Source: Quatrionicoccus australiensis (GTDB taxonomy: Bacteria > Pseudomonadota > Gammaproteobacteria > Burkholderiales > Rhodocyclaceae). From it: DNA of 64,000 nt. Made by a program: the position numbers and the translations under genes. Below, piece after piece: positions 1 to 64,000 of this stretch; position 1 is the first letter of the stretch; each line of letters opens with the position of its first letter. Under the pieces are notes generated by a model. It was not told the origin of the DNA, searched no databases, and saw only the letters and a program-made list of their open reading frames with translations. The stretch covers positions 1,116,001 to 1,180,000 of the forward strand of contig NZ_JAHBAH010000001.1 of the NCBI RefSeq assembly GCF_020510425.1, written 5' to 3'.

Positions 1-456
1 CGGCGCCTGCTGCATCGTACCCGGCTCACCCTGCATGTGCATGATGCAAACCGCGCAATCGCTGCCCCGTACAGCAGCGAGCGCCTCCGGATGCCGCAAG
101 CCCGAAATGTCATTGATCATCGTCGCACCGGCGGCCAACGCCGCTCGCATCACCGCCGGCTTGTAGGTATCGACCGAGATCGGCACCCCCCAATCGGCAA
201 TACGCTCAAGCAAAGGCAGAAGGCGACGCAACTCTTCATCTTCAAGGGTTGGAATGGCACCCGGACGCGAGGACTCGGCACCGATGTCGAGAATATCCGC
301 CCCCGCCTCGAGTTGATGCCTGGCGTGATCAACCGCCCTTTCCAGATCGCCGACCAGCCCGTCGCTGGAAAACGAGTCTGGCGTCAGATTGACTATCCCC
401 ATGATCAGGGGACGCTCCAGGGATAGCCGGAAATGGCCGCATTGCAGAATTGACAT
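1..456 (-). CDS. folP: Dihydropteroate synthase, 3' part cut off by the window edge
   Basis: Condenses 6-hydroxymethyl-dihydropterin diphosphate with p-aminobenzoate in cytoplasmic folate synthesis. The leftward frame starts at the ATG at 456 and stays open for 152 codons to base 1, so the C-terminal part lies outside. The translation begins MSILQCGHFRLSLERP and carries the pterin-binding signature MGIVNLTPDSFSSDG, then GADILDIGAESSRPGA, SVDTYKP and the MINDISG segment, all typical of the DHPS TIM barrel. It lies downstream of ftsH in the same direction, as in the usual ftsH-folP-glmM order. A hairpin with a T-rich tail separates it from ftsH, so it may rely on read-through or its own promoter. 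Identity is near certain. Confidence 0.95.
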   Translation of the reverse strand, partial: MSILQCGHFRLSLERPLIMGIVNLTPDSFSSDGLVGDLERAVDHARHQLEAGADILDIGAESSRPGAIPTLEDEELRRLLPLLERIADWGVPISVDTYKPAVMRAALAAGATMINDISGLRHPEALAAVRGSDCAVCIMHMQGEPGTMQQAP

Positions 457-459
457 GAC

Positions 460-493
460 TAGAAAAGGAAAAGCCGGGAGCAAGCCCCCGGCT
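460..493 (-). terminator. Intrinsic terminator after ftsH
   Basis: On the minus strand a 7-bp GC stem (AGCCGGG at 472-478 with CCCGGCT at 487-493) is followed by a T-rich run (TTTTCCTTTTCT). It lies between the ftsH stop and the folP start, so it should reduce read-through into folP. Confidence 0.7.
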
Positions 494-512
494 GTATCAA
501 CAAATCAGAAAC

Positions 513-2393
<1,881 letters not shown>

Positions 2394-2448
2394 GCTTGCT
2401 CTCCTTCGACGGCGTCGAACGACAAAAACGCCATTTTATACACAACTA

Positions 2449-3066
2449 TCAGCGCAACACACGACCGAGCAAATAAAGCTCGGCACTGCGATCACGCGAG
2501 GCATCGGGTTTACGAACCACAACCGTCTTGAAAGCTTCGCGCATGGCGCGAAGAAAACTTTCATAATCCGTTCCCTGAAATACTTTGACCAGAAATGCGC
2601 CATCCGGTTTCAAATGGGCTTTGGAAAATTCCAGACCCAACTCCGCCAGATACATGATCCGCGCCTGATCGACGAGGGGCACACCCGACATGTTGGGTGC
2701 CATGTCCGACATTACAAGCCCCACCCGACGCCCGCCAAGCTTTTCTTCGAGTTGCTTGAGCACATCATCTTCACGAAAGTCGCCCTGGATGAACTCGACA
2801 CAATGGATGGGTTCCATCTCAAGCAAATCGAGCGCAACTACCATGCCGCTCTCGCCGATTCGCTTGGCAGCCACCTGCGACCAGCCGCCAGGGGTCGCCC
2901 CGAGGTCGACAACAACCTCGCCGGCATGCAGCAACTTGTCCTTGTCGTCTATCTCCATCAACTTGAAAGCGGCTCGCGAACGCCAGCCTTCCTTCTTGGC
3001 AAGCTGCACATACGTGTCGTTGACATGCTCGCGCATCCAAGCTTTGCTGGTCCTGGTTCTCTTCAT
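2449..3066 (-). CDS. rlmE: 23S rRNA 2'-O-ribose methyltransferase RlmE (FtsJ/RrmJ)
   Basis: Uses S-adenosylmethionine to methylate the 2'-O of U2552 in the 50S subunit (E. coli numbering). The start chosen is the ATG at 3066, giving 205 residues beginning [14 protein letters not shown]; upstream in-frame codons would run into the divergent yhbY gene and do not resemble the family. The sequence shows the [12 protein letters not shown] segment, the SAM motif [14 protein letters not shown], the catalytic Asp in SDMAPNMSG, and KVFQG. It is divergent from yhbY with only 31 bases between the starts, so the two promoters must overlap. The rlmE-ftsH order is conserved in proteobacteria. Confidence 0.96.
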
Positions 3067-3097
3067 TCGGTAAAATGCCGTTTTTGAAAGGTTTACT

Positions 3098-3460
3098 ATG
3101 CTGCAATTATCGTCTATCGAGCGCCGCGAACTGCGCGCCCGTGCCCACAACCTGAATCCCGTCGTTTCCATTGCCGAAAATGGCCTCACCGAGGCTGTCC
3201 TCAAGGAAATCGACGTCAATCTGACGGCTCACGAACTGATCAAGATCCGCGTTTATGGCGACAGCCGTGAAAACCGCCTTGCCTATCTTGAACAGATCTG
3301 CACCGAACTGGGCGCCGCTGCCGTACAACATATCGGCAAGCTGCTCATCGTATACCGTCCAGCCCCTGCCGGCAGCGCTGCCGCCAAGGCCGCCAAGCCT
3401 GCACCGGCGCGCCGCCCGGCCGCCGCGCCACGCAAAAGCAAGCGCGCCTTCCAGGGCTGA
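3098..3460 (+). CDS. yhbY: YhbY family CRM-domain RNA-binding protein
   Basis: Small RNA-binding protein that associates with pre-50S ribosomal particles. The 120-residue product carries the CRM fold over about residues 1-88: [21 protein letters not shown], then [17 protein letters not shown], with LLIVYRP closing the domain. The last 30 residues are an Ala/Pro/Lys/Arg tail that may add non-specific RNA contacts. It is divergent from rlmE, also a 50S maturation factor, so the close pairing makes functional sense. Confidence 0.93.
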
Positions 3461-3922
3461 TCATTTCAGCCCGCGACTGCTCCACAACACCAGCCACAGG
3501 CCCAGCAAACTCTGCAACAAGTAGAGAATGCTGGAAACCCCGTGCCAGACAACAAAGCGGTCGCGCAATACACTTTCCATGACTTCGCGCGGCAAGGCAT
3601 CTGCCTTGAGCTGAACCATCAGCGGCTGGATACCGAACAGGCTGGCCGCAGTCATCAGCGCCATCACGACGACCACCCAGAATAACCCGTTCTTGCCTGC
3701 TCGCAGGCCGCTCCGGGAAAGCATGATAAGCAGCAGACTGGCCGCGCTTGCCAAACCGATCCAGCCAATCAGTGCAAACAGCTTGCCGGCAACCACACCG
3801 GCCAACTGACGGTCACCCAGACTGGCAAACAGGACGGGAGCCACCATGTAGCCGATGGCCCACAGACCACCGACCCATAGCGTAATCAGAAAAAAATAAA
3901 CCGCTTCGGAAAGCTTGCGCAC
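3461..3922 (-). CDS. DUF4149 (TMEM205-like) integral membrane protein
   Basis: Function unknown. The 153-residue protein has about four hydrophobic segments (near 8-30, 45-68, 78-97 and 126-148). The start MRKLSEAVYFFLITLWVGGLW and the GYMVAPVLFASL segment fit the DUF4149 family as I recall it. It is convergent with yhbY, whose stop it abuts. It starts 3 bases after the greA stop, so it is probably the last gene of a greA transcript. Synteny with greA is common in betaproteobacteria, but no function is established from that. Confidence 0.8.
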   Translation of the reverse strand: MRKLSEAVYFFLITLWVGGLWAIGYMVAPVLFASLGDRQLAGVVAGKLFALIGWIGLASAASLLLIMLSRSGLRAGKNGLFWVVVVMALMTAASLFGIQPLMVQLKADALPREVMESVLRDRFVVWHGVSSILYLLQSLLGLWLVLWSSRGLK

Positions 3923-3925
3923 GAA

Positions 3926-4402
3926 TTATTCGTAGCGAACGTCAATCACTTCATATTCACGAATCCCGCCCGGTGCCTGCACCTGGGCGATATCGCCGAC
4001 GTACTTGCCGATCAGGGCGCGCGCCATCGGCGAATTCACCGAGATCTTGCGCAGCTTGATATCGGCCTCGTCTTCACCGACGATCTGATAGGTCGCCGCC
4101 CCCCCGGAATCCTGATCCTCGATATCGATCGTCGCGCCAAAAACGCAGCGACCATCTGCATCGAGCAGCTTCGGATCGATGATCTGGGCATTCGACAGCT
4201 TGCCTTCGACTTCCTGGATGCGCCCTTCGACGAAACCCTGACGCTCCTTGGCGGCATCGTACTCGGCATTCTCGGAAAGATCGCCATGCGAACGAGCTTC
4301 CGCAATCGCAGCGATTACCGAAGGACGCTCCACCGTTTTGAGGCGATGCAGCTCTTCGCGCAATTTTTCGGCACCGGCGACGGTCAACGGGATTTTATTC
4401 AT
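3926..4402 (-). CDS. greA: Transcription elongation factor GreA
   Basis: Stimulates cleavage of backtracked RNA by RNA polymerase. The product is 158 residues, the usual length. The N-terminal coiled coil ([21 protein letters not shown] to about residue 75) carries the acidic tip signature [15 protein letters not shown]. The C-terminal FKBP-like domain ends in YEVIDVRYE. Two ATGs lie in tandem at 4405 and 4402; the second is preferred because its spacing from the GGAA ribosome-binding sequence is better and the family begins MNKIPLT. A terminator-like hairpin separates it from carB upstream. Confidence 0.97.
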
Positions 4403-4420
4403 CATTTATTCCAGCAAAAG

Positions 4421-4460
4421 CAAAACCGCCGGCGCCCGAAAAAGGGCCACCCGGCGGTTT
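4421..4460 (-). terminator. Terminator after carB
   Basis: A 10-bp stem (AAACCGCCGG at 4423-4432 with CCGGCGGTTT at 4451-4460) encloses a smaller GCCC/GGGC hairpin. On the minus strand it is followed by TTTTGCTTTTG. It lies between the carB stop and the greA start and should end the carAB message. Confidence 0.8.
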
Positions 4461-4470
4461 CGGGTTTGTC

Positions 4471-7677
<3,207 letters not shown>

Positions 7678-7698
7678 CTTTATCTCTCTCTGTGCCGC

Positions 7699-8856
7699 TT
7701 ATTGCGCGTTGTTGAGCGCGGCAACGCCACGCGTCATGGTGTCAAGGAAGCGATCGAACAGGTAAGCCACGTCGTGCGGACCGGGACTGGCTTCCGGGTG
7801 CCCCTGGAAGGAGAAAGCCGGCACATCGGTGCGGGCGATGCCTTGCAGGGAACCGTCAAACAGCGAGACGTGCGTGGCACGCAGGTTTTTCGGCAAAGAA
7901 TCGGCGTCGACCGCAAAGCCGTGGTTCTGGCTGGTGATCAGCACCTGGCCGGTATCCACATCCTTGACCGGGTGGTTGGCACCGTGGTGACCGAACTTCA
8001 TCTTCAGCGTCTTGGCGCCGGAAGCCAGGGCCAGCAACTGATGGCCGAGACAGATGCCGAAGGTCGGAATGCCACGCTCGAGGAATTCGCGAATCGCCGC
8101 AATGGCGTAATCGCAGGGTTCCGGATCGCCAGGGCCGTTCGACAGGAAGATACCGTCCGGATTGAGCGCCAAGACATCGGCAGCCGGCGTCTGGGCCGGC
8201 ACGACGGTGAGCTTGACACCGCGCTGGGCGAGCATGCGCAGGATGTTCTTCTTAACGCCGAAGTCGTAGGCAACGACATGGAATTTCGGCGCCGGACCTT
8301 GCTGATAACCTTGCAGCGTCCATTCGCCTTCGGTCCAGGCGTAGCTTTCCTTGGCGGAAACCACCTTGGCCAGATCCATGCCGGCCAGACCGGGGAAAGC
8401 CTTGGCCAGCGCCTGCGCCTTGGACTCGTCGATTTCGCCGGCCAGAATGCAGCCAGCTTGGGCGCCCTTTTCCCGCAGGATGCGGGTCAGCTTGCGCGTA
8501 TCGATGCCGGCAATGGCGACGATACCGTGCTTTTTCAGATAGGACGACAGGTCGTCCTGGGTACGCCAGCTCGACGCAACCAGCGGCAGATCACGAATGA
8601 CCAGACCGGCAGCGTAATTGGCGTTGGACTCGAAGTCCTCCGCATTGCAACCGGTGTTGCCGATATGCGGGTAGGTCAGCGTGACGATCTGGCGGCAATA
8701 GGAAGGATCGGTAAGGATTTCCTGATAACCGGACATGGCGGTGTTGAACACCACTTCGCCACTGGTAACACCATCAGCGCCGATGGACTGGCCCTTGAAT
8801 ACCGTTCCGTCGGCGAGGGCGAGAATGGCGGGTATGAATGAGGGCAGCAATGACAC
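7699..8856 (-). CDS. carA: Carbamoyl-phosphate synthase small subunit (glutaminase)
   Basis: Hydrolyses glutamine and passes ammonia to CarB. The 385-residue protein has the CarA N-terminal domain ([32 protein letters not shown] [13 protein letters not shown]) and a C-terminal class-I glutaminase domain with the nucleophile in FGICLGHQ and the His/Glu pair near [13 protein letters not shown]. First gene of carAB. Upstream, at 8893-8922, a 9-bp stem-loop lies in its presumed leader, before the hybrid kinase gene. Confidence 0.97.
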
Positions 8857-8892
8857 GACCGGCTCTCCTAAAATTTCTATTTATTCATGTGC

Positions 8893-8922
8893 CAAGCGGG
8901 AAGGCTCGCGCCCTCCCGCTTG
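8893..8922. other. Stem-loop in the carA leader / after the kinase gene
   Basis: CAAGCGGGA at 8893-8901 pairs with TCCCGCTTG at 8914-8922 around a 12-base loop. T residues follow on the plus strand but not on the minus strand, the direction of transcription here, so it is a poor intrinsic terminator for the kinase gene. It lies about 37 bases before the carA start and could be a leader structure; no leader peptide was recognised. Confidence 0.4.
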
Positions 8923-8971
8923 TGCTTTTTAACCTTCCTATTTTAGCCGAAAAGTAGCTTTTCAGGCAAAT

Positions 8972-11521
8972 TCAAGGGATTACACGAGTTCTCACATAGT
9001 CCTCAAGGAGCGGTCGCAGACGGGTCATTTCTTCGGCGAGGCCAGCGAAAATCAGCTGACAACTCGGCCAATCAACGCTTTCAACCGACATGGCAGCCTG
9101 CTCAAGATCCATCGCCCGGCGCCGCGCCGATTCGGCATGGAACATGGCGAGCAGACTCTTCAGGGTATGTGCATGCATGCGCAACTCGTGCGCATTGGCC
9201 GCCTGCAGCGCCGCAGCAACCCTGGCAACATGCTCATCCCATTCGGCGACCAGCATACCGGCCATGGTTGCGAACAAATCGGCGTCGCCGATGTCCCGCA
9301 GGGCGCTGCGCAGATCAAGCTGCACGCCAGCAACAAGCTCGGGCTCCGCCACCAGCACCTCAAGCACGTCACCGGCCTCACCGGAGGCTCTGGCCAGGGC
9401 CGCATAGAGCATGTCCGAACGCAAGGGCTTGGCGACATAGTCATTCATGCCCGCTTCCAGGCAGCGATCACGGTCACTGGACATCACGTTGGCGGTCATC
9501 GCGACGATATAGACCGGCTTGAATGCGTGCGAGACCACCCAGCTGCGCCGCATTTCGCGCGAGCGTATCGCCTCCGTGGCTTCGATACCGCCCATCACCG
9601 GCATCTGCATGTCCATCAGGATGACGTCAAAGTGCTTCTCGTCAAACTGCTCCACCGCCTCGGCGCCATTATTGGCGACCACCACGCGGTGCGACTTGTG
9701 CTGCAGCAGACGTAGCGCCAGTTCCTGATTGACCGGATTATCCTCAACCAGCAACACATTCAGGACGCGCCCCCCCTCGTCCTTCCCGAGATCCTCATTG
9801 AAATCGGCCAAAGCAAATTCGCCAGCAACTTCCGGCTCCTTGCTGACCAACTGCAGAGCATCCAGCACATCGCCCGGCCCGAGCGGCTTGACCAGATGCG
9901 CGGAAACACCAAGCTCGCGCAAACGCACCAGATCCTGCCGCTGATTCTCGGTAGTCAGCATCATCAGGAGCTTTTCCGGACGCCCTGCCTGACTCCAGCT
10001 CTCAGCCAAAGCCAGACCGGCAGGAGCCGCCATGCCGGCATCAGCAAAAACATAGTCAAAAGGAAAGTCGACCGAACGGGAGCGCTCAATCGCCGCGAGC
10101 GCCGCCCCGGCATCCGCCAGCATGGAAACCTGCATGCCAAGCGCCTCAAGCAACTGGACAAGATAACGCCCGGCGACCGCATTATCCTCGACGACCAATA
10201 CCCGCTTGCCCTTGAAACGCCCATCAGGCACTACCATGCCCGCGGCGGCAGTTTCGACGCCAAGCCGGACCGTAAAGAAGAAGGTCGAACCCTTCCCGAC
10301 TTCGCTCTCCAGCCAGATCCGGCCATCCATCAACTGCACGAGGCGAGCTGAAATAGCCAGCCCCAGCCCGGTACCACCAAAGCGCCGGGTGGTGGATACG
10401 TCAGCCTGGGAAAAAGCCTCGAAAATTGCCTGCTGCTTGTCCGGGGGAACGCCAATCCCGGTATCGCGAATGGCAAAGCGCAGGAAGACCGAGCCGCTCG
10501 CCGCCTGCTCGACACTGACGACCAGAACGACTTCGCCCTTTTCAGTAAATTTGATGGCATTGCCGATCAGGTTGATGATGACCTGACGCAGGCGGTTCGG
10601 ATCGCCAACCACACGCAGCGGCACATCCGGCCGCACATCGACGATCAGCTCCAGGCCTTTTTTGTGCGCGCTGACCGCGAGTACACGGGCCGCTTCGAGA
10701 ACGATATCCTGGGCAGAAAACGCCAGCGATTCGAACTGCATCTTCCCGGCCTCGATCTTGGAAAAATCGAGGATGTCATTGACGATGACCAGCAAGGCTT
10801 CGGCAGACGACTTGACCGTTTTCAGGTAGTGCCGCTGCTCGGCATCGAGTTCTGTATCGAGCGCCAGTTCGGTCATGCCGATGATGCCGTTCATCGGTGT
10901 GCGGATTTCGTGGCTCATGTTGGCCAGGAACGAGCCGCGCGCCTTGTTGGCAGCCTCAGCCGTTTCCTTGGCAGCAATCAGCGCTGCCTCGGCATCCTTC
11001 ACCGCGCTGATGTCGCGCAGCAGGACCAGCATGCGGATCGGCTCGCCCGCCGGATCACGCGCCGCCACCGCGCCGCGCACCAGCAACCAGCGCCATTCGC
11101 CACTTTTCGCCCGGAGACGGCATTCGGCCTGGAAATAGCGCTCCTTGCTCCGGGTGTGCGCGGCAATCCGGGTCTGCAACTCGCGCAGGTCCTCCGGATG
11201 CAGCAGTTTCTGCCACTGGGAAATCGAGTTTTCCAGCTCGTCGACCGTATAGCCGAGCAATTCCTTCCACTGCCGGCCAGATTCGATATGGCCGCTGCGC
11301 AGATTCCAGTCGGTCAACGCATCGCCGGACAGCAAGGCCTGCCAGTTGTTCAGCCCGGCATAGGCGCTGTAGGCCGAATCAACCAGCCCGACAAGTTTTT
11401 CAACCCCCTGGGCCAACGCATTTTGATCACCACCAGCATCGCCAATCAACTGCCTTAATTGCGACTCACCTTCGCCGCCGAAGACTTCTTGTAACTGACG
11501 TGCCAGCAGACGTGATTTCAT
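8972..11521 (-). CDS. Soluble hybrid sensor histidine kinase (PAS-HisKA-HATPase-REC-REC-HPt)
   Basis: Multi-step phosphorelay kinase of unknown signal. The start is the ATG at 11521 ([16 protein letters not shown]), 5 bases after the dapB stop; codons further upstream overlap dapB. The 849 residues hold a unique N-terminus (1-65), a PAS_3-type domain (about 65-180), HisKA with [11 protein letters not shown] (phospho-His 204), an HATPase with N and G boxes ([19 protein letters not shown]), a first receiver (about 445-565; acidic pair VEDN, Asp in FADAGM), and a second canonical receiver ([17 protein letters not shown]). A C-terminal HPt domain carries AHTLKSLL. No membrane segment is visible, so it should sense an internal signal. 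No response regulator lies nearby. It sits between dapB and carA, which I recall as adjacent in relatives. Confidence 0.9.
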
Positions 11522-11526
11522 GGCGG

Positions 11527-12336
<810 letters not shown>

Positions 12337-12819
12337 TTAAAATCCCATTGCGTTCATGAAGCGCCGGTAGAGGCTCGGCGGTTCGCGCGGCGGCAACGGC
12401 ACATCGGCCGCTTCGCCCGAAATCGAACCGAGATCAACCAGCCGTGACTTGTTCTGCGGCGTCGTCAGATCCTCGACCGAGGCGACCTCGACATCGCCGG
12501 CAACGCGCTCGAGGCGGCCGGCAGCATCGAAGAAGACGACAAACTTGCGCTCATCGACCCGATCGGTCTGACCGTTCCGGTAACGATAGACATAATCCCA
12601 GCGCTGCTGGTGAAAGATGTCGGTAATCATCGGCGAACCGAGCAGGAAGCGAACCTGGTCGCGCGTCTGCCCCGGCTTGAGCTGGGCGACCATTTCCTGG
12701 GTCAGCACATTGCCCTGCTGGATGTCGATCTTGTATTCGTTAATGAAGGCCGGCTTGTAGGTACAAGCGGTCAGAAGCGTGCAAAAGGCTGCAACGAGCA
12801 GTAGCGGGTAACGAGGCAT
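12337..12819 (-). CDS. bamE: Outer membrane assembly lipoprotein BamE (SmpA/OmlA)
   Basis: Accessory lipoprotein of the BAM complex, which inserts beta-barrel proteins into the outer membrane. The 160-residue protein has a lipoprotein signal with lipobox LTAC (lipidated Cys19). The BamE fold follows: QGNVLTQEMVAQLKPGQT, FLLGSPMITDIFHQQRWDYVYR and the KFVVFFD strand. The C-terminal 45 residues (TTPQNKSRLVDLG and after) are an extension beyond the core domain. It is divergent from fur over 95 bases that include an imperfect palindrome GGTATatcATACC at 12855-12867, holding a TATGAT-like -10 for bamE. The bamE-fur pairing is conserved in proteobacteria. Confidence 0.93.
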   Translation of the reverse strand: MPRYPLLLVAAFCTLLTACTYKPAFINEYKIDIQQGNVLTQEMVAQLKPGQTRDQVRFLLGSPMITDIFHQQRWDYVYRYRNGQTDRVDERKFVVFFDAAGRLERVAGDVEVASVEDLTTPQNKSRLVDLGSISGEAADVPLPPREPPSLYRRFMNAMGF

Positions 12820-12914
12820 GCGGCTTTCCGGAGTTTCTCAAACACCTTTGAAGCGGTATATCATACCCGAAATCCCCTCCGGCCCCGCCGCAACACCTTC
12901 TGGAAATTTTACCG

Positions 12915-13358
12915 ATGAGCGATCCCCAAAGCCTCAAGAACATGGGCCTGAAAGCCACCTTTCCGCGCCTCAAAATTCTTGAGCTTTTCGAGAGAACCAC
13001 GGTGCGGCACATGACGGCGGAAGACGTCTATCGCATGCTCATCGCCGAAAACATGGACATCGGGCTGGCCACCGTCTATCGCGTCCTGACCCAGTTCGAA
13101 CAGGCCGGGCTGCTCGAGCGGCATTTCTTCGAATCCGGCAAGGCCGTCTTCGAAATCAATCACGGCAAGCACCACGACCACCTGGTCTGCATCGATTGCG
13201 GCCGCGTCGAAGAGTTTTACGACCCGGAAATCGAAAAGCGCCAGAACGCGATTGCCGAGGAGCGCGGTTTCGCGATCCAGGATCACGCGCTCTATCTCTA
13301 CGCCCAGTGCACCAAGACCAACTGCACGCACCGCAACAATCCCGACGACAAGTCCTGA
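12915..13358 (+). CDS. fur: Ferric uptake regulator Fur
   Basis: Fe(II)-responsive repressor of iron acquisition genes. The 147-residue protein has an N-terminal winged helix ([36 protein letters not shown] recognition region). The dimerisation and metal domain contains [16 protein letters not shown] and a second Cys pair in CTKTNCTH. These match the Fur metal-site pattern rather than Zur or PerR, though paralogue assignment from sequence alone is not absolute. It is transcribed away from bamE. No obvious Fur box was recognised in the short divergent region. A GDT1-type exporter gene follows after 6 bases. Confidence 0.95.
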
Positions 13359-13364
13359 GCGGCA

Positions 13365-13973
13365 ATGCCTGATTTCGCAGTACTGGCGCCGGGGAGCTGG
13401 TTTTCCTCGGCGGGGACCACTTTTTTGCTGATCGCTCTCGCCGAGTTCGGCGACAAGAGCCAGCTTGTCTGCATGACCCTCGCCGCACGCCATCGCGGCT
13501 TGCCGGTCGTGCTCGGCGCGATTGCCGCCTTCGCCATTCTCAACCTGCTTGCCGTGCTGTTCGGCGCCGCCGTTGCCGCCTGGCTGCCGGCTTGGGTCAT
13601 CACGCTGGCGGTGGCCGTGCTGTTTGCCGTGTTCGGCGTCAGCGCCCTGCGTTACGAAGAAGAGGATGAGGACGAAGCGATCGAGGAAAAGCCGGGGCAC
13701 GGCGTTTTCGCAACGACTTTCCTGCTGATTTTCCTGGCCGAATTCGGCGACAAGACGCAGATCGCCGTCGCCGGCCTCGGCAGCACCACCGCAGCCGCCG
13801 CCGTATGGACAGGCGCCACCCTCGCCCTGGCCTGCACCTCGCTGCTCGGCGTCTTCGCCGGCCGCAAGTTGCTGCAACGCCTGCCGCTGGTCTGGATCCA
13901 CCGCATCAGCGGCGCGTTCTTCATCCTGCTCGCGCTGCTCGCGCTCGGCAAACTGGCCTACGGCGAAATCTGA
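13365..13973 (+). CDS. GDT1/TMEM165 (UPF0016) family cation exporter, probably manganese
   Basis: The 202-residue membrane protein has two homologous halves, each with the family signature: AEFGDKSQ near residue 27 and AEFGDKTQ near residue 123. It has about six hydrophobic helices and a charged linker (EEEDEDEAIEEK) between the halves. Bacterial members studied (for example MneA) export Mn2+, and eukaryotic ones move Ca2+/Mn2+; manganese here is inference. It lies 6 bases after fur on the same strand, so the two are probably co-transcribed. That would put a metal exporter under the promoter of the iron regulator. The ribosome-binding site is weak, so the exact start is less certain. Confidence 0.85.
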   Translation: MPDFAVLAPGSWFSSAGTTFLLIALAEFGDKSQLVCMTLAARHRGLPVVLGAIAAFAILNLLAVLFGAAVAAWLPAWVITLAVAVLFAVFGVSALRYEEEDEDEAIEEKPGHGVFATTFLLIFLAEFGDKTQIAVAGLGSTTAAAAVWTGATLALACTSLLGVFAGRKLLQRLPLVWIHRISGAFFILLALLALGKLAYGEI

Positions 13974-13984
13974 TTTTTGCCTCT

Positions 13985-14004
13985 GGACGGACGTCGACCG
14001 TCCG
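13985..14004. repeat. Hairpin containing an intergenic 12-mer repeat (copy 1, inverted)
   Basis: GGACGG at 13985-13990 can pair with CCGTCC at 13998-14003. Bases 13993-14004 read GTCGACCGTCCG, the exact reverse complement of CGGACGGTCGAC found at 28266 and 29524. It lies between the convergent ends of the exporter gene and recN. Confidence 0.5.
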
Positions 14005-14015
14005 GGACGACCGGC

Positions 14016-15671
14016 TTACTGGAAGCGCAGCAGTTCGCGGGCGTGCTGGCGGGTGATCTCGGTAATTTCGACACCGCCCAGCATGCGGGCAATTTCCTGC
14101 ACCCGACCGCCCTCGTCGAGCGGCGCAATGGCACTCAGCGTCACCCCGTCGCGCGTCGCCTTGCTCACCTGCCACTGCCAGTTGGCCTGCGCCGCAACCT
14201 GCGGCAGGTGCGTCACGCACAGCACCTGACGCTCGCCGCCGAGTTCATGCAACAGGCGACCGACGATCTCGGCGACGCCGCCACCGATGCCGACATCGAC
14301 CTCGTCGAAAATCAGGGTCGGCACACTGGCCGAACGCGAGGTCAACACCTGGATGGCCAGGCTGATCCGCGACAGCTCGCCGCCGGAAGCCACCTTGGCG
14401 AGCGGCTTCGCTTCGTTGCCAGCGAGACCGCCAACGCGGAACTCGACCTGCTCCAGCCCGTAGGCCTGGCCGTTCTCGATGGGCAACAAAGCCACTTCGA
14501 AACGCCCCGACGACAAGGCCAGCTGCCGCATCACTTCGCTGACCGCCAGCCCCATCTCGGTCGCGGCTTTTTGCCGTCCGCTGGAGAGTTGACCGGCCAG
14601 CGCCAGATATTCCTTCTGCGCCACCGCCGCGCGTGCCTGCAGCGCAGCCAGATCGGCGGCCACTTCGAGTTCGCCCAGACGGCGCTGCCAGCCGGCCAGC
14701 AAGGCCGGCAGCTCAGGCGGCTGGACGCGATATTTGCGGGCATTCGCCATCACCGCGTCCATGCGCCGTTCGACCTCGGCCAGGCGGGCCGGATCGAGAT
14801 CCGCACGATCGGCGTAACGGCGCAGGGTCGAGACGGCTTCCGACAATTCGGCCTGAACCGATTGGACCAGTGCCGCCACTTCTTCCAGCGCCGGATCGTA
14901 CTCGGCCAGGCTGGTCAGACGTGTCGCCACGCTGTCGATCTGGCGCTCGCAGGCGCCCTCGTCTTCGGCCAGCACGCCGAGCGCGAACTGCGCACCGTCG
15001 ATCAGGCTGGCGGCGTGTGCCAGACGACGGTGCTCGACATCGAGCCCGGCCCATTCATCTTCGCCGAAGGACAAGGCGGCCAGTTCGCGCACCTGCCATT
15101 CGAGCTGTTCGCGTTCGCGCGCCAGCGCCTCGGCGCCCTCGCTGGCTGCCATCAGCGCCTGCCCGGCTTCGCGCCAGATGCGGAAGGCGCTGCCAACTTC
15201 GCGCACTAGAGAACCCAGACCGGCATGGGCATCGAGCAGGGCGCGCTGCGCATCGCTGCGCAACAGGGATTGATGCGCATGCTGGCCGTGAATATCGACC
15301 AGCCATTCGCCGACTTCGCGCAATTGCTGCGCAGTGGCCGACGAACCGTTGATGTAGGCGCGCGAACGGCCGCCGGCATCGACGACACGGCGCAGCAGCA
15401 ACTCGCTGTCGGCGTCGAAATCGTTGGCAAGCAGCCAGGCGCGCACCTCGGGCAAAGCAGAAATATCGAAGGTCGCCGCCACTTCAGCCTTGTCGCAACC
15501 GGAACGGATCACGCCGGCATCGGCGCGCTCGCCGAGCGCCAGGGTCAGCGCATCGATCAGGATGGACTTGCCGGCCCCGGTCTCACCGGTCAACGTGCCA
15601 AAACCGGTCGAAAACTCGAGTTCCAGGCGGTCGACGATGACAAAATCGCGAATAGTCAGGTGGCGCAACAT
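14016..15671 (-). CDS. recN: DNA repair protein RecN
   Basis: SMC-like ATPase that acts early in double-strand break repair. The 551-residue protein has the N-terminal Walker A GETGAGKS, long coiled-coil arms through the middle (about 150-360), the signature region ASGGELSRISLAIQVL and Walker B PTLIFDEVDVGIGG near the C-terminus. Length is normal. It lies 6 bases after nadK in the same direction, a pairing seen in many proteobacteria. It converges with the GDT1-type gene. Confidence 0.96.
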   Translation of the reverse strand: MLRHLTIRDFVIVDRLELEFSTGFGTLTGETGAGKSILIDALTLALGERADAGVIRSGCDKAEVAATFDISALPEVRAWLLANDFDADSELLLRRVVDAGGRSRAYINGSSATAQQLREVGEWLVDIHGQHAHQSLLRSDAQRALLDAHAGLGSLVREVGSAFRIWREAGQALMAASEGAEALAREREQLEWQVRELAALSFGEDEWAGLDVEHRRLAHAASLIDGAQFALGVLAEDEGACERQIDSVATRLTSLAEYDPALEEVAALVQSVQAELSEAVSTLRRYADRADLDPARLAEVERRMDAVMANARKYRVQPPELPALLAGWQRRLGELEVAADLAALQARAAVAQKEYLALAGQLSSGRQKAATEMGLAVSEVMRQLALSSGRFEVALLPIENGQAYGLEQVEFRVGGLAGNEAKPLAKVASGGELSRISLAIQVLTSRSASVPTLIFDEVDVGIGGGVAEIVGRLLHELGGERQVLCVTHLPQVAAQANWQWQVSKATRDGVTLSAIAPLDEGGRVQEIARMLGGVEITEITRQHARELLRFQ

Positions 15672-15677
15672 CGGAAA

Positions 15678-16589
15678 TCAGGGGCCTTTCGGGCGCTCGC
15701 TCCAGTGCAGCTTCTGGCGCAGCATGGCGAAGTAGCTGTAACCGGGCGGATGCAGGAAACGGATGGAATAGCCGGAACGCTTGATGCGCACGCAATCGTC
15801 GCGCGCCAGATCGAGCGTGACCTGGCCGTCGAAGTGCACGCGCGGATCGTCGGCATTGGCGATGCGCAGTTCGATATCGGCACTGTCATTGACGATGATC
15901 GGCCGGTTGGTCAGCGCATGCGGGCAGAGCGGCACGAGCGCGATGCCGGCCAGGGTCGGATGCATGATCGGGCCGCCGGCCGACATCGAATACGCCGTCG
16001 AACCGGTCGGCGTGGCGACAACCAGGCCGTCCGAACGCAGGTTGTAGATGAATTCGCCGTCGATGAAGAGTTCGAACTCGATCATGCGGCCGATCGCCCC
16101 CTTGTCCACAACGACGTCGTTGAGTGCCAGGTTGGACGCGATTTCCTTGCCGTCGCGGATCACCTCGGCGGCCAGCAGCATGCGGTTTTCCGGCATGAAG
16201 CGCCCGTCGAGCAGATCGTCCATGCAGGTCAGCATGTCGTCGCGCGCGATATCGGTCATGAAGCCGAGCCGGCCCTGATTGACGCCGACCAGCGGCACGC
16301 AGTAGCGCGCCAGGCGGCGCGCTGCATTGAGCATGGTGCCGTCGCCGCCGAGCACGATGGCGAGGTCGGCATGCGCACCGATGTCGTTGAAACCGCAGGT
16401 CACCCAGCGCGACAGATCGACCTTGCGCCCGATGTGCTCCGCCGTCTCGCGTTCGATGAAAACGCTGACGCCCCGCTCGTGCAGGTATTCGGCCAGACGA
16501 CGCAAGGACTCGGCAATTTCCATACTGTGGTATTTGCCGACCAGAGCAATCGTCCGCGGCGCGCGGATGGACGCGAAGCTTCTGTTCAT
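15678..16589 (-). CDS. nadK: NAD kinase
   Basis: Phosphorylates NAD to NADP. The start is the ATG at 16589 ([21 protein letters not shown]), giving 303 residues, normal for the family; a longer frame upstream overlaps the divergent thioesterase gene and is not real. Motifs are [13 protein letters not shown] (the GGDG catalytic loop), [19 protein letters not shown] and [17 protein letters not shown]. Co-directional with recN. Confidence 0.96.
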
Positions 16590-16721
16590 GGCCCGAATTC
16601 TTGCATAAAAATCGCCGCGCGCGCTTGCTCGATCTCCATCTCCCTGAAGCGGAAGGCGCCGGCAACGCTTGAGCGGCAAAGCGCAGTAAGATTCCCTCTC
16701 CCTTTCCTCCCGGCAAAACCC

Positions 16722-17210
16722 ATGCATCTCCCCGACCACCAACTGAGCATGACCGTCCTGATGACGCCTGACATGGCCAATTTTTCCGGCAATGTGCACG
16801 GCGGCACCATCCTCAAGCTGCTCGACCAGGTTGCCTATGCCTGCGCCAGCCGCTACGCCGGCGAATATGTCGTCACCTTGTCGGTCGACCAAGTGATGTT
16901 CCGGCAATCCATCCACGTCGGCGAACTGGTGACCTTCCTGGCCAGCGTCAATTACACCGGTCGCACGTCGATGGAAATCGGCATCAAGGTGCTCACCGAG
17001 AACATCCGCGAACACAGCGTGCGCCACGCCAACAGCTGCTTCTTCACGATGGTCGCCGTCGACGAACAGGGCAAGGCGACACCGGTGCCGCCACGCCAGC
17101 CGCAAACGGCCGAAGAAAAGCGCCGCTTCCAGGCCGCCATCCTGCGCCGCGAACTGCGCCAGGAGTTCGAATCGCGCCGCCAGGCCCTGCATCCGGTCGA
17201 CATCGCGTAA
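16722..17210 (+). CDS. Acyl-CoA thioesterase of the hotdog family (YciA/BACH-like)
   Basis: Likely hydrolyses acyl-CoA to free acid and CoA. The 162-residue protein begins [17 protein letters not shown] and has the hotdog signature [24 protein letters not shown] with its catalytic Asp, followed by the [13 protein letters not shown] strand. Its C-terminus is charged and helical ([23 protein letters not shown]). A later Met in the same frame (MTVLMTPD) is a possible alternative start. It is divergent from nadK with 132 bases between, and upstream of hrcA. The natural substrate is not known from sequence. Confidence 0.88.
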
Positions 17211-17227
17211 ATGCCCTTTTTCATGGC

Positions 17228-17252
17228 GCTGCCCGCATAAATGAAGGGCAGC
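17228..17252. other. Stem-loop between the thioesterase gene and hrcA
   Basis: GCTGCCC at 17228-17234 pairs with GGGCAGC at 17246-17252 around an 11-base loop. A T run follows about 10 bases later, too far for a classical terminator. No CIRCE sequence is seen here. Confidence 0.35.
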
Positions 17253-17284
17253 AGCAACGCCGGTTTTTTGTACAATCCCCAGCC

Positions 17285-18313
17285 ATGATTGATGATCGCT
17301 CCCGCTCCCTGCTCAAGACGCTGGTTGAACACTACATTGCCGACGGCCAGCCGGTCGGCTCGCGGGCACTGTCGAAGTTTTCCGGGCTCGACCTGTCGCC
17401 GGCCACCATCCGCAATGTCATGGCCGACCTTGAGGAAGCCGGCTTCGTCTCCAGCCCGCACACCTCGGCCGGCCGCGTCCCGACGGCACGCGGTTACCGC
17501 CTGTTCGTCGACAGCCTGCTCACCGTGCGACCGCTCGAAGCACGCCAGATGGGCGCCATGGAAGAAGCGCTGAACGGTCAACCGGCCAGCCAGATCATTT
17601 CCAGCGCCTCGCACCTGCTCTCCGGCCTGACCCATTTTGCCGGCGTCGTCATGGCGCCGCGCCGGGGTGCCAGCCGCATCCGCCAGGTCGAATTCCTCAG
17701 CCTTTCTGAAAAGCGCATCCTGCTCATCATCGTCACCATGGATGGTGACGTGCAGAACCGCATCCTCAACACCGACAAGAACTATTCGCCATCCGAACTG
17801 GTGACCGCCGCCAATTACCTGAACCAGAATTTCGGCGGCATGGATTTCGAGCAGATCCGCCATCGCCTGACCCAGGAAATCCAGCAGTTGCGCGACGACA
17901 TCAGGCCGCTGATGACGCTGGCCCTTGAAGCCGGCGATGCCGCCTTGTCGGAAAATCCGGCGCCCTATGTCATTTCCGGCGAAAAGAACCTGCTCGACGT
18001 CGAGGAACTCTCTTCGAACATGAAACGCCTGCGCGAACTGTTCGACCTCTTCGACCAGCGTTCCAGCCTGATGCGCCTGCTCGACGTTTCCAACCGTGCC
18101 GAAGGCGTGCAGATCTACATTGGCGGCGAATCCGGCATCGCCCCGCTCGACGAATGCAGCGTCATCGCCGCCCCCTACACCGTGGACGGCCAGATCGTCG
18201 GCTCGGTCGGCGTCATCGGCCCGACCCGGATGGCCTACGAACGGGTCATCCCCATTGTCGACATCACCGCCCGCCTGCTCTCCAGCGCCCTTTCCTACCA
18301 ATCGGACAACTGA
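17285..18313 (+). CDS. hrcA: Heat-inducible transcription repressor HrcA
   Basis: Represses chaperone genes by binding the CIRCE operator. The 342-residue protein has an N-terminal winged helix ([62 protein letters not shown]). The GAF-like and dimerisation regions follow, with FIGGES-type YIGGESG and [18 protein letters not shown] near the end. Its stop overlaps the hemH start by one base (TGATG). The grpE-dnaK-dnaJ genes lie 6 kb downstream, but the promoter seen there is of the sigma-32 type and no CIRCE element was recognised in the window, so its target (often groESL) is probably elsewhere. Confidence 0.96.
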
Positions 18314-19416
18314 TGCCACGCTTTCTCACCGAGCCGCCGCACCGTCACGGCACGGCGGCCACCACCGCCGTCGTCCTCGTCAACCTGGGCACCCCGGACG
18401 CGCCGGATGCGCCGTCGCTCAAGCGCTACCTGCGCCAGTTCCTGTCCGATCCGCGCGTCGTCGAGATTCCCAAGCCGATCTGGTGGCTGATCCTGAACGG
18501 CATCATCCTCAACATCCGGCCAAAGAAATCGGCCGCCAAGTACGCCTCCGTGTGGATGCCGGAAGGTTCGCCGCTGCGCGTCCATACCGAACGCCAGGCC
18601 AAGCTGCTCGCCGGCTACATCGGCGAACGCGGTCATCACCTGACTGTTACCTGGGCGATGCGCTACGGTTCGCCATCGATTCCCGATGTGCTGTCCCGCC
18701 TCAAGGCCGGCGGTGCGACACGCATCCTGCTCGTCCCGATGTATCCGCAGTATTCGGCAAGCACGACGGCTACCGTCATCGATGAGGCCTGCCACTGGCT
18801 GACGCAAATCCGCAACCAGCCGGAACTGCGCTTCATCCGCAACTTCCACGACGACGCCGGCTACCTTGGCGCCCTCGAGCAAAGCGTGCGCAAGCACTGG
18901 CAGGCCAGCGGCCAGTTGACTGCCGATGCCCGCCTGATCATCAGTTTCCACGGACTGCCCAAACGCAGCCTCGACCTTGGCGACCCCTACTACTGCGAAT
19001 GCCAGAAGACCGGCCGCCTGCTCGCCGAACGCCTGAAGCTGCAGCCCGAGCAATACAAGGTCTGCTTCCAGTCGCGCTTCGGCAAGGCAGAGTGGCTGCA
19101 GCCCTACACCGCACCGACCCTGCAGGCACTGGGCAAGGAAGGCGTGCGCCGCGTAGACATCATCTGCCCGGGCTTCACCGCCGACTGCCTGGAAACACTG
19201 GAAGAAATCGCCCAGGAAGGGCGAGACGACTTTCTCGCCGCCGGCGGCAAGGAATACCACTACATTCCGGCACTCAACGAGAACAACGACTGGCTGCACG
19301 CCCTGACCAGCCTCGTCGAGCAACATCTCGGCGGTTGGCCGAGCAAGGCGGAAATCGATCCGCGGGCACAGGAGCTGACCGCCAGCCTGGCCGTCAAGCA
19401 CGGCGCCCACTCTTGA
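18313..19416 (+). CDS. hemH: Ferrochelatase
   Basis: Inserts Fe2+ into protoporphyrin IX, the last step of haem synthesis. The start is the ATG overlapping the hrcA stop (TGATG), giving 367 residues beginning [13 protein letters not shown]. Family features are VVLVNLGTPDAPD, the PMYPQYSASTTATV segment, the active-site His in ISFHGLPKRSL, and the C-terminal CPGFTADCLETLEEI with the catalytic Glu. Translation is likely coupled to hrcA. Downstream an ATCAGGaaaaCCTGAT hairpin (19439-19454) precedes trxC. Confidence 0.96.
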   Translation: MPRFLTEPPHRHGTAATTAVVLVNLGTPDAPDAPSLKRYLRQFLSDPRVVEIPKPIWWLILNGIILNIRPKKSAAKYASVWMPEGSPLRVHTERQAKLLAGYIGERGHHLTVTWAMRYGSPSIPDVLSRLKAGGATRILLVPMYPQYSASTTATVIDEACHWLTQIRNQPELRFIRNFHDDAGYLGALEQSVRKHWQASGQLTADARLIISFHGLPKRSLDLGDPYYCECQKTGRLLAERLKLQPEQYKVCFQSRFGKAEWLQPYTAPTLQALGKEGVRRVDIICPGFTADCLETLEEIAQEGRDDFLAAGGKEYHYIPALNENNDWLHALTSLVEQHLGGWPSKAEIDPRAQELTASLAVKHGAHS

Positions 19417-19469
19417 AAAGCGGGGCACCGGCCCACACATCAGGAAAACCTGATTAACCGGAGCCCCCG

Positions 19470-19913
19470 ATGAGTGAAAGCCTGCATGTCGTCTGCCCGC
19501 ACTGCGCGGCAGTCAACCGTCTTCCCGCCGCCCGCTTGGGCGAGCACCCGAATTGCGGACAATGCCGGCAGGCGCTGTTTTCGGGCTCGCCGATCGAGTT
19601 GACCGCTGGCAATTTCGAACGCTAGGTCGGGCGCAGCGATCTGCCGGTCGTCGTCGACTTCTGGGCCCCTTGGTGCGGCCCCTGTCGCAGCATGGCCCCG
19701 GCCTTTGCCCAGGCCTGCGCCGAATTCGAACCGCAGGTTCGCTTCGCCAAGCTCAATACCGAGAACGAACAGCAACTGGCCGCCCACTTCAATATCCGCA
19801 GCATCCCGACCCTGGCCGTTTTCAGGAACGGTCGCGAAATTGCCCGCCAGAGCGGCGCACTTGACGCGAACTCCCTCAAACACTGGGTCCGCGCCAGTCT
19901 TAACAAAACTTAA
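19470..19913 (+). pseudogene. trxC: Thioredoxin 2 (TrxC) frame interrupted by one in-frame amber codon
   Basis: TrxC is a cytoplasmic disulfide reductase with an N-terminal zinc ribbon. From the ATG at 19470 the frame encodes a zinc ribbon (Cys 9, 12, 29, 32) through NFER. It then meets TAG at 19623-19625 (codon 52), and continues without another stop as VGRSDLPVVVDFWAP, WCGPC (Cys 69 and 72), RSIPTLAVFRNG and a normal C-terminus to TAA at 19911. Intact relatives have a sense codon at this point. No good start codon lies between the TAG and the WCGPC motif; the first ATG (19692) is after it. The gene is therefore a fresh nonsense mutant, a sequencing error, or dependent on suppression or read-through. 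UAG is an ordinary stop here (dapB ends in it). Confidence 0.9.
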
Positions 19914-19967
19914 CTTTCCGGGCTGGGGGCCGTTAACCAAGGAACATATTCCCCCCGGAGGCCCGCC

Positions 19968-21032
19968 ATGAAAATCGCCAGCGCCCAGCTGCAAATGAGT
20001 TCATCGCACAACAGCACGCAACGCCACGAAGTTCGCGAATCGACACAGATGTGGGTTGGTCAGCGCCGGCCCAACAGCGAGCCGCAAGTCCGCCAGCCGG
20101 CCGCGAACAGCAGCCTCGTGACACTCTCCGATGCGGCAAGGCAGGGCAGCCAATCTGCGGAAGCGATCAACTCGGAGGTCGATGCAGCGGTCGACAATGA
20201 TCCGATGCTGAATTTGATCCGCAGCATGCTGGAATATCTGACCGGCAAAAAAATTCACACGTTTGACAGCAGCCAGCTGCACGGCAGCAATGGCTCGGCA
20301 ACCAGCAACACAGCACCGGCAGCAAGCGGCAGCCCAGGCAACACACCAGCGCCGGCGGCCGGCTATGGCATGGCTTACGACTACCACGAATCCTACAGCG
20401 AAACGGAGCAGACCAGCTTCTCGGCCACGGGTAGCGTACAGACCGCCGACGGGCGCAGCATCAACTTCAATGTCGAATTATCGATGTCGCGCAGCTATTA
20501 CGAAGAGAGCAACGTCAGCATCCGCCTCGGCGATGCAGCCCGTCAGGTCGATCCGCTGGTCCTCAATTTCGCCGGCAATGCCGCCCAGCTGACTGACCAG
20601 CGCTTTGCCTTCGACCTCAACAGCGACGGCAGCGCGGAACAGATCAATTTCGTTGCCCCGGGCAGCGGCTTTCTCGTGTTTGACCGCAACCACGACGGCG
20701 TCATCAACAACGGCAAGGAAATGTTCGGCCCGAGCAGCGGCAACGGTTTCAGCGAACTCGCCGCCCTCGACGATGACAAGAATGGCTGGATCGATGAAAA
20801 CGATGCTGCATTCGGCCAACTCCAGGTCTGGACACGCAACGCTGATGCAAAAGAGCAACTGCTTTCACTGGGCGATGCCGGAGTGGGTGCTATCGCCCTG
20901 GCGAACGTCGCTACGCCATTCAGCCTGAAAAATGACAGCAACCAGCTACTTGGCAAAATTCGCAGTTCCGGTATTTTTTTGCAGGAAGACGGAAGCGCTG
21001 GCACAATCCAGCAAATCGACCTGACAGCCTGA
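19968..21032 (+). CDS. EF-hand-like calcium-binding protein of unknown function
   Basis: 354 residues with a good GGAGG ribosome-binding site. The N-terminal 130 residues are polar and low in complexity (Ser, Gln, Asn, Ala, Pro). A middle part has strand-like sequence with YHESYSETEQTSF and SINFNVELSMSRSYYEES. The C-terminal 150 residues have three Asp/Asn-rich loops: DLNSDGSAEQI, DRNHDGVINNGKE and DDDKNGWIDEND. The last two resemble EF-hand or dockerin loops. A GAGVGAIALANV-like strand and GIFLQEDGSAGTIQQIDL end the protein. No Sec signal peptide and no RTX nonapeptides are seen. It is 27 bases upstream of the haem-c chemoreceptor, so the two may be co-transcribed. I recognise this as a recurrent proteobacterial hypothetical family, but the function is unknown. 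Confidence 0.8.
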   Translation: MKIASAQLQMSSSHNSTQRHEVRESTQMWVGQRRPNSEPQVRQPAANSSLVTLSDAARQGSQSAEAINSEVDAAVDNDPMLNLIRSMLEYLTGKKIHTFDSSQLHGSNGSATSNTAPAASGSPGNTPAPAAGYGMAYDYHESYSETEQTSFSATGSVQTADGRSINFNVELSMSRSYYEESNVSIRLGDAARQVDPLVLNFAGNAAQLTDQRFAFDLNSDGSAEQINFVAPGSGFLVFDRNHDGVINNGKEMFGPSSGNGFSELAALDDDKNGWIDENDAAFGQLQVWTRNADAKEQLLSLGDAGVGAIALANVATPFSLKNDSNQLLGKIRSSGIFLQEDGSAGTIQQIDLTA

Positions 21033-21059
21033 TAAGATGGTCGCTATTGAGGGGACACA

Positions 21060-22679
21060 ATGCCGAGGTTTGGTGACATGAAAATATGGATACGCCTGAC
21101 GGCTGCCATCTGGCTGACACTAGCCATCATCTGGACGATCATCATCGTCTGGGCTACGCAAGTTAATCGCGACACGGCCATCCGACAGGCCCAGGATTTC
21201 TCGCAAAGCATCCATGAAATGACCATGGCCGGCCTGACCGGCATGATGATCACCGGCACGGTTGGCCAGCGCGAGGTATTCCTCGACCAGATCAAGCAAC
21301 TGTCGATCATCAAGGATCTGCACGTCGCCCGTGGCGAGGCCGTCGTCAAGCTCTACGGCCCCGACACCAAGGAGACCCGCCAGCTCGACCCGCTGGAAAA
21401 GCAGGTCATGTCTACCGGCGTACCTTATCTTTCGGTCGAGTCCGGCAACGGCAATTCCTACCTGCACGTCATCAACCCGACCAAGGCTTCCAAGAACTAC
21501 CTCGGCAAGGATTGCGTGCTCTGCCACCAGGTGCCCGAAGGCACGGTACTCGGCATTGTCAGCATGAAGGTATCGCTCGACTCCGTCGAAGCCGATGTCT
21601 CTGCTTTCCGCATCAAGATTGCCGGCGTTGCTCTGGCGGCGGTCGGCATCCTGCTCGTCATCATCTATCTGCTGACCAACCATTTCGTCACCGTACCGCT
21701 CGACGAATTGCGCAAGGGGCTTTCCGACATCGCCCGCGGCGAAGGCGACCTGACCCGGCGCCTGCCGGTCAAGGGCAAGGATGAAGTCGGCCAGGCTGCG
21801 CTCGTCTTCAACGAGATGATGGAGAACTTCAACCAGTTGGTCCGTCAGGTACGCGATTCCGCGGCCCAGGTCTCGGCCCGCGTCGCAGCGCTTTCCGACA
21901 ACGCCGACCGCGTTTCGCAAAGCTCGCATCAGCAGAATGAAAAATCGAACGACGCTGCTGCAGCGGTCGAACAACTGGTTTCCAGCATTTCCTCGATCGC
22001 CCAGAGCGCCGAGCATGTCCAGCACCAGTCGCAGGAAAGCCTGCTGCGCGCCAACGAAGGCAGCCGCAACCTCAAGGTACTGCTCGGCGAAATGGATGTC
22101 GTCGAACAGGCCGTCAAGGAAATGGCCGGCTCGGTGAACGAATTCGTGCGCAGCACCGAGGCGATCACCCACATGACCCGCGAGGTCAAGGACATCGCCG
22201 AACAGACCAACCTGCTGGCGCTCAATGCCGCCATCGAAGCCGCTCGCGCCGGCGAGCAGGGTCGCGGCTTTGCCGTGGTCGCCGACGAGGTACGCAAGCT
22301 GGCCGAAAAATCGTCACGCTCGGCCAGCGAGATCGATTCGATTACCGCCACGCTGAGCGCCCAGTCGGTCGCCGTCCGGCGCAGCATCGAAGAAGGCCTG
22401 GAACATCTGGAAAGCAGCCAGACTGCCGTAGCCACGGTATCCAGCGTCTTGCAGGCCACCAATGGTTCGGTGACCGAAGTCGGCCATGGCCTGGATGCTA
22501 TCGCTGCAGCAACCGACCAGCAGCGCCGCGTCTCCGGTGATGTCGAAGCCAGCATCGAAGCCATTGCCGGCATGGCACGCGAAAACAACGGCACGGTGGA
22601 ACAGACCACGGGCGCCGCACACGACCTGAAACGTCTGGCCGAAGGCCTGACAGCGATGGTGGGCCGCTTCAAGGTCTGA
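21060..22679 (+). CDS. Methyl-accepting chemotaxis protein with a periplasmic CxxCH haem-c motif
   Basis: 539-residue transmembrane chemoreceptor. Membrane segment 1 (about 12-33) is followed by a periplasmic sensor domain of about 150 residues that holds CVLCH (Cys152, Cys155, His156; bases 21513-21527), a c-type haem attachment motif. Segment 2 spans about 187-209. A HAMP domain follows (to about 260), then the signalling domain with the hairpin tip [19 protein letters not shown] and [16 protein letters not shown]. No CheB/CheR-binding pentapeptide is seen at the C-terminus. The start at 21060 has GAGGGG at good spacing; MKIWIRL at 21078 is an alternative. Haem-binding receptors of this kind are known in Geobacter, so a redox, oxygen or NO signal is likely by analogy. 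It ends at a strong terminator. Confidence 0.92.
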
Positions 22680-22700
22680 ACATAAATCAGCCACAAATAA

Positions 22701-22726
22701 AAACCGCCTCGATCGAGGCGGTTTTC
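22701..22726. terminator. Bidirectional terminator between the chemoreceptor and the Ser/Thr kinase
   Basis: A perfect 24-base palindrome (22701-22724), centred on GATC, forms a stem AAACCGCCTCG with a T run on either side. It lies between convergent genes and can serve both. Confidence 0.85.
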
Positions 22727-22763
22727 ACATCGGCGTTTTGCCGGCCGTCCAGCGCGACAGCTA

Positions 22764-24134
22764 TTACATCGGCGCCAATTCCAGATCGAGCCCACCGCCC
22801 GGACGGGAACGCGAAAAGGTGTTCACCGAACCAGTACCGGCTTCGACAGCCGGTTGCCCCTGCGCCGCCGCGATCTTGTTGACCTCGCGCAAGCGCTTGA
22901 TCATGCGTGCCAGCAAGGCATTGCGCAGGCGACTCAGCAGCTCCTCCGAAGACAGCGCCAGGGCCGCGGCATTGATCTCGAGAAAGAGCGTTGTTTCAAG
23001 CGTGATCGCCGTCGCGCTGCGCTGATCGCTGGCCGGATGCAGGAAAGCCACCTCGCCGACCGGCTCGCTGACGCCGAGGCGACACAGGGCGCGTCCCTCG
23101 ATCGAAATCTCGACACTGCCGGACAGGATGATGCCGAACACCTTGTTACGCTCACTTTCGCGCACGATGGCGACATTCGGGGCAATTTCGCGCCAGACGG
23201 AAACGCGCAGCACTTCCCACAATTCGATATTTTCGAACTCGGTGAAAAAGTCGAGCTTGCGCAACATCTCGAAATGCCGGCTGTCCTGGGCCGTTTCGTC
23301 CTCTTCGAGTATCTGGTAACGCACCGACGACAAATCCTTGGCGAACTCGGCACCATTCTTGTAGCGGCTGTAGAGATCCTTTTCCAGCGCCCGCCGCATG
23401 ATCGGATTGAGGCCCTCGGGCAGATTCGGATTGAGCGCAGTCACCGCCGGCGCGTCGGTATTGATGATGCGATAGATCAGGGTTGCCTGATTTGCGGCCC
23501 GAAATGGCAGTCGACCGGTAAGCAGCTGGAACATCACGACACCGAGCGAATAGAGGTCGGTTTTCTGGTTGAGCGGGTAGCCCTTGATCTGCTCCGGCGA
23601 CATGTAGGCTGGCGAGCCGACGCCCATGATGAAGGTCGAGTCGCGGTCCATGTCCTTGTTCATGTTCAGGGCCAGACCGAAATCGGCGATCTTCGGCTCG
23701 TCATTGGCGGCGACCATGATGTTGGCCGGCTTGATGTCGCGATGGATGATGCCCTGCCGATAAGCCGAATCAAGTGCCATGCAGCACTTGAAGATGATGC
23801 CGATGACGCGGTGCATGGGCAGCAGCTTGTCGATGCGGCAATGCTCTTCAAGGCTGAAACCGTCGATGTACTCCATCGCCAGATAGGCGTAATCGTCCTC
23901 GACAACGGCGTCGTAGACCTGCACGATGTTCGGGTGATTCATCCGGCGCGAAACCATGCCTTCATTCTGGAAAAGCTTGCGCATGCGGCGCGACATCGCC
24001 GCGCTGTCCTGACCAAAACTGATCACTTTGACAGCGACCTGACGCCCCGCCTCGGGATCGTCACAGAGATAAACCGTCGCCGTCGCCCCCTTGCCGAGTT
24101 CGCGAACAACGCGGTATTTGCCGATTGTTTCCAT
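22764..24134 (-). CDS. Ser/Thr protein kinase fused to a cyclic-nucleotide-binding-like domain
   Basis: 456 residues, no membrane segment. An N-terminal Hanks-type kinase domain (about 7-270) has every key motif: glycine loop GKGATATV, VAVK with Lys36, HRDIKPAN (131-138), DFG (151-153), SPAYMSPEQ and DLYSLGVVMFQLLTG. After a linker, residues about 305-425 resemble a cNMP-binding/CAP_ED domain (FFTEFENIELWEVL; VFGIILSGSVEISIEGRALCRLG; EPVGEVAFLHP). The phosphate-binding arginine of true cAMP sites is not evident, so the ligand is uncertain. The C-terminal tail is Gly/Pro-rich. The gene is divergent from grpE (150 bases). No cognate phosphatase is seen nearby. Confidence 0.9.
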   Translation of the reverse strand: METIGKYRVVRELGKGATATVYLCDDPEAGRQVAVKVISFGQDSAAMSRRMRKLFQNEGMVSRRMNHPNIVQVYDAVVEDDYAYLAMEYIDGFSLEEHCRIDKLLPMHRVIGIIFKCCMALDSAYRQGIIHRDIKPANIMVAANDEPKIADFGLALNMNKDMDRDSTFIMGVGSPAYMSPEQIKGYPLNQKTDLYSLGVVMFQLLTGRLPFRAANQATLIYRIINTDAPAVTALNPNLPEGLNPIMRRALEKDLYSRYKNGAEFAKDLSSVRYQILEEDETAQDSRHFEMLRKLDFFTEFENIELWEVLRVSVWREIAPNVAIVRESERNKVFGIILSGSVEISIEGRALCRLGVSEPVGEVAFLHPASDQRSATAITLETTLFLEINAAALALSSEELLSRLRNALLARMIKRLREVNKIAAAQGQPAVEAGTGSVNTFSRSRPGGGLDLELAPM

Positions 24135-24228
24135 TCAGGCTGCAGAAAAATGAATCATCAGACGATCGTAGCACGCAGACGAAGTGATGGCAGCAGTTTT
24201 GCCTGCGCAAGAATATTTGTCGAAGGCT

Positions 24229-24256
24229 CTTGAAACCATCATTCACGCCCCCAGAT
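24229..24256 (+). promoter_or_regulatory. Sigma-32 (RpoH) heat-shock promoter of grpE-dnaK-dnaJ
   Basis: CTTGAA at 24229-24234, a 14-base spacer, then CCCCAGAT at 24249-24256. The sigma-32 consensus is CTTGAA-N13-15-CCCCATnT, so this differs at one position of the -10. The grpE start follows about 29 bases later. No CIRCE palindrome is seen. Confidence 0.88.
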
Positions 24257-24284
24257 AGCGAAAAGATTTTTGGGAGAAATACGC

Positions 24285-24842
24285 ATGTCGAACAACGAAA
24301 CCACCCAGGAAGACCTGCTGGGTAAGCAAACCATTACCGAACCCGTCGTCGAGCCGGCCGTTGCCGCAAACACGGACACCCTGCCCAGCATCGAGGAACA
24401 ATTCCGCCAGCTGGAGCTGAAGGCCGCCGAGCACTACGACGCCTGGCTGCGTGCCAAGGCCGAGGGCGAAAACATCCGTCGCCGTGCACAGGAAGACATC
24501 AGCAAGGCGCACAAGTTCGCGGTCGAAAAATTTGCCGGCGAACTCCTCGCCGTCAAGGACAGCCTGGAAGCCGCCCTGGCCGTGCCGGAACAAACCGTGG
24601 AAAGTTTCAAGTCCGGCGTCGAGCTGACCTTGAAGCAACTGGTCGCCGCTTTCGAAAAGAACGCCCTGATCGAGGTCAACCCGGTCGGCGAAAAGTTCGA
24701 TCCGCACAAGCACCAGGCCATCGGCATGGTCGACGCCGAGCAGGAAGCCAATACCGTCGTCACCGTGCTGCAAAAAGGCTATCTGATCGCCGAGCGCACC
24801 CTGCGCCCCGCACTGGTCATGGTCACCAAACCGAAGTCTTGA
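24285..24842 (+). CDS. grpE: Nucleotide exchange factor GrpE
   Basis: Releases ADP from DnaK. The start [12 protein letters not shown] at 24285 has GGGAG at good spacing; an ATG 15 bases earlier lacks this. The 185-residue protein has an acidic disordered N-terminus, a long helix ([33 protein letters not shown]) and the C-terminal beta domain ending [21 protein letters not shown]. It heads the grpE-dnaK-dnaJ cluster behind a sigma-32-type promoter. Confidence 0.97.
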
Positions 24843-24907
24843 AATCCGGGGCAACGCCCCCAACTCCAGAACATCGCATTCATTCGTATTCAGTAAAGGA
24901 ATAAATC

Positions 24908-26844
<1,937 letters not shown>

Positions 26845-26848
<4 letters not shown>

Positions 26849-26873
26849 AACGGACACAGATGTGCCGTTTTAA
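26845..26873 (+). terminator. Stem-loop overlapping the dnaK stop codon
   Basis: TTAAAACGG (26845-26853) pairs with CCGTTTTAA (26865-26873); an inner CAC/GTG stem extends it with one bulged A. The loop is small. It may act as a weak terminator or as protection of the dnaK 3' end. Confidence 0.6.
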
Positions 26874-26875
26874 GT

Positions 26876-26921
26876 GGCCGGATCGAAGCGGACGCCCCGG
26901 CGCCGCCTCGATCCGGCCTTT
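26876..26921 (+). terminator. Second stem-loop between dnaK and dnaJ
   Basis: An 11-bp perfect stem (GGCCGGATCGA at 26876-26886 with TCGATCCGGCC at 26908-26918) is followed by TTT. The loop of 21 bases is GC-rich. The short T run suggests partial rather than full termination before dnaJ. Confidence 0.6.
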
Positions 26922-26945
26922 GTGCAGCACCTGTCGGAAACAGCT

Positions 26946-28087
<1,142 letters not shown>

Positions 28088-28088
<1 letters not shown>

Positions 28089-28183
28089 TGCTTGACCTTG
28101 CGGTGCAGGCTAACCTGCTCCAGCAGGTTAAGGAGCAAAGCTCCGGCCGAAACCACAAGGTGAAGGAATTTCTCGAAGATTGA
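28088..28183 (+). CDS. 31-codon mini-ORF coupled to dnaJ, possibly a partial duplication of its end
   Basis: The dnaJ stop and this ATG overlap as TGATG. The frame stays open for 31 codons and ends HKVKEFLED, which mirrors the DnaJ end DKVKEFFED. In the matching ten codons, most differences are at third positions and silent. GTTAAGGAG also recurs exactly at 28065-28073 and 28127-28135. A 9-bp hairpin (28111-28130) lies inside. It could be a degenerating tail duplication, an alternative end, or a small translated peptide. No homologue is known to me. Confidence 0.3.
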
Positions 28184-28212
28184 CCAAGGCGCAGCCTGCC
28201 CTGCCAGCCCGC

Positions 28213-28250
28213 AAATTGCCCCGCGCATGCCACATGCCCGGGGCAATTTT
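28213..28250 (+). terminator. Terminator of the grpE-dnaK-dnaJ cluster
   Basis: AAATTGCCCCG (28213-28223) pairs with CGGGGCAATTT (28239-28249), followed by TTTT. A strong stem with a 15-base loop. Confidence 0.85.
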
Positions 28251-28265
28251 CATTTTGGCCACTTC

Positions 28266-28279
28266 CGGACGGTCGACCG
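28266..28279. repeat. Intergenic 12-mer repeat (copy 2)
   Basis: CGGACGGTCGAC followed by CG, so that the core CGGTCGACCG is a perfect 10-base palindrome. It lies between the dnaJ terminator and the substrate-binding protein gene. The same 12-mer is at 29524 and, inverted, at 13993. Confidence 0.5.
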
Positions 28280-28375
28280 CTGGCCGGACGCGATTCCCAA
28301 ACTCACGCGGCAAGACTTCTCGGGGCGCGCTTTCGACTGTTAGAATCGGTGAATCATTGATGGGGGAGACCACAC

Positions 28376-29521
28376 ATGCAAGTCCTGAAGAGACTGGCCA
28401 CTATTGGCGCCATTGCCTGTTCAGCCCTGAGCTGGGCGAGCGACCCGGGCATCACCGACAGCAGCATCACCCTCGGCATGTCGGCACCCCTGTCGGGCCC
28501 GAACGGCGCCTACGGCCTCGACATGCGGCAAACCATCCAGGCCTATTTCGAACAGGTCAACAAGGCCGGTGGCATCAACGGTCGCCGACTCGAACTGATC
28601 GCCCTCGACGACGGTTACGAGACCGACCGCACGGTTGCCAACACCAAGATCCTGCTCAACGAAAAACGCGCCTTCGCGCTGCTTTCCTACTACGGCTCCA
28701 GCCCGACCACCGAAGCCATGAACGGCGTTTTCGGTCCGGCCCGCGTGCCGCTGGTCGGCACCATTTCCGGTGCGGCCAGCCTGCGCGAACCGATCAGCAG
28801 CAATGCAAATGCGCGCTACATGTTCAACGTCCGCGCCAGTTATGCCGACGAAACGGAAGCCATCGTCAATCAACTGGTTTCTCTGGGCCTGAAGAGCATC
28901 GCGGTGTTCTACCAGAACGATGGTTTCGGCAAATCCGGACTGGAAGGCGTCACGACCGCGCTGCAAAAACACAACCTGAAGCCGTCGGCAGTCAGCACCG
29001 TCGAGCGCAATTCGGTCGACGTCGCCAAGGCCGTCGAACCGATCGCCAAGGCCAATCCGCAGGCCGTGATCATGGTCACGCTGTACAAGCCGACCGCCGC
29101 CTTCGTCAAGGCGATGAAAAAAGCCGGCCAGGCGCCGATGTTCATGACCCTGTCGCCGGTCGGCACCGAGCAGCTGGTCCAGGAACTCGGCCCCGATGCC
29201 CGCGGTCTCGGCATCTCGCAAGTCGTGCCCTATCCCTGGAACGACGTCGTGCCGATCGTGCGCGATTACCAGCGCCTGACCAGCAAGACCAACCCGCCGT
29301 CCTACTACGGCATGGAAGCCTATCTGATGGCCCGCACCATGGTCGAAGGCCTCAAGCGGGCCGGCAAGGACCTGAGCCGCGAAAAACTGACCTCGACCCT
29401 GGAAAGCATGGGGCCGGTCGATTTCGGCGGCTACCGCGTCAATTACGGCAGCAACAGCCACCTCGGCTCGCGCCATGTCGAACTGACGGTGATCGGCGCC
29501 GGCGGCAAGGTGCTCAAGTAA
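28376..29521 (+). CDS. ABC transporter periplasmic substrate-binding protein (branched-chain amino acid/LivK type)
   Basis: 381 residues with a Sec signal peptide (MQVLKRLATIGAIACSALSWAS). The type-I periplasmic-binding fold of Pfam Peripla_BP_6 follows: ITLGMSAPLSGPNGAYG, EQVNKAGGINGRRLELIALDDGY, VAVFYQNDGFGKSG-like IAVFYQNDGFGKSG. No permease or ATPase genes are adjacent, so this is an orphan binding protein that may feed a distant transporter or a sensor. Ligand cannot be read from the sequence; branched-chain amino acids, amides and aromatic acids are all bound by relatives. Confidence 0.85.
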   Translation: MQVLKRLATIGAIACSALSWASDPGITDSSITLGMSAPLSGPNGAYGLDMRQTIQAYFEQVNKAGGINGRRLELIALDDGYETDRTVANTKILLNEKRAFALLSYYGSSPTTEAMNGVFGPARVPLVGTISGAASLREPISSNANARYMFNVRASYADETEAIVNQLVSLGLKSIAVFYQNDGFGKSGLEGVTTALQKHNLKPSAVSTVERNSVDVAKAVEPIAKANPQAVIMVTLYKPTAAFVKAMKKAGQAPMFMTLSPVGTEQLVQELGPDARGLGISQVVPYPWNDVVPIVRDYQRLTSKTNPPSYYGMEAYLMARTMVEGLKRAGKDLSREKLTSTLESMGPVDFGGYRVNYGSNSHLGSRHVELTVIGAGGKVLK

Positions 29522-29523
29522 GC

Positions 29524-29535
29524 CGGACGGTCGAC
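29524..29535. repeat. Intergenic 12-mer repeat (copy 3)
   Basis: CGGACGGTCGAC, two bases after the stop of the substrate-binding protein gene and just before the terminator. Exact match to copies at 28266 and, inverted, 13993. Confidence 0.5.
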
Positions 29536-29540
29536 ACGAA

Positions 29541-29567
29541 AAAAAGGCCCTTTTTCAGGGCCTTTTT
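29541..29567. terminator. Bidirectional terminator between the binding-protein gene and cysS
   Basis: AAAAAGGCCCT (29541-29551) pairs with AGGGCCTTTTT (29557-29567). The A and T runs on either side of the GC stem make it effective in both directions for these convergent genes. Confidence 0.88.
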
Positions 29568-29584
29568 CATTTCCGTACGGTGAC

Positions 29585-30955
29585 TCAGGCGCGTCGCCAG
29601 GTCGTTCCCTGGGCACTGTCGTCGAGCACGATGCCGGCCGCTTTCAGCGTGTCGCGAATGCCATCGGCCGCGGCAAAATCGCGCGCCTTCTTGGCGGCGG
29701 CACGATCGGCAATCAGTTGCTCGATGGCGGCTTCATCAAGACCGCCGGCCTTGGCCGCACCGCGCAGATAAACGGTCGGCTCGCGTTCGAGCAGGCCGAT
29801 GATGCCGCCCAGCGCCTTGAGCAGACCGGAAAGCTCGCCGCTCTTCTGGCGGTTGACCTCGCCGGCCAGCTCGAAAAGGACGGCGATCGCGCCGTGCGAA
29901 TCGAAATCTTCGTCCAGCGCCGCGGCAAAACGGCTGGCGAAATCATTGCTCCAGTCGATGTCGACCGCCTGCGGCGGCACGTCGCGCAGGGCGAAGTAGA
30001 GGCCGTCCAGGCTGTTCTTCGCATCGTCGAGATGCGCGTCCGAGTAATTCAGCGCACTGCGATAATGCGCGCGCAGGATGAAGAAGCGCACCACCTCGGC
30101 ATCGTAGCTCTCGAGCACGGTGCGGATAGTGAAGAAATTGCCCAGCGACTTCGACATTTTCTCGTTGTCGACGCGCACGAAACCGTTGTGCATCCAGTAA
30201 TTGACGTAGGAGCAGCAGTTAGCGCCCTCGGACTGGGCAATTTCGTTCTCGTGATGCGGGAACTGCAGATCCTGGCCGCCGCCGTGGATGTCGAAATGCT
30301 GGCCGAGAATGCTCGAGCTCATCGCCGAGCACTCGATGTGCCAACCCGGTCGACCTTCGCCCCAGGGCGATTCCCAGGCCGGCTCACCCGGCTTGGCGTG
30401 TTTCCAGAGCACGAAATCGAGCGGATCCTGCTTGGCCGAGTCGACCTCGACCCGTTCGCCGGCACGCAGATCGTCGAGCGACTTGCCGGACAGCTTGCCG
30501 TAACCCTCGAACTTGCGCACCGCGTAATTGACGTCGCCATCGACCGCCCGATAGGCCAGGCCACGCGCTTCCAGCTTGCCGATCAGATCGAGCATCTGCG
30601 GCACGAACTCGGTCGCGCGCGGCTCGTGATCGGGACGCAACACGCCCAGCGCATCGGCATCCTCATGCATGTAGGCGATGAAGCGATCGGTCAGTTGCAG
30701 AATGGTTTCACCGTTTTCAGCGGCGCGACGAATGATCTTGTCATCAATGTCGGTGATATTGCGCACATAGGTGACGTCATAACCGCTAGCTTTCAACCAG
30801 CGATAAACCATGTCGAAGACCACCATGACCCGGGCATGCCCGAGGTGGCAATAGTCGTAAACCGTCATGCCGCATACGTACATGCGGACCTTGTTGGCTT
30901 CTATGGGCGTAAAAACCTGTTTTTCCCGCTTCAGGGAATTGAAAATCTTGAGCAT
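29585..30955 (-). CDS. cysS: Cysteinyl-tRNA synthetase
   Basis: Charges tRNA-Cys. The 456-residue class-I synthetase has the HIGH-type motif in [11 protein letters not shown], zinc ligands starting with Cys28 in CGMTVYD and continuing in [11 protein letters not shown] and [11 protein letters not shown], and [11 protein letters not shown] as KMSKS. The C-terminal anticodon-binding domain is of the usual short form. Divergent from the TPR-protein gene. Confidence 0.98.
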
Positions 30956-31046
30956 GCCGGGATAAATTCATGGAGCCGCCGGGCTTGAGAAGCCTATGGG
31001 AAGGGCAGCATTTTTGATAGAATCTTGGGATTGTAAAACTCTGGAA

Positions 31047-31054
31047 ATTATAGC
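31047..31054 (-). promoter_or_regulatory. Probable cysS promoter (extended -10)
   Basis: On the minus strand the sequence reads TGCTATAAT, a perfect -10 with the extended TG. No convincing -35 is present. It would give a leader of about 85 bases before cysS. Confidence 0.45.
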
Positions 31055-31060
31055 ACAGCG

Positions 31061-32161
31061 ATGAACACGACCTCTCTGCCCCAGCCCCGTTTCCAGCAGC
31101 TCAAAGCGCTGCGTGCAATTGCCCTTGGCCTGGCCATCGGTTTTGCAGCACCGGCCTTTGCCGACAACCTTCCGGAAGTGCAGCGTCTGATCAAGCAGGG
31201 TCAGCTGCCGCAAGCCATGGAGAAGGTTGACGCCTACCTGAGCAGCAAGCCCCGCGATGCCCAGGGCCGCTTCCTCAAAGGTCTGATCTATACCGAAATG
31301 AACAAGCCGGCCGAGGCCGTCGGCGTTTTCACCAAGCTGACCGAAGACTACCCGGAACTGCCCGAACCCTATAACAACCTGGCCGTGCTCTACGCCCAGC
31401 AGAAGCAGTACGACAAGGCCCGCACGGCGCTCGAAATGGCCATAAGGACTCACCCTTCCTACGCCATCGCCTATGAGAACCTCGGCGACGTCTACGCCAA
31501 GCTGGCCAGCCAGGCCTACGACAAGGCGCTGCAACTCGACAACTCGAACGCCACGACGCAAAACAAGCTGGCCCTGATTCGCGACCTGATCACCACCGGC
31601 AAGGGCAATGTCAAACCGACCATGCCGGCTGCACCGGTCGCTGCCGCGCCGGCACCGGTTGCCGCACCTGTCGCAGCCAAGCCGGCTGTCGCACCGACCG
31701 CCAGCGTTGTCGCCACCACGCAGGGCGCTGCTTCGACCGCCCAGGCCAAGCCGGCAGCCGCCCCGGCACCGGCAGCCGCCCCGGTTGCCGCACCGATGCC
31801 CGCCGTAGTCAAGACCGATGCAGCACAGGACGACGTGGCAAAAGCCATCAACAACTGGGCCAATGCCTGGTCGCGCAAGGACATGAAGGGCTATCTGGGC
31901 GCCTATGCGGCTGACTTCAACACGCCGAAGGGCATGGCCCGCAAGGCCTGGGAAGCCGAACGCGAAGACCGCATTGCCGGCAAGCCGGGCAAGATTTCGG
32001 TGAACATCGATGAGCCGACCATCACCATCAACGGTGACAAGGCAACCGCCAAGTTCCGTCAGCACTACAAGGCCGGCAGCCTCGACTCCTCGTCGACCAA
32101 GACGCTGGTTCTCGTTCGCTCCGGCAGCAAGTGGCTGATCAAGGAAGAAAACGCTCGCTGA
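31061..32161 (+). CDS. Exported TPR protein with a C-terminal NTF2-like (Csd6-type) domain
   Basis: 366 residues. A signal-peptide-like segment ends near FAAPAFADN (about residue 35). Residues about 36-180 form TPR repeats (VQRLIKQGQLPQAMEKVDAYL; AQGRFLKGLIYTEMNKPAEAV; PYNNLAVLYAQQKQYDKA; AYENLGDVYAKLASQAYDKA). An Ala/Pro/Val-rich linker runs about 187-250. The last about 110 residues (KAINNWANAWSRKDMKGYLG to KTLVLVRSGSKWLIKEE) resemble the NTF2-like domain of Csd6-type L,D-transpeptidases. The next gene, an L,D-transpeptidase, ends in the same type of domain. Its stop overlaps that start (TGATG). A periplasmic partner role in cell-wall modification is inference. Confidence 0.85.
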   Translation: MNTTSLPQPRFQQLKALRAIALGLAIGFAAPAFADNLPEVQRLIKQGQLPQAMEKVDAYLSSKPRDAQGRFLKGLIYTEMNKPAEAVGVFTKLTEDYPELPEPYNNLAVLYAQQKQYDKARTALEMAIRTHPSYAIAYENLGDVYAKLASQAYDKALQLDNSNATTQNKLALIRDLITTGKGNVKPTMPAAPVAAAPAPVAAPVAAKPAVAPTASVVATTQGAASTAQAKPAAAPAPAAAPVAAPMPAVVKTDAAQDDVAKAINNWANAWSRKDMKGYLGAYAADFNTPKGMARKAWEAEREDRIAGKPGKISVNIDEPTITINGDKATAKFRQHYKAGSLDSSSTKTLVLVRSGSKWLIKEENAR

Positions 32162-33492
32162 TGCTCGTCCGCAAGTTAGCAATTATCGGATTGGCAAGCT
32201 GTTTGGCCGGCCATGCGCTGGCCAAACAGCAAAAAGCACCGAAGCAGGCAAACGCAACATCGTCGCAGAAGTCCGCAAAAATCGTATCGCGCGTCGCGAA
32301 AACCACGCTCGTCGCCGCACCGCTCGTCCTCGCCCGCAACAGCACGGCGGCCACCGCTGGCCGCCTGCCGGCAACCGTTTCGGATAGCGGCCCGGAAGCC
32401 CAACTGGCGAGGATTTTCAAGGAAATCGAGGCCAATCAGCTGGGGCGCGCCCTGGAGCTGACCGAAGCCCTGCTCCGCCAGCACCCCAACTACCGCCTCG
32501 CCAACCTGATCAAGGGCGATCTGCTGCTGGCACGACGCCAGCCGATCCAGACCTTCGGCGCGCTGAGCGGCGCCCCGGCCGACAAGGTGGCCGACCTGCG
32601 TGCCGAGGCCATCGTCCGCCTCAAGGGCTATCGCGAAAAGCCGGAGGCCAACTTCGTCCCGCGCTACCTGATGCAGATGCCGGCCGATCAGCGCTACGCC
32701 ATCGTCGTCGACACCAAGCGCTCACGCCTTTACGTTTACGAAAACGATGTCGCCAATGGTGGCCGGCCGCGCTTCATTGCCGACTACTACGTGACCCAGG
32801 GCAAGCTCGGTGCCGAAAAGGTTTCCGAAGGCGACAAAAAGACACCGATCGGCGTCTATCACGTCACCTCCAACCTGCCGCGCCAGAAACTGGGCGACCT
32901 TTACGGCAACGGCGCCTACCCGCTCAATTACCCGAACGAATGGGACAAACGGCAGGGACGCAGCGGCAGCGGCATCTGGCTGCACGGCACGCCGTCCGAC
33001 ACCTTCGCCCGGCCACCGCGCGCCTCCGACGGCTGTGTCGTGCTGACCAATCAGGATCTCGACACCGTCGCCAAGAATCTGCAGATCGGCCTGACTCCGG
33101 TCATCATCAGCAATTCGATCGAATGGCTGTCGCTCGACGACTGGCACAAGGAACGCAACGAACTCAACAAGACCATCGACGCCTGGCGCGCCGACTGGGA
33201 AAGCCGCGACACCGACCGCTTCATGAAGCATTACTCGAAGCGCTTCAAGTCGGCCGACCAGAGCTTCGACCAGTTCGCCGCCCAGAAGAAGCAGGTCAAC
33301 GCCGGCAAGGAATGGATCAAGGTCAAGCTCGACAATCTCTCCGTCTTCCGCAACCCCGGCAAGGAAGAAATGATCGTCGTCACCTTCGATCAGGACTACC
33401 GCAGCAACAACCTCAACAACCAGATGAAAAAGCGCCAGTACTGGTTGCGTGAAGATGGCCGCTGGAAAATCATTTACGAAGGAAGTGCCTGA
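32161..33492 (+). CDS. L,D-transpeptidase (YkuD) with a C-terminal NTF2-like domain
   Basis: Periplasmic enzyme that cross-links or trims peptidoglycan peptides through an active-site cysteine. The start at 32161 overlaps the upstream stop and gives 443 residues with a signal peptide ([21 protein letters not shown]). A helical TPR-like part runs about 78-165. The YkuD domain (about 178-315) has [27 protein letters not shown], His275 in [10 protein letters not shown] and the catalytic Cys292 in RASDGCVVL. An NTF2-like domain follows (about 335-443; [25 protein letters not shown]). This matches the layout of Helicobacter Csd6, an L,D-carboxypeptidase, so transpeptidase or carboxypeptidase activity is not settled. 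Its stop overlaps the next start (TGATG). Confidence 0.9.
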
Positions 33493-34052
33493 TGCTCAAG
33501 AAAATCTCCCTGCTTGCCGCCGGCCTGCTTGTTTCGCTTGCCGCCTGGTCTACGCCCACGGTCGAAATCACGACCTCGCTCGGCAAAATCACCGTCGAAC
33601 TGGCGGCTGACAAGGCCCCGAAAAGCGTTGCCAATTTCCTGCAATACGCCAAGAGCGGCTTCTACAACGGCACCGTCTTTCACCGCGTCATTCCCGGCTT
33701 CATGGTCCAGGGCGGCGGTTTCGATGCCAAGATGACCCAGAAGCCGACCGGCCCGGCCATCGAAAACGAAGGCAAGAACGGCCTGAAGAACCTGCGCGGC
33801 ACGCTCGCCATGGCCCGCAAGCCGGACCCGCACTCGGCCACCGCCCAGTTCTTCATCAACCATGCCGATAACGCCTTCCTCGACTACCCGAGCCAGGACG
33901 GCTGGGGCTACGCCGTGTTCGGCAAGGTCACCCAGGGCATGGATGTCGTGGACCGCATCGCCCAGGTGCCGACCGGCAATGCCGGCCCCTTCCAGAACGT
34001 GCCGGCCACCCCGGTCATCATTCAAAACGTCAAAATCATCTCTGAAAAATAA
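33492..34052 (+). CDS. ppiA: Periplasmic peptidyl-prolyl cis-trans isomerase, cyclophilin type
   Basis: 186 residues. Signal peptide [20 protein letters not shown], then a cyclophilin domain ([53 protein letters not shown]). Catalytic Arg in FHRVIPGF and Phe/Gln of MVQGG are present. It is translationally coupled to the L,D-transpeptidase (TGATG) and 10 bases before a cytoplasmic paralogue. Export and position suggest it helps fold envelope proteins. The symbol follows usual E. coli practice. Confidence 0.92.
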
Positions 34053-34062
34053 GGATTACCCC

Positions 34063-34554
34063 ATGATCAAGCTCACCACCAACCACGGTGTCATCACCCT
34101 CAACCTGGACGCCGAAAAGGCCCCGAAGACGGTTGCCAACTTCATCTCCTACGTTGAAGCCGGCCATTACGACAACACCATCTTCCACCGCGTCATCAAG
34201 AACTTCATGATCCAGGGCGGCGGCATGGAGCCGGGCATGAAACAGAAGGAATGCCAGGCCCCGATCGAGAACGAAGCCGCCAACGGCCTGAAGAACAAGC
34301 GCGGCACCGTCGCCATGGCACGTACCAACGATCCGCACTCGGCCACCGCCCAGTTCTTCATCAACACCGTCGACAACGATTTCCTCGACTTCAAGGCACC
34401 GAGCGGCCAGGGCTGGGGCTACTGCGTTTTCGGCGAAGTCGTCGAAGGCCTGGATGTCGTGGACAAGATCCGCGCCGTCAAGACCGGCAACAAGGGCTTC
34501 CATCAGGACGTACCGGCTGAAGACGTGATCATCGAAAAAGCTGAAATCGTTTGA
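34063..34554 (+). CDS. ppiB: Cytoplasmic peptidyl-prolyl cis-trans isomerase, cyclophilin type
   Basis: 163 residues from the ATG at 34063, with no signal peptide: [59 protein letters not shown]. It shares a 33-base exact block with the upstream ppiA (34333-34365 and 33828-33860), as expected for a tandem duplication under constraint. Its TGA overlaps the lpxH TTG start. Confidence 0.95.
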
Positions 34555-35288
34555 TCCTCTTCATTTCCGATCTGCACCTGTCGCCCCGGTCACCCGGGGC
34601 GACTTGTTTGTTCCTCCAGTTTCTCGCCGGGCGCGCCCGGCAGGCGACGGAGCTGTACATCCTCGGCGATTTTTTCGAGGCCTGGATCGGCGATGACGAC
34701 ATCGACGATGCCTATAACGCCGAAATCGTCGCCGCCCTGCGCGCCGCCAGCGATGCCGGCCTGAAGATCAGCCTGCTGCACGGCAACCGCGACTTCCTGC
34801 TCGGCGACGGTTTTGCCGCCGCCAGCGGCATCAAGCTGATCAGCGATCCCTACATTCTGTCCACGCCGGAATGGCAGTTCGTGCTCTCGCACGGCGATGC
34901 GCTTTGCCTCGACGACACGGCCTACATGGCCTTTCGCGAGCAGGCGCGCAATCCGCAATGGCAGGCTGCCCTGCTTGCCAAGCCGCGCGCCGAACGCCGG
35001 GCGATTGCCGCGCACATGCGCGAAGTCAGCGAAGCCGGCCAGCGCGGCAAGGAAAACCCCTACACCGACCTGCAGCCCACCGCGACCGACGACTTCCTGC
35101 GCCAGCACGGCTACGCCACCTTCATCCACGGCCACACGCACCAGCCGGCCCGGCATGACCACATCGTCGACGGCATCCACGTCGAACGCTGGGTGCTCGC
35201 AGACTGGCACGAAGCCTGCGGCGAATGCCTGGTCTGGGATGGCGAAACGCTGCAACGCGAAGTCATCCTGCCGGAAAAACGGGCCTGA
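34551..35288 (+). CDS. lpxH: UDP-2,3-diacylglucosamine diphosphatase LpxH
   Basis: Hydrolyses UDP-2,3-diacylglucosamine to lipid X in lipid A synthesis, peripheral to the inner membrane. The 245-residue product starts with TTG at 34551, overlapping the ppiB stop (TTGA); this start puts FISDLHLS at the family's usual place. Metal-binding motifs are [32 protein letters not shown] and HGHTHQPA. Coupling to ppiB explains the non-ATG start. Pairing of ppiB and lpxH is common in proteobacteria. Confidence 0.95.
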
Positions 35289-35333
35289 AATGGCGTCGAC
35301 CGCCTGCCGCCAAAATCTGATCTGGAAAGCGCA

Positions 35334-37151
35334 ATGAGCCACGCAGCAGCACTCGACATCCTGCGCGATGTCTTCGGCTATCCCGCCTTCCGCGGTGCCC
35401 AGGCCGAGATCATCGACCATATCGGCAACGGCGGCGACGCCCTGGTCCTGATGCCGACCGGCGGTGGCAAGAGCTTGTGCTACCAGATTCCCGCCCTGCT
35501 CCGTCCGGGTTGTGCCGTCGTCGTCTCGCCACTGATCGCGCTGATGCAGGACCAGGTCGACGCGCTAATCCAGCTCGGCGTCAAGGCGGCCTGCCTTAAT
35601 TCGACGCTCGACTGGCGCGAGGCGCAGGCAGTCGAGCAGGCCATCTTCAGCGGCAATCTCGACCTTGTTTACATCGCGCCGGAACGCCTGCTGCTCGACC
35701 GCACGCTGGCCATGCTCGACAGCCTGTACGAGGCCGGCAAGCTCGCCCTGTTCGCGATCGACGAGGCGCACTGCGTCTCGCAGTGGGGCCACGATTTCCG
35801 GCCGGAATACCTGCAGTTGTCGACACTGCACGAACGCTACCCGAACGTCCCGCGCATTGCGCTGACCGCGACCGCCGACCAGGCGACGCAAAGCGAAATC
35901 CTGACCCGTCTCGGCCTCAACGAGGCGCGCGTCTTCCTGTCCAGCTTCGACCGCCCGAATATCCGCTACACCGTGGTCGAGAAGGACACGCCGAAGAAGC
36001 AGTTGCAGGCTTTCCTGGCCGGGCGCAAGGGCCAGGCCGGCATTGTCTATTGCCTGTCGCGCAAGAAGGTTGAAGAAACCGCCACCTGGCTGTCCGAACA
36101 GGGCTTCCCGGCCCTGCCCTACCACGCCGGCCTGCCCGCCCCGGAGCGCGCCGCCAACCAGCGCCGCTTCCTGCGCGAGGAAGGCCTGATCATGTGCGCG
36201 ACGATCGCCTTCGGCATGGGCATCGACAAGCCGGACGTGCGCTTCGTCGCCCACCTCGACCTGCCGAAAAGCATCGAGGCCTATTACCAGGAAACCGGCC
36301 GTGCCGGCCGCGACGGCGAACCAGCCGAGGCCTGGATGACCTACGGCATGCAGGACGTCGCGCTGCAACACGCGCGCATCGCCGAATCGGGCGCTGGCGA
36401 AGGCCAGAAAATCCTCGAATCGCAAAGGTTGACCGCCCTGCTCGCCTATTGTGAAGCACCGCGCTGCCGGCGCCAGGTCCTGCTCAATTATTTCGGCGAG
36501 GAACGCCAGCCCTGCGGCAATTGCGACGTCTGCCAGGACCCGCCGGAACTGTGGGACGGCACGCAGGCGGCGCAAAAGGCGCTATCGGCCATCTTCCGTA
36601 CCGGCATGCGCTTTGGCGTCAGCCACCTGACCGACATCCTGCGCGGCAAGGCGACCGACAAGGTCAAACAGTGGAACCACGACCAGCTGCCGACCTTCGG
36701 CGTCGGCGCCGACCTCGACGATCATGCCTGGAAAAGCGTATTCCGCCAGTTGGCTGCCGCCGGCCTGGTGCACGTCGACATGGCCGAGCACGGCGCCCTG
36801 CAACTGACCGATGCCGCCCGCCTGGTACTCAAGGGCGGCCAGCGCGTCGAACTGCGCCGGCCGGTCAAGCGCAAGAGCAGCAGTCCGTCGCGCAGCAGCA
36901 GTGCGGTCGTGCGCAGCGAACTGGCCCCGGCCGATGAAGCATTGTTCCAGCTATTGCGCGGCTGGCGCGGCGACACCGCCCGCGAGCAGGGCGTGCCGGC
37001 CTATGTCATCCTGCACGACAAGACCCTGCGCGAACTGGCCGAAGTGCGTCCGAAAAGCCATGGCATGCTGGCCGGCATCACCGGCATGGGCAGCGCCAAG
37101 ATCGAGCACTACGGCGAAGAACTGCTCACACTGATCCGCAACGAGGGCTGA
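35334..37151 (+). CDS. recQ: ATP-dependent DNA helicase RecQ
   Basis: 3'-5' helicase of recombination and replication-fork repair. The 605-residue protein has Walker [36 protein letters not shown], and [13 protein letters not shown] with ETGRAGRDG. The RQC zinc cluster contains CEAPRCRRQ and CGNCDVC. A winged helix and a C-terminal HRDC domain (from about 530; [17 protein letters not shown]) complete it. Length is normal. It is 45 bases after lpxH and 1 base before the next gene. Confidence 0.97.
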
Positions 37152-37152
37152 C

Positions 37153-37770
37153 ATGGAAAACCGCAATCTGCTGACCGCCGGCCTCGCCATCCTCGTCGGC
37201 GGCGCCCTGCTCATTTCCGGCATCGCACCTTTCGACCGTCTGACCTGGGTCATGGAGGTCGCGCCGGCGGTGATCGCACTGGTATTGCTCGCCGCGACAC
37301 GCAAGACCTATCCGCTGACGACACTGCTCTACATCCTGATCGCCGTGCATGCACTGGTCCTGATTGCCGGCGGCACCTGGAGCTATGCCCGCGTGCCGCT
37401 CGGCTTCTGGCTGCAGGATCTGCTCGGCACGGCGCGCAATCCCTACGACAAGATCGGCCACCTGTTGCAGGGCTTCGTGCCAGCGTTGGTGGCCCGCGAA
37501 ATCCTGCTGCGCGGCACCTATGTGCGCGGCCGGCGCATGTGCGCCTTCCTCTGCATCTGCATCGCCATGGCGATCAGCGCCAGTTACGAACTGATCGAAT
37601 GGGGGGCCGCGCTGTGGCTTGGCCAGGGTGCTGACGAGTTCCTCGGCACCCAGGGCGATCCATGGGACACCCAGTCCGACATGCTGATGGCGCTGATCGG
37701 CTCAAGCGCCGCGATGCTGCTGCTCGCCGGCTGGCACGACCGGCAACTGGCGAAATCGCCCGCTGCCTGA
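37153..37770 (+). CDS. YjdF-like (DUF2238) integral membrane protein
   Basis: 205 residues with about six hydrophobic helices. Family-like sequence is present in the middle: KIGHLLQGFVPALVAREILLR, SASYELIEWGAALWLG and the GDPWDTQSDMLMALIGSSAAML segment. Function is unknown. It starts one base after the recQ stop and is the last gene of the rightward operon. Confidence 0.85.
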   Translation: MENRNLLTAGLAILVGGALLISGIAPFDRLTWVMEVAPAVIALVLLAATRKTYPLTTLLYILIAVHALVLIAGGTWSYARVPLGFWLQDLLGTARNPYDKIGHLLQGFVPALVAREILLRGTYVRGRRMCAFLCICIAMAISASYELIEWGAALWLGQGADEFLGTQGDPWDTQSDMLMALIGSSAAMLLLAGWHDRQLAKSPAA

Positions 37771-37779
37771 CGATCGACC

Positions 37780-37798
37780 GCCCGGCGCGGGCATTTTT
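37780..37798 (+). terminator. Terminator after the YjdF-like gene
   Basis: GCCCG (37780-37784) pairs with CGGGC (37788-37792) around a 3-base loop, followed by ATTTTT. The stem is short but GC-rich. It abuts the end of the convergent DUF3334 gene. A TCGACCGC element lies just upstream. Confidence 0.65.
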
Positions 37799-38484
37799 CA
37801 CATACCGAGTGAATTCAGGAAGTCGTCCTGTTCGCTCGCCCCGACACTCTTGGCCGGCGCCGCCTCGGCGGGCTTGGCATTGGCCTGCTCCATCAGCACA
37901 TCCGGATCGAGCTCTTCGCTCTCGAAGTCGTTGAGCTTGATGAACTCGGTACGGTCGATCGCCAGTTCGAGATAGAAGATGTTGTTGCGACCGGTGAAGA
38001 AAGTGACGCGGCGGGCTTCCGGCTTGTCGAGATTGGTGTCGACGCTGAGCATGACCTGCTTGGTCAGGGCGAGCATCTTCGGCTGGTTCTGCGTGATGTG
38101 GGTCTGCAGTTCGCGCGCCACTTTGCCGGTAAAGTCGCCGACGATCTGGTTCATCAGTTCGCCCATGACATTGCCGACTTCATCTGAGGTGTGCGAGCTG
38201 GCCAGTTCATCCTTGGCCATGCCCATGCTCAGCATGTAGCTCTCGTAGAGTTCCATGGCGGCGGCCGCCGAGAAATTGGTCACCACAAGGCCGGAAAAAC
38301 CGCCGTCGAACAGCACGAAGCAGCCGATGTCCGGCTTCAGGCAGGTCTTGGTGATGCGCTGGACCATGCCGGAATAGTGGATATTGCTCTGCGTCGCGAA
38401 GGACAGGACCTTGGTCACCGAATTGCACAGGCTGCGCAGGATGTCTTCCGTACCGTATACGACCGGGCTTTCTTGTTGGCTCAT
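37798..38484 (-). CDS. DUF3334 / CheX-like protein
   Basis: 228 residues from the ATG at 38484 (MSQQESPVVYGTEDILRSL). The middle has CheC/CheX-like sequence (SDEVGNVMGELMNQIVGDFTGK), in which the acidic-x-x-Asn pattern matches the phosphatase motif of that superfamily. Alpha/beta sequence precedes it (GCFVLFDGGFSGLVVTNFS). The C-terminus is a flexible Ala/Glu tail ending DDFLNSLGM. I recall the family as DUF3334. Whether it dephosphorylates CheY-P is not known. No che genes are adjacent, though an MCP gene lies 15 kb away. Confidence 0.7.
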   Translation of the reverse strand: MSQQESPVVYGTEDILRSLCNSVTKVLSFATQSNIHYSGMVQRITKTCLKPDIGCFVLFDGGFSGLVVTNFSAAAAMELYESYMLSMGMAKDELASSHTSDEVGNVMGELMNQIVGDFTGKVARELQTHITQNQPKMLALTKQVMLSVDTNLDKPEARRVTFFTGRNNIFYLELAIDRTEFIKLNDFESEELDPDVLMEQANAKPAEAAPAKSVGASEQDDFLNSLGM

Positions 38485-38559
38485 GATTTTTGCTCTTCTG
38501 CTGGAAATGAACAGCTCTCTATATAACACGGGCACGGCCAGGCCGCGCCCGCCACGAAA

Positions 38560-40218
38560 TCACATGCGCAAGGCTTCGGGGTCGGCCCGCATCAGGCGCT
38601 TGTTCATCTTGCCGACACTGGTCTTGACCAGGGTCTTGACGAAACTGACCTGGAGCAGCACGCCATAGCGCGAAATGCCCGCCGCCTCGATGGCATGCGC
38701 GGCGTAATTGCGCAATGCATGCTCGGTGATCTGGTCGACATGCTCCGGCTTGAGCACGACCAGCGCCAGCGGCCGTTCGCCCCACTTGTCGTCGGGCACG
38801 CCGATCACCGCCACTTCATGTACCGCCTCGTGCTTGCCGATGATGTCTTCGAGTTGCAGCGACGAAGTCCATTCGCCACCGGTCTTGATGACGTCCTTGA
38901 TCCGGTCGGTGACCTTGAGATAGCCGGCCGGATTGATGTTGCCGATATCGGCGGTATGCAGGTAACCGCCGGCCCACAAGGCTTCGGAGGCTTCCGGCGC
39001 GCCCAGGTAACCCTGGGTCAGCCAGGGCGTGCGCACGACTACCTCGCCGGTCGTCTTGCCGTCGTGGGCGACGCCCTGCATTTCCGGATCGACGACGCGC
39101 AGGTCAACCAGTGGCAATGGCAGCCCAGTCTTGGCGCGCAGCACGGCCTGCTGTTCGAGCGGCAGATCAAGATCGGCGCTCGACAGGTGCGCGATGCTGA
39201 GCACCGGGCAGGTTTCCGACATGCCGTAACCGGTGAACAGGTCCATGCCCTTCTTTTGCGCCGCGATCGCCATCGCTTCGGGCAGCGCCGAGCCGCCGAT
39301 CAGGATCTTCCAGCCGGAGAAATCCTTGTCCCGGGCATGCGGGTGGGTCAGGATCATGTGCAGGATGGTCGGCACGCAATGCGAGAAGGTGACCTTTTCC
39401 TCAGTGACCAGGCGACAGATCAGATCCGGCTGGTAGCGGCCGGGATAGACCTGCTTGAGACCGAGCATGGTCGCCAGGTAGGGAAAGCCCCAGGCATGCA
39501 CATGGAACATCGGCGTGATCGGCATGTACACGTCTTCGCGATGGATGTGCCCCTGGCGGTTGGCGCCGCCCAGCATCGCTGCACAGCCCAGGGTATGCAG
39601 CACGAGCTGGCGGTGGCTGAAATAGACGCCCTTCGGGTTGCCGGTCGTGCCCGTCGTGTAGAAGGTTGTCGCCTGCGCGTTTTCATCGAAATCGGGGAAG
39701 TCGTAGGCGGTCGACGCTTCGGAAAGTAGCATTTCGTACTCGGCGTCCATCGTCGTCGGCACGGCCGGCATTTCCGCTTCGTCGGTGAAAAAGACGAAAC
39801 GCTTGACGGTTTCGAGACCGGCCGCGATCTGCGCGACAATCGGGAAGAACTCGCTGTTGACCAGCAGGACATCGGCCTTGGCGTGGTTCAGGGTGTACTG
39901 GATCTGTTCCGGGCTGAGGCGGACATTCACCGTCTGCAGGATGGCGCCCATCATCGGCACGGCGAAGAAGCATTCGAGATAGCGATGGCTGTCCCAGTCC
40001 ATCATCGCCACCGTCTGCCCGGCTTCGACGCCGAGCTTGCCCAGGCCGTTGGCGAGGCGTCCGATCCGCTCGTTGAGCGTGCGGTAGCTGTAGCGCAGCT
40101 TGCCCTGGTAGGTGATTTCCTGGTCCGGCGCGATGGCCAGCGGCGTCAGCAACAATTGCTTGATGAGCAACGGGTACTGGTAAGCAGAAGCCGTCGATTG
40201 AACGAGTTTTACCGGCAT
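38560..40218 (-). CDS. Fatty acyl-CoA synthetase / AMP-dependent ligase
   Basis: Activates a carboxylic acid to its CoA thioester through an acyl-adenylate. The 552-residue protein has the AMP-binding motif YTTGTTGNPKGVYFSHRQL, GYGMSETCPVL, the hinge TDRIKDVIKTGGEW and the C-terminal catalytic Lys in KTSVGKMNK. The closest families I know are medium/long-chain ligases and methylmercaptopropionate-CoA ligase (DmdB). The substrate cannot be fixed from sequence. It sits alone between rhlE and DUF3334 genes. Confidence 0.88.
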   Translation of the reverse strand: MPVKLVQSTASAYQYPLLIKQLLLTPLAIAPDQEITYQGKLRYSYRTLNERIGRLANGLGKLGVEAGQTVAMMDWDSHRYLECFFAVPMMGAILQTVNVRLSPEQIQYTLNHAKADVLLVNSEFFPIVAQIAAGLETVKRFVFFTDEAEMPAVPTTMDAEYEMLLSEASTAYDFPDFDENAQATTFYTTGTTGNPKGVYFSHRQLVLHTLGCAAMLGGANRQGHIHREDVYMPITPMFHVHAWGFPYLATMLGLKQVYPGRYQPDLICRLVTEEKVTFSHCVPTILHMILTHPHARDKDFSGWKILIGGSALPEAMAIAAQKKGMDLFTGYGMSETCPVLSIAHLSSADLDLPLEQQAVLRAKTGLPLPLVDLRVVDPEMQGVAHDGKTTGEVVVRTPWLTQGYLGAPEASEALWAGGYLHTADIGNINPAGYLKVTDRIKDVIKTGGEWTSSLQLEDIIGKHEAVHEVAVIGVPDDKWGERPLALVVLKPEHVDQITEHALRNYAAHAIEAAGISRYGVLLQVSFVKTLVKTSVGKMNKRLMRADPEALRM

Positions 40219-40280
40219 GACTCTCTCCCTGATCTGTCTTTTTATGGCGCGTCTGTGCGCGAACAGGGAGTTTACAACCG

Positions 40281-40301
40281 GGGCGCCCCTTTGGGGCGCC
40301 C
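40281..40301. other. GC-rich stem-loop between the acyl-CoA ligase gene and rhlE
   Basis: GGGCGCCCC (40281-40289) pairs with GGGGCGCCC (40293-40301), loop TTT. It lies just after the rhlE stop in the direction of transcription. T residues follow only on the plus strand, so termination on the minus strand would be inefficient. Confidence 0.6.
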
Positions 40302-40309
40302 TTTATTAC

Positions 40310-41587
40310 TTAACGATGACGGCTGCCGGTGCGGTGCTGTTGCGGTCCACCGGGTTTCTGGGCCGTTTTCTGTCCTTGCGGCCGACCCGGCTGCGGCTTG
40401 CGCGCGCCACGCGGCGGCTGCACCGGACGCGGTGCGGCGGTCGCCGACGGCTCGAAGCCTTCGATCACTTCACGCTCCAGCGTGCGTTTGATCAGGCGCT
40501 CGATGTCCTTGAGGCTGCCACGCTCGTCGTGACAGACCAGCGAAATCGCCTCGCCTTCCATGCCGGCCCGACCGGTACGGCCGATGCGGTGCACGTAATC
40601 TTCAGCGATATTCGGCAACTCGTAATTGATGACGTAGGGCAGCGCATCGATATCGATGCCGCGCGCCGCGATGTCGGTTGCAACCAGCGCCACCAGCTTG
40701 CCGTCCTTGAAATCACCAAGGGCGCGGGTACGCGCGCCCTGCGACTTGTCGCCGTGGATCGCCGCCGACTTGATGCCGGCCTTGTCGAGCGTCTTGGAGA
40801 GGGCATCGGCACCGTGCTTGGTGCGCGCAAAGACCAGCACCTGGTGCCAGCCACGCGTTGCAAAGAGGTGGCAGAGCAGTTCTTTTTTCTGTTCGCGATT
40901 GGTTTCGATGACGCGCTGGGTGACCGTTTCGGCCGCCGTATTGCGCGCGGCGACATCGACCGAAGCCGGATTGTGCAGCAGGCCGCTGGCCAGTTCGCGA
41001 ATTTCCGGCGAAAAGGTCGCCGAGAACATCAGGTTCTGACGCTGCTTGGGCAGCAGGGCGATGATCTTGCGGATGTCGCGGATGAAACCCATGTCGAGCA
41101 TGCGGTCGGCTTCGTCGAGAACGAAAATCTCGATGGAGGAGAGGTCGACCGTGCGCTGTTGCACGTGGTCGAGCAGACGGCCCGGCGTTGCGACCAGAAT
41201 ATCGACACCGCGGCGCAGGTTGGCGATCTGCGGATTGATGCCGACGCCGCCGAAGACGGCCAGCGAATTGATCGGCAGATACTTGCCGTAGGTGCGCACG
41301 CTTTCCTCGACCTGGATGGCCAGTTCGCGGGTCGGGGTCAGAACCAGGACGCGCGGCGTCTTGGAAACGCGGGTCAGGCGGTCGTTTGGGCCACCGGCCA
41401 GACGATGCAGGATGGGCAGCGTGAAGCCGGCCGTCTTGCCGGTGCCGGTCTGTGCCGTGGCCATCAGGTCCTGGCCGGTCATCACGGCGGGAATGGCTTG
41501 CTGCTGGATCGGGGTCGGGGTGTCGTAACCCTGTTCGCTGACGGCGCGCAAAAGTTCGGCGCGTAGGCCGAGATCGGTGAAATGCAT
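40310..41587 (-). CDS. rhlE: DEAD-box ATP-dependent RNA helicase RhlE
   Basis: RNA helicase linked to ribosome assembly and RNA decay. The start is the ATG at 41587 ([16 protein letters not shown]), giving 425 residues. Motifs are the Q motif [45 protein letters not shown] and [11 protein letters not shown] basic Pro/Gly/Arg/Gln tail (last about 45 residues) is typical of RhlE. A longer frame upstream of this start is not supported by the family. A gap of 224 bases separates it from metZ and holds the metZ terminator; I see no clear promoter there. Confidence 0.95.
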
Positions 41588-41756
41588 GGGGGGTTCTCCT
41601 GGAACGTAAGCCCGGGGCCTTTCGTGCGGACACGAACCAGTCGAGGCAAGGCGGAAATCGGATTGAAATGACGGGAAATCCGCCTGACGCCGCAAGCCAT
41701 GACTGATTCCAGCCTGCGACCAAGGCATTTTACCACGCCGGGCGCGAATGCCGCCG

Positions 41757-41783
41757 GCAAAGAAATCGGGCAGGAATTGCCCG
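41757..41783 (-). terminator. Terminator after metZ
   Basis: CGGGCA (41767-41772) pairs with TGCCCG (41778-41783). On the minus strand the tail reads ATTTCTTTG, a moderate T run. Confidence 0.55.
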
Positions 41784-41811
41784 GACCGACACAGCGGCCC
41801 GGGCCAAAGGA

Positions 41812-42999
41812 TCAGCCGAGGCCGCGCGCCAGATCGGCTTGCAGGTCTTCGACGGCTTCCAGGCCCACCGCAATGCGCAGCAGCCCGTCGCTGATGCCGG
41901 CCGCAGCCCGGGCTTCGGGCGAAATCCGGCCGTGAGTGGTGGAAGCGGGATGGGTAATCGTGGTCTTGGTATCGCCGAGATTGGCGGTGATCGACAGCAG
42001 ATGGCAGTTGTCGACCACCTGCCAGGCCTGCTCGCGACCGCCCTTCACTTCGAAGGAAACGATTGCGCCGCCGCTCTTCTGCTGGGTTTTCGCCAGTTCA
42101 TGCTGCGGATGCGACGGCAGCCCGGGATAGAAGACGCGCGCCACCTTGGGATGTGCTTCGAGCCAGGTCGCCAGTTGCAGCGCGTTGGCAGCTTGCGCCT
42201 CGACGCGGATCTTCAACGTTTCCAGGCCCTTGAGCAGGACCCAGGCGTTGAACGCCGACAGGGTCGGCCCGGCCGTACGCAGATATTTGAAGACTTCCTC
42301 GGTCAGTTTCTTCGCACCGCAGACGGCACCGCCGAGCACGCGGCCCTGACCGTCAAGATACTTGGTCGCCGAATGAACAACCAGATCGGCGCCCATCTCG
42401 AGCGGACGCTGCAGGATGGGCGTGCAGAAACAGTTGTCGACAGCGACCAGGATGCCCTTGGCGTGAGCGATAGCGGTCAACGCGCGAATATCGGCAATTT
42501 CGGTCAGCGGATTGGAGGGCGTCTCAAGGAAGAAAAGCTTAGTCTCGGGACGAATCGCCGCTTCCCAGGCCGCCGGGTCGGTGTGCGACACGAAGGTGGT
42601 CGAGATGCCGGTGCGCGACAGGATGTTGTTGAACAACTGCACGGTGGCACCGAACAGGCTGTTCGACGCGACAATGTGATCGCCCTGCTTGAGATGCGCC
42701 AGGCACAAGGCCATGATCGCCGACATGCCGCTCGCCGTGGCGACGCAATCCTCGGCCCCTTCGAGAGCGGCAAGGCGCTCCTCGAACATGGTCACCGTCG
42801 GGTTGGAGAAGCGGGCGTAAACATTGCCCTCTTCCTCACCGGAGAATCGTTTGGCCGCCTGTGCCGCGCTCTTGAAAACGAAGCTCGACGTCAGGTACAG
42901 GGCTTCGGAATGTTCGCCGAACTGGCTACGCTCCTGGCCGGCACGTACGGCCAGGGTTTCCGGACGGTAGTTCGGCCGATCCTGATCGATCTCGCTCAT
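41812..42999 (-). CDS. metZ: O-succinylhomoserine sulfhydrylase
   Basis: PLP enzyme that makes homocysteine from O-succinylhomoserine and sulfide in methionine synthesis. The 395-residue protein has YSRFSNPT-type [30 protein letters not shown] MSAIMALCL, and the PLP-lysine region [16 protein letters not shown]. The C-terminus [16 protein letters not shown] is typical. The start overlaps the purF stop by one base. The purF-metZ pairing is the known arrangement for metZ in beta- and gammaproteobacteria and supports this call over metB or metC. Confidence 0.93.
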
Positions 43000-44540
43000 C
43001 AGTCCTGGGCCTCGGATGCCAGTTGCAAAACCAGTTGCTGCGAAGCCTTGCCGTCACCATCCTCGTCGTTCTTGCCCGACTTGTTGCCGCCGCGCTTGCC
43101 TTCGACGGCATCGAGGTAATACTCGTCGATGTCGCCGGTGATGTAGCAGCCGTCGAAACAGGAGGCGTCGAACACGGTGAGGTCGGCGCGCAGCTTGGTC
43201 ACCGAGTTCTTCAGGGCATCGAGATCCTGGTAAACCAGCGCGTCGGCGCCAATTTCCTCGGCGATGCCGGCATCGTCACGCCCGGTGGCGATCAACTCGG
43301 CGCGGGTCGGCATGTCGATGCCGTACACATTGGGGTAGCGCACGGGAGGCGCTGCCGAGGCGAAATAAACCTTGGTTGCACCGGCGGCACGCGCCATTTC
43401 GACGATTTCACGACTGGTCGTGCCACGCACGATGGAGTCGTCGACGAGCAGGACGCGCTTGCCCTTGAATTCCTGACCGACGGTATTCAGCTTCTGGCGC
43501 ACCGATTTCTTGCGCATCGCCTGGCCGGGCATGATGAAGGTGCGACCGACATAGCGGTTCTTGACGAAACCTTCACGGAACGGAATGCCCAGTACCTGCG
43601 CCAGCTGCATTGCCGACGGACGGCTCGAATCGGGAATCGGAATGACGACATCGATTTCATCGACCGGAATATGCAGCTTGACCTTCTCGGCCAGCGACTC
43701 GCCCATCGCCAGACGCGATTCGTAAACCGAAACGCCATCGATCACCGAATCCGGACGGGCGAGATAGACGTATTCGAAAATGCACGGCGCGTAGGTCGGC
43801 TGCTGCGCGCACTGGCGGCTGTATAGCTGGTGATCGAGACTGACGAATACGGCTTCGCCGGGTTCGATATCGCGCACCATGTCGAAACCCAGGGTATCGA
43901 GGGCAACCGACTCGGAGGCGATCAGGTATTCCATGCCTTCCGGCGTTTCGTTCTGGCCATAGACCAGCGGACGAATGCCGTAGGGATCGCGGAAGGCGAG
44001 CAGGCCATAACCGGCAATCAGCGCGACGACAGCATAAGCACCACGGCAACGGCGGTGCACGCCGGCCACGGCCTGGAAAATGCTATCCACGTCGAGTTCA
44101 TAACCATGCGAAGCCGATTGCAGCTCGTGTGCCAGCACGTTGAGCAGCACTTCGGAATCGGAATTGGTATTGATGTGGCGGCGGTCGAGGCGGAACATCT
44201 CGCCCTTCAACTGCTCGGCATTGGTCAGGTTGCCGTTGTGACCGAGCACGATGCCGAACGGTGAATTGACGTAGAAGGGTTGCGACTCGGCAAAGTTGTA
44301 GGCCGAACCGGCGGTCGGGTAACGCACATGGCCGATACCCCAGTTGCCCGGCAAGGCACGCATGTTGCGGGTGCGGAACACGTCGCGGACCAGACCCGGC
44401 CCCTTGTGCAGATGGAAAGTATTGCCTTCTGCCGTTGCAATCCCAGCCGCATCCTGCCCGCGATGCTGAAGCACCATCAGACCATCATAGAGCAACTGGT
44501 TAACCGGTGATGTCGCCATCACGCCAAGAATCCCGCACAT
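42999..44540 (-). CDS. purF: Amidophosphoribosyltransferase
   Basis: First committed step of purine synthesis: transfers glutamine nitrogen to PRPP. The 513-residue product begins MCGILGVMATSPVN; the N-terminal Cys2 is the glutaminase nucleophile after Met removal. The PRTase domain has the PRPP motif VLLVDDSIVRGTTSREIV. It lacks the [4Fe-4S]-type propeptide of Bacillus enzymes. It lies 13 bases after cvpA and overlaps metZ. Confidence 0.97.
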   Translation of the reverse strand: MCGILGVMATSPVNQLLYDGLMVLQHRGQDAAGIATAEGNTFHLHKGPGLVRDVFRTRNMRALPGNWGIGHVRYPTAGSAYNFAESQPFYVNSPFGIVLGHNGNLTNAEQLKGEMFRLDRRHINTNSDSEVLLNVLAHELQSASHGYELDVDSIFQAVAGVHRRCRGAYAVVALIAGYGLLAFRDPYGIRPLVYGQNETPEGMEYLIASESVALDTLGFDMVRDIEPGEAVFVSLDHQLYSRQCAQQPTYAPCIFEYVYLARPDSVIDGVSVYESRLAMGESLAEKVKLHIPVDEIDVVIPIPDSSRPSAMQLAQVLGIPFREGFVKNRYVGRTFIMPGQAMRKKSVRQKLNTVGQEFKGKRVLLVDDSIVRGTTSREIVEMARAAGATKVYFASAAPPVRYPNVYGIDMPTRAELIATGRDDAGIAEEIGADALVYQDLDALKNSVTKLRADLTVFDASCFDGCYITGDIDEYYLDAVEGKRGGNKSGKNDEDGDGKASQQLVLQLASEAQD

Positions 44541-44553
44541 AGTTTCTTCCTGC

Positions 44554-45045
44554 CTAGCTAAATCGAATTCGTTTTGCCAAATCGTCCGGCAGCCAGGGTT
44601 TGACTGCCATCACGGCTATTTCCAGAGGCTGCGCCAGCGTTGCTTCCTTCCACCAGGCCTGCTTCGGCGCCGCGGTCATCCCGCCCAGCCCGACCAGCAC
44701 CATGGTGACCAGCATGCCGCGCACTAGCCCAAATACCATTCCCAACAGGCGGTCCGACACGGACAGCCCCAACGCCTTGACCATGCTGCGTACCGCCATG
44801 CGCACCAGCGCCATCGCCAGCAGCACGCCGACAAAGACCAGCACGCAACCGGCCAGCATCCGCATCGACGGATCGGCGATACCGCCGAAAGCCATCTGCC
44901 CAACCTGGGCACCGAATTCCATCGCGGCAAACAGACCGACACCCCAGGCGACCAGGGCGAGAATCTCGCCAACCACGCCACGCCACAAACCAAACAGCAG
45001 CGACAGGCCGACGATGCCGATCACGACATAGTCAAAAATCGTCAT
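44554..45045 (-). CDS. cvpA: CvpA family membrane protein
   Basis: 163 residues, four membrane helices. It begins MTIFDYVVIGIVGLSLLFGLWRGVVGEI, characteristic of CvpA, a protein named for colicin V production and linked to envelope homeostasis. The start overlaps the stop of the SPOR-protein gene (ATGA). It precedes purF, the conserved cvpA-purF order. Confidence 0.93.
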   Translation of the reverse strand: MTIFDYVVIGIVGLSLLFGLWRGVVGEILALVAWGVGLFAAMEFGAQVGQMAFGGIADPSMRMLAGCVLVFVGVLLAMALVRMAVRSMVKALGLSVSDRLLGMVFGLVRGMLVTMVLVGLGGMTAAPKQAWWKEATLAQPLEIAVMAVKPWLPDDLAKRIRFS

Positions 45046-45812
45046 TGCTTGGCCGCGACAACCCCGGAGACACCGATATGCTGCATCTTTTCCAGCGCCT
45101 TGGCGGCCGCTTCACGATTCGGGAACGGCCCGGCGCGCAGGCGCGTCTTCTTGCCCTGCGGCGTATCAAGCGGTTCGCTGAAAGTCTTGATGCCCTGCTC
45201 GCCCAGCTTGGCTTTCAGGGTTTTGACATTGGCTTCGTTGGAAAATGCCCCGATCAGCACCAGATATTCGCCGGACTTGGCGGCTGGCTTGGTGTCAGCC
45301 GGCTGACCAGCCAGGATGGCGGCTGCGCGCTTGGCGTCGTCATTCTTGGCAACAGGCTTTTCCGCCGCCTTTTCTGCTGGCTTCTCGCTCTTTGCTGGTG
45401 GTTTTTCCGGGGCTTTTTCCGGCTTGGCGGCAGGCTTTTCTGCCGGCTTTTCAGGCGCCTTGGCCGGCGCCGGCTTGTCCTTGACGACTTCAGGCTGCTT
45501 GGTGCTTGGCACAACAGCCGGTGCAACTGCGGGAGCGGCAACCGGCTCGGCGACGGGCTTGACTACCGGCTCGACGGCTTTTTCAGCAGGCTTTTCGCCA
45601 GCCTTTTCAACCGGAGCGGCAGCAAACTTGGGCGCGAAGGGCTTTTCGTCCTGGCCCGGGATGCGGATTTCGACATCCTGCACCGCCTGGCGCGGCTCGT
45701 GATCCATGACCACGGGCAGCACGACGGCAACCACGGAAACGAAGGCGACCGCGCCCACCAGCCGGCGTCGGGCACGTTTTTTCATTTGCAGCTGAGCGTC
45801 GTTATCTTCCAT
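45042..45812 (-). CDS. SPOR-domain protein (DedD-like)
   Basis: 256 residues. A single membrane helix lies near residues 16-34 after a basic N-terminus (KKRARRRLVGAVAFVSVVAVV). A long Lys/Pro/Ala/Glu linker follows (about 60-175), then a C-terminal SPOR domain (GEYLVLIGAFSNEANVKTLKAKL to GVSGVVAAKQ). SPOR domains bind denuded septal peptidoglycan, so a role in division is likely. Position between folC and cvpA is that of dedD in proteobacteria. Confidence 0.9.
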   Translation of the reverse strand: MEDNDAQLQMKKRARRRLVGAVAFVSVVAVVLPVVMDHEPRQAVQDVEIRIPGQDEKPFAPKFAAAPVEKAGEKPAEKAVEPVVKPVAEPVAAPAVAPAVVPSTKQPEVVKDKPAPAKAPEKPAEKPAAKPEKAPEKPPAKSEKPAEKAAEKPVAKNDDAKRAAAILAGQPADTKPAAKSGEYLVLIGAFSNEANVKTLKAKLGEQGIKTFSEPLDTPQGKKTRLRAGPFPNREAAAKALEKMQHIGVSGVVAAKQ

Positions 45813-45815
45813 GAC

Positions 45816-47123
45816 CTAGGGCTTTTTACGCAGCACCAGAAGGGCTCCGGCAACCGTGTAGAACGATCCAAAGGCGAGGATTCTATCACTTTCGCCGGCT
45901 TGCCCCTTGGCCGCCTGCATTGCCGCCTCCGGCGAAGGGTGGCAAATCACCTCGCCGCCCAGGCCGGCCGCGGCAATCAGGGCGCCTAGCGCTTCGGCCG
46001 TCGTACCGCGCGGACCGGTCAACGTCGCGGCATGCCAGAAATCGACCTTGTCCTTGAGCGGCGCCAGCGCACCGGCAATATCCTTGTCGTTGAGCATGCC
46101 GACGACCGCGTGCGTATTGGCGAAGAATCCCATCCCCGACAGATTGTCAGCCAGCACCTTGACCGCCTGCGGATTGTGCCCGACATCGAGCACGATGGCC
46201 GGCTTGCCGGGCAACACCTGGAAGCGGCCAGCCAGTTCGGTTTCGATCAGGCCGGGCCGGATCGCCTGCATGGTCACCGGCAACTTGTCGCCGAGCGCTT
46301 CGAGTGCGGCCAGCACGACACTGGCGTTGAACAGTTGGGTCGGGCCGCGCAAGCCGGGGTAAGCCAGTGCCCGCTTCAGGATGCGCTCGCCGGAACGGCA
46401 CCACCAGCGCCATTGCAGGCGGTTTTCATTGCTTTCCGCAGGTGGTCGCTCGAAACCGAAATCGCGCCCGATCAGGCGCAAGTCGGCGCCGATGGCCGCT
46501 GCGCGATCGAGCAGGCTGTGCGGCGGATTCGGGTCGGCACAAAAAGCCGGCTTGCCGGCGCGATAGATGCCGGCCTTCTCGAAGCCGATGCTTTCCCGGT
46601 CATTGCCCAGCCAGTCGGTATGATCGAGCGCCACGGTGGTGACAATGGAAATATCCGGTTCGTAGGCGTTGACCGCATCGAGGCGCCCGCCCAGGCCGAC
46701 TTCGAGAATCGCCGCCTCGACACCGGCCGCGGCAAAGACTTCCCAGGCGGCCAGCGTACCGAATTCGAAATAGGTCAGCGCGACATCGCCGGCCTGCTGA
46801 CGCGCCGCTTCAACCCGCGCGAAGGCAGCACACAGCGCGATATCATCAACCGACTGGCCATTCAGGCGAATCCGCTCGTTGTAATCGAGCAGGTGCGGCG
46901 AGGTATAACAGCCGACCTTGTAGCCGGCGCGATCGATGATGTTTTCCAGGTAGGCGCAGGTCGAGCCCTTGCCATTGGTGCCACCCACGATAATGACCGG
47001 ACAATGCTGCGTCTGGCCGAGCGCATCCTTGACCAGGCGAATGCGGTCGAGGCCCAGCACGATGCCGGCCTGCCCCTTGGGATGCAGGCCTTCAAGATGG
47101 GCCAGCCAGTCGTTTTTAGTCAT
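45816..47123 (-). CDS. folC: Bifunctional folylpolyglutamate / dihydrofolate synthase
   Basis: Adds glutamate to folates and makes dihydrofolate from dihydropteroate. The 435 residues contain the P-loop VGGTNGKGSTCAYLENI, SPHLLDYNERIRLNG, EVGLGGRLDAVN and the C-terminal Mur-ligase fold (VLDVGHNPQAVKVLADNL). It is 3 bases before the SPOR gene. It complements folP at the left end of the window but is not in the same operon. Confidence 0.96.
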   Translation of the reverse strand: MTKNDWLAHLEGLHPKGQAGIVLGLDRIRLVKDALGQTQHCPVIIVGGTNGKGSTCAYLENIIDRAGYKVGCYTSPHLLDYNERIRLNGQSVDDIALCAAFARVEAARQQAGDVALTYFEFGTLAAWEVFAAAGVEAAILEVGLGGRLDAVNAYEPDISIVTTVALDHTDWLGNDRESIGFEKAGIYRAGKPAFCADPNPPHSLLDRAAAIGADLRLIGRDFGFERPPAESNENRLQWRWWCRSGERILKRALAYPGLRGPTQLFNASVVLAALEALGDKLPVTMQAIRPGLIETELAGRFQVLPGKPAIVLDVGHNPQAVKVLADNLSGMGFFANTHAVVGMLNDKDIAGALAPLKDKVDFWHAATLTGPRGTTAEALGALIAAAGLGGEVICHPSPEAAMQAAKGQAGESDRILAFGSFYTVAGALLVLRKKP

Positions 47124-47138
47124 TTGTAATCAGTCATT

Positions 47139-47191
47139 AGTCGCCAGCTGCTTGTCCTTGGCCTGCAGCCAAGGACAAAGAACCAGCGACT
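47139..47191. other. Long inverted repeat between accD and folC
   Basis: A perfect 11-bp stem (TTGTCCTTGGC at 47152-47162 with GCCAAGGACAA at 47168-47178) is enclosed by AGTCGC/GCGACT at 47139-47144 and 47186-47191. No T run follows in the direction of transcription, so it looks more like an mRNA structure or processing site than a terminator. Confidence 0.55.
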
Positions 47192-47199
47192 CGCAGCCA

Positions 47200-48069
47200 T
47201 CAGGCGGCTGCGGGCAGCTTCTGCAACAGGGCCAGGACGCGGGCAACCTGGTCGCGCATTTCGCGGCGGTCGACAATCATGTCGATGGCGCCCTTTTCGA
47301 GGATGAACTCGGAACGCTGGAAGCCTTCCGGCAGTTTTTCGCGCACCGTCTGCTCGATGACGCGCGGCCCGGCAAAACCGATCAGCGCCTTCGGTTCGGC
47401 AATCACCACATCGCCGACGAAGGCGAAGGAAGCGGAGACGCCGCCCATGGTCGGATCGGTCAGGATGGAGATGAAAGGCAGACCGGCTTGCGACAGCTTG
47501 GTCAGCGAAGCGGTCGACTTGGCCATCTGCATCAGCGAGAACAGGCCTTCCTGCATGCGCGCACCGCCGGACGCAGTAATGCAGATGAATGCCGCCTTTT
47601 GCTCGATGGCGGCATTGACGCCGCGCACGAAGCGCTCGCCGAGCACGGACCCCATCGAGCCGCCCATGAAGTCGAACTCGAAAGCTGCACCGACCACCGG
47701 CATGTTCTTGATGGCGCCCTGCAGGACCACCAGCGAATCGGTCTCGCCGGTCGCCTCATTGGCATCCATCAGACGATCCGGATACTTTTTGGAATCCTTG
47801 AATTTCAGGGTGTCGACCGGTACGACTTCGGCACCGATCTCGAAGCGGCCTTCCGGATCGAGCAGCAGATCGAGACGATCGCGCGCGTTGATGCGGTTGT
47901 GGTGACCGCACTTCGGGCAAACCTGCAGATTCTTCTCCAGGTCGGTGGCGTAAAGCACCGCCTCGCAGGACGGGCACTTGCTCCACAGGCCTTCCGGCAA
48001 CGCGCCGCGGCGCTGGGTACCTTGCTCGCGTTTGATTTTCGGGGGCAGCAGTTTGTCTAGCCAACTCAT
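47200..48069 (-). CDS. accD: Acetyl-CoA carboxylase carboxyltransferase subunit beta
   Basis: Part of the enzyme that makes malonyl-CoA for fatty-acid synthesis. The 289-residue protein has the N-terminal zinc ribbon ([15 protein letters not shown]) and the carboxyltransferase core with [19 protein letters not shown] and [14 protein letters not shown]. Its start overlaps the trpA stop (ATGA). The trpA-accD-folC order is conserved in proteobacteria. Confidence 0.97.
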
Positions 48070-48872
48070 GATTTCACCTCGTCTACACCACGGCGAATGT
48101 CTGCCACCAACGCCTTGACGTTGGCGCAGGCAGTTTCTGCCGTCGATTTTTCAATTTCTTCAATGATCCGGCTGCCGACGACAACCGCGTCGGCAATGCC
48201 GGCAATGCGGGCCGCCGTCGCTGCGTCACGAATGCCGAAACCGACGCCGACCGGCAGGCCGGTCTTTTCGCGGATCAGCGGCAGGCGTTCAGCCACCGCC
48301 TCGACATTCAGGGCGCCGGAACCGGTCACGCCGGCCAGCGACACGTAATAGACATAGCCGGAGGCAATTTCAGCCACCTGTTCGATGCGTTCGACACTCG
48401 AGGTCGGCGCCAGCAGGAAGATCGGATCCATGCCATGGGCTTTCATCGCGGCGCCAAAACCGGCCGCCTCTTCCGGCGGGTAATCGACGACCAGCACGCC
48501 GTCGACGCCAGCGGTCGACGCCGCCAAAGCGAACTTTTCCAGGCCCATCGCCTCGATCGGATTGGCGTAGCCCATCAGCACGATCGGCGTTTTCGCATCG
48601 GTCTGACGAAAGTCGATGACCAGTTGCAGCACCTTGCGCAGCGTCATGCCCTTGGCCAGGGCGCGCTCGGAAGCGCGCTGGATGGTCGGACCGTCGGCCA
48701 TCGGGTCGGAGAAGGGCACGCCGAGTTCGATGACGTCGGCGCCGGCTTCGACCAGCGTGTGCAGCAGCGGCAGGGTCAGCGCGACATCGGGGTCGCCGGC
48801 CGTGATGAAGGGAATCAGTGCCTTGCGGCCTTCGCCATTGAGGCGTTCGAAAGCTTGTTGGATGCGCGACAT
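48066..48872 (-). CDS. trpA: Tryptophan synthase alpha chain
   Basis: Cleaves indole-3-glycerol phosphate to indole and glyceraldehyde-3-phosphate. The 268-residue TIM barrel has the catalytic Glu in [19 protein letters not shown], the Asp in [14 protein letters not shown], and the phosphate-binding GVGFGIRD. Two bases separate it from trpB and it overlaps accD. Confidence 0.97.
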
Positions 48873-48874
48873 GA

Positions 48875-50080
48875 TCAGAACTGGATCCCGGATTTTTCGG
48901 CCACGGTATGCATGTCCTTGTCACCCCGACCGGAGAGGTTGACCAGCAGAATCTTGTCTTTCGGCAGCGTCGGCGCCAGCTTGGCAGCGTAGGCCAGGGC
49001 GTGGCTCGACTCGAGCGCCGGGATGATGCCTTCGAGGCGACACAGGTTGTGGAAGGCGGCGAGCGCTTCGGCATCGTTGATCGGGACATACTCGGCGCGA
49101 CCGAGATCCTTGAGCCAGGCATGCTCCGGCCCGACGCCGGGGTAATCCAGACCGGCCGAGATCGAATGCGTCTCGATGATCTGGCCATCCTCGTCCTGCA
49201 GCAGGTAGGTGCGGTTGCCGTGCAGCACGCCGGGCACGCCGGCGGTCAGAGAAGCCGCGTGACGACCGGTTTCGACGCCGTCACCGGCGGCTTCGACGCC
49301 GATCAGGCGGACGTTTTCTTCATTGATGTACGGGTAGAAGATGCCCATCGCGTTGGAACCGCCACCGACCGCGGCAATCACCGCATCCGGCTGGCGCCCG
49401 GCCATTTCCGGCATCTGCACCAGGCATTCTTCGCCGATCACCTTCTGGAAGTCGCGCACCAGCATCGGGTAGGGGTGCGGACCGGCGACCGTGCCGATGA
49501 TGTAGAAGGTGTTGTGGATGTTGGTCACCCAGTCGCGCATCGCTTCGTTGAGCGCATCCTTGAGCGTCTTCGAGCCGGATTCGACCGGCACCACGGTGGC
49601 GCCGAGCAGCTTCATGCGATAGACGTTGGCCGCCTGGCGACGCACATCCTCACTGCCCATGTACACCACGCATTCCATGCCGTAGCGGGCAGCGACCGTG
49701 GCCGTCGCGACGCCGTGCTGGCCGGCGCCGGTTTCGGCGATGACGCGCGGCTTGCCCATGCGCTTGGCGAGCATGGCCTGGCCGATGCAGTTGTTCACCT
49801 TGTGGGCACCGGTGTGATTGAGGTCTTCGCGCTTGAGATAAATCTGCGCGCCACCCAGCAGGTCGGACCAGCGCTTGGCGTGATAGATCGGCGACGGCCG
49901 GCCGACGAAGTGCTTGAGTTCGTATTCGTATTCGGCACGGAAGGCCGGATCGGCCTGCGCCGCAGCGTAGGCTGCCTTCAGTTCATCGAGGGCGCCAAAC
50001 AGCGTTTCGGCAACGAAGACGCCGCCGTAAGGGCCGAAATGGCCGCGCGCGTCGGGAAAATTGTACGGGGTATGGGACAT
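48875..50080 (-). CDS. trpB: Tryptophan synthase beta chain
   Basis: PLP enzyme that joins indole and serine. The 401-residue protein has [14 protein letters not shown], the PLP lysine in [24 protein letters not shown] and the phosphate loop [10 protein letters not shown]. The 118-base leader upstream contains two small hairpins (GGACGAaTCGTCC at 50112; CGGGTGatgcCACCCG at 50166) and a direct repeat GGTGATGCC at 50146 and 50168. No Trp-rich leader peptide is seen. Confidence 0.98.
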
Positions 50081-50111
50081 GGCAAGACTCCTGGAAAAAT
50101 TGGACGAAAAA

Positions 50112-50181
50112 GGACGAATCGTCCGTCTTCAGGGATGATTTGCCAGGTGATGCCGCCAACAGGTTCGGGTGATGCCACCCG
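50112..50181 (-). promoter_or_regulatory. Structured leader between trpF and trpB
   Basis: Two hairpins: GGACGA/TCGTCC at 50112-50124 and CGGGTG/CACCCG at 50166-50181. A direct repeat GGTGATGCC starts at 50146 and 50168. Neither hairpin has a T run. It may be a processing or regulatory region; this is inference. Confidence 0.35.
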
Positions 50182-50198
50182 CCGATTCCCGCATATTC

Positions 50199-50837
50199 CT
50201 ATCCTTCGCTGACTGCCTGATCGGCCGCGCGCACCGCGGCGACGAAGGCAGCGATTTTCGCGTGATCCTTGATGCCCTTGCCCATTTCCACGCCCGACGA
50301 GACGTCGACCGCTGCCGGGCGCACCCGGCGCACGGCATCGCCGACATTCGCAGCGGTCAACCCGCCCGAAAGCAGCAAAAAGCCCGGCAAGCCCGGCGGA
50401 ATCAGCGTCCAGTCGAAAACATGACCGCCACCGCCATAGCCTTCAACGAAGGCATCGAGCAATAAACCGCGACTCTCGGGAAACGCGCCGGCGAATTCTA
50501 CCAGATCGAGCCCCGGCCTCACCCGCGCCGCGCGCAGATAGGGGCGGGCGAACTGGCGGCAATAGGCGGGATCCTCGTCGCCGTGGAACTGCAGCAGGTT
50601 GATCGGCACCTGACGGCACACCTCCTCCACGCTTTCCGGCGCCTCATTGACGAACAAACCAACCACATCAACGAAGGGCGGAATGCGCCGAACCAGTTCA
50701 GCGGCACGCGCCGGCGTCACGTAGCGCGGGCTGGGCGGATAGAAGACGAAACCGATCGCGTCGGCACCGGCCGTCACGGCGGCGTCGACATCCTCTTCGC
50801 GGGTCAGGCCGCAGATCTTGATGCGGGTTTTAGTCAT
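50199..50837 (-). CDS. trpF: Phosphoribosylanthranilate isomerase
   Basis: Third step of tryptophan synthesis. The start MTKTRIKICGLTREED at 50837 gives 212 residues. The catalytic Cys is in KICGL and the Asp in the VFDWTLI segment; FVFYPPSPRYV and GGLTAANVGDAV are typical. Its start overlaps the truA stop (ATGA). The truA-trpF-trpB-trpA order is conserved in betaproteobacteria. Confidence 0.97.
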   Translation of the reverse strand: MTKTRIKICGLTREEDVDAAVTAGADAIGFVFYPPSPRYVTPARAAELVRRIPPFVDVVGLFVNEAPESVEEVCRQVPINLLQFHGDEDPAYCRQFARPYLRAARVRPGLDLVEFAGAFPESRGLLLDAFVEGYGGGGHVFDWTLIPPGLPGFLLLSGGLTAANVGDAVRRVRPAAVDVSSGVEMGKGIKDHAKIAAFVAAVRAADQAVSEG

Positions 50838-51622
50838 TTGAGCATGCCATCGAGAAAATCGTCTTGCGGATCGGGCAATTGCCAGTGCGCCTCGTAGATC
50901 GGGCCGCGGAAATACAGCCCATCCGGCGAGAAGGTTGGCGCCGCCGCAGTGCGGTCGCGCGCCTGCAGCAATTCGTCCATCCATTCTGCCGGCTGCGCCC
51001 CCTTGCCGATGTAAACCAGGCTACCGACCAGGTTGCGCACCATGTGATGCAGAAAGGCGCTGGCCTCGAAATCGAAGACCAGCAGATTGCCCTGCTGCTG
51101 CACATCGGCACGCCACAAGGTCTTGACCGGTGTTTTGGCTTGGCAGCCGGCAGCACGGAAGGCAGAGAAATCGTGCTCGCCGAGCAGTCGACCGGCCGCC
51201 GCCTGCATCGCCGCCAGATCGAGCGGCAGATGGAACCAGCCGACCCGCCCCTGCCACAGGCCGGGGCGCTGCGGCCGATTCATCAGCAAATAGCGGTAAC
51301 GCCGGCCGCGCGCACTGAAACGGGCATGGAATTCGGCGTCGACCGACTGCGCCCAGCGCACCGCCACACCGGCCGGCAGATGTGAATTGACGCCGCGCAC
51401 CCAGGCGCTCAGCGGCCGCTCGACCGGCGCATCGAAATGCACGACCTGGTGCGTCGCATGCACGCCGGCATCGGTCCGCCCGGCGCAGATGACGCCGACC
51501 GGCTGCCCGGCAATCGCCGCCAGCGCAGCCTCCAGCGCATCCTGCACGGTATTGCCGGAGGGCTGGCTCTGCCAGCCGTGGAAATGTGTACCGCAATACT
51601 CGATGGCGAGGGCGATTCTCAT
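50834..51622 (-). CDS. truA: tRNA pseudouridine(38-40) synthase TruA
   Basis: Makes pseudouridine at positions 38-40 of the anticodon arm. The start MRIALAIEYCGTHFHGWQ at 51622 gives 262 residues. The catalytic Asp is in CAGRTDAGVHA; RRYRYLLMNR and FLHHMVRNLVGSLVYIG are characteristic. It overlaps its neighbours on both sides by 4 bases (ATGA), so translation is coupled. Confidence 0.97.
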   Translation of the reverse strand: MRIALAIEYCGTHFHGWQSQPSGNTVQDALEAALAAIAGQPVGVICAGRTDAGVHATHQVVHFDAPVERPLSAWVRGVNSHLPAGVAVRWAQSVDAEFHARFSARGRRYRYLLMNRPQRPGLWQGRVGWFHLPLDLAAMQAAAGRLLGEHDFSAFRAAGCQAKTPVKTLWRADVQQQGNLLVFDFEASAFLHHMVRNLVGSLVYIGKGAQPAEWMDELLQARDRTAAAPTFSPDGLYFRGPIYEAHWQLPDPQDDFLDGMLK

Positions 51623-52233
51623 GACAGGATTGCCCCCAGCAACAAGCCGGCACTGGCGAGGACCAGCAGCGTATCGCGCGCCACCCAGAGCGGCAGGCTC
51701 AGATGCAGCACGGCGGGGCCGCCGGCGAAATCGGGGTCGCCAGCCAGCATTTTCTTCCAGGCGCCCTTCTCCGGCCTGACCTGCAGATTTTCCAGAACCA
51801 GCGACAGGCGTACGACAAGGCGCGCCGTATCGAAACCGAAGCATTGCAAGGGCCGCAACAGTCCCCACAAGGCGCTGACCAGGCCGTCCCGCCCGAGATG
51901 CTCGAACAGCCAGGCCAGACAGCCGAGCATGGCAACCAGGCGCGTCGCCTGCAGGGAGGCTTCGGCCATGCCTTCGTAAGTCGGCGCCCAAGGCAGATCG
52001 GCGAGCGCCTCGCCGGGCGTGTTGTAGGCGAGGATCAGCCACAGGCTGAGCAACAGCCAGCGGCCGCGCCGGATGTAGGCGAACCAGGAACGCCACAGGG
52101 TCGGGCGAGCCAGCATCAGGCCGAGCACGAGCAAGGCGAGCCCGGCATAGGCGAGAAACTGGGTGGCCAGCACGGCCGCCAGCCAGGCAATCAGGGCAGT
52201 AGTCGGATGCAAGTCGGGCTCCAAAATGCACAT
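51619..52233 (-). CDS. Putative integral membrane protein between fimV and truA
   Basis: About 200 residues with four or five hydrophobic helices (for example ALIAWLAAVLATQFLAYAG, LALLVLGLMLA, RWLLLSLWLILAY) and a charged middle. The pattern faintly recalls CbiQ/EcfT transporter subunits (WRSWFAYIRRGRWLL), but I cannot confirm it. The start is uncertain. ATG codons at 52251 and 52233 lie inside the fimV terminator hairpin. A TTG at 52224 just after it is preceded by AAGGGG 11 bases upstream and is a credible alternative. Its stop overlaps the truA start (ATGA). Confidence 0.7.
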   Translation of the reverse strand: MCILEPDLHPTTALIAWLAAVLATQFLAYAGLALLVLGLMLARPTLWRSWFAYIRRGRWLLLSLWLILAYNTPGEALADLPWAPTYEGMAEASLQATRLVAMLGCLAWLFEHLGRDGLVSALWGLLRPLQCFGFDTARLVVRLSLVLENLQVRPEKGAWKKMLAGDPDFAGGPAVLHLSLPLWVARDTLLVLASAGLLLGAILS

Positions 52234-52255
52234 GGCCCCTTGCGGGGCCATGTGC
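52223..52255 (-). terminator. Strong terminator after fimV, overlapping the next gene's start
   Basis: A perfect 12-bp stem (GCACATGGCCCC at 52228-52239 with GGGGCCATGTGC at 52244-52255) with a 4-base loop is followed on the minus strand by ATTTTGG. It lies between fimV and the membrane-protein gene whose possible start codons are inside it. Confidence 0.8.
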
Positions 52256-52273
52256 CGATCACAAGCCGTGATT

Positions 52274-55200
52274 TTACTCGCCTATGCGGCCGAGAATCGC
52301 ACGTGCCTGCTCAACGAGATCAGCAGAACCTTCGCCGACCACTTCCTGGAGCAATTCGCGCGCGCCTTCGAGATCGCCCATTTCCTCGTAGGCCTTGGCC
52401 AGATCGAGCTTGGTATTGACCTGCTCCCAATGACTGTCCTTGGCAACATCTTCCTCGGCCTCGAGCTCGGCTGCCGGCGCGGCGGCTTCAAGCGGTGCCG
52501 GCGACGGTTCGGCCGACAGATCGAGATCGATCGAGCCAATGTCGAACTCCGGCGGAATCATCGGCTGACCAAGGAATACCGAATCCGTCAGCTTGACGTC
52601 GAATTCCAGCGAATCGGCATCCGAACCCACCGTGGTTGCGGTCAATTCCGGATTATCGATTTCGATCCGGGCCGGACTTTGCGCAAACTCCTGCGCTGCA
52701 GCAGCCAGCTCCTCGTCGATCATCGGATTGACGATGGTCTGCGTCGCCGACGAACCGATGTCGAAAGCGAAATCCGCCATCGGCGGCTCGACCGGTTCCG
52801 GTTCTGGAGGTTCAGTCATGAATGCAGCCGGCGAACCGTCAACACCGACAAAGGTCGATACTGCGGCATCCTCGTCCATCCCGGACGGCATCACCATCGT
52901 GCCTTCCGGTGAAAAGTCGGGACTGGCATCAGCCACTTCCTGCGCATCGATTTCTTCGGTAGCCGGCTCTGCGCCGAGATCAAAACCGAAATTGGCATCC
53001 TCGGCCAGCATCGGCTCGTTAGCAACGACAGGCTCAGCTGCCGCGGCTGTTTCGGCCGCCGCAGCGGCATCTGCCCCAAGATCAAAATCGAGAGCATTCG
53101 GCTCGCCGGTCACGACGGTATCGACATACGGCTCTTCGAAAACCGGCGCTTCCGCCACAACCGGCACCTCCTCCGGAGTTGCTGCACCAACCGTTTCAAC
53201 CACCGGCAAACCGATGTCGAAATCAAGGCTCATTTCATCGTCGACCGTATCCGGCTGAGCCTCTTCCGCGACAACCTCGGCCTGCGGCTCGACAACCGGA
53301 ACGGAGAGAACCAGCGCATCCGGCACAGGCTCATCGGCCGGCTCGTCAAGCGCCATTACAGCAGGCAATTCGAGCTCGGGCGGCACATCGCGGGCCAGTG
53401 CTTCCGGCGTCACGATCATCGTTGCATCCGCATCAAAAGCAGACGGCTCAGCGGCATGCCCACCCGAATAAAGCGGATTGGCCGGATCGAGGCTGGCGCC
53501 CAACTCGGAAACCTTTTCCCACTCCGGACCAACACCGCCGGTCTGGGCATAGAGCTCGCTCGCCAACGTTTCGAACTGTTTCAGGCTCTTGCGATTGGCG
53601 TAGATTTCGAGCAGCTTGGCGTGAATTGCCGTGCGCTGCGGATCCTTCTGCAAGGCCTCGAGCAGGATTTCCTCAGCTTGGGTATCGCGCCCATAGGCCA
53701 TGTACACATCGGCCTCGGCCACCGGATCAACCTCATCGGTATCGATGCTACCCGGCCCGGTCTGGCTGAAATCGCCGGTCTGCGGCGCGGTGTTACCGGT
53801 GTCAATACTCTGCCCGCCGGTCATCCGGAACACCGAATTCGGGCCCAGGCTGGACGGCGAAGGGGCCGTCGTGGTTTCCGGCGAGACAACCGGCTGACGC
53901 CGGCGCTTGGCCAGGAAGTAGGCAGCCAGCAGGGCCAGGATACCGCCGCCACCAACCAGAGTCAGCGGGTTTTCAGCCAGTGCATCGATAAAGCCCGGCT
54001 CTTCCGGCTCGGGTTCCGGCGCAACAACCGGCTTGGGCTCCGGCGGCTTGGGGGCTTCGACCGGCTTTTCGGCAACCGGCTTCGGTGCTTCTTCCGGCTT
54101 GGCCTCTTCCGCAGGCTTGACTACCTCGACCGGCTTGACCTCTTCCTTGACCGGCTCGACCGGCTTGGCAACCTCGACCGGCTTGGGCGGCTCAACTGCC
54201 TTGACCGGCTCCGCCGGCTTGGCCTCTTCCTTCTTGCTGCCCGCCTGCTGCAACTCGGCCAGCTTCTGGGTCTTCAACTCGAGCAGCTTTTGCAGCTCGC
54301 CAACATTCTTTTCCAGCGAAGCCAGACGACCCTGTGCTTCCTGCAGGGCCTTGTCCTTGGCAATCAGATCAGCCTCGCTGGCAGCAGCCTTGCCGTTTGC
54401 CGCGCCCTTGGCGGGCAGCTCGGTACGCGAAACCTTGACCTGATCCTTGCTTTGCTCGGCAGGCGTGGCCTTGTCTTCAACCTTGGCGGTAATCTTGCCC
54501 GTTACCCCCTGCTGACTGGCGGACTCTTCACGCGCCGGCGCCTTGGCCGTCGCTGCAGCCAGTTTCTGGCGATAGGCATTCCAGTCGGTCGACTGGGTCA
54601 CATAGACCTTTTTCGCTTCGGCATCCGAAACCGCTTCGACCGCGCTCTTTTCCGGGATCCCGAGAATGGCACCAGCCTTCAGACGATTGATGTTCTTGCC
54701 GATGAATGCATCCGGATTATTCTGGAACAGACCAACCAGCATTTGCTCAAGCGACACGCCCTCGTATTTGGTTTCGGACGCGATCTTGCGCAAGGTATCG
54801 CCCGACTGGACGACGCGCGAATCCGCAGGCTCCGCCTTGCGTGATTCGGCCACCGGTTTGGCTGCAGGCGCTTGCCGCACCTGCGGCTGCGCCTTGACCG
54901 GAGTCGGCGCACGATTCAGGGCCGCATTGCCCCCCGGAATGGTTTCGATCACTTTGGCCTCGGCCACGGAAACCGGGCCAACCGCGCCCTTGGCGAGCAT
55001 CTCGGGAGGGTCGAGCAGGAAGGTGTATTCGCGGACCAGACGTCCGGCGGGCCAGTTCAGCTCAACCAGCATATCGAGAAAAGGTTCGTTGACCGGCCGC
55101 AACGAGGAGACCTTGATGACGGGCTGACCATTGCCGCGTTTCTCGACGACAAAGCGCAGATCACGCAAAGCCTGGGGGTAATCGACACCCGCCTGGGAAA

Positions 55201-55417
55201 AGGATTCCGGCGACGCCAGTCGCGCCGTCATGCCAGCCAGCTCATCGCGATTTGCGGCGATTTCGAGCTCCGCTCGCAGAGGCTGACCCAGCCCGGAAAA
55301 AACGGTAAGTTTTCCGAGGCCTGCCGCTTCGGCAAACCAGGGAGCAACGGACAAACATGAGGCGACAGCAAGTACCACCGCACGTTTCTTGAATTTGGAG
55401 CAGCTAGTTTCGGTCAC
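52274..55417 (-). CDS. fimV: FimV-like pole-organising LysM protein
   Basis: 1047 residues. FimV organises the cell pole and is needed for type IV pilus assembly and twitching in Pseudomonas. It has a signal peptide (to about 32), a FimV N-terminal domain (GLGKLTVFSGLGQPLRAELE onward), and a LysM domain (201-255; VVQSGDTLRKIASET). A coiled coil runs 350-392 and a Pro/Lys/Glu-rich stalk 399-474. One membrane helix spans 484-504. The cytoplasmic part is acidic (Asp/Glu/Ala/Val-rich) with TPR-like helices (DTQAEEILLEALQKDP). The C-terminal FimV domain is LDLAKAYEEMGDLEGARELLQEV. It lies between asd and truA, the standard order. Confidence 0.93.
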   Translation of the reverse strand: MTETSCSKFKKRAVVLAVASCLSVAPWFAEAAGLGKLTVFSGLGQPLRAELEIAANRDELAGMTARLASPESFSQAGVDYPQALRDLRFVVEKRGNGQPVIKVSSLRPVNEPFLDMLVELNWPAGRLVREYTFLLDPPEMLAKGAVGPVSVAEAKVIETIPGGNAALNRAPTPVKAQPQVRQAPAAKPVAESRKAEPADSRVVQSGDTLRKIASETKYEGVSLEQMLVGLFQNNPDAFIGKNINRLKAGAILGIPEKSAVEAVSDAEAKKVYVTQSTDWNAYRQKLAAATAKAPAREESASQQGVTGKITAKVEDKATPAEQSKDQVKVSRTELPAKGAANGKAAASEADLIAKDKALQEAQGRLASLEKNVGELQKLLELKTQKLAELQQAGSKKEEAKPAEPVKAVEPPKPVEVAKPVEPVKEEVKPVEVVKPAEEAKPEEAPKPVAEKPVEAPKPPEPKPVVAPEPEPEEPGFIDALAENPLTLVGGGGILALLAAYFLAKRRRQPVVSPETTTAPSPSSLGPNSVFRMTGGQSIDTGNTAPQTGDFSQTGPGSIDTDEVDPVAEADVYMAYGRDTQAEEILLEALQKDPQRTAIHAKLLEIYANRKSLKQFETLASELYAQTGGVGPEWEKVSELGASLDPANPLYSGGHAAEPSAFDADATMIVTPEALARDVPPELELPAVMALDEPADEPVPDALVLSVPVVEPQAEVVAEEAQPDTVDDEMSLDFDIGLPVVETVGAATPEEVPVVAEAPVFEEPYVDTVVTGEPNALDFDLGADAAAAAETAAAAEPVVANEPMLAEDANFGFDLGAEPATEEIDAQEVADASPDFSPEGTMVMPSGMDEDAAVSTFVGVDGSPAAFMTEPPEPEPVEPPMADFAFDIGSSATQTIVNPMIDEELAAAAQEFAQSPARIEIDNPELTATTVGSDADSLEFDVKLTDSVFLGQPMIPPEFDIGSIDLDLSAEPSPAPLEAAAPAAELEAEEDVAKDSHWEQVNTKLDLAKAYEEMGDLEGARELLQEVVGEGSADLVEQARAILGRIGE

Positions 55418-55450
55418 GGCGAAACCCTGAGCATCGAATTTGGGAGTTTC

Positions 55451-55479
55451 AAATTAACATCATGGACTTAGCAATGCAA
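55451..55479 (-). promoter_or_regulatory. Probable fimV promoter
   Basis: On the minus strand TTGCAT (55474-55479), a 17-base spacer, then TAATTT (55451-55456). The spacing is ideal and the hexamers are partly consensus. It lies between the asd terminator and the fimV start. Confidence 0.45.
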
Positions 55480-55525
55480 GCTAAACCTGCTTCTCAGAAC
55501 ATGACCTTAGACATAATTCCAACAT

Positions 55526-55553
55526 GTTAAAAACGGGGCCGCAGCCCCGTTTT
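55526..55553 (-). terminator. Terminator after asd
   Basis: AAAACGGGGC (55530-55539) pairs with GCCCCGTTTT (55544-55553), loop CGCA. A and T runs flank the stem on both sides. It ends the leu-asd transcript. Confidence 0.88.
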
Positions 55554-55569
55554 GCATGTCATAACAAGA

Positions 55570-56703
55570 TCAGGCGTCGAGCAGGATGCGCAGCATGCGG
55601 CGCAGCGGCTCGGCAGCCCCCCACAGCAGCTGGTCGCCGCAGGTGAAGGCAGCCAGGTATTCCGGACCCATCGCCATCTTGTGCAGGCGACCAACCGGCA
55701 CGGTCAGCGTACCGGTGACGGCAGCCGGCGTCAGTTCACGTTCGGAAATCTCGCGATCGTTGGGCACAACCTTGGCCCATGGATTGGCCTTGGCGAGCAT
55801 GTCGCTGATCTCGTCGAGCGGCACATCCTTCTTGAGCTTGATGGTCAGCGCCTGGCTGTGGCAACGCATCGCACCGATGCGCACGCACAGACCATCGATA
55901 GGGATCGAACCCGCCGTGCGGAAAGCCGGCTTGCCGAGGATCTTGTTGCATTCGGCACCGCCCTTCCATTCCTCCTTGGACTGACCGTTTTCGTAGGGCA
56001 CGTCGATCCACGGAATCAGCGAACCGGCAAGCGGCGTATTGCGGAAGTTCTTCTTCGGGAAGGCATCGGAACGAATGGTTTCGGCGACCTTGCGATCGAT
56101 GTCGAGAATGGCGGAAGCCGGATCGGCCAGCAGGTCGGCAACCGACGAATGGATCGCACCCATCTGGGAAATCAGCTCGCGCATGTTCTGCGCACCGGCG
56201 CCGGAGGCGGCCTGATAGGTCATGGACGTCGCCCATTCGATCAGGTCGTTCTGGAACAGGCCACCGAGGCCCATCAGCATCAGCGAAACCGTGCAGTTGC
56301 CGCCGATCCAGTTGTTGCCGCCCTTGGCCAGCGCATCCTTGATGACGTGCATGTTGACCGGGTCGAGCACGATCACTGCGTCGTCAGCCATGCGCAGCGA
56401 CGAGGCCGCATCGATCCAGTGGCCGTTCCAGCCGGCAGCACGCAACTTGGGAAAGACTTCCTTGGTGTAGTCCCCACCCTGGCAGGTGATGATGATTTCG
56501 CAGACCTTCAGGGCCTCGATATCGGAGGCATTCTGCAGGGGCAGCGAGGCCTCCTTGCCGCCGAATACCGGCGCCTTGCCGCCAGCGGCAGACGTCGAGA
56601 AATACACCGGATCGATATGGGCGAAATCGCCCTCTTCAACCATGCGCTGCATCAGCACGGAACCAACCATGCCACGCCAACCGACCAGACCAACCTTCTT
56701 CAT
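55570..56703 (-). CDS. asd: Aspartate-semialdehyde dehydrogenase
   Basis: Reduces aspartyl phosphate for lysine, threonine and methionine synthesis; it supplies the same pathway as dapB and metZ in this window. The 377-residue protein has [19 protein letters not shown] (NADP site), the catalytic Cys in [12 protein letters not shown] and the His-containing [13 protein letters not shown] segment. It is the long Gram-negative form. It follows leuB by about 50 bases in the same direction. Confidence 0.97.
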
Positions 56704-56754
56704 GTCATCACTCTCCGAGTCAAACCTGTTTAACGCGCCGAGGCGCTTTTGGTA

Positions 56755-57810
56755 TTACACCAGCGCCGCAAGAACCGCGTCGCCCATTTCCCTGGTGCCG
56801 ACCTTGTTGGTACCGCGCTCATAGATGTCGCCGGTACGGAAGCCCTGGGCGAGCACCTTCTTGACTGCATTCTCGACACGAACGGCCTGCTCTTCGAGAC
56901 CGAAGGTGTAGCGCAACATCATCGCGACCGACAGGATGGTCGCCAGCGGATTGGCGACGCCCTTGCCGGCGATGTCCGGCGCCGAACCGTGCGACGGCTC
57001 GTACAAACCCTTGTTCTTGTCGTCGAGCGAAGCGGACGGCAGCATGCCGATCGAGCCGGTCAGCATCGAGGCTTCGTCGGACAGGATGTCGCCGAACATG
57101 TTGCCGGTGACCATCACGTCGAACTGCTTCGGCGCCTTGACCAGTTGCATCGCGGCATTGTCGACCAGCATGTGGCTGAGTTCGACGTCCGGATACTCCT
57201 TGCTGATTTCGATCATCACGTCGCGCCAGAGTTGCGTGCATTCGAGCACGTTCATCTTGTCGACCGAACAGAGCTTGCGGTTGCGCTTCTGTGCAGACTG
57301 GAAGGCGACATGACCGATGCGGCGGATTTCCGACTCGCTGTAGACCATGGTATTGAAACCGACGCGCTCGCCGTTTTCCTCGCGGATGCCGCGCGGCTGG
57401 CCGAAATAGATGTCACCGGTCAACTCGCGCACGATCAGGATATCCAGACCGGCCACGACTTCCGGCTTGAGCGTCGAGGCATTGGCCAGTTCCGGGTAAA
57501 GGATAGCCGGACGCAGGTTGGCGAACAGGTTCAGATCCTTGCGAATACCGAGCAGGCCGCGCTCCGGACGCTTTTCGCGCGGCAGCGTATCCCACTGCGG
57601 GCCGCCGACCGCGCCGAGCAGCACGGCATCGGCTTCACGCGCCAGCTTCTGGGTGGCTTCCGGATAGGGGTTACCAGTCGCGTCGACCGCGCCCCCGCCC
57701 AGCAGGGCTTCTTCCATCTCGAACTTGAGATCGAGGGAGTTCAGAACACGCACGGCCTCGGCCGTAATTTCGGGACCAATGCCGTCACCCGGCAGAACAC
57801 AGATCTTCAT
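56755..57810 (-). CDS. leuB: 3-isopropylmalate dehydrogenase
   Basis: NAD-dependent oxidative decarboxylation in leucine synthesis. The 351-residue protein has the start [21 protein letters not shown], the YAEARPIKL-equivalent [11 protein letters not shown], the [14 protein letters not shown] signature with the metal Asp residues, and [14 protein letters not shown]. It follows leuD by 12 bases. Confidence 0.97.
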
Positions 57811-57822
57811 CGCTTTTCCTTG

Positions 57823-58461
57823 TTACGCAAACAGCCAGGGCTGGTTGATACGGCGCTTCTCTTCGAATTCGCGGATTTTTTCGGCATGACGCAGGGTCAG
57901 GCCGATATCGTCCCAACCGTTGAGCAGGCATTCCTTGCGGAAGGCATCGACCGCGAACGGAATGCCATAACCGTCAGGACGCACCACCAGTTGCGCCTGC
58001 AGGTCTACCACCAGTTTGTAGCCGGGCGTCGCCTCGACCTGCTGGAACAGCGCCTCGATTTCAGCGGCCGGCAGCACGATCGGCAGAATGCCGTTCTTGA
58101 AGCAGTTGTTGAAGAAGATGTCGGCGAAAGACTCGGCGATGATCGCCTGGAAACCGAAGTCGAGCAACGCCCAGGGCGCATGTTCGCGCGAACTGCCGCA
58201 GCCGAAGTTGGCGCGCGTCAGCAAAACCTGCGCACCCTGATAGCGCGGCTGGTTGAGCACGAAATTCGGGTTCTTCGGACGGCCCGAATTATCCTGCCCG
58301 GGTTGGCCGACATCCATGTAACGCCATTCGTCGAAGGCATTCGGACCGAAACCGGAACGCTTGATCGACTTCAGGAACTGCTTGGGGATGATCGCATCGG
58401 TATCGACATTATTGCGGTCGAGCGGCGCCACCAAACCATCCAGACGAACGAACTTATCCAT
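57823..58461 (-). CDS. leuD: 3-isopropylmalate dehydratase small subunit
   Basis: Swivel-domain partner of LeuC. The 212 residues have [21 protein letters not shown] and [35 protein letters not shown] sequence ([14 protein letters not shown]). Its ATG overlaps the stop of the small lipoprotein gene by one base. It is placed between that lipoprotein and leuB. Confidence 0.97.
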
Positions 58462-58709
58462 TACTCCACCACTTTCTGTACGGCTTCACCGGACTTCTTG
58501 AGTGCCGTACCCACGGCCTCACCGCCCTTGTGCATGGCGCCGCCGACGACTTCACCTGTCTTGTTCAAGGCGTGGCCGACAGCCTCGCCCCCTTTTTCCA
58601 GTGCTTCACCGGTCTTTTCAGCACCGATGGCGACATCTTTTTTGACACCCTGAGCGGTATTGCAGGCAACCAGGCCAAAGACCGCGAGTGAAATCAGCAA
58701 AATGCGCAT
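58461..58709 (-). CDS. Small entericidin-like lipoprotein with 11-residue repeats, between leuC and leuD
   Basis: 82 residues. A lipoprotein signal has lipobox LVAC (Cys16). The mature part is almost entirely made of 11-residue units of the form K(T/G/S)GE(A/V)VGxAxx, five in a row, giving an amphipathic helix like those of LEA proteins or apolipoproteins. The N-terminal signal resembles entericidin B. Small lipoproteins in this leuC-leuD slot occur in other betaproteobacteria as I recall. Function is unknown. The stop overlaps the leuD start (TAATG); the leuC stop is 9 bases upstream of its start. Confidence 0.85.
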
Positions 58710-58718
58710 GACAACTCC

Positions 58719-60125
58719 TTACAGCACTTCCCGCACGTCGGCGAAACGACCGGCAATCGCCGCCGCTGCTGCCATCGCCGGGCTAAGCAGGTGGGTACGC
58801 CCGCCCGGCCCCTGACGACCTTCGAAATTGCGATTGGAGGTTGAGGCACAACGCTCACCCGGCTCCAGACGGTCGGCGTTCATCGCCAGACACATCGAAC
58901 AGCCCGGCTCGCGCCATTCGAAACCGGCGGCGACGAAAACCTTGTCCAGCCCCTCTTCCTCAGCCTGGCGCTTGACCAGCCCGGAGCCCGGCACAGCCAG
59001 TGCCAGCTTGATGTTGGCGGCAATATGCCGGCCCTTGAGGACGGAAGCGGCTTCGCGCAGGTCTTCAATGCGGGAATTGGTGCACGAACCGATGAAGACC
59101 TTGTCGACTGCGATGTTCTGGATCGGCGTGTTCGGGTTGAGGCCCATGTATTGCAGCGCCCGCTCCATGCCTTCGCGCTTGACCGGATCGGTCTGCTTGG
59201 CGGGGTCCGGAACCACGGCATCGATGGCGACAACCATTTCCGGCGAAGTCCCCCAGGTGACCTGTGGCCGGATGTCTTCGGCACGCAAGGTGACGACGCG
59301 ATCAAACTGCGCGCCAGCGTCGGAATGCAGGGTGCGCCAGTAAGCCACGGCATTTTCCCAGACTTCGCCCTGCGGCGAGAACGGACGGCCCTTCAAATAA
59401 TTGATCGTGGTGTCGTCGACCGCCACGAAGCCCATGCGCGCGCCGCCCTCGATCGCCATGTTGCACAGCGTCATGCGGCCTTCCATGGACAGGCTGCGGA
59501 TCGCGCTGCCGCCGAACTCGATGGCGTAGCCGGTGCCGCCGGCCGTGCCGATGGTGCCGATGATGGCCAGCGCCACATCCTTGGCGGTGACGCCCTTGCC
59601 AAGCTTGCCTTCGACGGCAACCAGCATGGTTTTGGATTTCTTTTGGACCAGGCACTGCGTGGCCAGCACGTGCTCGACTTCCGAGGTGCCGATACCGTGT
59701 GCCAGACAGGCGAAGGCGCCGTGCGTCGAGGTATGCGAGTCGCCGCAAACGACGGTCATGCCGGGCAGTGTCGCGCCGTTTTCCGGGCCGACGACATGGA
59801 GAATCCCCATGCGCTGATCCTTGAACGGGAAATAAGCCAGGGCGCCGACCGCACGGATGTTGCTGTCGAGCGTTTCAACCTGCTGCCGCGACACCGGGTC
59901 CTTGATGCCTTCTTCCCAGTGATCGGTCGGGGTGTTGTGATCCGGTGTCGCCACGATGGACGACACGCGCCACGGCTTGCGCCCGGCCAGGCGCAGGCCT
60001 TCAAAAGCCTGCGGACTGGTCACTTCGTGCACCAGGTGGCGATCAATATAAAGGAGTGCCGTGCCGTCCGCTTCCTGATGGACAACATGGTTCTCCCAGA
60101 GCTTGTCGTAAAGGGTCTTCGACAT
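58719..60125 (-). CDS. leuC: 3-isopropylmalate dehydratase large subunit
   Basis: Aconitase-family [4Fe-4S] enzyme that isomerises 2-isopropylmalate. The 468-residue protein has [15 protein letters not shown], the cluster cysteines in [15 protein letters not shown] and [11 protein letters not shown], and [14 protein letters not shown]. It heads the leuC-lipoprotein-leuD-leuB-asd set. An extended -10 (TGCCATAAT) lies on the minus strand at about 60157-60165, overlapping the end of the MFS gene. Confidence 0.97.
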
Positions 60126-60157
60126 GGAGTGCTTTATTGAGGCGGGAAAGCTGGGAA

Positions 60158-61345
60158 TTATGGCACAGGATCAGCGGTTTTTGCCCGTACCGGACCGTCG
60201 ACCGCTGGATCAGCACGCACCCAGCGCCAGACCAGCAGAAAGCCGGCCAGCGCAAAGGCCGAACCGAGCGAGAAGGTCCAGCCCGCCCCCCAGTCATCCC
60301 AAGTCCGGCCGCTGATCAGGGCACCGAGCAAGCCGCCGGCACCGAAGGAAATACTCGAGTAAAGCGCCTGCCCGCGCCCCTGCGCCCGCCCGGCAAACCA
60401 CTGGTTGACGGCGGCAATCGCCGAGGCGTGATAGGCACCGAAAGTCAGGCCGTGCAGGACCTGCACGAACAGCATGACAAGCAGCGATTCGACGCCCCAC
60501 CCCATGAGCAGGAAGCGCAGCACCGCCGCGGCAAAGCTGGCGAGCAGGATATGGCGCAGGGAAAAACGCCGGACCAGTCGCGCCATGAACATGAAAACGA
60601 CGATTTCGGCGACCACGCCGAGCGACCACAGCGCGCCGACTTCGGTCTTGCTGTAGGCATGACCGGCCAGATGAATGGAGAAAAAGACGTAGAACGCGCC
60701 ATGCGCCGCCGACATCGCAAAGCAGGCCAGCATCAGGGCGCGCACCTGCGGCCGGCGCATGATTTCGCCGATCGGCAGGGCATCCCGGGCCGGCGCCATG
60801 CTCGGCGCCTCGGGCAGGACCAGGGTAACCAGCGCCATGCCGAGCAGGATGCCGGAACACACCCAGAGCACACCGACCGGCGGCGCGACATCGAGCAGGG
60901 CGCCGGTTCCCATCACCGCCAGGATGAAACCGATCGAGCCCCACAGACGTATCCGGCTGTAACGTCCGCGCTCCTCGCGCAAATGATCAAAGGTCAGCGT
61001 TTCGACGAGCGGCAGGGCGGCGCTCCAGAAAAAGGCAAGTACTGCCATCGCGACCAGCATGGCCGGCAGTTGCTGCAACCAGAAAAAGGCAGTGATGCCG
61101 GCCAGGCCGATGCTGCCGGCCAGGCGGATGATCGCCATGCGATGCCCGAAACGATCCGCCAGCCAGCCCCAGAGATAAGGGCCGAACATGCGCATCAACT
61201 GCATCTGCGACATCAGTAGACCAATATCCCAGGCAGAAAAACCGAGGGATTGGAGATAGAGCCCGAAATAAGGCGAAAAGGCGCCGATGAAGGCGAAATA
61301 GAAAAAGTAGTAGCCCGCGAGGCGCCAGTAAGGCAAAGGATGCAT
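60158..61345 (-). CDS. MFS transporter, MFS_1-like (HcaT / PP-permease type)
   Basis: 395 residues with twelve predicted helices. It begins [31 protein letters not shown], the style of the MFS_1_like family, which includes HcaT (3-phenylpropionate) and related permeases. The cytoplasmic loop [19 protein letters not shown] follows helix 2-3. The substrate is unknown. Its 3' end contains a CGGACCGTCGACCG element, one base different from the intergenic 12-mer. Confidence 0.85.
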
Positions 61346-61386
61346 CCGGCGATTTTACCGGATGCAGGTGCGGACGGCGGCCCGGA

Positions 61387-61653
61387 TCAGGCCTGGGCGG
61401 CTTGCTGGCCGGCGCGGAAGGCAAGCAGCATGTGATAGAGCTCGTCCTTGAGCTTGATGCGCTGCTTCTTCATGTCTTCGATGGTGAAATCGGCCACCGG
61501 CATGTCGTGTTCTTCCAGATCCTCAACCCGTCCGGTCAGGCGCTGGTAACTCGCATACAGCTTGGCAAAGTGCGAATTGCCGGCCTTGAGGGCGTTGATG
61601 GCATCATTGAATTCCGGAAATTCATGATGGAGGTCGTGATGTTCGATCTGCAT
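61387..61653 (-). CDS. DUF465 (YdcH-like) small coiled-coil protein
   Basis: 88 residues from the ATG at 61653 (MQIEHHDLHHEFPEF). Almost all helical: INALKAGNSHFAKLYASYQRLTGRVEDLEE and MKKQRIKLKDELYHMLL are the DUF465 pattern. YdcH in E. coli has no assigned function. It lies just after the aroC terminator and before the MFS gene. Confidence 0.88.
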   Translation of the reverse strand: MQIEHHDLHHEFPEFNDAINALKAGNSHFAKLYASYQRLTGRVEDLEEHDMPVADFTIEDMKKQRIKLKDELYHMLLAFRAGQQAAQA

Positions 61654-61667
61654 GCTGCTCTCCCTGA

Positions 61668-61690
61668 AGCAAAAGCCGCCGACTGGCGGC
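61668..61690 (-). terminator. Terminator after aroC
   Basis: GCCGCC (61675-61680) pairs with GGCGGC (61685-61690), loop of 4. On the minus strand TTTTGC follows the stem and an AATAAAAAAT run precedes it. Confidence 0.7.
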
Positions 61691-61710
61691 AATAAAAAAT
61701 CTTGCGCCGA

Positions 61711-62802
61711 TCAGCCCGGAATGCGCGGCATGCTGCAAACGACATCGCCACATTGCGCCCGATGGCGCAGGGCATGATCGATCAGCACCAGCGCCAGCAT
61801 GGCTTCGGCAATCGGCGTCGCGCGGATACCGACACAGGGATCGTGCCGCCCCTCGGTCGCCACCAAAATCGCATTCCCCTGGCCGTCGACCGAGTGGCGC
61901 GCTTGCGCGATCGATGACGTCGGCTTGATCGCCATGTTGACGACAATTTCCTGGCCGGTCGAAATGCCGCCCAGGATGCCGCCAGCGTGATTGCTGGCAA
62001 AGCCCTGCGGCGTCATTTCATCGCCGTGCTCGCTGCCCTTCTGGGCAACCGAAGCGAAGCCGGCACCAATCTCGACGCCCTTGACCGCATTGATGCCCAT
62101 CATCGCGTAGGCGATTTCGGCATCCAGACGATCGTAGACCGGTTCACCCCAACCCGGCGGCACACCGGTTGCCGTGACGGTGATTTTGGCGCCAACCGAA
62201 TCAAGCGATTTGCGCAGGCTGTCCATATAGGACTCCAGCTCCGGCACGATGGCGGCGTTCGGCGCGAAGAAGGCGTTGCCGTCGATGTCGTCGGCCGACA
62301 CGAAGGGAATCTCGAGCGACCCGAGCGCGCTCATCCAGCCACGGATTTTGACGCCGTAACGCTCGTCCAGCCACTTGCGGGCAATCGCCCCTGCCGCAAC
62401 ACGCACCGCGGTTTCGCGCGCCGAGGAGCGACCGCCACCGCGGTAATCGCGGAAACCGTACTTCTGGGTGTAGGTGTAGTCGGCATGACCGGGCCGGAAG
62501 GTCTCGGCGATATTGCCGTAATCCTTGCTGCGCTGGTCCTGGTTGCGGATCAGCAGGCCGATCGGCGTGCCGGTCGTCTTGCCCTCGAAAACACCGGAAA
62601 GAATCTCGACGGTATCCGGCTCGCGGCGCTGCGTCACATGCCGCGACGTGCCCGGCTTGCGTCGGTCGAGCTCCGCCTGGATATCGGCAGCACAGAGCGC
62701 CAGCCCGGGCGGGCAGCCATCGACGACGCAACCGATCGCCGGGCCATGCGATTCGCCAAAGGAAGTAACGGTAAACAGGGTGCCAAAGGTATTGCCGGAC
62801 AT
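61711..62802 (-). CDS. aroC: Chorismate synthase
   Basis: Makes chorismate from EPSP using reduced FMN; the branch point for tryptophan and folate precursors made elsewhere in the window. The 363 residues include the signatures [43 protein letters not shown] and [17 protein letters not shown]. Length is normal. Divergent from a small basic ORF. Confidence 0.97.
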
Positions 62803-62839
62803 GGAGCGCTACAGTCTAAAATGGATACAGGAGTTTACC

Positions 62840-62998
62840 ATGCCAAGCAAAAAGCCCCCGGTTGGCGCGTCGACCACCAGCAAACCGGCCAATCGCCCAC
62901 CCCAGAGCCAGCGCACCGCACCGAATGCGCCGAATGCGCGCCAGCAGCCCGACAATCGCTGGCAGCGCAGTAAACGCTACGGCTGGGATGGCCGCTGA
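62840..62998 (+). CDS. Small basic Pro/Asn/Gln/Arg-rich hypothetical protein
   Basis: 52 codons from the ATG at 62840, with CAGGAG at 8-9 bases. The product is basic and disordered (MPSKKPPVGASTTSKPANRP ... RWQRSKRYGWDGR), with an aromatic end. It is followed 10 bases later by a strong terminator, which supports it as a real transcript. I do not recognise a family. It could be RNA- or membrane-associated, but nothing in the sequence proves it. Confidence 0.5.
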   Translation: MPSKKPPVGASTTSKPANRPPQSQRTAPNAPNARQQPDNRWQRSKRYGWDGR

Positions 62999-63010
62999 AA
63001 CAACATGAAA

Positions 63011-63034
63011 AAAGGCGGCCGCAGCCGCCTTTTA
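63011..63034. terminator. Bidirectional terminator between the small ORF and the CBS gene
   Basis: AAAGGCGGC (63011-63019) pairs with GCCGCCTTT (63024-63032), loop CGCA, with A and T runs on both sides. Confidence 0.85.
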
Positions 63035-63047
63035 GGCATACGCCGAA

Positions 63048-63497
63048 TCAGATTTGCGGCTCGTCCGGCCAGTTCTTGATGTAACTCTTCAGCATCTGGT
63101 TCTCGAAACCCTGCTCATCGAGCACCGCCTTCGCAACGTCGAGGAAGGAAATGACGCCCATCAACTCCTCGCCATTCATCACCGGCATGTAGCGCGAGCG
63201 CTTTTCAATCATCAGGCGACGCAGGTCATTGGCCTCCATCTCCGGGAAAACGGTGACCGGGTTCTTGAGCATGACATCGCCCACCTTGAGGCCGTCGCTC
63301 GGGCACAAGCCCTGTTGCTTCAAGGCAACCAGCACCTCGCGAAAGGTCAGCATGCCGGCCATTTTGCCGCCTTCCATGACGACCAGCGAGCCGACATCGA
63401 ACTCGGCCATGGCATCAATCGCCGAGGCCAGGGATTGTTCCGGCGTCGTCGTATAAAGCGCACCGCCCTTGACGCGAATGATTTCCCGCACCTGCAT
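63048..63497 (-). CDS. Two-CBS-domain protein
   Basis: 149 residues, essentially two CBS motifs (about 1-65 and 75-140): GALYTTTPEQSLASAIDAMAE, VGSLVVMEGGKMAGMLTFREVL, then MEANDLRRLMIEKRSRYMPVMNGEELMGVISFLDV. CBS pairs bind adenosyl nucleotides and regulate partners. No enzymatic domain is fused and no partner gene is adjacent. The opening MQVREIIRVKG is typical of stand-alone CBS proteins. Confidence 0.9.
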   Translation of the reverse strand: MQVREIIRVKGGALYTTTPEQSLASAIDAMAEFDVGSLVVMEGGKMAGMLTFREVLVALKQQGLCPSDGLKVGDVMLKNPVTVFPEMEANDLRRLMIEKRSRYMPVMNGEELMGVISFLDVAKAVLDEQGFENQMLKSYIKNWPDEPQI

Positions 63498-63514
63498 TGC
63501 AGTCTCCCGACAAA

Positions 63515-63520
63515 ATTATA
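63515..63520 (-). promoter_or_regulatory. Perfect -10 (TATAAT) before the CBS gene
   Basis: TATAAT on the minus strand. No clear -35 is found. If used, the leader before the CBS gene would be about 12 bases and would still hold the GGGAG ribosome-binding sequence. Confidence 0.4.
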
Positions 63521-63664
63521 TTCAACGCGTCGATCTTAGAGCATCCCTCTCTTTTACGAAAGACCAAATGCCGAAAACCGCTCAGGCACTGCATCAAGCG
63601 CCATCAACCCCATGAATGAAATGGTTTTCCGGGAAAATTTCCAAAAAAATTATGGCATTGGCAC

Positions 63665-63753
63665 TTGCACAACCCGATCAGCATCTATACACTAGGTCAT
63701 ATTACCTAAGTCATACACCGCTAGGATGCTTGGGTAGCCTAATTACACTAGCG
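63665..63753 (+). promoter_or_regulatory. Promoter-like region with inverted repeats before the XRE-type gene
   Basis: A weak sigma-70-like pair TTGCAC (63665) and TATACA (63686), spacing 15. It is followed by TAGGT-N6-ACCTA (63693-63708) and CGCTAG-N23-CTAGCG (63719-63753), which encloses TAGG/CCTA. The 63498-63768 gap is AT-richer than its surroundings and holds no ORF that I can support. Confidence 0.35.
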
Positions 63754-63768
63754 TATGGAGAGTGGATA

Positions 63769-64000
63769 ATGACTACCGTCAAAACCATCGAAAAAATCGA
63801 CGCTCGCGAGATCCGTCGCAAACTTGGCCTCAACCAACAACAATTCTGGTCCACTCTGGGCGTCACCCAGAGTGGCGGTTCCCGCTACGAAAGTGGCCGC
63901 AACATGCCGAAGCCGGTGCGTGAACTGCTCCGCCTGGTGCACGTCGAACAGATCGACATCAAGTCGATCAAGCGCGACGACTGGGAAGTTGTGGAATACC
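63769..64000 (+). CDS. XRE-type helix-turn-helix regulator, cut by the window edge
   Basis: The frame opens at ATG 63769 and runs off the end after 77 complete codons. The N-terminus (MTTVKTIEKIDAREIRRKLG) leads into a helix-turn-helix (LNQQQFWSTLGVTQSGGSRYESGRNMPKPVRELLRLVH), where QQQFWSTLGVTQSGGSRYE matches the Cro/CI recognition region. The family name is unknown to me. The inverted repeats upstream could be its own operator. Confidence 0.85.
   Translation, partial: MTTVKTIEKIDAREIRRKLGLNQQQFWSTLGVTQSGGSRYESGRNMPKPVRELLRLVHVEQIDIKSIKRDDWEVVEY

Follow-up and report, generated by a model that had tools for sequence, protein, structure and literature searches.

A single in-frame amber codon in trxC of Quatrionicoccus australiensis, a probable recent nonsense pseudogene

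The trxC gene in the window, i.e. the whole stretch of 64,000 nucleotides of Quatrionicoccus australiensis DNA that was analysed, is probably a recent nonsense pseudogene of the ordinary kind. Its reading frame comprises 147 codons with a normal TAA end and carries one premature stop, a TAG at codon 52, a position that is a sense codon in close relatives; 51 residues precede the stop and 95 follow it. With X placed at the stop, the read-through protein matches the NCBIfam TrxC model NF008229 over residues 6-145 with 167.9 bits, which exceeds the whole-protein cut-off of 125 bits. It shares the N-terminal CxxC...CxxC ribbon, the thioredoxin fold and the WCGPC motif with TrxC, or thioredoxin 2 (NF008229; PF21352 ribbon and PF00085), and differs from it by the interruption, which leaves no uninterrupted frame through WCGPC. 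An earlier note on this DNA had described a TrxC frame with one in-frame TAG and with neither a frameshift nor a second internal stop, and the translation and the profile match bear this out. The features are summarized in Table 1.

Table 1. Features in and around trxC, with positions in the window.
Feature	Position	Strand	Basis
TrxC reading frame, TAA end	19470..19913	+	translation
5' part of trxC, translated: 51 codons with the zinc ribbon CPHC...CGQC, the first strand and the beginning of helix 1	19470..19622	+	translation, structure model
Thioredoxin domain PF00085, TAG near its start	19593..19892	+	profile match, 102.8 bits, 1 TAG inside
In-frame TAG, codon 52 of trxC	19623..19625	+	sequence, translation
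Remainder of trxC 3' of the stop: 95 codons with WCGPC and TAA end, presumed untranslated	19626..19913	+	translation
Sole ATG-started in-frame ORF past the stop, 73 aa, without WCGPC	19692..19913	+	ORF list
Intact upstream neighbour, presumably hemH (ferrochelatase)	18313..19416 (longer start listed at 18154)	+	ORF; aligns to relatives over its length
Intact downstream neighbour of trxC, order conserved in relatives	19968..21032	+	ORF list, relatives' loci

A ribosome-binding sequence, GGAG, is located 6 bases upstream of the trxC ATG. The earlier note's claim that no usable restart precedes WCGPC also held, as ATG, GTG and TTG are all absent in frame between the TAG and this motif. Codon 58, a CTG, is the sole near-start upstream of WCGPC, and the earliest in-frame ATG past the stop, at codon 75, lies downstream of the motif. 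Ribosomes would be expected to stop at codon 52 and release a 51-residue piece, made up of the zinc ribbon and part of a thioredoxin helix, and this piece is not expected to adopt the thioredoxin fold. A perfect 6-bp inverted repeat, ATCAGG-AAAA-CCTGAT, occupies positions 19439-19454 in the gap between hemH and trxC, 15 bases ahead of the trxC start, and is a possible operator or weak hairpin.

Codon 52 was compared in relatives, as the earlier note had proposed, using a protein search in which 8000 candidates were scored and the best 120 were listed and compared. In the closest of these, P0001 (97% identical), P0003 (85%) and P0002 (84%), codon 52 specifies Gln, and the full column of 120 holds His 105 times, Gln 14 times and Asn once. 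At the DNA level this codon specifies Leu in G259 and Val in G121, the two closest genomes compared. Among 119 distinct pattern matches, counted at a fixed offset, the codon is CAC or CAT in 83, CAG in 6, TAG in the window alone and something else in 29, at least one of which is spurious. Position 52 of TrxC is therefore variable, and the amber codon is one substitution away from sense: a single change in the Gln codon that the nearest relatives carry explains the TAG.

Protein sets cannot show stops, and six-frame DNA matches provide an independent test of whether the stop occurs in relatives. The trxC search covered 60 genomes including the strain's own, 57 of which gave some match at 1e-20. 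No internal stop was found in the 39 near-full-length trxC matches, which came from 37 of the 59 relative genomes. Four weaker matches (81-84 bits), to other thioredoxin genes, each contain one TAA or TGA. The named relatives in the searches are Azonexus or Dechloromonas. A sister strain was absent among the best 80 genome-contig matches, the top one being 68%. The region spanning hemH, trxC and the downstream gene matched in 390 of 395 genomes, many of those listed through the hemH part only; G259 and G121 are 77-78% identical over this region, too distant for dating.

The protein alignment provides some indication of age. Apart from codon 52, four residues of the window's TrxC differ from P0001. 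Among these four, L86F and R106H fall in columns that are at least 90% conserved, and both are downstream of the stop; Phe 86 is found in none of the 120 aligned proteins and His 106 in one other. P0001 has one change of its own at such a column, G70A. These two substitutions lean towards relaxed selection, although they are too few to show it, and the intact 3' half of trxC suggests that little time has elapsed since the mutation. As a separate observation, the change at residue 70 gives P0001 WCAPC in place of WCGPC, and Ala is also found there in 9 other aligned proteins and in L022.

A consensus error could give the same picture, i.e. the assembly base at 19623-19625 is wrong and trxC is intact in the strain. 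This explanation is unlikely, though it deserves to be kept in mind, as there is one odd position only in an otherwise intact gene and the nearest relative, at 97% identity, has a sense codon. In G024, which is one contig, trxC lies in two reading frames (L229, about 1331-1761) beside a hemH with ambiguous bases; this split may be a frameshift or an assembly error, and assembly errors may thus occur in the group. Against a consensus error, the assembly consists of two contigs and is 100% complete and 0.5% contaminated, and no other credible broken gene was found when the window was compared with three relatives, by eye and with Pfam on 14 ORFs. The comparison listed many stops and seven frame-change pairs, and is not a strict count. 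Among the first eight ORFs submitted to Pfam, the window's stop is located ahead of the domain in CysRS and PALP and six gave no match; among the next six, Fur and two RecN-like ORFs matched and three did not. In the window, the domains of Fur and RecN are both intact, with frame changes only in the stretch before the start, and by visual inspection the remaining entries were taken to be shadow ORFs or to lie near ORF ends. A codon-model scan for interrupted genes over 464 kb gave nine hits, and both of those inside the window sit opposite long ORFs; it missed the known trxC case, so it had no power. Ahead of fur, positions 12779-12913 are 78% identical as translated (45 residues) to a relative, outside the window's Fur frame, and are perhaps a conserved regulatory region.

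The sequence context of the TAG was also considered. It sits in CTAGG; with a Gln CAG in its place the site would read CCAGG, the classic amber hotspot associated with Dcm. As the genome lacks a cytosine methylase of the PF00145 family, a methylation-linked miscall at a site resembling CCWGG is not a favoured source of a base-calling error. An origin of the TAG at a cytosine-methylation hotspot was dropped because neither PF00145 nor Vsr was found in the genome; in the controls, the PF00145 profile matched in 10 of 14 genomes and Vsr in 5 of 14. A literature search for the Dcm-type amber hotspot found no paper.

The earlier note had left three options open: recent loss, a wrong base, and a UAG that is read through or suppressed. 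Recent loss is the best supported and a base error keeps the low standing given above. Support for the third was sought in the decoding machinery of the genome, including the suppressor tRNA that the note had suggested looking for. All 61 tRNAs found with RF00005 were typed by ARAGORN and none has a CUA anticodon, although an unusual tRNA outside the RF00005 model could escape such a search. The tRNA typed as "tag" is a Leu tRNA that reads the CUA codon, and the only Gln tRNA found has the anticodon UUG. Both release-factor frames are open, one of 378 aa (RF2, with the SPF motif) and one of 405 aa, which we take to be RF1 from its VPETETQGRIHTS stretch. Long ORFs end in TGA 106 times, TAA 59 times and TAG 26 times (26/191), counted mechanically on the longest non-overlapping stop-to-stop ORFs of at least 300 codons in the window and a 400 kb sample. 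UAG is an ordinary terminator in this genome, and on these three counts its suppression or recoding is not supported.

Functional read-through would require that UAG is decoded, e.g. by Gln-tRNA, often enough to supply TrxC, with termination acting as a regulatory switch. The half of trxC downstream of the stop is intact, as this would predict. In E. coli, low-level misreading of UAG by Gln-tRNA is described in PMC5289835, and the base that follows the trxC stop is G rather than the U that the same paper ties to low read-through. Functional read-through is nevertheless very improbable given the absence of a CUA tRNA among the 61, an intact RF1, the ordinary use of TAG as a terminator, the absence of the stop from all 39 near-full-length matches of relatives and its position within a helix. 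The narrower proposal that the UUG tRNA decodes codon 52, probably as Gln, often enough for the balance of termination and read-through to set the level of TrxC is hardly credible, and nothing found here singles out read-through by the Gln tRNA. Misreading of the kind described for E. coli in PMC5289835 would give traces of TrxC. What trxC shares with programmed stop-codon read-through is an intact frame past the stop; it differs from it in that the stop is not conserved, no suppressor tRNA was found and no domain border falls at the stop. A literature search combining trxC with nonsense and readthrough found no paper in the collection covered.

The location of the stop within the fold was examined using the PF00085 match and a structure model of P0001, the closest relative, built with a 36-sequence alignment (mean pLDDT 93.5). 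The profile match begins at window position 19593 (C1:1135593), upstream of the TAG, and the model has a strand at residues 42-44, a helix at 49-54 and a strand at 60-65. Codon 52 thus lies within the first helix (helix 1) of the thioredoxin fold, past the first strand, whereas the earlier note had placed it between the zinc ribbon and the fold. Termination there would release no clean domain. The note's idea of a dual product, a free ribbon by termination and full TrxC by read-through, fails on this position, on the absence of the stop from the trxC matches of relatives and on the lack of a conserved free ribbon. In favour of a free zinc ribbon with a function of its own, the 51-codon ORF retains a ribosome-binding site and the full set of four ribbon cysteines, yet the chance of such a function is negligible. 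Using the 51-aa piece as query, a search that is weak with so short a sequence, just 5 proteins of 39-71 aa were matched, all broken-looking, with no sign of a conserved free zinc ribbon. Three of these (P0122, P0123 and P0125) have unlike tails, P0121 stops just past the ribbon and P0124 stops at WCGP.

Loss of trxC, as the nonsense pseudogene implies, can be tolerated, since further thioredoxin-fold genes are retained in the genome and related species lack trxC. PF00085 has 8 matches in the genome, 7 of them without stops; the other thioredoxin-fold genes include a 284-aa ORF whose N-terminal part is a thioredoxin domain and, at C1:3439037, a TrxA-like gene with 39% identity to TrxC. A TrxC-level match is missing in 6 of 35 same-genus genomes (G003, G004, G011, G013, G015 and G033, whose matches are all below 100 bits); among the 23 with a completeness of 90% or more, it is missing in 3. 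In G011 (L230) and G206 (L232), hemH adjoins the window's downstream gene without trxC, the matched ends being 79-87 bases apart, and these are clean losses of trxC within the genus. In G015 hemH is present, with neither trxC nor the downstream gene within 4 kb. On these comparisons trxC, which codes for an antioxidant protein, is dispensable in the genus. Elsewhere in the assembly, contig C2 (145.7 kb) carries a Tn3-family transposase (L196, 12900-14578) that is 73-76% identical to copies on Pseudomonas and other plasmids among the best 10 of 14 matches; these ten fall on one stretch and nine are labelled Tn3 transposase.

The trxC case resembles young bacterial nonsense pseudogenes in that a single inactivating substitution, not common to relatives, has struck a gene that is dispensable and intact in all other respects, and no trait was seen in which it differs from them. 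It also serves as a caution that an intact frame past a stop is no evidence of read-through. The finding matters little beyond annotation, and would cleanly illustrate the initial step of gene loss, within a genus that has several species without trxC.
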